64,000 nucleotides of DNA from Polytrichum commune (Eukaryota; Streptophyta; Polytrichopsida; Polytrichales; Polytrichaceae), in assembly GCA_950295325.1 (NCBI GenBank), contig OX485803.1:29388001-29452000 (forward strand), read 5' to 3'. Below, piece after piece: positions 1 to 64,000 of the stretch. The translations under genes were made by a program, and so were the position numbers. Positions within the stretch are counted from its first letter, which is position 1. The number at the start of each line of letters is the position of its first letter. The notes beneath the pieces were generated by a model. That model was not told where the DNA came from and made no database searches. It worked only from the letters and a program-made list of their open reading frames with translations.

Positions 1-803
1 TTGCCTAAATATGCTAGGTGTTCCATATAAAGTTTGTGTCATTGACCAAATGCAAACACCGTTTTTTGTTATCCCTTTACAAAAGGCAACCATTCTTCAT
101 TTGATTATCACCCCCATACAAATTCTTTTGGTGTTGTTGAAATTCTTTGATGTGTGAAAAAGGAATCCATTTTCAACCATCACATGCCTACATTCTAAAC
201 CTAGGCAAGTTGGTAAGCAGTTCAATATTTCCCATAATGCAGCCCCTTTTTGTTTAATTTAAGTGGTTGCGACCTTGATTTCTGGTGGGCTGGAATTTTA
301 ACATATCATGTGGGCTAGTGTAAAGTGGGCTAGTACGAAGTGGGTGATCAAAATAAACAATGTAACTCCAAATATTTTATTAACCCAATCTATATAATCG
401 TACAATCAATGAGTAACAGATGCCATACAACACCATAGATTTTGAGCAATTGCATGCATATGTCCACTCTAACACTATTTCTACCTACAAGATTGGAAGA
501 TGCAAAGCTATGACATTAAGTACAAGTGAGTATGTCCAAGGGAATCCCTTTGTGCAAAAGTTGGGGCCACATGGCTATTTCTATATGGCATGCAATTGTA
601 TCATCACACCTAACTACACGTGCTTATGACAACAAAACCCCATCCCAACTTACCCTCGCCCCCTATCAAACTAATAAATATTAATTGATTTTGTGACTTT
701 AACCATGTCTACATAAATTAGATTTGATCCAAATTATTCAGTTTCAATGTGAAATTATTTAGTCAGGTATATTCAAGTTGTTGTGCTTGTAATGTAACTA
801 CAA
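1..803. other. Intergenic, no gene seen
   Basis: AT-rich sequence with no recognisable protein, RNA gene or element ends; the longest frame (69 codons) looks like chance. Confidence 0.6.
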
Positions 804-806
804 TTA

Positions 807-1254
807 GGGCCACTTCACACTATGGCCGTCCAAGTCGAGAGGCCGTGGGATTGAATGGCCAAACTTTGTTCATAGTCCAAAGAAATGGGTCAAAAATAAC
901 CTATAAAATATGGGAATTGGAGCCTTCAGCCAACCATAGTGTGAAGCTTCCAAAGGCCAAGCCCAAAGTCCAAACCTTTGGCCATGAACTCCCACGGCCT
1001 CTTGACTTGTACCCTAGCCACACCAGAGGGGTCCAGCTAGCGGGGCAGGGTTTAGGGTCTAGCAGGTCCAAACTTTCTTCGAGCGTCCGTCACCTTGGTC
1101 AAAAAATATTGCCATGAAGGCATTTTGGAGAGCGGCGACCTTTAGACTTTGACCTCTAATGTGAAGGGTCGAGAGGCCGAATTCTTGGTTTCTTACAATC
1201 CGATTGTTGGAAATCGATGGCCTCTCGACCTTTGGCCATAGTGTGAAGCGGCCC
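807..1254. mobile_element. PIF/Harbinger-type MITE, 448 bp
   Basis: Ends are GGGCCACTTCACACTATGGC on the left and the complement of GGCCATAGTGTGAAGCGGCCC on the right, flanked by TTA on both sides (804-806 and 1255-1257). GGG termini with a TTA duplication are the signature of PIF/Harbinger (Tourist-like) elements. A second internal copy of the end motif (CCATAGTGTGAAGC, 934-947) hints at rearrangement. No transposase is encoded. Confidence 0.85.
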
Positions 1255-1554
1255 TTAAGAAGGATACAAAAAAAATTCCAGGTTAAAAATTTGTAGTGTA
1301 GAAAGTGTGTCACACATGTGCTTCTACCTTTGTCCACAAGTGTTCAATATTGGTTGTGACTCTTATAATGTGGCATGGAAATTGAGCTTCAACAATGAAG
1401 TGTTGTATCAAATGTCAACACAACAATGTCTACTAAGGGTAGATGGGCATCATTTGGTTAGTTTTGTCGTTTTCCAACCCATACTGCGTGAATTCGTGAG
1501 GTTGAAGTTTATGTGTATCCGGAAGTGTATTTGAAGACAAGTCCAATAACCATG

Positions 1555-1830
1555 ATCAATCCCAAAAGTCTTAGTTAGTACTAATCTCAAATTATTATGT
1601 ATTATGATTGATCAAAGTCTATTGACAATGAGCCATAAGAAAGCCACATAGGTCCTCCCTAATTATGTTGATTATTGAGTCTAGAATGATTAACAACTTT
1701 TGAGCACGTAGTCTAATCTCAACCAAACACATGTCTTTTATGTTGCTCATTTTTAGATTTGCAACTCGCTACCTACCACTCAAAATATAGGTGTCTAATT
1801 GACATAAGTAATCGAATTAGGCCCGCTTAT
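1555..1830 (-). repeat. Dispersed family D1 copy, reverse orientation
   Basis: It contains ATAGGTCCTCCCTAATTATG, TCTAGAATGATTAACAACTT, and ends TAAGTAATCGAATTAGGCCC, the complement of the family's start. Confidence 0.68.
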
Positions 1831-3404
1831 GTTGTTATCTATGGCCTAAATGCACAAACGTAATAGAATGCAATTGCACTAGAAAAGCAAGCAGTGGTTT
1901 TCATATAGGAACAAACTAGGTAGCACTAAATTCTCCTACTATTGCAAGTGGGAGAATAATGTGGAAATGTTGGGCTGCTCTCATTGTCTAGGTGGAAGAA
2001 ATGTGGACCCAAGACCCCGGGTCCTCCCCTAAGTCTTCTTAGAGACTTCCGACCAACACTTATATAACTAAGTATTAGTTCAAGGACAAAAGTAGCATAA
2101 AATGTAATTATCACCCACACTAACTTCAACACGAAAAACAATTAATGTAGTCCACACTAATTTTGAGTTAGAGATTTGGCATAGGTTGTAGACTAATACG
2201 GGTTCTAGAAATAATTATGGCCCACACTAAGAGCATCATCACACATTGTATACCAAGCACTAACACACAAGGGTGTCGACCCTAGTAAATTTAGTTTCAG
2301 GGGATAAGAGTTCCTCTCTATATTCAACATTCAACGTGTTCACTCTACACAATCACTTTAAGTTTTGGGTGTCATGATCAAACTAATATCTTACAACACA
2401 CGGAGTTGTACATAGCAAGTGGTGAAAGTAGAATTTTATTTGATCAAAGATTGTGAAATATTGATAGTTGATTCCCTTATAAAGATTGTGCTCTCTATAA
2501 GGTAGTGGACCTCTCCTCTCTACAATGCATATTTGAAGCAGTTGAAGAGCTTAGAGGGGAATGAGCACCTCTAATTTGGTGATTATGAGAAGTTGTGGGC
2601 ACCTACTTTGTTAAAATCAACCTCTAAATTATTTAGAGGTATCCGTAGTGGGAATGTGTGCTCTTGCTCTAATAGGACGATTTGGTGTAATTGGTCCTAC
2701 TAATCGGCTTAATCATGAACATGGTAGTACCAATCCGACCGGAACCGGTCCCCTTGGTCAAGATACTTCTCACTTTCACATCACTTTTGGAACAAAGCAA
2801 CCATGTTGTCAAACAATGTGATGTCATGCCTGTATATTCCTCATCTTGAAATTCTTGACATATTTCGAACTTTGTCAAACTTGCAAAAAGATGGGACCGT
2901 GTGGAAAACCCACCTCCAAGCTATACTACACTAACTTTAGTTTTATGTGTCATATGAATTAGATTGACCTTCATGACTTGTCTTGTGACTTCAGATGTCA
3001 CCTTCTCTAGTTGTCCCCTAGTGTCTGCAAGATCATTTACATGGGTCGATGATGAAATGTGTTGACCACACTAAATCATATATAATATAGTGTTATTTGA
3101 TTAAGCACTATACGTGACAGAGTTACATCGAAACCCACTATTGATGAGTCATTCATATATAATTTTGTGATAATCCCCACTTAATAACTCCTTATTCATG
3201 AGGTTGGACTGGCAAGTGTTGGGAGACTAGAAGTCAAGGCAACATATCCTAGATCAAAGGATTTGACAATACTAAATTTAAATATTAATGTCAAATTTGG
3301 GCAAGTAGGTCAGGCTTACCTCATTGTCGTGTAAAAAGTTCATGGGGTTTGTGGTTTGTTGTTACTTAATTGACCCATCAAGCTTCCTTCTAAGCTATGA
3401 TCGG

Positions 3405-3600
3405 GAAGAACCGGCAGTTAGTTACAGATGAACCGGTTGAGTTTGAGAAATAACCAGTTGAAGTTCAAGACTGCATGAGAATTACCCATCATTTAAGAGG
3501 AATCTATAGAAGAATATACCCCAATTTAATAAAGGAAAACCTAAGGATGTCAACATGTAACCGGTTGGACTTGCAAGCAATAGGATCTCAACCAATTATG
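3405..3600 (-). repeat. Dispersed family D2 copy, reverse orientation
   Basis: GATGAACCGGTTGAGTTTGA, GAGAATTACCCATC and CAACATGTAACCGGTTG mirror the copy at 28685-28895. Confidence 0.7.
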
Positions 3601-3853
3601 CCCAAAAAATCTCCCCAATCACGGCTTCTAAGGAGTCGGGGTCCATGAATGCATAAAGACATCCAATAGGAAACTATGCTTGGGCAAAAGACACGTATGT
3701 TGCAATGAAGATATCTTACAACCTCCTTTTGGTTGGGCTTTGTGACAACTACCCTAGTGTACCAACCAATATTGTAGATATATATAAGCTTATAAAGTAT
3801 CCGATACGGGTGTAGCACTACCCATCAATTGCATTGACACTACACATGATTTA

Positions 3854-4108
3854 TCACTATATTCGTTAATTTGAGACTTTCTCTTGTCTCAAATTAATAT
3901 ATGGACCAGAACAACATGGTCTAATGTTTGGGTCGTCCTACATAAACCATCTTGATATGAGTTCTTAATTGGGTTCTTGATATGAACACCCGCTTCAAAG
4001 TATTTGCATCTTACAACATTCTCCAATATCTGTGTGACTTTATCCATGTTCTTATATTTGTAACTGTCTCAAAATTTCGAAAAAGTCCCAAATTAACGAA
4101 TATAGTGA
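3854..4108. mobile_element. 255-bp MITE with TTA duplication
   Basis: The ends TCACTATATTCGTTAATTTG, then AGACTTT, and the inverted right end (AAAGTCCCAAATTAACGAATATAGTGA with one change) are flanked by TTA at 3851-3853 and 4109-4111. The GGG start typical of Harbinger is absent, so Tc1/mariner (TA) is the other possibility. Confidence 0.72.
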
Positions 4109-4111
4109 TTA

Positions 4112-7100
4112 GTGTGGTATTAAACAAAAATCGGTGTGCAATGTTAGTGAGAGTGGTCGCCGTGTCATAGCATCAAGTATCATATGACATCCTCTCTAGG
4201 TGTCATTCAGTGCTTGCAAGACAAATAGGGGTTGATGATGGATAGTGTGGGTCACACTAAATGAGACGTTAAGGATGTACTAGCATTAGGCTCAACTCAG
4301 TGTGTTCAATACTTTACTAACAAATATTGACATTTTTCTTCTATTACCTAGATAGTATCATACTTTTCACTATTGTCGTTATACCCACTTGATATGTGCA
4401 CATATGTATATACACATGTGTGTGTGTGTGTGCGTGCGCACGTGCACCATTGTAATATCACATGCACTAACATAGCATCGCTAAGCAAAGGTGCTCCCTA
4501 TTATGGAAAGGGGATTTAACAATATTGAACCCAACAAATGTGAGGGAATATTGTTGCTTGACAAAGGCCTTAGTCTTAACATGAACCATGGGGAGCTTTC
4601 CGGCATGATGTGGGTCTTTGGCATTGCAACATATGGTGTAGATGGTGGGCCTGGTTGTTGTTCCAAAATACACATGATAAGGCAAGGTGGACTAACATGT
4701 TACCCAACATTGGTTCCCTTTAAATGAGAAGGAATGTTATGGATATTCTTGGACTTTTTGAATTTTACAATACCGTAACTTTTTGGGTAATTAAGTTTCT
4801 TGTTGCTTCCATCAATACACTAACCCACTAGTATATGAAAACACAATAGGTCCACACAACATTGATGTCTATGTTGTCCAAATTGAGATCACCAACACAA
4901 GGTTTTTGGATACATGTACTTTAAACGTATAATATATATAGTACATACTATGTATTCCATATAAGTACATTATGTACTTCAAATAATGAAATAAAAATAT
5001 TCATAGGATATAATAACCAATTCTAAGATATTTTTATCTAAATATCATCATAAATTTATATTTCAATATTAAAGAGATGGTGTTTACAATTTAAACTCTT
5101 ATAATCATGTTGTACTTAAACATGGATTGGGGCATATTCTAAATCCAATGACCGCAAATTAGTACATAGGTCTGTATTTGGTGATCTAAACCCAAGGGTT
5201 GCACCTCTCATTCAAAGCCAAGAACGACGTGTGTTCACAACATACTCTTAAAACCCCCTATATACAAGATTTATGTAAAATCAAGCAAATACACATACAA
5301 TTTCAATGAGAAAAATACAAGTCATAATATGTATATGTAAAAAAAATTACATTCATATATAGTCATTAACATAAGTGTGTGTATATATATATATAATGAA
5401 CCCCATCATATGTATACTGTAAACCCTAGCATCCATCAATAAAGTCGTTCAACACTTTTTTTGTCCCTTGGATGTAATTCACAAGCATCTAAGTCTACAA
5501 AATATGGCATAGAAGCTAATGCACTTATTGTTTCCAAATCTACCATGAAATGATCCGTAAGGTCGTAAGTTCACTTCTTGTTGGTTCCTCTTTGATACCA
5601 ACATAAACCAATATCCATGTCTGCATGTTTGATGGATGATCCATCAAGTCGATTGTCCACACAACAATTATCGAACTTTCTACACATCATGTAAATCCTC
5701 CCCAACAAATCAAACCTTAATTGGCTCAGCTTCCTTTTTTTTGGTCTACCACATTTTTGACAATTCAAGCTTCATGTGCTTTCAAAAAACACATTTCACA
5801 ATCACAACCAAGATTTAGCATGGTATCATGATTTGCAGCAGTAAGGAGTTTAGGCTTCGTATATAAAAGGCTAGCCTTAACCCAAGTCGATCAATCCATA
5901 GATAAAGTTGGATTGCCATTCAATAGATTAATAAAATGCACTTTTGAGAATTCTAGACTCCCCTACTTCTACATAAGCCATGATGGACTTTACATTAGAT
6001 TGAGAGGGCATTTCAACATTTTTCATGTTCATCAATTAGAACATCCAAGGCATATCTAAGCTCACTTTGCAACTCCACATCCTCATGTAAATCATTTTTA
6101 ACTTGCAACTGCATCAATTTCGCCTTTATGAACATGTTTGAATTGTCTTCTCCAACACTACAAAATTCCTTGTCACCACCTTATGCACTAGAATCATCAA
6201 TCAATGTGTGATCATAATCACACTCCCCATTCTCCTTCGTACTTTCAAATAAATGAGCCTCAGTAAGTCACCCTCCCATACAAGTACAAATGTTGCATAT
6301 TTTCTAGAGTTTCTCCATACATATACATAACTACAAATTATGATTTGTGTTGACTATGTATACATAGTACGGAAAAGGTTAAACTAATATCCCTTTTGTG
6401 CACTTGCGTATACTCATACGTGTTATGAAAGGTGCACCCCCCCCCCCCCGAAATCCAAAATCATTCATTTGTAACCTAATCTTCTTATTTCATAATTAAT
6501 AAACCTCTTTTATGGATAGAGACTATCTAAAATCAAAATGTTTCTAAAACTGGAATAGTGTGTTTAGCTTGGAACATATGAACAAAAAAAAAAGCTAAAA
6601 GAGTGAGTAATTAACCTTTAACGTCATGGAGCTCATTGTCATTTCATTAAATCGTCTAAAAAGTAAGCGTTCTAGAGCTCAATTTTTATTGTACCTAAAA
6701 GAAAAGTTGTTGCAAATGCTTTTCAGATCACATCAATACGGTAGCAATACTTAGTAATTTTATAACTTTTTATAATCAATTTAGTATTATTAAACTTCAA
6801 GAAATTGCAATCACATTATAGTCCAAACTTTCGAGCTTATGTAAAGAATAAATATACACTTTGAGGTAAGAAAAAGAGTCCGTAGAAAATTTACAATCAA
6901 AATTACATGAAGTTATTATATATAGAATTTCATCAACAAAGAAAAATGTCAGGTCATTCTTGACTTTAAAAAATCTTGTGAACAATCATCTTTTTGTATT
7001 GGAATGTGATCATCGCCATTGACAAGAAATTTTCATGAGAAACACAACGATACCTATTATGACCTTCCTAGCACCTTCCTTTTGGTTGAATTTGCCTTCA

Positions 7101-7380
7101 ACAGTTATTCATAAACCCAAAACGGGCCTCTAAGGAAGCTAAGGGTTAACCCCCTAAACACCTTGGGGATCTAACACCTCAAATCAAACACTTTTTTTTT
7201 TTTTGTCAAAGATATTATTTGGAGTTGACACAATGAGAAGTTGGCTTCATAGTCGTTTAGAGGTTCATGAACAACAAGAGTACCATTTGAACCTTTAGTT
7301 AGTGAGAGTTATTCCATGTCATAATTTTTGCCAGTGATGAGGCAGGTGGCATCTGTAATGTTACTGGTTTGGACTGCATA
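4112..7380. other. Intergenic, no gene seen
   Basis: AT-rich, with a poly-C run near 6439 and T/A microsatellites near 5375. The segment 4187-4262 resembles 3000-3090 (GCTTGCAAGA..., GATGATG..., CACACTAAAT), a short diverged repeat. No coding similarity was recognised. Confidence 0.55.
4385..4447. repeat. Alternating purine-pyrimidine microsatellite
   Basis: A run of (TG)n followed by TGCGTGCGCACGTGCAC, flanked by ATGTATATACACATG. Alternating dinucleotides of this kind can adopt Z-form DNA. Confidence 0.8.
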
Positions 7381-7906
7381 CTACACCATTTATGGTATTT
7401 AGTGTCACATGCATAATAGTGTCACTTACCCTATTTTGAGGTGTATGCTAGGTTACACTAATGATCAACAACTTCATCATAAGTGTCACCTCATGACATT
7501 TGGCGTTCAAGTGCGCTTACTAATATCTTGACATGAGTATGTTCAATAGTGTCATGAGGTGCATGCCTATGTTACAGAATGCTCTACAAGTTGACTAAAA
7601 GTGTCCACAAAAGCCATTAGTATGCTGAAGAATATCTTCCTCTTGCATATTAAATTGAAAACACATGACACTTGCCATTAGTCCACCCAAAAAACATCAT
7701 CCCCTTGCATACTAAAACGCAAGATTATCATTTAAAGTATCCCACTGTGTTACTCTAAATGTCATAGAGTAGATATTCTTTTCACTTAAAGAAGTTACTT
7801 ATGTTGACAAATGGCATAGCGGGCATGACACTTTGAGACCTCTAGGCATCTAGTTTAGGCCCTTTGCAAATAGTGTATATGATACTAAATACCATAAACA
7901 AGCATG
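7381..7906 (+). mobile_element. CTACAC-family MITE, long form, copy 1
   Basis: The left end CTACACCATTTATGGTATTT leads into AGTGTCACATGCATAATAG; the right end is its inverted counterpart (ACTAAATACCATAAAC). The interior matches, in reverse, the copy at 24764-25305 over most of its length, including the segment about TATGCTGAAGAATATCTTCC. Confidence 0.75.
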
Positions 7907-8339
7907 GCACAAGTGAATAAAAGTTTAAAATTGACAAGAATGATAGGCTCCAATTGATTTTAGCAAGTTGCGTTGTGGCATATATCTTACCTCCATGGCA
8001 CCTCTTACTAATCTTTCAATATGGCCTATGCACGTGATAGATCTGGACTTGTGATAGATAGGTATGTAGGTATGTACATAGGACTGTGAGTGGGTAAATT
8101 GACAAGCCTTACACTATTTGTGTATGGTTAGCATGCTAAATTAGTTACTCATCTTAAATAAACAAATATATTTGAATGATGTATTGTTAGCTATAGATCT
8201 AGGAACAAACACCAAAAATACACGTCATTGTGAGAGACACTCATCATCCGGTCGGTAAACTTTGACCACATGAAGTATATGCATATGAACTCCAAATTTG
8301 AAAATTCAAATCCTCACATACGTAATATCTAAATATAAA

Positions 8340-8770
8340 CAAGAAAATATGATATGTTTAACTTCCTCATCCATCCGTTATCCAAATTTAGAGAGAGGAA
8401 AAACAATCACTAGCTGCCGCAACTTGGGAACTTCAAATGTACAACCTGAGAGTCTTCTCAAGTTTTGTTGGAACAAAGAGGATTTCCTGCCCATATCTTC
8501 ATAAGGGCATGGATTTCCGCATACAAGTGGCTAATCGTGAATATGTCAAGGATGGTGAGCAGAATTGCCCTGGACATCAAGATTCCCAGTTCCCACTAAT
8601 CTCCATGCCCGATGCAGAGTATTTGTATATATGCGTGCATATCTTGTCTTCGCTGTCTACTTTTGGCAACGATGACTGGAATGATGAAGCCCATTAACTT
8701 AGCAGCTTGCCAGGACTGAGAGCTTCTTCCCCTTGTGGCGGCTGCCATCTCGAGGTGGATACAGACAATA
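8340..8770 (+). other. Unrecognised, possibly coding remnant
   Basis: The sequence is more GC-balanced and less repetitive than its surroundings and carries an 86-codon open frame (8437-8697, starting MYNLRVFSSFVG). No family is recognised, and no neighbouring exons can be joined with confidence. It may belong with the exon-like modules downstream. Confidence 0.2.
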
Positions 8771-8779
8771 AGGTAGACG

Positions 8780-9130
8780 CCGTTGATTCAGTTACTTATC
8801 TTGATCGGACACCTAGATTTGAGTGGTATGTCGTTTGGTGTGGATCCAAGATCAGACACTAAACAGACGAGTTTTTTAAAAAGAGATTGGACTACATGTT
8901 CAAAATATGTCAACCATTCGAAGCGCAATAGTCCATATAATCAGGTGGGACCTATCCTACATGACCAGTCACTGAGCACAAAAACTTCCAGTTCGATAGT
9001 GAGTAAGATAGTCATATGAACTCCAAAAACTATGAGGACAGTGGCCCAGGATGGCCTCGATATGGATTTGCTAACTGCGTCATGCTAGTCGCATGTTTCA
9101 TATCCAAGGAGAAGTGGGCTAGTCAGAAAA
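8780..9130 (+). repeat. Dispersed family D1 copy
   Basis: Shares TTCAGTTACTTATCTTGATC, TTTGAGTGGTATG, GATTGGACTACATGTTCAAA and ATGGATTTGCTAAC, in this order, with 13380-13760. Confidence 0.7.
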
Positions 9131-9159
9131 AGTAACTACTTCAGACCCATCTATCTTTC

Positions 9160-10280
9160 AAACCCAATACTCTTTCAGGCTGGACCTTTGAGTTTATTGC
9201 AGGTCACATAGGTTAGATGAGCTCAAAGTCCAGATTGAAAGATTGAGCAAAATAAAGGTAAGGGTAAGAGTTAACCGTTAACGTTACCAACGCCTTGACG
9301 GGGCTTGTCAGGCTTTGGAGACAAGAAAAGTGGACTTTTGTTGTCGGTAATTGCATGTTTGATCACTTCTGAGAAAAGTAGCATTTATTGAAATCAATGT
9401 ATGCTTCTAGAGAACTGTGAGATCATCCAATTACTGAAATAAGTTTTAAATAGGATGACAATATTGTAAAGCACATGAAGGAATACAACATACTATTTTG
9501 TGCAATGTCTAGTATTTCTACACACAATTGTATTTTCTTCAATCCTTCGAGCTATGTTGTAGACGCTAAATGCTTGAGCCTTGGGACACAATTTGACTGT
9601 ATTATACCTTCATTTGGAATTTTCATAAATATTTACAATCAAATTCTTAGACATGTCAACTTGTCAAGATATGAAATCTAAATTTTAACCCTGTAGATGT
9701 AATATTTACGTGCTTTGTAGAAACTTTCTCTGTAGACATTTGAGAATTGAAGATTGTTCATCTTAAGTCATGTCACTCTCAAGAAACATCTGGTGTAGAA
9801 GTCAACGCAATCCCACAAAAGACATGGTGTAGGGATCAATTCAACACAAATCATATGATCAGAAGTCAAATCTTCCTCTAGGGTGAAACAATACACAGCC
9901 AAGAGGATTTTTCAGGCTGATCCTTCCATTTCATTGCAGGTTGCATACGTTAGATGAGCTTGAAGTTCCAGATTCAAAGATTGAGCAAACAGTAATAAGT
10001 GATCGTAGTTAAATTCACTGAAATTACACAGGAACCGTGGCGTGGAATCAATGCTTTCTGTAATTTGGAAACATTCCCAATCTCAGGGATCAAAACAACA
10101 AGAATGATATGATCAGAAGTCAAATTGTCCTTCTAGCCAACAGGATGCAACAATATGCAGCCTTCCCGAAGCCAGGAGGATGAGCTGGGCGGCAGTGGGA
10201 TCCTTGGGCAATGGCAGTCCGGCGCCAAGAAGGCTTTGTTCTTGCAGGCTGCCTACAGATGTTCAATACACCCGCCATTG
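9160..10280 (+). other. Exon-like module repeated two to three times, origin unknown
   Basis: Around 9201 a TTTATTGCAG acceptor-like site is followed by sequence translating RLDELKVQIERLSKIK and a GGTAAGG donor-like site. At about 9932 a diverged copy (TTTCATTGCAG, then LHTLDELEVPDSKIEQ) occurs, and at about 10240 a third start (TTCTTGCAGGCTGCCTACAG). Flanks such as ATATGATCAGAAGTCAAAT (9853 and 10106) are also repeated. It looks like duplicated fragments of a coiled-coil exon, not an intact gene. Confidence 0.35.
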
Positions 10281-10528
10281 TTCCATCAACAGTTTCGGAT
10301 CCACGCCTGTTGGCATACTACAAGTGTAATCATCAGTGACTAGGGTTGATGAAAGTGCAACATACATTAAACTGGCCTTCTGAACCCATAGAGAACTCAA
10401 GGTTGCCAAAGCAAGGATATCATTATCACTCTGATCCAAATCGCTCATCCATTAGAATTATCCTCTAACTCAACATGACTTCTGGTCAGGACTGGTTGAT
10501 TTGCATAGAACACCTTCCATGTTTGGTA

Positions 10529-10716
10529 AGTTTCCAATGCATGCTTGGAGGTAGTGTGGAGGTTGGAACGAAGAACACTCTGTATAGGTTCCGTGAGGAT
10601 CAAACTCATTTTGGCATGCCAAAGAGGTGCTAAAATGAGTTTGACCCTCCACTAACCGAAATAAGTTGCTCTTAACTCAAACTCAAACACTACCTCCAAG
10701 CATGCACCACAAATGG
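10529..10716. repeat. Palindromic MITE downstream of the TRIM37-like gene
   Basis: GCATGCTTGGAGGTAGTGT on the left pairs with ACACTACCTCCAAGCATGC on the right, around a TTTGGCATGCCAAA centre. A related element lies at 14641-14850 and a half copy at about 10750-10860. Confidence 0.65.
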
Positions 10717-11267
10717 AAATAAATTATTGATATTAAATCTATCCTTAAATTCAACGAGACTTTCAATCAAGACGTGCAAGAATAAGTTTGGCCCTCAATG
10801 AACCAATACAGTATTGTTCTTTCAACCTCCACATTGACTCCAACCAAGCATGCAACAAAAACTTAGCAAATATGGAAAGTATTGTATGCAAAAAAACCAA
10901 CTCCTTACAAAAAGTCCCTTTGATTGAAGTATCATTCTATTGTAAGCAAAACTCCATGGGTTAAGGAACCAACTAACTCCGACAAAAACGTCCCATTGAG
11001 GTAAAGGATAACTCAAAGGTAAAGAATCACCTCAGAGAATGTACCTGAGAATTAAAAAAATTGGTCGCCAGCAGAGAGGATGACAGTGTGATGATAACCT
11101 TCCCAGTAAACTTTCCTCTTCAGATTTCACTACAGTAGGTGATCCACAAATTCATTAACTCCTTTCCCAACGCCTCATCAACATAACAATGTTTAGTGTG
11201 TGTTGTTGCCGGAAGACTACGATCAGTTTTCCTTGCACTATGTCAAGACTTTGGGTTATGTTTCATT

Positions 11268-12173
11268 TTATTTCAAGTTGCCCCAGTCCTCGATTTCTGG
11301 GGTGCAGAAGGATCCACCAACACCCGACGTGGAGCTGTAAAACGTCGTGTACTTATTCTCCAAGCTCCAATCTACACCCCTGCTCTCCAAATTCCTCATC
11401 ACAACTTGAGATGGTGGTAATCCACATGTGCTCACAGTTTCTGAGTCCAAGAATTCGTGTGCAGATTTCTCTCGAGGAGTCTCGTTGATGATGTTGCCAC
11501 CGTTCATTGAGTTGGTAGGCTCGACTGGGGCGGCTGAGGTAGTCTCAATTGGAGTAGAGAGAATTTTTTTGGTCGACACAGATGGACCAGCTTTGATAGA
11601 AAGAGCAGACAGGTGGCGTGCAAGCTGAAGAGGGTCCGTAAACGGCAAGGGAGCTTCAGGAACTTCAGGAACTTCAGGAGCAGGCAAAGCCAAGAATTGG
11701 TGCGTTTTTCGGCTACGCAATTTCTTGTGCGACCGAGACTTGGGCGGCGGTAATTGGAAAAAATCGTCCCGCTTCTTCATCCAGTGCTCTTGTCGTTCCT
11801 TCCCACGAGCATGCACAGGTGGTGTTGTGGACTTGGTGGCGTTGTATTCAATAGTGGTCATAGTTCGCTGGCTGGATCCAGCCGGTACATCCATATCCTC
11901 GGAGCGCATCGAAAACTCAGTATGAGCATCACCACTGGGATGGGTGGCGTGATCCAAAGGTGACCCACTTGGAATTTCCAGGGAGTTTTGTAACTGATCT
12001 CCAGGTCTCGAGACTTCAGAGTTCATGTTTATTCGTTCCACTTGTGGCCACATACCTGGCAACCATTTCCCCACTTTGGTCCCACCGTACTCTTGCATCT
12101 TCATGTGGAAGTGCTTGATGCTTGGCATGTGAGATTTCCGTGTGCTCAAAGCAGGGGAAGTCACATTGCTCAT
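11268..12173 (-). other. Last exon: disordered C-terminal tail of the TRIM37-like protein
   Basis: A single 906-base exon encodes 301 residues and the stop codon. It opens after a TTTCAG acceptor with MSNVTSPALS. The tail is rich in Pro, Ser and Thr and contains a tandem EVPEVPEAP segment and a basic block (KSRSHKKLRSRKTH) that could act as a nuclear signal. No folded domain is recognisable. Animal TRIM37 also has a long, poorly conserved C-terminal tail, so length rather than sequence is shared. Confidence 0.8.
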
Positions 12174-15100
12174 CTGAAATCGCAATTTAATAGTCAGTGT
12201 TGATGATACATAACCTGCAGGGTTTTAGTGCTAGCCAAGCATTTAGCTTTGCTGACTCATTCAACATTAAGTCAACCTTTGAGGCCTTGCTGCAACTATA
12301 ATTCATAGAAACAAAATATTGAAATTGCTTGCGACCCTATGTTTAGTAGGCATTTGTTCAGTGTTGTGGTTTGATGTGATTGAGGCAATAGAGTATTCCT
12401 TGAGGAAATGGAGGCATAAGTCTCTCAAACTCATGGGTTGGTAGGGAGACTTGGCCCACTTTTGACATTTAATAATGTATATCAAACGTTCACATGGTGT
12501 CAGAACTCCCAATTGTTTGACTCTGGCCAAAAGACGCCTACATAGAAACGAGTTTCATAGCAAACTTTTTGCAGGCACCTACAATGGTGCTCTCCAAAGA
12601 TTCATAAGGAGCTTATTTATAACTAGCCATCTTTTAGCCAACGTCAAACCCCTACTTTCAATTCACTAATATTGGGAGTTCTGAAACCACTTGAACACTC
12701 CGTACAGATAATAAAATGTCAAATGTGGGCCATAACTCCCTACCGAACCATGAGTTTCTGAGAGACTTATTTGGGCCACAACTCTAATGTGAAATCAGTG
12801 TTTGATGATATATGAATTTAGAGGTTTGAGATGCTGCTGCCTTACCCCAGAGACTGCTTGCGCAAATGACACCTGCCCGTCCGCATGCACTGCAGCTGCC
12901 CGGCTACTTCGCCTCCGCCTGCGCTGGAAAAACGTCGCTGCGAACGCCCTTCGAATCACCGCCACCTGAAGATTGCCCTGCTGTCAGATGATTTTCTTGT
13001 GCACATAACATTGTAAAAAACTTTTTGTGTTGAATGAAGGTAGACTTTGACATCCAAGAGTGTGGGTGTCATTACAAAGCCTTCAGAGTTTAATAACTTT
13101 ACAGTGCTTCTTCAAAATTCACCTAATGATGCATTGAGTATTGATGCAAGTCACATTTCATCCTTTCAGATCTTGAAACTATCAAATATAGAAACAAAAG
13201 ACTAAATTGCAACCCAATGTTTGGTAACCATTGATTCAATGTAGTTGTTCAGTGTGGTTGATGTGATTGTATCGGTGTGTCGATATCCATGGCTCTAGAG
13301 GTTTCGTGATGAGATATTTTAATGCAACTTTAACCAATGACAATATCCTAAGTTTGTGACCTGAAATTTTAGTACCAACTAAGGTAAACGGGCCTAATTC
13401 AGTTACTGATCTTGATTGGGAACCTATATTTGAATGGTACGCGGTTAGGTGTGGCTCCAAGAATGGAGCCCAAAAATACATCTGTGTAAATGATATTGGA
13501 CTACATGTTCAAAATGTGATAACCATTTTAGGCTTAATAGTCAACATTATTTTATTTTTATTTTGGGGGGAGGGCTATATGACCATTTAATGAACATGAG
13601 AATCTTCACTTTGATCATGAATAAGATATTAATATGAGCTCCAAAAGTTATGAGGAAAGTGGCTACAGCCTTCATTTGGATTTGCTAACCATCTTGTATT
13701 AATCTCGTGCTTCATATATTAGGAGAAGTGGGCTAGTTGGAAAAGTAACCATTTAAGACCTATCCACCTTCAACATTGAATACAAGGAGTTGCATTGCAG
13801 ACCTGGGTGGCAGACTCATCTCGCTCAGCTTGCAATGCCGCCAGAGCCCTTCGCAAGTCTTGGCATTGTTGCTGATATCTGTTCCACACATCGTTTAGGG
13901 TTAAAACCTGAAACCAAATTCTAACGAATGATAACCATGTTGATTAGACTGTTGGCTGCGGTCATGTTGAAGGTGCAGTTTGCAAGACAATGAATAAGTA
14001 ATCAAAACAAATGCTCCAAAAGGGTCCAAGGTAAGAATCTCGTACGTGAGGGGCCTAACATAGAAGCGTAAAGTGATGGTGTCTTCTTCTGGGAGGAGAT
14101 AGCCTTCTTTCTCAAGTAGATCGATCCGGAAGAATTGATAGTAGCCCCAACATGCACCCGCCTGATCACATAAAAGACGTTAGAAGAGCACATCCAAGGA
14201 AAATCCTTAGGGGACCTTTTTTGTATAAAACAACTGATTATTCATGCAAGCGTTACAAGATTGCACACCTTGAAATGTTCTTCACCTACAGTGTTGGCTT
14301 AGCACTACAACAAAAACTAAAGAGAATTTCTAACTGCAAGATTAGAGGAGCCTCACTTCAAAGTCAGAGGAGAATTTGCGGACAATGCGCTGGTTGGGGC
14401 GATTGCGATGAAGAAGCTCAATGCCATACTCATAGGTTGCTGCTTCATTCCCACCTTCTACCATCTGATTCAACAAAATGAATCAATGCCATAATTGATG
14501 TCCAAGATATGATCCAACGAGAAACCCTAAATTTCATGTAGAAGTTAGTGCTCTCATCAGAGTTATACTTTCACTCAATGAGATTTTTTATCTGGATTTG
14601 GTCCCCTATGATTTCCCATTGGTTGTTTTGCATACAATATCAATAGATTCATTCCACTTGTGGTGCATGCTTGGAGGTAGAGATTGAATTTGAATGAAGA
14701 GAGATATTTTGGTTCATTGAGGGCCAAACTCGTTTTAACACCTCTTGGCATGCTAAAGTGAGTTGTCCTTATAGAACCAGTATAGAAAATTCTTCGTACA
14801 AATCTCAACACTAACTCCAACCATGCACTCAAAACTTACAGAACACGGAAGGTTGTGCATGCAAACAACCAACTGCCCACGAGAACTCATATTGAGTATA
14901 AGGATAACTCGATTGTTCATTAAATAATTAAGATTGGTTTTCAAAAAACAATTCTAAGCTCACCTCCAAGAAAACAGAGAGATGGGTACCCTGAGAGGCA
15001 CCACTTCCATTTGGGTACACCTGTCACACCAACACAACAAAGTCTGTAACATGCATGGCACACTCAAATGTTCATCAAAGAGAAAACTAGGAACGTTACT

Positions 15101-18100
15101 AACCTACTAAAAACAATTGGTCATCAGCAAAAGTGGTGAAATTTTACCTTCAATCTCCATGCAACACCTGAAGCACCAATAGGCTGCACAAAAATCAAGG
15201 CAAAGAAATAAAAGTTTATATTTTGCAATCAAGCAAGGTTCAATTGATGATACATCTTGGAAACCAATACAAGATCCAAACTTGACAATCCCCCAATTCC
15301 TGAAAATATTGTTCAATGCTCCTCTTTGTGGCTCCAAATTCTTTTGCTATCTAAGTCGTATGATTCCTTAAACAAATATCTTACAATCAAGCCAAAAGAC
15401 AGGTTCATGATATCCACAAGTAGGTCAATGCATGCATTGTTAAAAATTTAAAGTTCTGGCAATGTATACAATGAACAAGGCCATAATTTGCGGACATGAG
15501 AATGAAGTACCTCACTGTAAACAACAGCTTTGCTCAATAGGATGTCTCGGGGACTTTGGTTATCACCTAGACAGAATGAAGTAGGTCTATTCTGACTAAG
15601 ATTGGACTTGTAATTCTTCAAAATCAGCTCGCCATACTCATAGGAAGGCACAACCTGCTCAATCAAGTAAGTCTAGGCATTACACATCAAACACATCATA
15701 GGTTCGTAGAATCATTTAAACACCCTTGCATTCTACTGACATATTGTGGTACACGACACTTTTGCACCTCACCAATTTCGTTACAAAGCTAATGAGATTT
15801 TTGAATATCAACTACAAAGGTTAATCCATGTTGGATGTACTAAGTTGAGTACAAACAAGGTGAGCTGCATTTAAATTTTGGTCTAAGGAAATGAAGTTAC
15901 CTCAGATATGAAGTCTGCAGGAATGGGTGTGCGTGAGATGTCTGAAAATGTACGAGTTCGTATATCCTGCAGCTCCATGTCCCAGAGAAGAATTTTCAAA
16001 TTCAATTGCAGTGGCCTGAATCTGATAAATTAACTCCAGAGATCATGATAATATGTACTTCTGGAGGAACACCAGAAACAACCAAATATAGAGAACATTA
16101 CATTGTAAACAAATTCAGCTGATCAGAGTAAGTTTATATCTATTATATGTTCATTATTGTCCTATGTGATCAAGGTCAACCTGTAGCATTCGGCTCATAT
16201 TGGGCTCTTGAGCAATGAGGTCGCTTTTTGGAATGCTATTCAGCTGTTGATCAAGCTCATGCAGAATAGTGTCCAGCAGTTCCATCTGTGTAGAAAACAA
16301 CTTATTAGCTGCAATTGAAGATGCTATTAATCCCGAACTGATTACCTCCTGTAGATATTTTGTAGAATTTTCTTTCTACCATATATCAGATTTGACTGAA
16401 GCCACGTAAGTTCCCCAGGATTGGAACATAGATCTTAACATATGATGTACTGAAGTAAAGGTGGGTTTACATTAAGGTCAGATCCAAGAACCTTGGGGCC
16501 CAAAACACCCGTTATTGTACCTTACTTTTGGACTCCAGATTGGACCCAAGCCCAAAGATTGGTTTCCCAAACTAGGATGAGTATTTTCTTGAGTCAGGAC
16601 CGCCAAAATTTGGTGGGAAAGTAGTGCCACATTAACACCACTTCAGTTTTTTCATACTTCGGACTCAGACCCATTGTGAACTCCTTAGGTCCAAAATCAT
16701 GCTCTTGATCAATAGGATTTGTCAATTTTGGAGATTCTTTGGTCTAAGACTCTAGTGTTAACCCACCCTAATTATTTCTAGTAAATGATTTACAAACCCC
16801 AGTACTTGCAGTCACAAGGTAAAAGTGTCTAAAAATCGCAAACTTGAGCTCATTTGCTCAATATGTGACTCCCATGTCCTTTCCAGAGAGATCATTCCGG
16901 GGACATAAAAACAAAAACAAAGACAAACAGCAATCTAAGTAAATGTGTACATACCTCCTGTGTCATAGAGCCCTTTTGTGCCAATAATGCCAAGAGCTTG
17001 CATTTTAGCTGGTCTTCAAGCCGTGACTGTGTCAACATTCAACACTTCAGTCACAACATCTACAAGGTATATAACAGACATGTCTGGAGCTACAGTAGCT
17101 TTGAGCAGATATCCAAAGTGTATCACAAGAATAAAATTACAAGATTATGGACTCTAAAAAGACCCTGTTACAGATATAGATGGACATATCAAACTCTTCT
17201 GGGTCAGAATGTTCATATCTTTATAAAACACCTATAATTGCATGTATTAGGTGGGATCTAAGGTCCAATTGGGCAGGCAAGCATATGAGTTCAACTCTTA
17301 CCATGTGATCTCACCTAAGTAATTACTCTGATAATAACATGCCCATATAACACATAACATGTTGGCGTGTCTAACTGCAAAAATGTGTGCTATTTGAACA
17401 AAATCAACTAACAAACCTGCATTCTTTTGAAAACCACCTGGAGCTCAGCTGAGGATTCATCCTTTGACTGCCATAACAGAAGAAATACTTAAGTATCACT
17501 GCAAGAATTGGCACACTGGTGGTTCACTACAGATAAAATATCCCATGTCTATTTGGCTGGGTAAGAGAATTGTTTGCATGCATACCAATGGCACGTTGGT
17601 TGAATGATCTCTATGCTTAACCAACAATGAACAGACCATTTATACTACACTGGATAGATCCGTTGACAACATGTTTCTCCAGTAAAATGACAGAGAAGTA
17701 GAGGATACTATATTACCTTCAACACACTCTCAATATTCTTGTCAACCGATGCTACCAGTGCACAAAGCTCCTGCTAGGTGGCAATGCAAGAAAATCATCA
17801 ATACCAGTCATCATTCAGTGAAATTCAGGGCTGCTTAGTACTCTGTCAACTCTTAACCCAGAAATAGTTCAGGGCTGCTCCTGCTATTGATGATTATGTC
17901 ACAAGACCATGGAGAGCATAAAGGAAGTGTCCATTACTTTGCGGCGGCGACGCAGACCAGCTGCTTCAATTCGAATCTTCTTTTTGTGACGTCCATAGGC
18001 CACACTTAGTTTCTCAAAAGTATGATTTCGGTGATCCTATTGCAACACAATGACGGCATCAGTTCCAATTACGAACCAGATGGAGTTGGCCTTGAGAAGG

Positions 18101-21100
18101 ACAAATACAATATAACAAAACTTTCAGACTATTTTTACATCTGCATAACCCTCAACCAGCTCAAATCAATGTCCGGCTGATAACTGTCTGCTACTGACTT
18201 GGAGGTTTTACAGGGGCAGGTAGGAGTGTAACATACCTCAATCAAAACTGCGCAGTCTGAGCATACAGCAACCGAGCATGTTGTACAGAAGTACAAAAGT
18301 GGGCTATCGTGCGTTGGACAGTACTGCACAGTTACACCAAACCCAATTTAATAGTTGATCATTTGCGTTGCAATTTATCTCCTTAACTTGCACACAACTA
18401 CCGCCTAACACATCAAAGGAGTTCACCTAAAGAATAATAAGAGTTGAAGTACAGGGTCACACCTTTTCCAAAGGGTTGTCGCCAAATTTCCCTTGGATTC
18501 TCTCAACTTCCTAGAACTCATGCAAAACAAGACCAGCTTAGGTGGCTTGAAGTGAGCACATGGAATCGGTTTAGGATTGACCTCTTGGCTTCAACATCCT
18601 TAAATTAGAAACATGATCATGAAATAATTTGTGGTTCAAAAATTTATAACGTAGAATGAGTTAAGAAACTTGACAACTTACCACAGAGATTTCTGAAATA
18701 AATCGGCAGCTCACGAGCTGGGAGACAAGAAGAGGTGCTCTGCAATGTGGGCACTCTGATTTCTGGTCTGTGAGCCACCTCTGCAGAAGCAACACACTAG
18801 TAACACAACATTGTGACTACTCATTCACAAAACCACACAAGACCATTTTACTTGGGAATGCTTTTACAGAAGGTCTGAAATGCTTCATTTCATTGCAAGT
18901 ATAATCAACTTGGATATGCCAATCCACACATTAGTCTAAGAGCCATATGGCATTAGGTATCAAGCCCAAGCCCAGCCTAAAGTGGAGCAATTCTATTGGT
19001 TGGGAACTGAAAACCAAAGGGGAGAAAGAGTCTTGGACTAAGGTTGATCAAAGCAACTCTCCATGCAGTTCCAAACTTGTGAGTGATACAATACCTCCAT
19101 GACGAAGTCCAGTATTGTTTTGACTGCTCTCTGGATGTATTATTGTGTGTTTTGGATTTAATATACCAATGTCTCATTTGCTTGCAGGAAGATGAAATGG
19201 GTAGCATGTTGCAGAATAGTCACCACTAACCTTGATACATGGCTGGCACACTAGCTTGGAACAACATGGACATAGCTGCGCATCCACAACCTGAGGCAGA
19301 TACCAAAGATTAAACATGGGATTCCAATTTTGTTTGCGAAGGAACTGGAAGAATGATAGATTCAGAACACAGCCATTTGAACGCAACTGGTCAGGACCAG
19401 AAAACTACTAAACCCATCCTTACAGATTCTGATCTTTAAGCCTCTCATGCGATTATAACCATCTATACTGCCCTACTGTGAAAAAGGCAATGGTAATTGT
19501 TAGCAAACCTAGTTATCCTAACAAGTCAAGGTGCCAATCCAGCTGAGTTCTACTCACCACATTCAGCCCCAATAAGGATTGAGGCTCTATCTGCTGCTTA
19601 AACCCTAAACTGGGAGAGGATCAAAAGAAATGAAAATTCAGGTCAACAAACTGAAATCGGAAGAACAGCAGCAAGAATAACAGCAAGATATAATAAGTGT
19701 ACACCTTGCCAAGACATATGAAGCAACGGAAGATCTCTGCCAGTGTTGAAGCTGCATCCCCAGCATTTCCCACCATAGCCGGTTCTGCCCCATGGCAGGC
19801 TACAAAGCTCATTACTCCATCAGCACCAATCACTTCCTCCTCCTCATCAGAGCCCTGCAAAGAGCCCGGGTCGCTTACATCGTTGCTGACATCGTTTGCA
19901 ATCCCTGTAGTAGTGTTCAAGAAGTCGCACGGTTCCTCCATGTCCATTGCCTGCTGGAGACTCGAAAGCTGCTCACTCTGTGGTAAAATCAAGTGTTGAG
20001 GAACTGAGCTCGCAAACGGATGGTGAGGTGGAGTGGAGCCAACTATGAGCAATCTTTGAGCATCAGCCTGCAACAAGCACAATGGAAATTTCTGAAACCC
20101 CATAAATTGGAAGGGAAGCTTATAAACAGGCCAAAGAGCCGAGGAGGATGTCAATCAAAGATGTGGACAATGCAAGCAAGCTACAGGGTTTACATTCCCT
20201 GGCAATCTCTACCGTCATACTAACATCACTATTTAGATCTCCATCCAAATGCCAAATGTATCATATCCACCTATCTGCCTATGGTAACACTTTAGAACTC
20301 GACCCCAAAAAAATTGAGGTAGAAAATGCTGTGTAGATGGTGGCCTCCGTTTAGTCACTCAGCTGCCCAGAGCTTTCCCACCAAAGGTCCCACTACCTAC
20401 AGGAAAAAAGGGGCTGCTTTTGAGATGCGAAGGCCTTCATCTCGCCAGTGGTGCAAGGCAAAATAAGAGGACAAACTAGGGTGACCACCATAATTGGTAT
20501 TTTTTTCGTGTGACGATCACAGTATTCCATTTCAGTGTAGATATGGACTGAAAAACATAACTAACAATAATCTCGCATGTATCAGAGCAGGACTAAGAGC
20601 CCAGAAATTATCATCCCAATGTGGAGGGATGCTTGAAGCCCTCCTCAAAATCTTCGTGGCTGTAGAAAGGAAAGAGAACGGTTGGGACATTCCCACACAA
20701 CCGGGTCCAGAGAACATCACTATCATCCAGACAACAATACATTTCTTGTCAAAAACAAAAAAGACAAACCGTATCCCATCTTTCTCCCCTCCATTAATCT
20801 CTTTCCAACCGAGCAGCATACGAGAACCTTGGCTCTCAAAATGCAATGCATACATAGCCGATCCCCAATCCCCTCATCCCACCAAGTGCTGTGGAAGCAT
20901 AAACTACAACATCAAATTGGGAATGGAATAGTGTGATGATGTGATGATGATACCTGGGCAGCTTCGCTGAGGCTGGTCACCCGAGAGTGATGGTGATTGC
21001 GGAGGCTATGGGTGCGAGGGCGAAGTCTCCCTCGGTGGCCAAACAGAAAGGAGCCACAGTCAGTGCAATCATAGTCCAAGGCATGTGATGGAGAAACAGC

Positions 21101-21232
21101 GATGACAGACCCCGGGGCTATGCGAGTGCAGCTACTGCTGGTCGAACTCGTGGATGAAGAGGAGCTGCTACTATAATTGCTGCTATTGCTCATATTGCTT
21201 CCACCTCCACCTTCTCGCAAGGTGCCAGCCAT
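11268..21232 (-). CDS. TRIM37-like E3 ubiquitin ligase (RING, B-box, coiled coil, MATH), 20 exons
   Basis: Exons read on the minus strand: 21232-20954, 20067-19705, 19290-19231, 18780-18682, 18510-18463, 18323-18237, 18036-17938, 17770-17717, 17467-17417, 17026-16955, 16285-16181, 15966-15901, 15654-15511, 15183-15148, 15020-14964, 14464-14357, 14161-14046, 13920-13803, 12965-12846, 12173-11268. All proposed introns are GT-AG and the frame stays open to a TAA at 11268, giving about 995 residues (human TRIM37 is 964). Domain order is RING (about 208-247), B-box (about 285-317), coiled coil (about 330-440) and MATH (about 465-615), followed by a short helix and a long disordered tail. Known TRIM37 is a ubiquitin ligase; the same activity here is inferred. 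The first ATG is at 21232; the frame stays open upstream without an ATG, so an upstream coding exon is possible. The least certain junction is exon 17/18: donor 14045 with acceptor 13921 keeps frame, but acceptor 13908 with another donor would too. Confidence 0.9.
12415..12771. repeat. Inverted-repeat element in intron 19 of the TRIM37-like gene
   Basis: The left arm (12415-12515) and right arm (12668-12771) are inverted copies, e.g. ATAAGTCTCTCAAACTCATG versus ATAAGTCTCTCAGAAACTCATG, and TCAGAACTCCCAAT in both. About 150 bases lie between. It is intronic, between exons 19 and 20. Confidence 0.7.
13380..13760 (+). repeat. Dispersed family D1 copy in intron 18 of the TRIM37-like gene
   Basis: This is the fullest copy of a family of about 380 bp. 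It begins near GGGCCTAATTCAGTTACTGA, runs through TTTGAATGGTACGCGGTTAGG and GACTACATGTTCAAAATGTG, and ends near GGATTTGCTAACCATC plus about 50 bases. Other copies: 1555-1830 (minus), 8780-9130 (plus), 33763-33840 with 34204-34330 (minus, split), 35590-35770 (minus), 38040-38360 (plus), 53665-53970 (minus), 63580-63640 (plus). No inverted repeats or protein were found. Confidence 0.75.
14046..15654 (-). other. MATH/TRAF domain coding segment (exons 13-17)
   Basis: Exon 13 opens VVPSYEYGELILKNYK, the start of a MATH fold. Exons 14-15 give GVAWRLKVYPNGSG and THLSVFLE. Exon 16 gives ATYEYGIELLHRN and KFSSDFE, and exon 17 continues AGACWGYYQFFRIDLL, EKEGYLLPEEDTITLRFYVRP. These track the TRIM37 MATH domain almost motif for motif (WRLKVYP, LSVFLEL, SDFExGxCWGY, FFRxDLL, EGYL). 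In TRIM37 this domain binds substrates and partners; the plant partner is unknown. Confidence 0.9.
14641..14850. repeat. Related MITE in intron 15 of the TRIM37-like gene
   Basis: It shares GGTGCATGCTTGGAGGTAG and the centre CTCTTGGCATGC with 10529-10716. It lies between exons 15 and 16. Confidence 0.62.
16459..16768. mobile_element. PIF/Harbinger-type MITE in intron 10 of the TRIM37-like gene
   Basis: Left end AGGTGGGTTTACA and right end the complement of GTTAACCCACCC are flanked by TAA at 456-458 and 769-771 (16 kb). It lies wholly inside the intron between exons 10 and 11, about 187 bases from the upstream exon, and leaves splice sites untouched. Confidence 0.7.
18022..18320 (-). other. 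B-box zinc finger coding segment (exons 6-7)
   Basis: Exon 6 encodes CPTHDSPLLYFC followed by TTC, VAVC and SDC, and exon 7 starts DHRNHTFEKL. The ligand pattern is C-x2-H-x7-C-x2-C-x4-C-x2-C-x6-H-x2-H, a type 2 B-box. The HTF-x-x-L tail matches the TRIM family. In plants, B-boxes are best known from CONSTANS-like/BBX transcription factors; this one follows a RING and precedes a coiled coil, which is the tripartite TRIM arrangement. Exons 7-11 (18036-16181) then encode Lys/Arg-rich and leucine-heptad sequence with the TRIM37-like motif QLKxKLLxLxxQKxSxTQE, consistent with the dimerising coiled coil. Confidence 0.88.
18742..19725 (-). other. RING finger coding segment (end of exon 2, exon 3, exon 4)
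   Basis: The domain is split over three exons: CFICLGK ends exon 2, exon 3 gives VVDAQLCPCCSKLVCQPCIK, and exon 4 starts RWLTDQKSECPHCRAPL. This gives four CxxC pairs (CFIC, CPCC, CQPC, CPHC), the same spacing as in animal TRIM37. The usual CPHC of the second pair reads CPCC here, which leaves the outer cysteines in place. The conserved RWLT(D/E)Q helix and CPHCRAPL after it are the strongest evidence of orthology to TRIM37 rather than to generic plant RING proteins. The junctions (19704 donor, 19291 acceptor, 19230 donor, 18781 acceptor) are all phase 0. Confidence 0.92.
19705..21232 (-). other. N-terminal extension of the TRIM37-like protein (exons 1-2)
   Basis: Exons 1 and 2 encode about 207 residues before the RING, whereas animal TRIM37 starts only about a dozen residues before it. 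The extension has a run rich in serine and threonine near residues 38-60, a basic His/Arg patch (RPRTHSLRNHHHSR) and an acidic SDEEEE stretch in exon 2, which suggests a disordered, possibly phosphorylated region. A CTDCGSFLFG segment carries one CxxC, but I see no second zinc pair to complete a finger. Intron 1 (20953-20068) is the longest in the gene and holds no recognisable element. Its open frames, including one of 145 codons on the other strand, look like chance. Confidence 0.75.
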
Positions 21233-21828
21233 CGTCACAACACTATGAAGAGCGCCAAGATTTGGGAGACCCCTTACAACTGGCACCTCGATGATACCAT
21301 CATCACTCACTCTGATGCGTTTATTATGGCCTTGAAGCTAATAAGAATTGCGCAATGGACACCCTCAGATCTCAATCCTCCTATCTTATTCCTCCTATGA
21401 AGGAACCGAATGAAAGAAATATGTAGTGACAGACAAAGCCTCTCTTAATGAGGCTGCTCATGTGCAACTAAAAAGTTTCGGGGTTTTAGGATCTCCTTGC
21501 CTGGCTTGCCCTGTACTACATGGCTTTGTGTTGGAAGCACTGTCAAGTGGATCGGAGACAGATGAGGTCCCGGAAATTCGAATGTGAAGAGTCATATCGA
21601 AGGAATAAGAGTGGACACACATCCTTACACGAAATGAAGGAAAGTTATCTCTCTCTCTCTCACTCTCTCAGGTGAGCATTGAACGGGTGCAATACAATAC
21701 AATATAATACCAATCCAAGGTGATGGACCGAACTTCAACTCCTCCTCTTCTCACAACCAGATCCTTACTACATACCTCCTTTCCTTTGACTCACTCAACG
21801 TCACCGATTCGGTTTCTTCCCGGCCTTT

Positions 21829-21868
<40 letters not shown>

Positions 21869-22360
21869 TATCTCTGGCTTCTATCCTTACCACATGCTGT
21901 ATTGACCAACTCAAACCAGACGATTACTCTCTCTCTCTTTCCCTCCCTCCCTCTTGCACCGGTTATACTGTGAAAGTTTGGGTTATGTCTGGTCTTTACT
22001 TTACCCTCTCTCTCCTTTCACAAAGAGAGACAGCCATCATCAACAATCGAGAACGAGAGAGACGCTGGGAGATCAGAGCGACCCCCCCCCCCCGGGCACC
22101 AGACATCAAGGAGACATGTGAAAGGGAAAACACTACATACATACACAAACACTTGCTCCTGTAAGAGATCGTAGTGAAAAAGCTTGTGTCCTAAAGCACT
22201 GTAGATGCATGTGCAGCCTGTCTGTCTGAGAGCATTGGGCAGGTGAGGGAGAAGAAGGAAGAATGTTGTAAGTAGGCGACTGCACTTTAGCTTACTAATT
22301 TGGCTGGTAGCTCGCTCGGTCGGTCGGGCCCATCCATATTCATCAGTCATCAACAGAAAA
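21233..22360 (-). promoter_or_regulatory. GA-rich 5' leader/promoter region of the TRIM37-like gene
   Basis: Read on the gene strand, this stretch contains several (GA)n runs, the longest opposite the CT run at about 21833-21864, with shorter ones near 21648-21670, 21928-21942 and 22005-22035. Such GA-rich leaders bind GAGA/BPC-type factors in plants. A good acceptor-like sequence (TTCTTATTAG) lies at about 21341-21350, so part of this region may be a 5' UTR intron or an upstream exon. No clear TATA box was picked out, and the transcription start cannot be placed from sequence alone. Confidence 0.45.
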
Positions 22361-22398
22361 CTGCCTTACTTGGTCATCAGCAGCTACAAGGAAGCAGG

Positions 22399-22611
22399 TT
22401 AGGTGGTGTTTTCTTTGTATGACGCAATTAATACGGCATCAAGATGTGGCGGGATCTTTATCTTTCCACATGGGGGAGCTTTATCATCTCCACCGGCTCC
22501 AGAATGAATTTGACGCAAAATCATCATCTCAGCCCGCCGGCCTTCAGGATCATGCACACACGTAAATTGCCAAGCAGGAGGATCAAGCATAGTTAAGTTT
22601 TCTGAGCACAT
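22399..22611 (-). other. Small open frame of unknown status upstream of the TRIM37-like gene
   Basis: A 70-codon frame (MCSENLTMLDPPAWQF...) has codon-like composition and sits just upstream of the GA-rich leader on the same strand. It could be part of the 5' UTR or chance. No match is recognised. Confidence 0.2.
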
Positions 22612-22619
22612 TGACCTTC

Positions 22620-24760
22620 ATTGACTTATTACAGAGTAAGTACTTCCTTACACAATCTCAATTTGTAACCACTTCATAATGATGGGCTAATGATCCTCTG
22701 GCACATCCTTGATCACCCTCCGCAGTAAGAAATTAGTGTGGTTTCGGAGCAGATATCATCATTGCACGCTTTGTGAAGTGGAATTTCTCTTTGGCCAGGG
22801 TTGGAGAGTTGATTTGTAATTGCAGAGGAAACTGGGAAAACCTAGAAATTGAAATTGTCATTTTGCTCTGTTGTCTCAAATTGATCAGCAAACTGGCAGC
22901 TGGGCCAAAGAAATACAAGCAGCATAGGGTTGTAAGTATGTTTGAAATTGCTCATTATTCTTTGAGTATACAAAGCAGGCATGCATATTGCACAGTTGGA
23001 ATGGCAAATTATTGGAGCAACAGCAACGCCGACTCTCCGAAGAAGAATGTAGACTCGATAATTAAGTTAACCACGAGCAACCCGGGGCATACTTAAATGT
23101 AAGCCATATAAGTTATTATTACCCAGTCATTGGTACGAATTGAAACCTGTCAGACATGGATTCAAGGCTACAGTCGACGTCACTCAAGTCAGGATTTGCC
23201 CAACAAAGATTAAACTATAATTTTTTTCACTTTCAAATTTTTGTAGTTTTCTGCTCAACCGAGAAATGAAAGAGAGTTGAAGAGAGTTGTCACCCGGCAT
23301 TGAAGCCGAGAAAGCTCAGCGCTGGCCTTGTCATGTCACCCATGAAAACTATATGAAAAAAAGACGCCTTCAACACAACCACAACAGGGAGAGATATTAT
23401 AATTTTTATTTTATTTAAAAAAAAAACACAGTCCCGTCCAACAAACTCAGAGCCAGAGCCAAAACTTGATGATTACCAGAAAAAATAAAAATAAATAATT
23501 TAACTCTTCAACAGCAGGTAATTACATAATTGATGTTGAATAATCAGGAATATCGAACACCATAGCTGATGGAAAGCCAGTGACCTCTCACATCAGGCAC
23601 ACATTTGTGTTGACATTCTGATGATTCCATTTGAATCTAAAACATTATACAAAATGCATCATCATGTGATAACTTATTACACGGCTCCTGATACAGGTTG
23701 CAGGCAGTCAATGTCATACCCTATATATGTGACACTAACTCTCGTTTGCAATCATACCACCACTGCCACACTTCTCAGAGGACAAGGGCTGGAAATTAAA
23801 TTAAGTAGTGCGACAGTTGATTAATTGTGAAGAGATGAAGACTTGTATATATATGTGCATGTAAGATCATGTCATAAGCAAGAGTTAACTTCTGAGAGGG
23901 TGGGATAGGGAGAAGTTGATTGCAGTTACACGTGAAGGCCTTCAAGTTCTCACACTCTTCACTAAGTTTAACTTAAGTTAAGTTAGGGTCTTCATAAAAT
24001 TGTCAAACTTATCAGTTAGACGTCTGGATTTCCCTTGAGTACGTATGTGAAGTAAAAGCTCTCACGATTACAACAGTCCCGGTAACTTATTGTGATGAAG
24101 ACCTAAGTCTCTGAAACCCAATTATTTCAACAGGCATGCAGACCACATGCTGTGAAGCAAAGGGAGAATAATAAATGGCATAATAGAGAATAAATGTTTA
24201 CCATCATTGTAACAGGGATGGCCCAAAATGCTTCGTAAGTATAAGTTAAAGTAAGAATTTCCCGCAACTGCACTGGGTCAAGGAGTTGCATTGGCATGGG
24301 CTGAGACCACCACCACTCTGTTTGCTTATATATAGTATGAACATCAGAATGATACTAAGAAGTTAAAGCTCAGCTGTGTGAAACCAGTAAAAACAAAACA
24401 ATTTTCACTGAGATGATTTGTAGTAGGCCGTCGTAACATACTCTAACCTTTGTACACCGCCAAAACTTACTTTTTGTGGGGAATAATAATTTTCAACATC
24501 CTAGATCAGATAGGACTTGCTTATGTAGATCCGGATTTCCATATTGGAGATAGCACTTCTAGGTCCAACTTCCGGATTGAAGGGTACAATCTCCTGATTT
24601 GGAGGAGAAACTGGACAATAGGGAGGAAAATCCTTCATAAAAAATGGTAGGCTTCCTCTGTACGGAAGTGGAAAAGGGTGAAGGGCTATGTTGTTGAAAA
24701 ATGTTATGTCCCACACCAGGCCAAGTATGTGTAATATTTTTGCATGTAAAAAGCTCTCAT
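22620..24760. other. Intergenic, no gene seen
   Basis: No protein family, splice-consistent exons or clear element ends were found. A 107-codon frame at 22773-23096 on the plus strand is unrecognised. Confidence 0.5.
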
Positions 24761-24763
24761 GAA

Positions 24764-25305
24764 GTACACTTTTTATGGTATTTAGTGTCACACACACTAT
24801 TTGCGAAAGGTCTAAACTACATGCTTAGAGGTCTCAAAGTGTCACGCCCGCTAATTGTCAATATGACTTCATTTGTCAACGTAAGTAATTTCTTCAAGTG
24901 AAAAAATATCTACGTTAAGACATTTAGAGTAGCACTTTGGGATACTTTAGATGATAGTCTTGCGTTTTAGTATGCGAGGGGAAGATAGTTTTTAGCCTAC
25001 TAATGACAAGTGTCATGTGTTTACATTTTAGCATGTAAGAGGCAGATATTCTTGAACATACTCAATGGAAGTGTCATTTGTGTACACTTTAGTCAACTTG
25101 TAGACCATTGTGAAACATAGCCATGCACCTCATAACACTATTGAACATGCTTATGCCAAAATATTAGTAAGCGCACTTGAACACCAAGTATGATGAGGTG
25201 ATAATCATGTTGAAATTGTTGAAGTAGTTCTAACCTAGGATATGCCTCAAAATAAGGTATGTGATATTATTATGCATGTGATACTAAATACCATAAACGG
25301 TGTAG
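24764..25305 (-). mobile_element. CTACAC-family MITE, long form, copy 2
   Basis: The ends are GTACACTTTTTATGGTATTT and the complement of ACTAAATACCATAAACGGTGTAG. It is the reverse-oriented relative of 7381-7906, so the two give a consensus of about 530 bp. No protein is encoded. Confidence 0.75.
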
Positions 25306-26771
25306 TGTTGTGCAATTGTCAACCTATAAAGGTCTAAAGTATTTTTGAAAAGCAAGGCGATCCAAGATTAAGGGAAATTGATTATTACATAATATTGTCC
25401 ACAATATTCATAAACATCCTTCTACAATGGCTCGAATGTGATAACTACAGCTAGCACTACAACACTTTTAAAGCTTAAACCAACACCACATGATGTGCAA
25501 AACAACCTTTCCATTCTATGACAACATCTCCCCCACCTCCAATCCCAAATTTCAAACCTCAAATGATTTAAATGATGAGGTAGGAATGGAACCCAACATT
25601 CTTGAATTCACCATCACTAGAGCTCCCCGTAAATGCAAACTCAAACCCAAAACATTTAAAACCAAACTTCAACACTGAAATCTCACATTCGAAGGACAAG
25701 CATTCCATGCCCTCTCCCAAAACGAACCATATACATACATGAGAATCCAACTTGTCCCCTCGCTTGAGTGGTTCATCCACCAAGTTGCTACAATTGTTGT
25801 TGTTGTTGTTACTATTATTATTAGAGAAAAATGGATATCCTCATCCAATCACCAGCCAAAATGCACCAAAACTCCATATGATCAACGTCGGGTTAGGCGT
25901 AGGATACACTTTCGGAATCACACCCTTCTCAAAATTTGGCATCAAAAAAACCTTGACTAAACAATAATACAATTGGTCCCCAAAAAAAGTATAAATATAA
26001 CTCCCCACCTCCAACCCCAACGCCATCCTCCAGACACCAAAAACCCTCTTTGGCACTAACACTCATTTATTCCTACATGCTTACACATGCACCTTGCTCA
26101 ATTGTGCAATGCCCAAAATGACAAGGCCCACCTAAGTATAATATACAAAGGAAGCTTTGCACCCTCCCTAAACTCACACCACAAGCATGCCTCTATTGCC
26201 CCACCACACGATCCTTACCAAATTATGCAAAATCTAATGATCCTCGTATAAACCAATACATTTGACTTCTTATATCACCCCTTGACCCTTGAACAACTCT
26301 AGCACAACCCCACCTCCAACACTTAATTATAAAAAACCAAACAACTCTCCCATCCAATATTCCTCAATGTCCTCCTCAACCAACAACTCACCACCCTACA
26401 AAAATTACCGACTCCACTCCACATGCATCCGCATTCTTACCCCCAAAGCTTTCAAAGTACAATATATAAAATGTGCAAAATTAAGCCAACAAGTCATTGC
26501 ATATGCTATAAAACTATCATGCCAAACACACCACCAATGCAACATCTAATGAACACCCCATTGCAAACATAAAACAACAATCTTACCCTCCTCTCCAAAT
26601 ATTGACCCCCCCCCCCCAACCCACCAAGAAAACACACAACCACATCAACTCATGACCCAACCTCACACGTTTTTATCATGCAAGCCGTCAATGGTGTCTG
26701 AATCAATTACAACCCCAACTCTAATGGAATCGCCAAATTCAAACATATGTACTTATGCTAGGGAACCCTAA

Positions 26772-27283
26772 TGGGTGGTTTACACTATGGACCAAGAGCC
26801 ATGACCAAGAAAATTAAATCATTTTCATGGTCACAGCTCTTGGCCAAGAGCCGTGACCATGAAAAATAAAAAATGGATTTTTGAGTGGCTTGGTCACTCT
26901 TGTAGTGTAAAGTGGATTTGGACGGGGACAACTTTGGGCTGATTTTTTAAATTTCTATCCCAACGATCTACAGTAATGTCAAAAAAATTCGGGAAAAAAG
27001 TATTTAAAAAATAAATTCGGCCAATGGCTGATTTTCAGCCTTACGGCTCCCTTGATTTCCGTTGAGTCGAGCATTTTGCCTCGCCTCAACGGAAAACCCG
27101 TTGGACCATGGCACATTATCCAAATGGCAGATTTTAGTAGTTTTTGGGGACCTCAAAGTTAGTGGTCATTCTCCTTTTTTCAAGGTAATGTAAAGCCAAA
27201 TGGGACCAAGAGCACTTTACTCTCCAATCACAAATTTTAGAATTTCATGGTCATGGCTCTTGGTCCATAGTGTAAACCGCCCC
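26772..27283. mobile_element. PIF/Harbinger-type MITE with long terminal inverted repeats
   Basis: The ends are inverted repeats of about 35 bases (GGTTTACACTATGGACCAAG, then AGCCATGACCA), flanked by TAA at 26769-26771 and 27284-27286. At 512 bp it is one of the best preserved copies. It interrupts the G-poor block and does not share that composition, so it arrived later. Confidence 0.9.
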
Positions 27284-28684
27284 TAACTCCGACCACTCAT
27301 TTTAAGCATTAAAAAGCTCTTCCAAACCCATAAGGAATTGCGACCCCTTACACAATCAACTCCTTAATCAATAAATTATCAACACAACATGTGAACATCT
27401 CCAAAAGAAACACCACAAACACTACTTAGTACCACAAACTTGGAACTTACAATTTGTTAAGAAACGCCTTCATTTCCTCAATATCCAAATATAAACCATA
27501 TATTGCAATCCGGACACATACATACACACCTCCATCCCCACCCTCCACATGTCCTCCCCCCATTGCACGCCTCCATGCCTCTAATGACTCCACTATGCAC
27601 AAATTCTACATCTCACACATACAATGGCTTTAGAACTAGTACCAACAATACATCACTTGTCATCAACGACCCCACTCTGGATCCTCCCCATGTAAGGTTT
27701 TATGACCAAACTCACATGGATCATCCAATGATACCTCCCATAACCTACCGCCCCCAACCATGCTAAACTGCAACAAGCCCTCAACGGCACTACCATATTG
27801 TCCTTTATATTAGATATCACTCCTCGTCAACTCATTTTCACTCAAATATTCTTATTAATGTAATGCTCATAGATGTCCCCTCAAACTCAACAACTTCCAC
27901 CCCCATAAACCAAGTGACTAAGTTTTCAGTGCACACAGGAATTTATATTTCACCCAATGGACACGAAGAGCCCCGCCCTCATACACTGCAGTAAAGGCCA
28001 TCCATTGGACCCACATGTCTGCTCATACATATCCAAGTGCACTCACCATCCTCATGTCTCACGCAAAGATTTGCACAATAGACAACACCCATTTCTCAAG
28101 GCCCACCCAAACATCTAGAAATACTAGTGCCGCTTGACCTCAACATTCTCATATATTCCCCCCAATCATGATTCCTGTCATATATGATTGAGGCATAACC
28201 CGAAATCACCACTATCTTGTGCACATATCAACACCAAAATCCCATCATCATACCTATCTTTGCGGAAAGATTCAAACATTGCCTCAAAGTCACCCTACAT
28301 TGTATAGCCTCCCTCTCACATGATACCCCAACCCACCCTAGACATACCAACCAAATCAACATCTCAAAAAATTGATGACATGATTACCCCCCCCCCCCCC
28401 CCCAATTATCCCTACCACTACCTTTGACCACACACACACTAAAGGTCCCCACCTCCCATACATACTACATTGATGGATCATTCCACCCACCAAAAAGAAG
28501 GAAACAATGAACTAGGAGTCTATCACCCACGCATAACAACCAAGGTGCTTTTGAACTCCTTAACATGCAAAACATACTTTGAGCCAAAGTAACTCCATAT
28601 TTGAAGCACTCAACCTCACAAAGGACAACATGGCACACTCCTGCATCTATAACCTCAACTAGTAATCGGGGAGAATTTTGGGCA

Positions 28685-28895
28685 TAATTGGCCAAGATCC
28701 TAGTGTTCCCAACTTCAACCGGTTACATGTTGACATCATGCGGGTTTTCTCTATTGATTTGAGGTATATGCTTTGAATTCCTCTAAAATGATGGGTAATT
28801 TTTCTAATGTCTTGAACTCCAACCGGTTATTTCTCAAACTCCACCGGTTCATTTGAAACTAGCGGTTAGTTCTCCCAATTCATTGGCCTCAACTC
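28685..28895 (+). repeat. Dispersed family D2 (ACCGGTT motifs)
   Basis: CAACCGGTTACATGTTGACA, then GATGGGTAATTTTTC, CTTGAACTCCAACCGGTTAT and CTCAAACTCCACCGGTTCAT recur, in reverse, at 3405-3600 and, partly, at 33185-33290 and 31635-31760. The spaced ACCGGT motifs are conserved between copies. Its type is unknown. Confidence 0.7.
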
Positions 28896-31268
28896 TCTCT
28901 CTACCTCATTAACAACTACATTTTCCATCCATCCTCCCAACATAATTACCCAAGTAAATTACTCATATGTGCCATAATTTAATGGCTCTCCCAACCAAAA
29001 TGATCCAATTATCATCCAAGAGATTCGCGCTCACTCGGGAATCCTTTGTATTGACAATGCTAATAATTTAACCAAATATAGAGTCAACAAACCACCATAG
29101 TTTGCCGCCCCTATAATGCACACAACTCACAACCCCTCCTTCTAGCACTCCAAAATACTCATAAAGCACCCACATACCATACCAATCCAACACCTTAAAC
29201 CCTAGATGCAAGAGGAATACACATGCCAACTTACAACCATTGTCTTCTCTCAATTCATGCATCGCCAAATGGCTTAACAATCTCCTTATTCACTAAAACA
29301 TCACCAATTATTTATGGTAATCACCCCAATGAACAATGGCTCAAATTACATAAACACTTCAACTACGATACAACCAATACATGGGTAATAAGGGGGGGGC
29401 ATCATATAGTCCACCAATTTCCCATTCCCCTTTGCCGCTTATGCACACAACAAACCCCTGACACATGCCCTTCCCCCCTCTCCATGTGCATTAATCCCAT
29501 CATCAACAACATCAGGATTACCAAACACAACAAAGTAGTTTGGCTAGTTCATAAACTCCTCTTCTCCCACTCGGGAATACAAGAATTTTCACTCCAAAAC
29601 TCGCTTAGGAGCTCCTTGGACAACACAATCCCCCTCCCCCCCCCCCAATCCATGGTGGGCTATACCATGAACCTACACCATATGGTGCCAATGCCTTGCT
29701 TGGCTAAAACCCAACATTGTACTCATCATTGGCACCTCCTCCCAACATACCACCCACATTACCTCGAAAAATATTTGACATACATTTCATCCATTCGCAT
29801 CATGTCTCAACCATGACCCCACATTAGCAACATAACACAAAAAATATTCAAATACAAGTTAATAAACTAGAAGCTTTCGGATGGTATGTCACTCTCCACA
29901 TCCTTAGATCTAACATCCGGGGAAGCATGCACATATACATTATTACAAACACATTTGAAAAATGATGCACCCCCTTCATGCTTGTCCATGCATGCATGCA
30001 ACAACTCTGCATAATTTCCATCAAATACCTCATCCTACTAATGCTCAATAAAACAATATTCGAAAACCACCAAAGCACCAACTCCCCATGCTATATACTG
30101 CAACAAATGCCTACACCCATGAGCATAACCCCGAAGTTGAATATAAAACAATAAGATGCCAACACAACCCATTTAGCTAAGTTAAAGGGATACGGACCCA
30201 CATAAATAGATTGAATAGAACACGCTTTGAAACCAATAAAGACACCTTGCCACCATAACAACTAATCTCATGGTACACACAAAAATAACAACATGCTAAT
30301 ATACAACTTAAGACAATCCCCTATAATTGGTTACTAAAAGGGACCACCTCTGACATATGCCTTGAGATACAACTAATGAAAGATATAAGGTACACACTTC
30401 ACCTTGCGGGGTGTAATTCTTGCCCACGACTATGGTGGGTTTGATAACATATCCCCTTCATCTTCATGCACTCTTCAACTTTTCATTGTCCACCGGTAAT
30501 GTCACCTTCACCAAGTAAATGTTTGTATATTTGTCCACCAAAGCTTCCAGAGAGAGACCTTCTAAAACATGATTGATGGACAACAAAAAAGTTTGGTTGC
30601 AAATGGAGAGACATGCATCATAACATTACTAAGGAATTAAGAGCCACAATCTTGGAATAAATCTAAGGTTAGTATGTTAGTAGTGAGCATGTAGGGTGCG
30701 CATGGTCGGAAAACAATAATACTCGCATGCCTATGGTCTGAACATGTCGGTCTCTATAACACAACGGTGAGCAAGGCCCAAATGTGCAAATTGCTCGAAA
30801 TAATTTGAAGAATATTCCATGCTCAATACATGGACCCACAATGCAACTCAAAGGAGTTGCGTAGTGTTTTAACGCCCATCACACTGTCTAAAACCTCAAA
30901 AGTTGTTGGTAGGAAGCATAACATTACTCAACACTAAGGCGTTGCACCCCTAGTGTTGTGACTTTTTGCAAATAAGATTCCCCACTTATGTTGGCCCACC
31001 CTTGCAAAATGAATAGTACTCAACATGAGTATTGTTCCATATGCAAGAGTGAATGCACATATGGGTTTTCCTCTATGGATTAGACTTCACATTTAGTATA
31101 TTAAAAAAACTTACCATGTTCTAGTTTTAGTTATATTTAAATCGGCAACATGCATGCCAACCGCCCACACGGGACGCGACTCCAGCTACACATATGAGGA
31201 TAGCTGCCATATCATATTATCAAGCTTAGTCCACAACGATTATCAAAAGATGTAGTAGGGTTGCCTTC

Positions 31269-31434
31269 TTATAGCCCACCCGCACTTACTGATGCGGGCC
31301 ACCAATGAACGGTGAGTACTAGCATTGGCTGCATCCAGTGGCTCTCATTGGCTAAACCAACTCTAAAAGTGGCCCCTGCTAGTAGGAACCGTTAACTAGT
31401 GACCCACACCAGTAAATGTGGGTGTGCTATTAGT
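31269..31434. mobile_element. 165-bp MITE
   Basis: The arms TATAGCCCACCCGCACTTAC and, from the right, AATAGCACACCCACATTTAC continue TGATGCGGGCCAC / TGGTGTGGGTCAC. Left and right arms are about 45 bases. No clear target duplication. Confidence 0.65.
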
Positions 31435-33840
31435 AAAGGAACCCATGTCATAGGCTTTCTAATATTATGAGAGTATTTGCTTAATATGCAAGCTCACCCT
31501 AACTTATGATGACAATGGAGGTGGATGTCCTAAGCACCCTCCTATTTCCCACATTTCTCAAGAGTTGTCTGCATCCCAAGGCCCAAACTTTGAAAAGGTT
31601 GTGCAGTGTTTTGGGCCTAAGCGGGTCGAGATCCTAGTGTTTTTTCCAAGCTCAATCGGTCACATGTATATTGTGTATAAATCCGAGGTAGATTCTCTAA
31701 ATTGCTCTAAATTCCGATCAGAGTTCGGGAAGTTTTTGAAGCCTTAGTGGCTAATTGCGGGTAGTTGCTACGAAGGGTCGGATTTTTCCCAATTTACATC
31801 GGCAAGAGCCGGTCTTTTGTAAAATCAATCGGCCAATTGCCTATATTTTCATATTTTCATTGGCCAATATCCAATTAAACGGAATTCATATCGGCACTAA
31901 TTGTTTTAAAAATGTATGAAAAGTTATTAGAAATCATTTCTTAGTACAAAATCTTGAATAAGTGAAAAGAAAGGCATGTTCAAAACTTTAAATTTGAAGA
32001 GTTAACCCCTAAGTGCCCAAGCCTTTCGGAATGCACTTTTCCTAAGAAATATGTGCATGGCTTTAATACAATCCCCAATGGAGGAATTTGTCTTTTATCC
32101 AAAATCTAACCGTATAGATGTTTAGAGAACTTGTTTATTAGTATGCATACCAATTTTGAGACCGAGATTGCATAAGAGTTGTGAGATTCAAACAAGAGAA
32201 ATGTATACATTCTTTTTTTTGTATGCCGCCCCTCCCCACAATGTTGGTATGATTTGCTCATAAGTGTTTTTAGGAGCTTGAGGTGACACAAACAACTCCA
32301 ACATGTGAAAGAATACGAAAATGTGATTCCAAAGACCCTATGTATGCATATAGAGCTATCCCAATCATTTCGCAATCCTCCTTGCAACTCTTGAAATGCA
32401 TTTTCTTTATTTTAACACTTGACGATTTGATATTGCAAATTACTTCACATTGGTAATTGTGAATACTAATATTCGACGGTCAAAAATACGGATGTTTTTT
32501 ACACTTTCCACTACGACACTTTTCAAAAGAAATGAATAATGAGAACTCTTGGATGTCAAAAACAAGTACAATAGTCCAATTAGCTGAAACATTGAGGAAA
32601 TAGTAAAGCACTTTCTCCACCCATTCCTTACATCACGGACATATATGCCTTTGCGACCCTCTCTAAAATCGAATATTTACTCTTTTTGGTCAAAAATGCC
32701 TCAATCCAAAAGTTGCCCTTCCATACTGCCCGCAAAAAAAACTTACGCGGTCAAAGGAATTTACCTGCCCACACACAAACGAGCTGAAATTTCTGGTCAA
32801 CCATATATGGTTGCTCGGGCACTTAGGGGTTAATATCCTTGGCAGGAATTGAACCTAGCAATGCCTTCACCGCTTGAAGGCCAAGGGTCCCCCAATTCTT
32901 CATAGAAGCAATTGGATTTGGTCATGGAAAGGTTGCATAATTCAAAAAGTTTAAGGTTTAGGGTATTTCCTCAAGTGCATCATCAGATGCCCCAGACAAA
33001 TAGCGCTATGGATGCTTCCGGCTGAAATCCAGTAACTCACAAGGAGAATCGGCTACATTTCCGAGACATTTTCTGGTCCATCGGCTAATTGCCGGAGGGT
33101 TGAAATTACAGTCGGATTGCCATCCGATGGTTGGAAATTTGGACCGGCCATGAGGGGTAATCCATCGGCTGATAATGAACTAGCCGTCGGTTTTCCCCGA
33201 ACATAGATTCCGATATGGGTAATATTCCCGAAGCCTTGAACTCCAACCGGTCATTTCTCAAACTCAACCGGTGGTCCCCGTTCGTTGTGGTTATGTGATT
33301 ACTTAATCCAACTCATCATTATCCTTCCCATGATCTTTGACACGGGTGTGCGGGCAGAAGTGTCCTCCACTAACTTATCACGCCACTGCACCCAACTTAG
33401 TGATCAGTAGCTTAGGTGAGTCAGAAGTAGTGTACCTTGCACTCAGAAGACAAGGAGGAAGGGAGAAAAAGGACTCCCAGCAGCCAGAGGTGTGGGAGTT
33501 GAGGGCCTGGTAAGTAAAGTAAGTGTAATAACTTCCAAGCCTCATGAGGAGGAGGAAGAGGAGTCCTTCTTCAAGGGAACATGCGGACATTAACGTAGGT
33601 TCACGAGTTCGCTTGCAGTGCAAGCAGGAAAAGGGCCTGCCCTGCCACACCTTGTCCTGCCCTGCATGCTCCCCTGCCAGCCTTTTCAGATACGCACGCT
33701 GTAAGGTTAAGTGGGCCCTAAACCAAACACTTTTCCCCCGATTAGCCCACCTCTCGTAGGATCTTAAACACGTGATTTAGTGGTACAACGTGATTAGCGA
33801 ATCCAAATCAAGGCCGTAGTCGTTTCCTCCACGGTTTTGG

Positions 33841-34203
33841 CCCCGGGCTAGATCACATCTTCCTTCGGCTCGCCCTGGCCCTGGTCCGGTCCCGCCCCTC
33901 CCACGCTTCCTTCACTGCCCGGTTTTCCTGCTCACACCTGCGTGGGAACTCTTCCATGTTGGGAACCAATGTGACAATACCCGGTCACTTGAGCCATTAA
34001 GTTCCTTCGGCATGTGAAGGAACTCCGTCAATTGAGTTGGGGATAATGAAAGTGATGCCAACTTGAATATTTGTACTTTTGATTGGGTATTGTCACATTG
34101 GTTCCCAACGGGAAAGAGTTCCCACGGTGGATGATTGGGCAGTGAAGGAGGCGTGGGAGGGGTGGGGCCCAGCTGAATGAAGATGTGATCTAGCCCGGGC
34201 CGG
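33841..34203. mobile_element. GC-rich palindromic insertion with 18-base target duplication
   Basis: The left arm (33842-33982) and right arm (about 34085-34200) are inverted repeats opening CCCGGGCTAGATCACATCTT and including GTGGGAACTCTT and TTGGGAACCAATGTGACAAT. The flanks TTTCCTCCACGGTTTTGG (33823-33840) and TTTCTCCATGGTTTTTGG (34204-34221) represent one site that is single in the related repeat copy at 53700, so a stretch of about 17-18 bases was duplicated. The inner region contains an 8-bp hairpin (GTTCCTTC...GAAGGAAC). The superfamily is not recognised. Confidence 0.75.
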
Positions 34204-34365
34204 TTTCTCCATGGTTTTTGGAGCTTGCATGGTTATTTAAAACATTGCCAAAGTGGAAGATTTTATTTCTTTCTAAATGACCATATAGGTCCCCTAATTG
34301 TGTTCATTGTTGAGTGTATAGCAGAGTTATTTGTGAAGTAAAGGAGGTGAATCCATGGGTTTGCA

Positions 34366-35218
34366 CTCCACCCTCAGTATATGTTAACACTTTAGAGCAA
34401 GGGAACTTGTAACACTTATGTGGTGTTAACACTTTAATCACTTTTCGGGTGTAGCATAGATAATTTGTAACACTTACGTGAATAACATTGATGTGTCTTT
34501 GGAATTTAAAGCAATAACACTTGATAAATAAAGGATGAAAATAAACAAGATATGAATGTCATTGTACACCTAAGAGTAATGGAAGAACAAATCTAAAGTA
34601 GTTTGAGGAGATTCTTGTGCACACCAAGATCCTATTTCCTTTCAAAGTGTTTGAATGCTATGAATGCGAGGTGTAACATCGGTAGGTCTTTGTTCCAAAA
34701 ATAGTTTCGAGGTCATTAATGCATGCACTTTCATCATCCTTGAATCATGCTCTATCTACCACCACTTTGCCAATTCGCACGTTGCCAACTTCTTCAATGA
34801 CTTCATTGTCATGTGCATCATCTCTTTCATCGATCATACTTGTAATTTCCTCTTCAATAGGTATATAGGGATTGTTTAGATCAAATTTATGTTCATAATT
34901 GATGAACTCACGTGCATTCGTAGTGAGTTGATTTCACTCTTTCCAAATACCAATGCTAGTTGTTGCAATAAGGTAGTAGGGTTAAGGGTCAAGGTTATAT
35001 CAATTTCATCCGAGTTATAAAATCTCATACCCTCACTTTCGTCCAAGTTAACACTCATTGAGGTGACTTCATTGAAGAGGAGAGCATAAATTTTACAAGT
35101 TTTCTTAACAATTAACACTTACTAGTGTTATTTGGGATTTTTGGGGGGGAGTGCAATATTCCTTAACACATATGCGATTTTAACACTTATTGGGGTAACA
35201 CATATCAAGGGTGGACTA
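34366..35218. mobile_element. Element with TAACACTT subterminal repeats, about 850 bp
   Basis: The ends CCACCCTCAGTATATGTTAAC and, from the right, CCACCCTTGATATGTGTTAC are inverted repeats. Near both ends TAACACTT/TAACACTC occurs many times (for example about 34426, 34470, 34508, 35106, 35178). Such subterminal clusters serve as transposase-binding sites in CACTA and hAT elements. The two open frames of 71 and 80 codons inside match nothing I recognise. Confidence 0.6.
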
Positions 35219-35589
35219 TAGTCCTAAACCTTGAGTTTATGAGAATTAACTCAAAGTCACCTACATTTTCTTATCAATGCTTGGATTACCATACATAAAG
35301 AGTGATGTTGGACTTTTAAAACCAACTTTCTTGCTTGTCCTACTAGGATGGGTGGGCCAAGCTATCCTTGCATAAGCCATTCCAGAATTTAGGATAGTGG
35401 GTCTCATGGACATACTGTATTTTAGATCATAGTATTCTCTCAATGTTTGAGGGGTGGAAAGAGGAGGTTCCAAAAGTTCCACCCACTTTCAAAATAAGCT
35501 CCAATGTACGACCCACTAACAAGCAATTAATAGAAGGTTTCCTCAAAGAATGATCAAACCCACAGTCTCATCCCTCGGTAAGGACTTTA

Positions 35590-35770
35590 TGGATAACTCT
35601 AGTAGTTAACAATTTTTGAATACGTACCTAGTCCAATCTCTTTTAAACAAATACTTTATTAGAGTATGTGCTTAAATCCATATAGAATCACACAACTCTC
35701 AAATATAGGGTTTGATTAAGACAAGTGACTGAACTAGGGCCTTTTAGCTCCATGGTGTCTATGTGAACTC
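35590..35770 (-). repeat. Dispersed family D1 partial copy, reverse orientation
   Basis: It contains AGTTAACAATTTTTGAATACG, CTCAAATATAGGGTTTGATT and ends GACTGAACTAGGGCC. Confidence 0.6.
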
Positions 35771-36316
35771 ATCGGTTGGGAAGGTTAAATTAAGTTGGAA
35801 ACTATTCAATTCTATAAATGACATCAAACACCATGTAAGAAAGAGAAAGAAAAGAAGACGGTCTTCCAATGTTGCCACCTTCGTGCACAATGGGGTTGTG
35901 TCACTATTAAGTTGGTCTAAGTCCATACGTAACCCATAATTGCCATCACAAGAATTACAGGGGCCCCAAAGAATGTTGCCTTCGTTTGAAGGTGAACACC
36001 TTGAACACGTGCGGACAAGTCAACTGGCACTTATCTCCCCCAAGGGCAAGCTCCTAGGTTCCCATATGGTTGGTTGAAAACATCTTATTCATTTGCATTG
36101 AAAATCAAGTTCTTGGAAGCTCACTCATCCAAGGACTACCGTAAAGGGCTCCCTACTTCATCTTTACATGTGTTGAAACGCAGTTTCCACATGGGATACA
36201 AGTGGGTCATGGCGAACGTGAACATGACATGTGGCAAATCTTGAAAAGGGGGAGGGAATTAATTTGTGTTGGAATAGAGAGGCATGTACAATATTCTGCC
36301 CTCGGACAACTTAATT

Positions 36317-36419
36317 AAACTTGTCCATTGTGGATGAAGGGGCTCTAAAGGTCGGCGATCAAGTCATACTATATTGATCCTTGACCTTTAGAGCCCCTTC
36401 ATCCACAATGGACGAGTTT
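36317..36419. repeat. Near-perfect 37-bp stem hairpin
   Basis: The arms 36317-36353 and 36383-36419 are reverse complements with one mismatch, and an inner GATCAA/TTGATC pair extends the stem. The loop is about 11 bases. The sequence GAGCCCCTTCATCCAC recurs at 44281-44296 in a decayed context. It could be a tiny MITE or a small-RNA precursor. Confidence 0.8.
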
Positions 36420-36827
36420 GCCTAGATGCCATGAACCCAAGCCATTCACTAGAGCTTTGATGCAAACTTGCATTACATATGTATAGTACGGGACCTAAGA
36501 GTTTACATGTGTGGACAATTAAACCTCTGAAGTAAAGGGTGCATCTTCATTGAGAAGCAGAAATAGGACATTGGCACAATATTGTTTGCTCCACAAATAA
36601 CAAATATGAATATTCTTTCCAACCCTAGTAACATTACTCAACTTTTAATACAGCTTTACAATGTTCATGCAAATCAATACGGTTTAGAAACAAAAAGAAA
36701 AATCCAAAAATCATGTATACCGCACTCATGACATTGGTTACTTGTGGCTTAGTAAGGCCGGTGTGTTCCCCACCTTGTCAAATACAAGGAGGGTCACAAT
36801 CTTGGAGGTGAGGAAGGGCATGTAAAC

Positions 36828-37236
36828 AAGAAAACAGTAGAACCGTGAGGCTCTGTCCTTTACTATGAAAGACTACAATTGTAGTTGTCCACTTTGCTCA
36901 TGCCAATTCATGGTTATTCACTATACCAAACCTTTCTTGGATTTTGGGCACCTTCTTCTCAAATGCGGGTCAAGGATTGAAGCTACTCATTTATCACTCG
37001 AATTTTTTAAAATGAATAATCAAGAATTGCCGAAATAACTATAGTTAACTAGATTTCTTTCAATGCGTTTTAGGGAGCAATTATATATATATATAGAGAG
37101 AGAGAGAGTCCACATTAAATAAAGTGGACCAAAAATAACAAGAACAAGTAATGTCCAAGTGTGAATGCAAAGTGGTTAGGAAATTTGCTCTTGAAACGAA
37201 GAAGTTGATGCATAGTCTTTGTCCTACAAATAGAGC
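36828..37236 (+). repeat. Dispersed repeat, partner at 45726-46188
   Basis: Both copies read TAGAACCGTGAGGCTCTGTC through GAAGTTGATGCATAG with about 90 percent identity by eye, in the same orientation. They differ mainly in simple-repeat tracts (TA/GA here; ATAC/AC at about 45985-46035). They may be pieces of a retroelement, but no coding sequence or termini are visible. Confidence 0.8.
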
Positions 37237-37494
37237 CAATAAAGTGTGGGTTCGTACCACTTGCCAATGTTTTTGAGTAGCCTACGAGCCACTTGATGGT
37301 ATGCCTCTAACATGGAACCAAACTCACTCGAGCTGAGTGAGCTCTTACTAGTATAACACAAGCATAATGCTTCGGGAATTCTTGGCCCCACAAAGCCCAA
37401 CTAGATATCGAATGATGTTATGTCCACTTTGGAATGCATATTCCTACAAAGTGAAAAATGGAAGGTTCAACTATGAACTCTCCAAAAATAGATT

Positions 37495-38645
37495 GCATCG
37501 TTTATATATGATATTTAGTGTCACCTGCATAATAGTGTCAACTACTCTCTCTCCAGGCATATGTTGGATTACATTGATTATCAACAACTTCATTGTTAAT
37601 GTCACCTCATGACACTTGGCGTTCAAGTGCGCTTACTAGTATCTTCACACGACTATGCTCAATAGTGTTACGAGGTGTATGCCTATGTTACACAATGGTC
37701 TACATACAAGTTGAGTAAAGTGTACACAAATAACACTTGGCATTAGTAGACTAAAAATTATCTTCCTCTTGCATATTAAAATGTAAACACATGACAAATT
37801 GCCATTAGCATGCTTAATAATATATTCTCCTTGCATAGGAAACTGCAAAACTTTCATCTCAAGTATTCCAAGATGCTACGGTAAATGCACAACAAAAATA
37901 TGTCTCACTTACAAAAGTTACTTATGTTGTCATCTTGGCAATTAGCAGACTTCACACTTTGAGACCCCTAAGGGTTGCTTCAAACACAAAATTGAAGGCA
38001 TATAATCATTGCATTCTAAGATCTCTCGTTGTTCAAAAAGGCCGAGACAGTCCACTATATTTGATTGGTATGTGGTTCGGTGAGGATCAAAGAGCAAACA
38101 TCATAAAGACGCATGTTTAAAAGAGATTGGAGCACGTCTTCAAATATTAGTAACTATGCTACACTCACTAGTGAACAAAATTGGGAGGATCTACGTATCC
38201 AGTTAAGAAAGCAACAAACATGTACTTCCAATAGACATAACTAAAACAAGGGAGGTCGGATTTTCAATATGGTTTTTGCATACGTTTCATCGTAGATTTG
38301 CTAATGCAACATGAGTTTTGTTGTGTGAATCTAATTGGTAGAAGTTGGAGAACATGAAAAAATACCTTAAAATGTGAAAGCCTAAGAACTTTTCATCATG
38401 AATGAAAAGTCTACATAGATTCCTACATTATAAATATTATTCAATGGTCTACTGGAATGTGCATGAGACCCACCTCTAAGAAGTAGGCACGACACAAATT
38501 CTAGCAGACCATGTCAGTGGTACGGCCTTTGGATGAGAATCAAGGACCCTCACACTTACATGGTCACGGCCCTTGGCTCGTGTGTGAAGTGGCCCTAAGC
38601 ATCTAGTTTACACAAATAGTGTACGTGCCACTAAAGACTAGTATA
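37495..38645. mobile_element. CTACAC-family element interrupted by a Harbinger MITE
   Basis: The left part (37495-37971) and right part (38596-38645) align with the uninterrupted copy at 7381-7906: sequence running GAGACCCCTAA|GCATCTAG there is continuous. Both termini are more decayed than in the other copies. The break is filled exactly by the 624-bp element at 37972-38595. Confidence 0.75.
37972..38595. mobile_element. PIF/Harbinger-type MITE nested in a CTACAC-family element
   Basis: It begins GGGTTGCTTCAAACACA and ends with the complement of GGGCCACTTCACACACGAG, with TAA on both sides (37969-37971 and 38596-38598). The host element reads through when this piece is removed, which confirms the boundaries. 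Inside it carries a copy of the roughly 380-bp dispersed family (about 38040-38360). Confidence 0.82.
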
Positions 38646-39026
38646 GCGGCGTAGATGGGTGGAGAAGGTGATATATACCTAGGTGGCATCGATGATCCTT
38701 TTGCACTTCTCCTTGGGGGAAACACACCCGGCCGTAAGTGGATTTGCTTTCAAAGGAGATCATGGGCTTCATAAAATATTACAGTGGGTATTTATGTGTC
38801 TACGTGTCGACCGTCAGTCTGTACTTGGGTTCCACTATTCCTTGCCACATTTGCATGCCCTAACTAGAAGGGCCAGTTGCCTTTATTAATGCAGATGCTA
38901 AAATAGTGCACGAAACGAGGCCAATGTAGAGGGGTGGAGTCGGCAGGCCTTAAATTGTGCCTTGGGACTTACATGCAATCGACAATCTTTGCGATTTGAA
39001 AATTGAAAAAATAGATTCTAACATAA

Positions 39027-39508
39027 GGGCCACTGGACACACAGACCAAGAGCTGTGACCATGAAGAGCTAAAGGCTCTTCAAAATCATGCAAAGGCCGT
39101 ACTAGATGCAGGTAATAGAAATCCAATTATGCAATTAATGGGCCCTCAAGTTTAGTGTGAAGTGAAGTGGATCATGTCGAGGGATCCCGACATTTGTTCA
39201 TGTTTAGATTTCCACCGTGGAAATATAATATTTGTAGGAGTCGACATCCGTTTAATTGATTGTCATGGCCTCTGGTTTTGCGTTACACCCAACTCTTTTT
39301 GATGGGCCTAATTCAGTATCCGGCGGATCATGAAACATTGTCCACTTGTTGCCATATAGGATGCCATTCATCCATTCAAATTTCTTCGATCCCTCACGCC
39401 TTCAAGGTCTAATGTAAAGTGACTTGGGATTGTCTATGGCTTGTCAACCAATCACATAATTTGTATGCCATTGGTCGAAGGCCCTCAAGCTCTAGTGTAA
39501 GGTGGCCC
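39027..39508. mobile_element. PIF/Harbinger-type MITE, left partner of a back-to-back pair
   Basis: It starts GGGCCACTGGACACACAGAC and ends with the complement of GGGCCACCTTACACTAGAG. TAA flanks it at 39024-39026 and 39509-39511. The right TAA is shared with the next element. Confidence 0.72.
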
Positions 39509-39511
39509 TAA

Positions 39512-39885
39512 GGGCATGTTTACATGAAAGCCATAAGGCCATGGCTTTTGAGAAACCTTGAATTCTCATGGTTGAGAGTGTCGCAGACCCCACTTTGGAT
39601 TTACATGAGGGCAATTTTAAATTACAACCCAAAACATTTTTAGTGGATGAAAAAATCTACATGGGATCCCCTGAGATAAGTATTGGTTGTGATTCAAAGG
39701 GAGTTTTTTTGGCACAACTCTTGAAGATAGGTGTGGCGGGATGTGCAAAGAGACGGATATTTGGGTTTACACTAAGGGCTTGTGACCTCCAAAAGAGTGT
39801 GGATTTTTCAATGCTCTCACTCAAAAAGCGTGGTACAATAGTCATATAAGAGCCATGGACAAAAGCCTTCAATGTAAACATGCCC
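39512..39885. mobile_element. PIF/Harbinger-type MITE, right partner of a back-to-back pair
   Basis: The first and last 14 bases are perfect inverted repeats (GGGCATGTTTACAT), flanked by TAA at 39509-39511 and 39886-39888. The 93-codon frame inside it is probably chance. A possible diverged relative begins at 52169 (TAA then GGGCATGTTTACAC). Confidence 0.85.
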
Positions 39886-40639
39886 TAAGGTCAAGAACCA
39901 AAGGCCATTCAAAGAACATGGAATATCATAAGTATAAGTAAGTATGTAGGGGTTGGTTTAGACTACAGTGAAAAAATGTACCCATCAAAAAAATTAGGGG
40001 AATAGACTCAATAGAGCAATATGATCGGTTACGAAATGGGTTCTTCATTAGCCAAGACTTCTCCGATGGAGAACTTCAAACATGGATGAAAAAATGACAC
40101 GGTTGTCAACATGGCAACAATCCTTTGCCAAGGGAGTTCTTTGGAAGTCAAGTTCCTTGGTCAACCTCGAACCCTTAGACAAAAACTTAGCCTCCAGTCC
40201 AAAAAACTCCAACTCGAGGCATTCTTTTTTGATTAATTTTTCTTCCCATCTTGTCGCGCCATACCAACCGTTGCCTCAAGTAACCTTGTCTTGAGCTGAA
40301 ATTCTTGACCGACGGGTGCACTTCTACATCGTAGTCTAAACCGGCCAAAAGTTCAAAGAACCCTAAACCGTTCGGAGAACACGGAATATCATAAGTATAA
40401 GTGAGAGAATATGTAAAGTATGGGTTATATGGTGGAACTCGAGTTGTGGGTGGACGTGGTGTGAATCCATGCATGTTGGCCGGCTTGGCTTGGCTTGGCT
40501 CGGCTCTCACCAGAATGACGGTCGCTAAACTCCAAACCACGGTGGCCATCACTGTTTGGCTTAAATGCCTTAGCCTTGCCCACTCGAGTCTCCGGAATCC
40601 ACCCACCAAGCTAGTGGGCTGCCTCGTGATTACCTTACA

Positions 40640-40690
40640 TGTACGGTGTATATATACATATATACATATATACATGTGTGTGTGTGTATT
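40640..40690. repeat. ATAC/TG microsatellite
   Basis: TATATACATATATACATATA followed by (TG)n. A short TTGGC repeat (about 40484-40505) lies nearby. Confidence 0.75.
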
Positions 40691-40761
40691 GTATGGGACT
40701 GTTGTGAGTGTACTGCCCAGCGGTGTATCATGCTTATTACTATTGCTGTTCTCCCTCTTTA

Positions 40762-42106
40762 GGGCCAGTTTACACTATGCACTATGAAGTCGGACCATGG
40801 AAGCTGGTCTTTGTCAATTATCCAACTTCATGGTCCAACTTCCATGGTCCGACGTCTGAAAAAATTAGTTTTGAAAGCCTTGGGCCCCTCATTAGGTGGA
40901 AACCGCATGTGGACCAAGGAGAATGACTGTGCACCAAAACGTGAAGGTGTGGATTTTTTTAATACATGCCCACAAAGGGCAGTTTTAAAGAAGAAAAAAA
41001 ATCAAGTTTGACCATTCTCTTGTCTTCTCTTGGGCTTCCCTTCTTCTTAAATGTGTCAAAGATGTGGCTTGCAAATCTTCTCACAACAACAAAAAATGAG
41101 CGGTTTACTTTGTACATGTGACATGTACCTTGTGTTGTCACTACACTAAATAGGATATTCAATGTTTGATTATATTTAATGTTGTCGCCACCCTACCTTG
41201 CTCAACACTAATTTTCAATTCTTTGATAATTAGTGTTAGAAGATTTGCTAGAAGATATGTTGGAATTCCCTTTTATCATTGTTATTTATTTTTATATCCT
41301 TACTAACACTAAATTCAAACATGTGACTTCCACATATTACCATAGTTGATATTTAGTGTTTGATTTTACATTTAATGCTACTTACTTTCGTAGGGTTATT
41401 GAAACGTAGTGTATGCATTCGTATTTAGTGTATCAAACACTGAATATTCTATTTAGTGTAGTAGAAAACCATGCAAAAAATAACTGCAATCGTTTTCCCA
41501 TTGCGGTTCTTTTGACCACCCTGATCTACATCCACTACACAACTACATAATTTTTTTTTTGCTTTTCAACTGTAACTTTTGATTTTTTTTTGGTGTGTAA
41601 TATACCGTTGGAAAGGTATTTTCAAGACCTTTCCAACAGTATATTACAAGCCCTAGAATTCCAAACATTGCAGTTGGTAGACCAAAACACCAAATCTACA
41701 CTTGAATTCTTGAGTTCTAGATGTCCTGCGTTGTTTGGTGAAACACATGGGAGCTTGTTTAAGGGGTAGGACAAGGCAATATTGATATGTCTCATTGGTT
41801 ATGATGTAATTAAGGCATATAGAGAGTAGATTTATTAACATATATTAAAATTGCATTTCTTTGATATGTGCCTTTACTTTTTGATACCAAACCACCTCTC
41901 TTGCCACTCTCACCACAAAACCCGTTCGACCATGTTAGTGCATTTATTAGGCCTTAAAATTATATTTTGGGGACCTCGACCTCCATGGTCCCTTTGCCAT
42001 TTTTTCTTTAGTGTAAACCAAAGTTGTCATGGGACAACTTCAACAACCAATTAGTTGCCTTGCAGAGCCATGGTCCAACTTCACGGTCCATAGTGTAAAC
42101 CAACCC
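40762..42106. mobile_element. PIF/Harbinger-type element, 1.35 kb, carrying a nested insertion
   Basis: Ends are GGGCCAGTTTACACTATG and the complement of CATAGTGTAAACCAACCC, flanked by TTA at 40759-40761 and 42107-42109. The interior contains another small element (41141-41466) and a strong hairpin (about 41597-41650). No transposase frame is recognisable. Confidence 0.82.
41141..41466. mobile_element. Small CTACACTAAATA-ended MITE nested in the Harbinger element
   Basis: The inverted ends read CTACACTAAATAGGATATTC on the left and CTACACTAAATAGAATATTC from the right, continuing into AATGTTTGAT / AGTGTTTGAT. Subterminal TTTAGTG motifs recur inside. It has a CACTA-like look (CACTACAC at the left edge), but no clear target duplication was found. 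Confidence 0.65.
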
Positions 42107-42137
42107 TTAGTATGACATGTTTGGGAAACACAAAAAA

Positions 42138-42304
42138 CATAACACTATTCAGATTCATAACAATGTTCATTGGGACTCACAATATTCCACTGCATATTCC
42201 TTGGTATTCCCCACATTTAGTTCAAATGTGGGAATATATGGTAAATATTCTATGGAATATTGTGAGTCCCGCTAAACATTGTTATGGAATTGAATAATGT
42301 TATG
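42138..42304. repeat. 167-bp hairpin element (arms of about 80 bp)
   Basis: Left CATAACACTATTCAGATTCA and right (complement) CATAACATTATTCAATTCCA continue pairing to the centre at ACATTTAGTTCAAATGT. Related half-copies start at 44417 (CATAACATTATTCAGAT) and at 63979, where the window ends. It is a small dispersed hairpin family. Confidence 0.78.
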
Positions 42305-43110
42305 AAAAGTCATATTATCGAGGTGTCATCTTCTCATTAATATGAAAAATGACATTAATTTTTTTGTACTATTAAGGGAATACAAAAAATAGGTAATATG
42401 AGCTTTAAAATATATATAATGAGTTTAAGCAATATAGATGGAATGAAATAATAGCTTATAACTCCAAACAAATACAAATATTATCAAGAACTCTTGAAAT
42501 AGGAGTCCAAAGATCTCTAGTATTGCCTACCCAAGTTAGCAACTGTCATCTTGTCTAAATTCCCTACTAACTTTTGAAAACTAATAATTTCATTCACACC
42601 AAAACATAAAGAGTTCTCTACTAAGAAACTAGACAACAATGATGCGTGACATTTAGCATCAAGATATTGTATCACCCGTGTACAAGGCAACATACTAGGC
42701 AGGAAGCCACTCTAACCCTACCCATATCCATTTTACACTAGTAACCCTAATTATCATTAAGTACCCAATGATAAGTGAAGTTCACAAGTAGTTCTCAAGT
42801 GAAAACGGATGTATTTTAGATGTACATAATGTAGATGAAAGGAATTTTAACATTAACCTCTTTATTACGACAAAATGGAGATTCTAAATGTCGCATTATC
42901 GAGTGTTGTAGTCGTATAAAAGAGGAAGTTTTAAACTGAAAAGTTTGGTCTCGCAAAAATGTGTCATAATATCGAGGGTGTCGTATTAACGGGGTTAGAA
43001 TGTACTAACATGGGCTCCACATGCATATGGTGTGTTTATGGAATCGGAGGTTGATATTTTGGGAGAGAGGGAATTATCCTACAATGATAACAAAATAGAG
43101 TCACTGGAGT

Positions 43111-43428
43111 CAATGTGTATGTTTGACAAATTTCATTTGACATTCAACTTCAAATCCAAAGTGTCACGTGACATTTTCAAAAACGCAAAATGAATGTCAA
43201 TTGACATCTACATTTTATTCTGAAATGTCACTTCAATGTCACATGCCTAGGGGTACATGTCATTTCAATTTCTAAATGTCAATTGACATGTGGTTTTTTC
43301 CTTCACGAGTCACACTACATGTCAAATTCTAAATCGTGCGTGTCAATTGACGTGCATTTTATTTTTGTGCAAGTTTTTGCATGTCAAATGTCAAAAACTT
43401 GCAAAAACTTTGTCAAACATACACACTG
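43111..43428. mobile_element. hAT-type MITE with perfect 8-bp target duplication
   Basis: Flanked on both sides by ACTGGAGT (43103-43110 and 43429-43436). The ends are inverted repeats of 19-20 bases, CAATGTGTATGTTTGACAAA and CAGTGTGTATGTTTGACAAA. An 8-bp duplication with CA(A/G)TG ends is the hAT signature. The interior holds repeated 12-bp palindromes (TGTCACGTGACA at 43162; TGTCAATTGACA at 43195, 43277 and, with one change, 43341). Confidence 0.92.
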
Positions 43429-44416
43429 ACTGGAGTATTTCAGTTCAAGGTGCATAGCTTGACAATGAGGCAATACAACTTAACCTTCTAAATATAAAAT
43501 ATGCAGTATTTGATGTATAAGTGTCATCCTTAAAAAAATCGAATCAAAAGGTATGTGTGGTTTGGGAGTAAGTGGATTTCAAAGTTCACTATTTAAGAGA
43601 CTCAGTTATGGTCTTGTATGGGCAAATGAATTCGTCAATTGCAACTACCTTTTTTCTTTTTCTTTTCAAATGACAACATGTATTGTTATGTTCTTGTATA
43701 TGAGCGTACCTCTCATCCATCCAACATAAAAACTTGGCCCCAAATAAGTTTGTTGCCAATACATCTCAAATGACCTCGAATGGACCAATCTGGGGCCTTT
43801 AAAGCTAATCATGGTGTCCAATAGACTAAAAACAAGTAATTGCTAGGCTGCATACTATTTCGTGGCTTTTGTGTTGGATGAACGAGAGGTTTGTTTGTAT
43901 ACGATAGTCCCCTCTCTTCAATATTTTGTTACAAATGTGAGTTGATGGTTGAATACTAGCGTTGGATTCAGTTTATGTGATCAATATCCTTGTTGTCATT
44001 GGAATTGGAAACAAATCATATAATTTAGCAAGTATCATGTTGGAATTTAATTTCTCTCAATATGGCAGGTGACATGATTACTACTGTAGCTAGGGATTTG
44101 TGGTGTCCATGTAAACTCATCCACTGGGAAGGTGAAAACATGTTGAATTGTTATGTAGATTGTGAATGTTTATGTTTAGATGGTGTGACGTCATAAATTA
44201 TATCAAAATCCTTGTTTTAGATCGATGGGGTCCAATTGGATGGATTGACCCTCAACACGTGGGGACGTTGTTCACACTAGAGCCCCTTCATCCACGTGGT
44301 GGATGCGTTTATATAGATGCGTTTAAATTAAAAATGTAATCATGAATTCTTTGCAGAGAGAGAGAGCTTTTTATTTTAGGTTTTGACTAAACCAAATTAT
44401 TCTTATTTTAGCAGTA

Positions 44417-44500
44417 CATAACATTATTCAGATCTGCAACAATGTTAGGTGGGATTGACAATATTCCAATAATATTTATGGATATCTCCCACATTTAACG
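44417..44500. repeat. Half copy of the 42138 hairpin family
   Basis: It matches the left arm of 42138-42304 (CATAACATTATTCAGATCTG, CAATGTTAGG, ACAATATTCC, CCCACATTTA) without the right arm. Confidence 0.65.
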
Positions 44501-45115
44501 AGGACAACTCTTGTCAATCTTTGCCAAGATTTGCCCACATCATTCTTTCACAACCATCGCCTTATGGATGATTGACCAAAAGAAGGATGTTCCTTTTGGG
44601 TCTCGTGTTTGTGCCAAATGATGTTCCACCTAGGAGAGATAGAGGGAGGAATTTCATTATGCCATTTGAATGGAATGGACTTCTTAAGAACCTCTTGGAT
44701 GGGGACCCATTTCCTCCCGAGATTGGCCAAGTACGCCATAAAGGGAGTAACCTTAAGCCACCACCGAAGTAGCGGGTCAAAGAAATGTTGATCAAGATTC
44801 CCAAAGAGCAAACTGAATTGAGCATGGGCACTCCCTCGTGCATGCATGTGCATCCTAACCTATGACATCCATCCCGAGAAGGTCATAGCGGTGTTGCATT
44901 TCTCACATTCCTCTTCACCTCCGTAAGGATAAAGTATTGCAATCCAATTGTGGACTTAGGGAAGGAACCCATCAATTTTGCACTCAAGTGCAGTGGACCA
45001 AAACTAAACTCCTTAAGGTAGCATGCACTAACCACCCATTCTAGAATTGCATCCTCTAAGTTCTTGTACAAGCCAACCTATTCATGTGAAGTGGGTTGAG
45101 CATCACGTCAGCTAA

Positions 45116-45363
45116 GCATCCTCTTCCGATAGACTCCTACGCTAAACATGACATTTAGTGTCACTTACTATTCGGAGTTATGCATTCCTATATCTTTTCA
45201 CTGTTGATGTAATCTTTTACCAAGTAAAGATGTTGAAGTGCATCCTCTCCCGATAGACTCCTACGCTAAACATGACATTTAGTGTCACTTACTATTCGGA
45301 GTTATGCATTCCTATATCTTTTCACTGTTGATGTAATCTTTTACCAAGTAAAGATGTTGAAGT
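45116..45363 (+). repeat. Tandem duplication, 2 x 124 bp
   Basis: 45116-45239 and 45240-45363 are identical except for one base (CTCTTCC versus CTCTCCC). The unit spans the left flank and the first 103 bases of a short CTACAC-family MITE. Confidence 0.95.
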
Positions 45364-45482
45364 TTATGATGTCCAAATAACCAATTTCACATTTTTGGGT
45401 AAAAAATGAGACGTAAAGTGAACAATTATAACGTTGCATAATTCCAAATAGTAAGTGACATTAAATATCAAAATTAGTGTAG
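45261..45482. mobile_element. CTACAC-family MITE, short form (222 bp), with duplicated left end
   Basis: Left end CTACGCTAAACATGACATTT and right end (complement) CTACACTAATTTTGATATTT lead into GTCACTTACTATTCGGAGTTATGCA on both arms. Two similar elements of 223 and 226 bp lie at 53412 and 61448. Its left 103 bases plus 21 bases of flank are tandemly duplicated (see 45116-45363). Confidence 0.72.
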
Positions 45483-45725
45483 TCTTCAAAATCCACTATT
45501 GGCCCTTAGGTTCTCGGTAATTGCAGGAGTTTCCTCACCTAGGCCTATATCCACCAAACATCAAACATTTACTTAAAACTCAAAAAACACAGCAAATGGA
45601 AAAACGACCTTCTAGCATTGTTCACAAGCAAGGACATTCCCTTTAGCTACCTTCTAAACCCTTCAATGAGTGTACATGGATTGTTGTCCCACAAATAATC
45701 AACCCTTTGTGTGTAAGCATAAATA

Positions 45726-46188
45726 ACAAGAAAACGGTAGAACCGTGAGGCTCTGTCCTTTACTATGAAAGACTACAATTATAGTTTTCCACTTTACTCA
45801 TGCCAATCCATGGCTATTTACTATACCAAACCTTTCTTGGATTTTGTGCACCTTCTTCTCAAATGCAGGTCAAGGATTTTGATATCACCATAAATTTTTA
45901 GAATAAATAATCAAGAATTGCCGAAATAACTATAGTTAACTAGATTTCTTTCAATGTATTTTAGGGAGAAATTATAGTTCTATATATACATACATACATA
46001 CATACATATATATACACACACACACATATACATATATAATTATAGTTAACATCCACATTAAATAAAGTGGACCAAAAATAACAAGAACAAGTAGCGTCCA
46101 AGTGTGAACGCAAAGTGGTTAGGAAATTTGCTCTTGAAACGAAGAAGTTGATGCATAGCCTCTGTCCTACAGACAGAGCCAACAAAGA
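45726..46188 (+). repeat. Dispersed repeat, partner at 36828-37236
   Basis: Same-orientation copy of 36828-37236, longer because of an expanded TACA/CA tract. Confidence 0.8.
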
Positions 46189-46419
46189 ATCTAACCCTTG
46201 TCAACTTTGTATAACATTGTAGACCCTACCTTCTTGGCATGTGATACCATGTACACGCACAATCCCAAAAGCATAAGTATGTATTCATGTATGTATCATA
46301 GAATCTAGGTGGGTGTACCTAATAATATGCATAAGTATGTTTTATAGGTACAACATGTTAACGTACCCTAGTCCTTATACAAACAACCCATATTATGTGG
46401 TCTATTGTGGGTATTTGGC

Positions 46420-47651
46420 GGTTGGGGCTAGAGCTCATGCCATTTGGGCGGGTCTCAGCCGGCCGAGTCATGATTTCATCACGAGGGAAGGGGGTCTCAA
46501 TGCCGGGGCCCTCAATCTGGCACCATAGGCCAACCCCATCAAATGTTGTTTTTATTTTATTTTTAAAAAATCCCAACCGACAACTACTGCCTGCCCCACC
46601 CAATTTTTAAAAAAATTGCTCTTGTTTTTTCTCAAGGTCCATTTGTCCATAAATCCCATAGTAAGTGCACTTCTCTTTGAAAATCCTATATATATATGTT
46701 CACTTTCCCTTAGTAAACAAGCAATTGATTGGGACATCATTCCCAAAGTGAAACCAAAAACATGTAAATAAATGTCAATAAAGCATGTAATAAACCTTGA
46801 AGTAAAAAAATATTACAAAATCCTCATTAGCATTGAGGTTATAATGTATGTGACTTACCATTTGAAAGAGTCTTTGATCATTCTAGATTGAAACTTATAT
46901 TTAGTTTGTTTAGTCTATAATAGTTTAGTGATTGCCTTTTCATACATATTCATACTAATTAAGTTGATTAAAAGTAATTAAGTGTATCAAGCCTAATTAA
47001 ATTAAATTAAATCATAAATTATTCTCACCAAGGTAATTAAGCCTAATTATATCTTAAATGCATCTACTTGATATAATTACGATTTATTACATTCAGTCAC
47101 ACTTAATTAGTTCAAATATGTATGAATACTTGTGAACGTAGAAGGCATTAACTAAACTAAATGTAAGTTTCAGTTTAGAATGACCAAAGACCCTTTCAAA
47201 TGGTAAGTCACATACATTATAACCTCGATGCTAATGAGGATTTTGTAATATTTCTTTACTTCCAGGTTCATTACATGCTTTATTGACATTCATTTACATG
47301 TTTTTGGTTTCACTTTGGGAATGATGTCCCAATCAATTGCTTGTTTACTAAGGGAAAGTGAACATATATATTGAATCCTGGGCGTTCAAGGCGAAGTGCA
47401 CTCAATATGAGATTTGTGGACAAATGGCCTTCAAGAATGCAAGGGCATTTTTTATTATAAGTAACAATTATAAAAACCAGGCGGGTGGGTGGTAGTTGCC
47501 GGTCATGATCAAAAAATATAAGATAAAAATGGGTGGGGCTACTCGGGGGTGCCGGATCATGGACCCCAACCTTGAGACCTTTTTCCCCCATGATGGGGTC
47601 ATGACTCGGCCCATTAGGGCCCGTCCAAATGGCATGAGCTCTATCCCCAAC
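46420..47651. mobile_element. Mutator-like/foldback element with terminal inverted repeats of about 490 bp
   Basis: The left arm (46420-46915) and right arm (about 47150-47651) are inverted copies at roughly 85-90 percent identity by eye, starting GGTTGGGGCTAGAGCTCATG and, from the right, CGTTGGGGATAGAGCTCATG. Only about 235 bases of AT-rich spacer separate them. The 9-base flanks (GTATTTGGC and GTGTTTGGT) differ at two positions, compatible with an old 9-bp duplication as made by Mutator-like elements. No transposase is encoded. Confidence 0.72.
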
Positions 47652-49254
47652 GTGTTTGGTTGAGAGAGAGTTGGGCTTTTCTTGCTTACATCCATGCTTA
47701 CTGTCAAGCTTAGTCTTTGTGCAATACATCCTCTTATCAAGAGGCCATACCATTCCTTTACATATCCATGTACCTTACAAAACCTGGGTGGGTGGGTGGG
47801 ATCATTTCCCATGGCTACTCCCTTGCATACCAAACCACTTACCATGGTCATTGTCATTTCTTGGTAAATCTCTAAGAAGGTAAACCACCATAAGTAAACC
47901 ACTTACTAAGGTTTTACCTTTGTACCCTTAATGTAAAGTAATGTCCTTCATATCCAAAGTATGTCAACCTCTAGTACAAGCCTTGTCTACTACTACTTCA
48001 AAGGTCCTATCATTACTTAACATATTGCCTAACATTCCTCATGATTAAAGAATGTCTAAGCCCTATGTACACACTATTTTTTTTTTGACAAAAGTTGGTA
48101 TGCAAAACCTAAAAATGTTGTCAAGTTTGTGAAGGGTCTGCCTCACATGTGCCCATGCCACCAACCAAATCCAAAGAGAGGGTTAGTAATGTACACGAGG
48201 TGAATAACAGCAAAACCCAATTGTTATCTATGTCACACAATAATGTACAGCATGAACATACGTTTGCAACCAAGAATACACATACTTTCATGGAGTACTC
48301 TGCCTGTTCCTTAGCCATTTGAACCTTGTGCATCCGAGGTTAGAGTTGAATTACATACACCTCCCAAAACACCCAGACTGCACCACTTATGCTAAGCTCA
48401 AAAGTTACTCAGGGTAAACAACCACCGCGGTTTAGCCTTTGAAAGGAGGTCCTTGTCATCTCACTCTCTTAATATAGAATTAGGTAGTCCTTCATGGCCA
48501 TAGATGCAGATGCTCTGATCTATGGTGGAAATTCGTTAGTTGAGACTACCCTAACCCTAAAGTAACTTTACCCTGGGTTTAGCATAAGTAACTAGTTTAG
48601 TTCATCTATGGTTAGGACAATACAAAGTAGAGAGAGAGAGATGCTACCAAGTGAAGTTTGACCAGTCAATAGTATGGCCAACGGTTAGGGGTTGACTTAC
48701 CCGTGTTGGATGATGAACTAATTGAACCACACTCTTCCCATACCCTTCCAACATGAAAGGGAGATATAGAAGAATGGAAGGGAATTAGGGCCGGTTCACA
48801 CGCGGTCCTGAGTCCTAAGTCCCGAGTCACTTGAGGCCAATCCCTTCAATCTCGGTTGTTGAGAGCATGGAAGTTGGGACTTACCACTTCACACGGGGTT
48901 TGAGTTCTAAGTCCCAAGTATGACATGGATCCCTACATGGCAACATATTTTGGAGGTGAGGCTCGGGACTTGTGTTGAGAGTTGGGTTGAACAAAATGTT
49001 AGACCCGACTATCAACACAAGTCATGTGAATGTTTTTGCATAAAATAATCAAGGTCTTACTTTAATGAATATAAACCACATTTTAATGGTTTCATGAGGC
49101 TCAAAGTTGGGACTTGCTGGAGTTGAACCACCTATTCCCGATCAAAACCCCATCGGGAATCTATAGGTGCCATAATTTTGACAAGGTTGGGATTAATTTT
49201 GGTGATTTCTTTGTGTGGGTGGTTAAATAAGGTTCCACGTTTCATAGTTTCTAA

Positions 49255-49378
49255 GTGCTAGTTTTTGTGTAGGCCACTCTCGCCCACCATATTCTAGTGG
49301 AAATTTAGATGCCATCAAATGGAATCTACATTTCCACTCAAATTTGGTTGGCATAGCGGCCTACATGGAAACTAACCC
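49255..49378. mobile_element. 124-bp hairpin MITE, PIF/Harbinger-type
   Basis: Flanked by TAA at 49252-49254 and 49379-49381. Ends GTGCTAGTTTTTGTGTAGGCC and the complement of GGCCTACATGGAAACTAACCC pair, and the centre pairs too (AGTGGAAATTTAGAT with ATCTACATTTCCACT), so nearly the whole element folds as one hairpin. Confidence 0.72.
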
Positions 49379-49379
49379 T

Positions 49380-52300
49380 AAGTTTCCAACTTTGGTTATG
49401 GTATTTGTAATCCAACTTTTTGGTTAGAGTAGTTCAAATTTATAACTTTAATGTTTTTGAGTTCAAATCTTCATTTTGAATGAGTCTTGAATTAGTGAAG
49501 AAATCATTATATTAGTGATTGCTAAGCCAAAGAAAGTTAACACTGCTAAAATGAACATTATGACCATCGGCAAAGGTTAGGAAATGTTTTAGTGAGTAGG
49601 CTATAAACATGTGGGACTTTAGCAAAACCTTTTGAGTTTCTGGCTATGGAAAGTCACAACCTATGAAAGTTGAGCACCTTGCTCCTCTCCCCCATTTTTT
49701 AATCATGTAGGCCAAAGTCATGGGGGGGGGGGGGGCAGTTGATATACGGACTCAAGTAGTTTTTTTATCAATATCCCTCTCGGGAAGAGAGTGGATTTTT
49801 GGAGTTTGAGAAGGACAATTGTCTTTTGTTTAGTATTGGGTGTGAAACCCTTGTTTATGAGGAGCACTCTAATTTTTTTCTCACTTGAGTCTTGCTACTT
49901 TCTAAAGAAATTAATAGTTACAGCTCTCAGAGTGACAATACACTTCCTTTGCATTGTAATAGTTTGTGTGAAATTTTGAATGTGAAGACCATATTTATTG
50001 AGTTGTTTTGTTAAGAGCGATAAATGGTGATGACAACTGGCTCAATAGTTGTGTAAGCAATCATCCAAACTTTTGATAGAAAGAGTATAATGTTTTTTTG
50101 GATTATGAAATTCGGCAAAGGGCCATAGTCCGAGTACAACAGGAAGGTGTGAAGCCTTTGTTTATGTTGAATGGTCTTTTGTAAGTCAATATTTTAGTAT
50201 ATTGGCTCTGTATGTTTATTGAAACCCCTTGACTAAGATTTTGGGTTCTCTCTGCAATTGAATATTCAATTTGTGCCAAAAAAAAAAGAGCCCCTTGACT
50301 AAGCCCTCGGGAAAAGAGCAAATTCTTGTAGTAATCCAAATTTTTGATTGCTACAATCTAAGTGTTATAAAAGGGTGTGAAACCCTAGTGGTTTGTGCCA
50401 TTGTCTTTACAAATCATATTAAGTTGCATTGCTTACATAGTAATTGATAGAAACCATTTTATGTACTCAGGAAGAGAGTAAGAATTTTTGGCAGTGTGAC
50501 TACACCATGGTCATTGTCAATTGAATCACAAATGTGAAGCCTTGGTTTCATTTGGTATCTTGTGGCGTGGGTGTAAGGTGTGAGGCCCTTAATTCACAAG
50601 AAAGTAATCGAGTGTAAGATTATTTACACGACACATTTGTGGGCGAAATTCTTCCAAATTGTATGTCCTAAATTGAGTCACTATTGTCTAAGAATGAATG
50701 AGGTTCAAGGTGAGAGGCCTTTATCCATGATACAATGGTCTTTCCTTGAGTTATGAGAGGCTTGTCCCAAAGAAAGCATCATAATGGTCCATGCAATTGT
50801 CGTGATCCTCATGAAGAGGTCAAAACAATAAACTGCATGAATTGTCTGACACCATGGTTTTTGCAACGTATGCCATTATGTCTTTGTGAATGTGCATACG
50901 AAAGATTAAGACGATGATTCTTAAGAAAAAAAATGATATTGAACTGAAAGTTTTATTTTTACTAGGGTTAGAATGAAGCTATGATTTCATTTGATATCAT
51001 TTGTTGTGAAGTAATCTACAAGTGTGACAACTTTTTTGGAAAATTCGGTTACATTATAGTCTCGGCTCTTGAGAAGAGAGTAGGTAAATGAAATTGGAAG
51101 TTTGTGCATTGACATATATTAGTCTTATGTATGACCAATTGTCTTGTGCATAAGATACTTATGAATTTGAGAGAACGTGGGAATGCTTACGAGACGAGTT
51201 GATACAAACAAGTGTCTAAGAGGGGATTATCTATTGAAACTTGGGATTGTCTCATAACCCATGGGATCCACCTCAATTGTTGTTTAAAAAGAAGTATGGA
51301 AGGGCCATAAAATGATAACACATTACAGAAGAGGCATGAAGGTTATGCGATCCATCTTGACCATTGTCTACTGAAGAGTTGAAGTGACATAACACTTGTA
51401 AAGATGAATTGTCACATATCAAGGATAAAGTGACATGTTTGCATTGGTTGATGGCCATATGAGTTGGCCTTTGTTTTTTGCCATTTTTCTAGTAACTTTA
51501 TAAGGGTTAATTCTCTTGTAGTTGAATAAGAACGTAGAATCAAATCATTGAACTCCATAACATGGGATGGGCTCTAAAAATTATCCTAGTTAAATGTTTA
51601 TTACAAAATAATAGAAATCAACATATAAATTATTTTTATAATTAATGAATCAAATACCCACATGAAGTGTTATTGAAGCAAACTTAAATAAAAGAATAAA
51701 ACATGGCATTTGCATATGAACTAACGTGTTATGGCCATTAGCTTGGACACTTGCAAGTGGAAGTTTCTTAGTCAATCATGGTAAGGACAATGGTCATGAT
51801 GGCTCATTAAAAGTCAGATAAATCAATGGACTCCAAAGCCCGCAAGGTTGTCACCATGATATTTCATGACTCGTTAAATTATGAAATCGTTAAGGAGAGA
51901 CTATTGTTCATATTGGGGTGCCCTTGGCCTTGATTACATGTGGTTACATATTACTCAAAAATACTATTGATGAGTTGTGACTTTTTGCATTGAAAATCTA
52001 TGATATAGCGCGTTGTTACTATTGGAGTGTAGTTGGTTGTAAGGGAGAGACCCTCGTAATTTGTTTTGGCTAAATCATATGTATGGGGATTGTACAATGA
52101 TAATCAACAAGTCTCATCTTCCCCATACGTAGGTTTTGCGAATGATTACTTACCCCAAACACACTAAGGGCATGTTTACACCAATGACCAATGACATGAC
52201 CGCCATTTCCTAAATCTCTCATTGGTTGAGAAATAAGTGGCGGCCCCACTTCATTCCACGCAAGGTCACCAAAGATAAAAATGACCATGTGTGAGCATGT

Positions 52301-53410
52301 CAGAAAATAAATGAGAAAGTGACATGGAATCTTACGTGCTCAAAGTTGGATATTCTATGGTGGTCACCCGAATATTTCTATGAGAGAACCCAAGTAGGTT
52401 GTCTTAGCGGCAAATAAAATGAGTGTGTCATTATAAAATCTATCTTTACAACATAAATAATTTAAAACACAAAGTTGGTATACGTTTCATTTTTAATCAA
52501 TATTCATTGTTAGATTCTAAGATTTTTATCTTCGTTAAATAATCATGTCATGGTTTAAGTCTGCTTTATGCTATGTCTAGTGTTGCACTTTTTATACTAG
52601 AGGTTGGAGGTGACATTATAAAATATAATTAAATAAATATTGAAAATCATCGAAGACATCAATCCGTGAGGTCCTTTATGGCAAATCATTGTCAAAAACA
52701 TTCCCCTCTTCTAAGATCAGTTCTTCGAGCTCTTCTCCGCCCAAGTATTGATCCAAGAATGAAGACATTGCAAATGCAAACCAACATTCATGACTTGTCT
52801 GGTGTGCCATGTGGTGCGTTGTGTATTATAGTATTTGTCAGTTTGTGTGGCAACACTCAAGGTTCAGACACTGCCATTGAGTTTGAATGTACTAATGCTA
52901 TATGGTAATATGAAAAAAATGGCAAAGTTGAGCGTGTTTATATTTGCCCTACTGTCATGGACTAATTGTAGTCGTGCAATATAATAAAAAAACATACAAA
53001 ATTTGCCTCAAAATTTGCCGAGTACTTTAAAATGCATTTTAAGATGTGCATTTTCAAATAAATTAAAAAGAAATGCACTACTAGCTATGTCCCCTGACCA
53101 AAGCTTTTACTATGTGATGTGCATTTCCCTTTATCATGATCTTCAGACCGCCAACCATGGACATGAGAAATTCTAAATCATTTTCTTTCTCATGACCCTC
53201 AGTCATGTGTGTAAAATGGCTCTAAGTTAGGTAATGACCGCAGTCAAAGTTCATTACAACCAGCATTTACTATGGCCACCACAGCAGCGTTGTACCACCT
53301 CAGCTTTTGCATAAATCAGTTGTTGAATGGAATTAATAACAACTCAAAGGAGCAGGTGTCAGGCATCCATTCAAGTCTAAGTTAGATGGGTCTTAAATGG
53401 TTACCTCTTT
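49380..53410. other. Intergenic, no gene seen
   Basis: GT-rich decayed sequence with recurring GTGTGAA(A/G)CC(C/T)T and CTTGTTTAT-like phrases between 49850 and 50750, plus a poly-G run near 49723. A possible diverged Harbinger copy begins at 52169. No protein family was recognised. Confidence 0.5.
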
Positions 53411-53411
53411 A

Positions 53412-53634
53412 CTACACTGGTTATTGCAATTAGTGTGTGTTACTATTCGGAGCTACGCAGTGCAAGACGTCTTACTTAGGAGAGCAAGTTTTACTAAGGA
53501 AAGTTCAATAAGTTGTTTGGACATTATAGAACATGCATGATTTCTTCTTGGTAAAATACTACATTCTCGTTAAATAGTTTATTGCATTGCGTAACTCCAA
53601 ACAATATCACACACTAATTGGCACAAATTTTGAG
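53412..53634. mobile_element. CTACAC-family MITE, short form (about 223 bp)
   Basis: Arms CAATTAGTGTGTGTTACTAT and, from the right, CCAATTAGTGTGTGATATTG, then GGAGCTACGCA / GGAGTTACGCA. Outer ends are diverged, so boundaries are good to a few bases only. Confidence 0.65.
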
Positions 53635-53664
53635 CTCATATCTCATAGGATATGGAACAGGTGA

Positions 53665-53970
53665 GTGGTCCAAGATAGTTAGCAAATCCAAATCAAGGCA
53701 GCAACCACTTTCCTCGAGATTTTTGGAGCTCGTATGCATTATCAAAAGTGAAGATTCTTGTCTTTGTTAAATGTCAATATAGATCATCCCAATAATTTTA
53801 ATCATTGAACCTAGAATGGTTATCATATGTTAAGCACGTAGACCAAACTCTTTTAGACACATGTCTTATGATATCCATTTTTGGAGTCATACAAACTACA
53901 TGCCACTTATATTTTACAAATGTCCAATTAAGATAAGTCACTGGATTAGGGACCTCTACCTTACTGAAAG
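53665..53970 (-). repeat. Dispersed family D1 copy, reverse orientation
   Basis: It contains GTTAGCAAATCCAAATCAAG and TTTGGAGCTCGTATG, and ends TAAGTCACTGGATTAGGG. It shows the single, uninterrupted site that is split by the palindromic insertion at 33841-34203. Confidence 0.7.
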
Positions 53971-54238
53971 GTGCACATTCGAAAGGGCTTTTTAGATTAA
54001 ATTGTTTATTGTTGATATCCGTATGATGACTAGTACTCCTTTGGTAAGATGACTTCACAAAAGTTCAAACTCAATTTCATGAAGGTTTTAAGTTAGTTCA
54101 TGAACCTTCCAACTAGTGTTACTAGAGTGTTCTACCAATTCCATGAACTTTATGAACGAGTTCACGATTCTTCTACATTGACTTAACATGTGGCACACCT
54201 CAATTTCATGATAGTGGACCTTTACCTCTCACAACTTC

Positions 54239-54470
54239 ATGGATCTTCCAAACCAATTTCATGAAATACAACAAGCTTTTGAAGATGTTGAACACATCTA
54301 CTTCCGTTTAGCATCACATAGTCCATTTCTCAATGTTGCAAAATGGGTATTTGGACACATCAAAAGCCATATATGGTGGAATGATCTCCAAGGTCATCAA
54401 ATTACCAGGTCACATCAATGATGATGTACAAGCAAACATTGTAAACATGGTCCCAGGTTGGATACAATAA
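54239..54470 (+). pseudogene. DDE_3/IS630-like transposase C-terminal fragment
   Basis: The frame from 54239 contains FRLASHSPFLNVAKWVFGHIKSHI, resembling the LPPYSPFLNPIExxFSxxK motif of DDE_3 endonucleases. After a frameshift near 54385-54410 it continues GHINDDVQANIVNMVPGWI, resembling the family's usual C-terminal helix ending GWI(R). The NPIE glutamate is not kept (NVAK). No upstream catalytic aspartates are recognisable. This is a short decayed piece; the assignment rests on two motifs only. Confidence 0.5.
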
Positions 54471-55029
54471 GAGAGGTCAATTGCAATTTTGGAAGAGTTA
54501 AAGTATATGCATCCATAGTTGACCAAGTCCATTTAACCACTTGCTAGGGTACATGTGAACGGCGACATGGATGAGATCTATATTTTTAGGCGACTGGAGT
54601 TAAGGTTTACGTGGTGGCAACTTGTGATTGATATTGGAACTCAATAGGACTAGAGATGAGATTACACAAACAATAACACATACACAAAGACATGTAAACA
54701 ATGTTTGGAGTGAGATGGTCTCCTCCACCCCTTGCCTTGCCCTTTATTGCTCATTTTCAACATGGTTCTCATAAACAATATGGGATAACTCTTTTATCAC
54801 AATGAACCGGCCTTGTAGGCTTATTACAACCTCATTCTTTCTAGTATTACATTTTTATGCCTACGAGCAATCTAACACTCCAACTTCAACATTCTCACTT
54901 TAAGTGTAATCAAAGACTTGTAATACTATTGAGTTTTTTAGTTTCTCAACCTTACATAGTGAGGTTTTAATATTGTCCATAAGTTTTTACATATGATGCC
55001 TAATTATTTCACTCCAACTCGAAGGCCTT

Positions 55030-56690
55030 CAAGTATTGCCACATTGGCCCGTCCTTACTGTGCTGAGGTAAAATATGGTTCTTCCACCATTCTTCAAGTG
55101 GTCGCCGCTCCCTCGTGGGGTATCACATCTCCTCACCAAATCCCACAACAATATCATTGTTTGTTGTTTTTTCACGTGCCTCTTCAATTGCAACTCCATT
55201 ACCTCCCACTTGGTCATTGTCATCCACGGATTGTCCACGCCCATCAAATAATGGTGATTTGGAAGATTCGTCCATTACCATCATTATAGGGCCTTCATTT
55301 CTTCCACTTGGAGGCATCTTTGAATCATTTGTAATGCTCCCGCTATTTTCTATAAATGCAATATTTTTATTCCTATAATTATGTTAGTTTTCAAACACAT
55401 CAATCTATACACTTTCATACCATCGCAATATCCAAGAAACAAACATTTGATTATTTTCATGTCGAGATGCCCGTTTTCTTGTCTGGAACCATTGCGTATA
55501 GAAGGCTTCCGAATACACACATGTGTGCAATGCAAAGCCTCCTTCTGCTACACGTTTCTTCAATCATAACAGAGCGCAAAATCATTGTCGGACATCGGTT
55601 TAAGGTATAAACCGCATTTGCTACCGCTTCCGCCCAAAGCGATTTCTCAAGCTTTTGAGCTTCGAGCATACACTTTGTTATTGCAACAACGGTTTGATTT
55701 GCACACTCCGTTGGTCTAATGTCTTAAAACATGCTCTCAATGTTGTGTTCCATCAAAAAACCTTCAAAATCTTTTGAAACGGAATCCCTCCTTTCATCCA
55801 CCCAAATGCCTTGATTTCATGCTCCGATTGGGTTTCTACAAATGTTTGGAGCTCTTTAAATCTTTCAAAATGCTTTCCTTTTGATTTCATCATGTAAATC
55901 CACACCTGCATCGAAAAATTATCGATGAAAGTAACAATATAGTTTGCCCCTCCCACAAAGACATTCCTTGTGGGGCTCAAACACCCGAATGCACAATCTC
56001 CAAGGATTTTGTTGTTTGCCTCTCCGCATTGTTGTCCCACTTCACTGCATAGTGCTTACCCTCCATGCATGCTTCGCAAACCAATAGGAAGGTGGACGAG
56101 AGGATTTACCTAAGTTATGTGTACATCCCTCACTATGCTTTATAGTGCATAATTGCTTCTCATATCTAAATGTCTAAGTCAGCGATGCCAAAGTTCTGTC
56201 ACACCGCTTCCTGCATGTAAATGCACGAAGTTGGCTGCATCCATTCCGCATACCTCTATGAAGGTCATTTGATGCAAATTCCCTTCACATCGAGCTATTG
56301 CAATCATGTCCCCGTTCACACCCCCACAATGCATTCGTTTACATGAAATCAAACCTTAAACCCGTTTAATAAGAATTTGATCACCGAGAGCAAGTTGGTT
56401 TGCAACTTGGGCACATAAAGCATATTCTTGATGTGAATTATATTAAATTTACCTCTCATTTCAACTCTGACAATAATGGATCCCATTCCGATGGCTTCGG
56501 CCACGCTATCATCGTCCAAACGCACGTTGCGTGGAGATATTACCTCATAGGTGTCAAATGTTGTCCTATGTAAAGTCATATACATTGTGGCTCCCAAATC
56601 CATGATCCATTTGCAAATGCTCCTCGAATGTGCTCCGTGTTGCGTTACAAATGCAAATTTGTCCTTGTCCTTGGTACAAATTAAAAAAAA
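55030..56690 (-). pseudogene. Degenerate Ty1/Copia polyprotein fragment (protease to integrase)
   Basis: Read on the minus strand from about 56690, broken frames give a protease/pre-integrase junction (MDLGATMYMTLH, where DSGA is usual; then NMLYVPKLQTNLLSV). The integrase core follows (GGANYIVTFIDNFS, VWIYMMKSKGKHFERFKELQ, FVETQSEHEIK), then SLWAEAVANAVYTLNRCPT and KCLFLGYCDGMKVYRLM, and finally the acidic linker before reverse transcriptase (GRNEGPIMMVMDESSKSP). The integrase DNGGEF region is changed (WMKGGIPF), so catalytic residues are lost. No reverse transcriptase, RNase H or LTRs are recognisable. It is a dead internal fragment with several frameshifts. Confidence 0.88.
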
Positions 56691-56889
56691 ACATAATATT
56701 GTATTACAATGTCAAAGGATTCTTCGATAGGTGTCAAATATTACAACTTCCCTTGACATAATAAGAAGAACACTAAAACGCTAGTGACTACAATTTACAA
56801 TTAACAATAAGAAGCATATCCTTTCAGATCATCACAAACATTTAAGACATGAATGAACAAAAGAACATAATGATTGGACATAGTAGCAA

Positions 56890-57423
56890 TAGAGGAAAGT
56901 TGTATTATCAAATGAAAGTAAATTCAATATTTTGGGGTCTGATGGTCAAGAGCGGTGTTGGAATGGCTTGGGAAACCTCTAAGCAAATTGTGTGATTAGT
57001 AAGATTGTGTAGCATGAAGGAGGGAGTATCATGGTTCGGAGTTGCATGAGTTGGGAGGGTGTTGGCAAGCTGACTACAATTGAAGGAGAAATGAATAATG
57101 AACATTATAAGAATATCTCGCATGACAACTTGAGCATGTCAAATATGAAGTTTGGAGAGGAAGCAGAAAAATGGATGTTCCAACATGGTAATGACCCGAA
57201 GCATACCAACATGTCAATAATCAAATGGTTCAATGGTCATGCAATCACAATACTACCATGGAGTCCACAATCACCCGACATGAATCCTATTGGCTACCTT
57301 TGGAGCAAAATGCATGGATGCCTCTGGCTTTGTAAAGATCTCTCATCTACCAAAGACGATCTTTGAAAGGAGCTACATGATAAATGGAACGTCCTTAGAT
57401 CGTGTTGGCACCATATCACGTAA
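56890..57423 (+). pseudogene. Tc1-type (Tc1/mariner) transposase C-terminal remnant
   Basis: One frame runs RKVVLSNESKFNILGSDG, then after two stops HEGGSIMVRSCMSWEGVG, then WMFQHGNDPKHT, WFNGHAITILPWSPQSPDMNPIGYLW and, after a further stop at 57364, KELHDKWN. This matches the Tc1 catalytic domain (SDESKF, GGGSVMVWG, QDNDPKHT, WPSQSPDLNPIE). The N-terminal DNA-binding part was not found upstream. All three catalytic acids are changed (SNES, QHGN, NPIG), and there are in-frame stops, so it is inactive. It sits between the Copia fragment and RPL23A. Confidence 0.85.
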
Positions 57424-57809
57424 GGTTTTCCCATAGATGAGCAAATGTCAAATTTGTATATTTGCAAAGGAGGTTGCATTAGTTTTGGAAGTCACTATAG
57501 GCCTTCACCTTCTAGTGTGAAGTGAATTGGGACGGTCTTGTGCATTTCAACCAATGAGAGATCTTAGAATGAAATGGTATGGGCATTCAGTCTGATTTGT
57601 GATATGGCCCTCACTGTAAGTATGCAATGGTTAAATTCTATTGGACTCGTCTGGATTTATTGGAAGTTGATGTAAATGGACACAATACTCTGAGCCTGCC
57701 CAATAAAAAACTCCAATAAGGTACCCGGAGAAATTTGGCTGCCCGGAAGGGCCGGGCAGGCACCAGAAAACGGAGTCGTTTCGCTCGCGGGGGAGGTTGG
57801 CTTCACCCC

Positions 57810-57825
57810 AAAACCCTAAACCCTG
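57810..57825 (+). promoter_or_regulatory. Telo-box in the RPL23A promoter/leader
   Basis: AAAACCCTAAACCCTG lies 70-85 bases upstream of the ATG. The AAACCCTAA telo-box is a known hallmark of plant ribosomal protein and translation-factor promoters, usually near the transcription start. A pyrimidine-rich TTCGTTCCTTCTCTTTTG follows at 57828-57845, as expected for a leader of a translation-machinery gene. A GGGC-containing box read from the opposite strand (57694-57703) might be a site II relative, but does not match TGGGCY exactly. Confidence 0.75.
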
Positions 57826-57894
57826 CGTTTCGTTCCTTCTCTTTTGCAGCCTGAGTGCCGCCGCACTGCACCCTTGCCCTCGCTCTTGCCAGCC

Positions 57895-58817
57895 ATGGCG
57901 CCCACGAAGGTCGCCAAGACCACCAACCCCCAGGCCGCTAAGGCTACGAAGGCGGCGAAGGCCCTGAAGACGGCCACGCCGTTGAAGAAGAAATGGAGGA
58001 AGGTGCGCACCTCGGTGACCTTCCATCGCCCGAAGACTTTGAAGAAGGCCAGGGCGCCCAAGTATCCACGCATCAGTGCTCCGCCCAGGAACAAGCTCGA
58101 CCATTACGAAGTGCTGAAGTACCCCTTGACCACCGAGTCGGCCATGAAGAAGATCGAGGACAACAACACTCTGGTATTCATCGTGGACGTTCGGGCCGAT
58201 AAGAAGAAGATCAAGGAGGCTGTGAAGAAGATGTACGACATCCAGACCAAGAAGGTCAACACACTGATCAGGTGATTATTTCATTTCCATATCTCCTCAT
58301 CTGATTGGATTTGCAATAAGTGCCCCCGAATTAGGGTTTGGAATTAGGTCACGAAATTTGTAGGTTAGTTGGTAGTGCACTGGAAGGTTGACGAGGGTGT
58401 GTTGGTGGTGTTATGAATCGGCCTTTCACTTGGTCACAAGTAGATGTGAAGGGGACATGGTCGTATTTTGACATTGATGATAATATGGCTTAACTGGCTT
58501 CTGGGAAACTCTTGAAAGAGCAATTATTGATTTTATATGCTTCAATTCTTCCCAATTCACGTGCTTCCGGGATGTGTTGTCGCATTTGAGAGTTAGCCGG
58601 TTGCCCGTTCTTGCAATCCTGAACCCCTAAGACGACAGAATTCTGTGGGAAATTGATGTTATGGGAAATTGATGTTATGAGTCTTGGAAATAAGTGTTGT
58701 GAGCCTGATTTGTAGTCTTGTCTGATCTGCAGGCCTGATGGAGCAAAGAAGGCGTATGTTAGACTGACAGCTGATTACGACGCCCTGGATGTAGCTAACA
58801 AGATTGGCATCATCTAA
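57895..58817 (+). CDS. RPL23A: 60S ribosomal protein L23A (uL23), two exons
   Basis: Exon 1 is 57895-58271 and exon 2 is 58733-58817, joined across a 461-base GT-AG intron within an Arg codon (AG|G), for 153 residues. The N-terminal 45 residues are a Lys/Ala-rich eukaryote-specific extension ([14 protein letters not shown]), followed by [16 protein letters not shown] and the conserved uL23 core with [39 protein letters not shown] and the C-terminal VANKIGII. uL23 binds 25S rRNA at the peptide exit tunnel and docks SRP and NAC. Length and ends match plant L23A. Codon use is GC-rich compared with the flanks. The 157-codon open frame on the opposite strand (57631-58104) is a shadow. It looks intact and functional. 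Confidence 0.97.
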
Positions 58818-59008
58818 ATTGGTACAATGGATATGAACATTGTATTGAGTGTTGTAATGACCTCAAATTCAAAAGATTGGTCTGGTGTGTGGCTCACAGT
58901 GTATTACATGGAGAGTATTTTGAATGTGATGCGGTGGATGTGGTTGATATGTGAGCGCAAATTACGTGGCCCTGAAATGTCCTTGTACTAAATGGATATG
59001 GAATGCAG

Positions 59009-59014
59009 AATAAA
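59009..59014 (+). terminator. Candidate polyadenylation signal of RPL23A
   Basis: AATAAA occurs about 190 bases after the RPL23A stop codon, in a T/A-rich stretch with GT-rich sequence around it. The distance is normal for a plant 3' UTR. Plant signals are loose, so this is only the best textbook match. Confidence 0.4.
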
Positions 59015-59104
59015 TTAGAAAATTTAATATTGTGGAGGCAGAAGTCTATTGGGTTCGCTGCTGTTTTGATTATGTGTTCCCAGAAAGTAAGAGTTATGCA
59101 TGTG

Positions 59105-60200
59105 CTTAAATCTTTAGTTGTGTTTCATAAAGATTGGTAAGGAGTTTGCATTAGAAAGGCAGGGGTACTTGGTCCCTATGATAGGGATGGCAGAGGCTTA
59201 ATATGTTGAATAGAAGGTGAGAAAGAGAGATGAGCACAGCATTGAGCGAGAGAGGGGTGAAGCATTGATTTGGACGCATTGGGTAGGTTATTTGCATCCA
59301 CATGGAGTGCTGAAAAGGGTTGTTGTTCAATGAGGTTAGGTTATTAGTGAATATTTGTCCCGGGTTGTGCCTCACTGTGTAGATTGTAGCGGTGTCCTGT
59401 AAAGTATAGTGGTGAGAACGGTTAGTATTATATTGTCTCCACTTTCTGATGAGCAGAATAATCTCATGAGACTTGTGTTGCCTTGTCAAATGTATGACAA
59501 AGCATAAGAAATAATGGGATTGAAGATTGAACGCTCCTTGATTTAGTGATCGTTATCAAATGTGCATGTGTGCTGATTCAGTATGGGAAGACCTAGTTTC
59601 CCCCATTTGTGTTGACTTTTGACTTCTAAAGATTTAATATACTGTGGACGTTGTCCAATTTCCAATGAAGTTTTTCTGATGTCCAGTCTCAGATCCTTAC
59701 CTGACCTCGTCACTCAAATACAGGTAACCGATTATGGCCCACATATTCTTATTTGGATGTTGACGATGTGTTCCCTGATTGAATGCTATTGCTGTCCCAG
59801 ACCTGCAATCTCCTTCTGGTAAATGAATGTGGAATACACGAAGAGGTGATATATTTCAGTGACGGTGGAGATGGGCTTTCTACTGGCGGCTTCGATGCGC
59901 TGAATTAGATTCTGTATATTTCTCCACGAATTTAATGTCAGGTTTAAACAGGATCTGTGTTGTCTTGCAGTAAGACTTGTATTGAATTTGCGATAGAAAG
60001 GCAGTTGTATTTTGTTTTGAAGTGGTGATGCATAGGATATTTAATTAAAGATGTTGACAAGAGGTGATCACATCAATGTCTTAGGGCGAGGTGAAGCATC
60101 CTGCATTTTCAGTGGGCAGGTCTATCTGCATCCACACATGCTGAAAACTACTGTACATGTCTGGCCAGGTTGTATTGTTAGTGTATGGCTTCTGACTGTA
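59105..60200 (+). repeat. Diverged direct duplication downstream of RPL23A
   Basis: 59105-59400 and 59960-60200 share, in order, GAAAGGCAG, GGTGAAGCAT, GGGTAGGT(TAT)TTGCATCCACA, TGCTGAAAA and AGGTT...TATT(G/A)TTAGTG. No protein or terminal repeat is apparent. Confidence 0.5.
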
Positions 60201-61447
60201 GTGTAGACTCAAATGGCGTTTTAGGGTTAAGGTTTGTCTCATCCGAGTTGCAAATCACTGAATCTGGAGCAAAATCGTTTTGTGTATGCATTTGAAGTGT
60301 CTGTATCCTCGATCTTAGGGTTATGCTACAGTTGATTAAACACTACTTGCCATGTGGGGTCCCCTTTTGTGTCCACCATTACCTGAAAGGTTTACTCCAG
60401 TGTGCTTGCAATGAGATCCATAGGATGATATTGGTAGACTGTTTCCTCAACATTGACAAGGTTTCCATCTCCTGTGTTCTTGGTAGACCATTTCCCTCTA
60501 TCTGGCAGCTGTTAATTTGCACTACAAATTCAATAGTCACCTGCTTTTGAGAGCTGAAGCTATAGGGTACGTGATCCTCATGCGGTCACTTGTAACCAAA
60601 TACTGGTCTATATGGCAGGCTATTGGTTAAAAACGGACATATGAAAGAAATACATGCTATGCGGTTGAATAGTTAACACAGTTGAGAGGACTATGGATGT
60701 TTGAAGGGAAAGGGAATCTTCACTTTGGTCACTTACAAATAGAAGTCAATTGCCAATGTTGCTACGTAATGAATCCATGAACACATCATATTCCAAACTA
60801 GTGTAGTAGAGGTGTTTATTCCCAATTTAGACCCATTGGCAGTTTATAGAGTATTGCAAATTTGATCAAGTTGGGATTGATTTTTAGGTTGGGCTTGAAT
60901 TTCAATCAGACTGGAACCAACAATGTCAGGACACATGTCTTGGTTTTGATTGCTAAAGTGAGGAGTGAGCAGTCAAAATAATTAGTTATGACAGATTAAT
61001 TTTTTATAATATGTTTGGATCAACTTTTGGATTTAAAGTTTCGTAGTAATTCCAATTCAAGGAATAAAATTACTATAAAAATGCAGTCCTCTTTATTTCT
61101 GTCTTCCTACATGGAAAAATAGGAAAAAATTGCACCGCTTTATACTTCTCCAGATGTTGTGCAGAACTCTGAAGTGGTCGGTCATGGACGCCTCTATTCT
61201 ATACGAGCCTCACGGACACCTGCATAAGGAATTGCAATGCAGGTCGGTTTGGCATTTCCACAAGAACAGGAGTTGCAGGAAGGGGTTGAATGACTCCTTT
61301 GTAATAAAGGTGCAGCTACAATCACTTTGTCACTGTATATGAGGTTTGCCAGATCATACCTTTTCCGTAGTCTCATGCCACTTGGTGGCCTTTCCTCATG
61401 ACAACACAATTACTCTTGCCAGATAACACACTCGCGGTAATTTTGGG

Positions 61448-61673
61448 GCTACACTTTTTGGTCTAATTAGTGTGGGTTACCATTCAACGTTACATGTGGC
61501 TATAACTTTTTACTGACATTATCGGTTTTAACTAAGTGAGTTGTATCAATTTCTTCACTGGTGCATATTGGCTACTTATGTTATTTGGGTAAGAAATGAT
61601 ACTCTCAGTATAATGCTATAGCAATGCGTAACTCCAAATAGCAACCCACACTAATCAGACAAAATAATGTAGC
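61448..61673. mobile_element. CTACAC-family MITE, short form (226 bp)
   Basis: Left GCTACACTTTTTGGTCTAAT and, from the right, GCTACATTATTTTGTCTGAT, both continuing TAGTGTGGGTT. It lies downstream of RPL23A. Confidence 0.68.
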
Positions 61674-61679
61674 ATATGG

Positions 61680-63978
61680 AGTGGACGTGAGTCTACAAGG
61701 GCCTGTCGAGGGGGGAGGTTGAAAACCAAGGATGGACTGGTGAATGCATATGTATCAATAATCAAAGACAATGATGGTATCAAAGAGCCCGCCCATGGGT
61801 CTCAAAATTGGAGTATCAGTTAAATATTCATATTTAGCGGGTATGTCAAGGTGAGAGAATCTTTGTCTACATGAGTTATTATTTTAGTCAATATTATTCT
61901 ACATATATTGATTTGAGAGAGTTTTTACCTAAGTATGAAGGTTCTTGCATGGCATGTAGATCCAAGTGGTTTTGAAAACACAAATACAATTGAATATCCA
62001 TACTCTATTGGTATATGTGAAATCTGCATTATAGATTTATGATTGCTAATATAAAAAATAACACTACTCTAACACCGATGAAAACAATGATTACTATGGA
62101 GAGCATGGGAATTGCTATTTTAACCTACTTGTTTTTTGAACCAAGGGTGGAGACATTGCATTAGTCTGCTCATGCAATTTGGGATGACTCTATCACAATG
62201 ACTTTATAAGGGCATCCTCCTACCCCCCCCCCCCCCCCCCCCTCCATTTGGTAAGTGTTATGAACTAGAATTTTAAGTTGTGTGGGCGAGAGGGAAGTAA
62301 TACATAAGAGCTTGCCTCTCATTCATCCCACAAAAGCACCTTGAAATGATATGTGGGTTGGAGGATGTCTTTAAAAGATAAATTGACACCAAAAGTAGTT
62401 TCAAAGACCCGGAATTAGTCGGGTAGGGCATACTTGAAATGATTTCATCACAAACCTATGGCATGAGGTTAGTTTTTAGCATGGATAGACGAGGAATACA
62501 TTTGTATGCAACAATCCCTTTCATCATTTGTGTGGCACATGTGCTTGAACATGTGCTTGCTTTTATCAAATATGTCCTACTTAGTGATTGCTACATAGTT
62601 GAATGAGGAAGAACGCCATTGAGAATTTCACAATCAAAGGTTAGCTATGCCCCTTATGATCCATAGTCAAAGTGACGGTTTCATAATTTGTAAAGTGGTC
62701 ATGTTTAAGGGTTCGCATATGCTTTTTGTATGTGCCTATTTGCGTGACACACAATATCTAAAGAATAGTCTACCACTTTTGGACAAGCATATCTAGTGTT
62801 TGAAATTTGGCTATGAGACGCCTTAAGTGGTGACAATAGAATGCTTTGTTCTTTCCTTGATTGGAAGTGGTTGCAAAGTGATTAGACTACTTCTTCAACT
62901 GTCAGCAACAAATTAAGCATTGTCTTTTAGGTTATGCAAGTATGTTCAAAATGACACGATCAATTCATGCATACATATAATCATAAAGTAACCAACGTGT
63001 ATGCATGTGCTTGAATTCGGGTTCAAACCCAAAAATTTACACTAAATATGATATTTAGTGTCATATGGCATTTAATGTCAGTATGGTAAGTTTTTGGATG
63101 ACACTTCTTATGAATAAGTGAACATATATTGTCATAGATTGATGGATGAGTTCATCCATTCGCAAAACACTACATTCTCTTGTCAGCAACTTGTGATGAA
63201 GTTTTGTCATGGATGGTTGAAAATCGGATGTGAATACACTTGGTAAGTCTATTGACAGTGATTGCAACAATGTAAATCTATAATCCCTCCAAAAGTTTAC
63301 AAGGAATGACAAATAATGTTGGGTTAACATTTGGTGTTGATGCCAATATACCACGGTTTATGATTAGTATTGAGAAAGACAATTAGAATTGGTGAGACTC
63401 AATACCATATGTAGTGTAGCTAGCCATCAAAGACATGTAATTGAACGAGGCATACATACCTTAGCAACATGGTCAAGTCCTCCCCAAGAAGCTAGAATTT
63501 ATTTGCAATGGCTAGGCAATTTGAACCTCCATGTCAAACTTCATCTAAGGTAGACAACCCGTATTCAATTACTTTTCTTATTAGACAACTCTATTTGAGT
63601 GGTATGCGGTTCGGTGTGGCACAAGAGTGAAGAAAGGCTTGACATTAGTTTTTAGCTTGCACACAAAGTAATTGGGTATGTGCCAAAAGTGGTGGGCCAC
63701 ACTCTAACATATAACTTTAGCCAAGGAACATGGTAGGTGAGTAAATGGCAATGATGACATGGACCTATACACCCCCCCCACTTTCCATAGTTAGGTGAGT
63801 TGTAATCCTTGAGGTGTCCAATATGTTCATTATATGTCATGATTTCTGAACATTGTTGCATGTAATTGTTACATTGCATGCCGACAAGACGTCATGAAAT
63901 ATGGTGACATATTCATCCAAGTCATGTCATTCATCTACATGACCCATGAATTACATATGAAATGGGTGGGTTCCTACT
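61680..63978. other. Intergenic, no gene seen
   Basis: AT-rich with a poly-C run (about 62225-62240) and the 23-base near-palindrome ACACTAAATATGATATTTAG+TGT at 63039-63061. Fragment of family D1 at about 63580-63640. No gene is recognised. Confidence 0.55.
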
Positions 63979-64000
63979 CATGACATTATTCAGATCCATA
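63979..64000. repeat. Start of a third copy of the 42138 hairpin family, cut by window end
   Basis: CATGACATTATTCAGATCC matches the left terminus of the element at 42138; the rest lies outside the window. Confidence 0.5.

Follow-up and report, generated by a model that had tools for sequence, protein, structure and literature searches.

An apparently intact TRIM37-type gene in the genome of the moss Polytrichum commune

The question raised by this locus is whether a moss genome contains an ortholog of TRIM37, a protein in which a RING, a B-box, a coiled coil and a MATH domain follow one another. A 2023 survey of plant MATH proteins did not find the TRIM37 family in the plants it had selected, including Physcomitrium patens and Selaginella (PMC10218331). 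This survey and another paper (PMC3664471) present the family as animal-only or as not found in plants, and the TRIM module has been termed metazoan-specific (PMC2533329). Marin 2012 (PMC3503706) described TRIM37-like "Subfamily A" genes in plants, fungi, alveolates, excavates and apusozoans, and also named Dictyostelium; their distribution across eukaryotes is patchy, and the paper deems horizontal transfer far-fetched. The initial annotation of our locus had regarded a TRIM37-type gene in plants as little described; its novelty is not supported, given these earlier plant genes. The kind is already known, and what the present gene adds is a plant TRIM37 with the full domain order. Among titles and abstract openings, which included PMC9307276, a paper naming both TRIM37 and Physcomitrium, we found no study of plant TRIM37 function; passages of PMC9328179 (a reference only) and PMC11644801 (a list of MATH families) gave no information on plants.

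Gene model and domain order

The window, that is, the whole stretch of DNA that was analyzed, comprises 64,000 nucleotides (C1:29388001-29452000) of a 77.9-Mb contig. The coding sequence lies on its minus strand, from the first in-frame ATG at 21232 to the last base of a TAA at 11268, and both ends of the model were set by hand from the open frames. A search for splice borders near the expected places joined 20 exons without internal stop into a frame of 995 amino acids. The extent given initially (11268-21232) was exact, and joining the 20 exons, the check proposed at that time, gave GT-AG-only chains that are open from ATG to TAA. Only GT-AG borders were permitted, so that they are a condition of the model and not a result. 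We adopted the second-ranked chain (995 amino acids, score 199.0); the top chain (999 amino acids, 199.3) differs from it in the start of exon 19. Because there are near-equal alternatives in at least three places (the start of exon 9, exon 17/18 and the start of exon 19), the length of the protein could shift by several residues, and 995 amino acids is therefore approximate. The exon 17/18 junction is uncertain: with the border 14060/13907, 19/19 introns would be in phase 0, while 14046/13920 preserves a VRPLT stretch resembling what we take to be VRSPT in human TRIM37. In the adopted model, 18 of the 19 introns are in phase 0, which is more than we would expect by chance. The predicted exons, with the evidence for each in brackets, are the following:

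20954-21232, minus strand: exon 1, first in-frame ATG and Ser-rich N-terminal extension (gene model; no Pfam domain listed)
19705-20067, minus strand: exon 2, acidic extension, then start of the RING, AEIFRCFICLGK (gene model, PDB match, genome search)
19231-19290, minus strand: exon 3, RING zinc loop, LCPCCSKLVCQPC (gene model, PDB match, residue comparison)
18682-18780, minus strand: exon 4, second half of the RING, RWLTDQKSECPHCRAPL (gene model, PDB match, residue comparison)
18463-18510, minus strand: exon 5, linker between RING and B-box (gene model; acceptor less certain, with five AG candidates)
18237-18323, minus strand: exon 6, B-box2 with its first six ligands (gene model, Pfam, B-box genome search, residue comparison)
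17938-18036, minus strand: exon 7, final two His of B-box2 and start of the coiled-coil region (gene model, Pfam, residue comparison)
17717-17770, minus strand: exon 8, coiled-coil region (gene model, TRIM37 alignment)
17417-17467, minus strand: exon 9, coiled-coil region, alternative start 17461 (gene model, TRIM37 alignment)
16955-17026, minus strand: exon 10, coiled-coil region (gene model, genome search, TRIM37 alignment)
16181-16285, minus strand: exon 11, end of the coiled-coil region (gene model, genome search, TRIM37 alignment)
15901-15966, minus strand: exon 12, linker before MATH (gene model, genome search, TRIM37 alignment)
15511-15654, minus strand: exon 13, start of MATH, with about 20 residues more than the human TRIM37 sequence used for comparison (gene model, genome search, residue comparison)
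15148-15183, minus strand: exon 14, MATH (gene model, Pfam)
14964-15020, minus strand: exon 15, MATH (gene model, Pfam)
14357-14464, minus strand: exon 16, MATH (gene model, Pfam, genome search)
14046-14161, minus strand: exon 17, MATH with W581, the equivalent of human W373; alternative end 14060 (gene model, residue comparison)
13803-13920, minus strand: exon 18, post-MATH stretch, alternative start 13907 (gene model, genome search)
12846-12965, minus strand: exon 19, basic stretch (RRRRR), alternative start 12977 (gene model)
11268-12173, minus strand: exon 20, Ser/Pro-rich C-terminal tail and stop codon (gene model, open frames)

The splicing itself is inferred from the DNA sequence. The predicted protein carries a RING, a B-box2, a probable coiled-coil region and a MATH domain in the order of TRIM37, as had been claimed; Pfam, a match to the human TRIM37 RING structure 3LRQ and a continuous alignment to TRIM37 bear this out. 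When the full protein was scanned, the Pfam models MATH_2 (PF22486; E 7.1e-18, 65.6 bits versus a cut-off of 32) and zf-B_box (PF00643; E 8.2e-10, 39.1 bits versus 24.1) were matched, and MATH PF00917 just passed (23.2 bits versus 21.2). Two RING models stayed below their cut-offs (24.9 versus 27 and 21.1 versus 27.3). Scanning the RING piece alone brought both above threshold (31.6 and 27.5 bits); on this piece another two RING models failed (19.1 versus 27 and 16.6 versus 21); the human TRIM37 RING itself passes the first of the four models and fails the other three. When the RING-to-MATH part was compared with the PDB (177,635 distinct sequences), 3LRQ came first (E 1.5e-24), and the next match had an E value of 4.6e-9. 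With MATH as the only query (E up to 10), the best matches were to SPOP (E 1.7e-4), and no entry named TRIM37 was present among the best 60 of 184 matches.

Relationship to TRIM37 and to other plant MATH and B-box proteins

The human TRIM37 sequence used for comparison (residues 1-485) was a provisional one, checked in part. It includes the 75 letters of 3LRQ and has C and W at residues 18 and 373, in agreement with PMC12620544; beyond the 3LRQ stretch, the comparison is provisional. In a two-sequence BLASTP, the moss protein and this sequence shared 195/472 identities (41%) and 284/472 positives from RING through MATH (E 4e-122). Over the aligned columns, identity was highest in the RING (62%), followed by MATH (51%), the coiled coil (42%), the B-box and the linker (40% each) and the part after MATH (30%), in agreement with the motif-level likeness initially noticed in the RING, B-box and MATH parts. 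The coiled-coil assignment rests on this 42% identity and on alignment to TRIM proteins, TRIM3 and TRIM72 having aligned through this region in the PDB search; its 104 residues contain no proline, and a heptad-moment test for periodicity did not reach significance (p 0.248 and 0.128).

At the residue level, the moss protein and human TRIM37 have RING cysteines in common at 8/8 positions, the choice of the eight that bind zinc being our own reading, as well as a CPxCSK loop. Human H30 is replaced by C and human C35 by V. All eight B-box2 ligands (8/8) are retained with a spacing identical to that of the provisional human sequence, and C211 and W581 are the equivalents of human C18 and W373. The proteins differ in about 20 additional residues near the start of the moss MATH and in a leucine at the position of human W120; because of this replacement, assembly through the B-box may differ from that of the human protein. 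They also differ in where the alignment begins, at residue 198 in the moss and at residue 5 in human TRIM37. Human TRIM37 has 964 amino acids, and the very similar total length to which the initial annotation had pointed does agree with this value. It is nevertheless not evidence of homology, since the alignment starts so differently in the two proteins. In its RING, B-box and MATH the gene also resembles, by domain description, the Subfamily A genes that Marin 2012 (PMC3503706) reported from plants, fungi and protists.

In a tree of eight MATH domains, the moss domain grouped with TRIM37 (support 100/99), apart from SPOP, USP7 and four host MATH domains; 3/5 inner branches of this tree were unsupported. 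Its TRIM37 row was the provisional sequence, the SPOP and USP7 rows were copied from PDB alignments, the four host rows were taken from the 18 host MATH segments that were read, and TRAF and meprin were left out. In line with this grouping, the domain scored 135 bits against the provisional TRIM37 versus 42.4 bits against the best of the four host domains. A genome search with the MATH family model gave 20 matches (25/25 candidates scored) and missed the TRIM37-like gene itself, because its MATH is split into short exons; a missing match in this search therefore means little. The other MATH genes of the genome, read by eye, are of the MATH-BTB, multi-MATH and USP7 types. They have the MATH fold in common with our protein, but its MATH is far from the four host members compared, and to our knowledge the MATH-BTB, multi-MATH and MATH-USP7 classes carry neither RING nor B-box. 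Plant BBX proteins likewise share a B-box type zinc finger with it, but they carry a single or a double B-box whose consensus is closer to B-box1, and CCT may be present or absent (PMC2533329); the moss protein has a B-box2 behind a RING.

Copy number and alternative explanations

We searched the genome (407,808,757 bases in 64 contigs) with the RING-to-MATH protein and obtained 17 matches (25/25 candidates scored). Twelve lie in the gene, two are exon-13 fragments on contig C3 and three are weak RING-part matches elsewhere (E 7.4e-6 to 8.5e-4). One RING match is at C1:46483972. The gene is the only TRIM37-like gene found in this 408-Mb genome. B-box matches numbered eight, seven of them outside the gene.

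The two fragments (C3:31897490-31897956 and C3:32010804-32011284) span exon 13 together with portions of both flanking introns (467 and 481 columns), are 88-89% identical to the gene in the window and contain an in-frame stop. Each lies at the end of 1.8 kb of sequence that the two places share, and most of the remainder of this sequence resembles a repeat family with at least 41 matches, both places included (40 of 1,460 candidates scored). We read them as a DNA-level capture of a piece of the gene by a repeat, probably a transposable element, and not as a second gene. Within the window, two stretches at 38055-38366 are 87% and 76% identical to DNA around the first of the fragments, and this region is for that reason likely repeat DNA. 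Another open reading frame of the window (57820-58275, plus strand), about 36 kb away from the TRIM37-like gene, codes for a ribosomal protein L23 over its first 126 residues, with the Pfam domains Ribosomal_L23eN and Ribosomal_L23. Elsewhere in the assembly, contig C8 carries a full rbcL followed by a tRNA-Arg with anticodon CCG, presumably the order of bryophyte plastids, and rbcL-family fragments in large contigs (C3:14137891-14138196 and C2:70106055-70106189) are probably plastid DNA transferred to the nucleus. Besides C1, the large contigs are C2 (70.3 Mb), C3 (59.2 Mb) and C7 (42.1 Mb), along with C4, C5 and C6, of at least 33, 52 and 29 Mb; they suggest seven large chromosomes.

We consider it very likely that this sequence is a plant TRIM37 ortholog, apparently intact, which belongs to the Subfamily A TRIMs with RING, B-box, coiled coil and MATH and is the sole such gene found in the genome. 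The grounds are the open frame, the Pfam matches to MATH_2 and B-box, the margin of 3LRQ over the next PDB match, the identity to TRIM37 and the MATH tree; we counted against it the provisional status of the human sequence, the leucine at W120, the heptad test and the sub-cut-off RING scores of the full protein. A TRIM37 look-alike could also have arisen by convergent fusion, a plant RING/B-box protein having gained a plant MATH domain, and the genome does have other MATH genes and seven other B-box matches. This explanation is close to refuted by the alignment to TRIM37, which is continuous across RING, B-box, coiled coil, linker and MATH, and the bit scores of the MATH domain, far higher with the provisional TRIM37 sequence than with the best of the four host domains, also speak against it. 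The gene is best taken as being of the TRIM37 type and nearest to TRIM37 by sequence, in a plant genome, as initially proposed.

Its descent and its state could still be other than they appear. Horizontal transfer or contamination, instead of vertical descent, would suit the patchy distribution of Subfamily A (Marin 2012, PMC3503706, which itself doubts transfer). We nevertheless judge it improbable: the gene is inside a 77.9-Mb contig, in the neighborhood of the L23 frame, and has 19 introns in our model; two diverged fragments of it adjoin repeat DNA in the same genome; and a RING/B-box query had no relative in a prokaryotic collection, in a scan reaching close relatives only. Somewhat less probable again is a decaying or unexpressed copy, for which the dead exon-13 fragments elsewhere in the genome would speak, since the frame of the gene itself is free of stops across 20 exons joinable at standard splice sites and 16/16 zinc-ligand positions are retained.

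A possible role in moss

In human TRIM37, C18R is ligase-dead and RING activity is required, W373 in the TRAF (MATH) domain is required for centrosome localization, oligomerization is driven mainly by the RING, and the B-box serves substrate recognition and perhaps higher assembly (PMC12620544). TRIM37 has also been reported to support peroxisome import via PEX5, and mice lacking it have no peroxisomal phenotype (PMC7870141). Because it has counterparts of both C18 and W373, the moss ortholog is best read as a putative E3 ligase that would recruit substrates through its MATH domain. We infer its catalytic activity, oligomerization, peptide binding and any substrate from the protein sequence.

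In plants with swimming sperm, body cells are devoid of centrioles, and sperm precursors make them de novo, as is the case in P. patens. In this species, de novo centriole formation requires SAS-6, Bld10 and POC1 (PMC9014216), and human TRIM37 keeps Centrobin, PLK4 and CEP192 from assembling ectopically (PMC9014216, PMC12620544). We tentatively suggest, while thinking it rather doubtful, that plants with swimming sperm might have retained TRIM37 as a ligase preventing mistimed or misplaced condensation of centriole and spindle-pole proteins, which would parallel the action of the human protein on Centrobin and CEP192. A retained TRIM37 fits such a role in a swimming-sperm plant, and a SAS-6 match is present in the genome (E 2.1e-19), a co-presence that is weak evidence. 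The CPAP model Tcp10_C gave no match in the genome and was silent on the controls as well; Cep192_D4 gave one match below its cut-off (34.6 versus 35.5 bits), and the same model matches an archaeon, also below cut-off. What also speaks against this role is the 2023 survey, which found no TRIM37 family in P. patens or Selaginella (PMC10218331). Either these plants truly lack the gene or the survey missed it, as it may have done because the RING is so close to the Pfam cut-offs; with a RING just below cut-off in the full protein and a PF00917 that just passes, a gene of this kind might be entered as "one MATH" when families are surveyed by domain.

If the proposed role is true, nothing would have kept lineages that lack centrioles, the flowering plants among them, from losing TRIM37, and its function in centriole control would predate the split of plants and animals. 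Mosses are genetically manipulable and are known to form centrioles only in sperm precursors, so that removal of the gene would allow one to test which function of TRIM37 is the oldest: centriole control, peroxisome import or chromatin.
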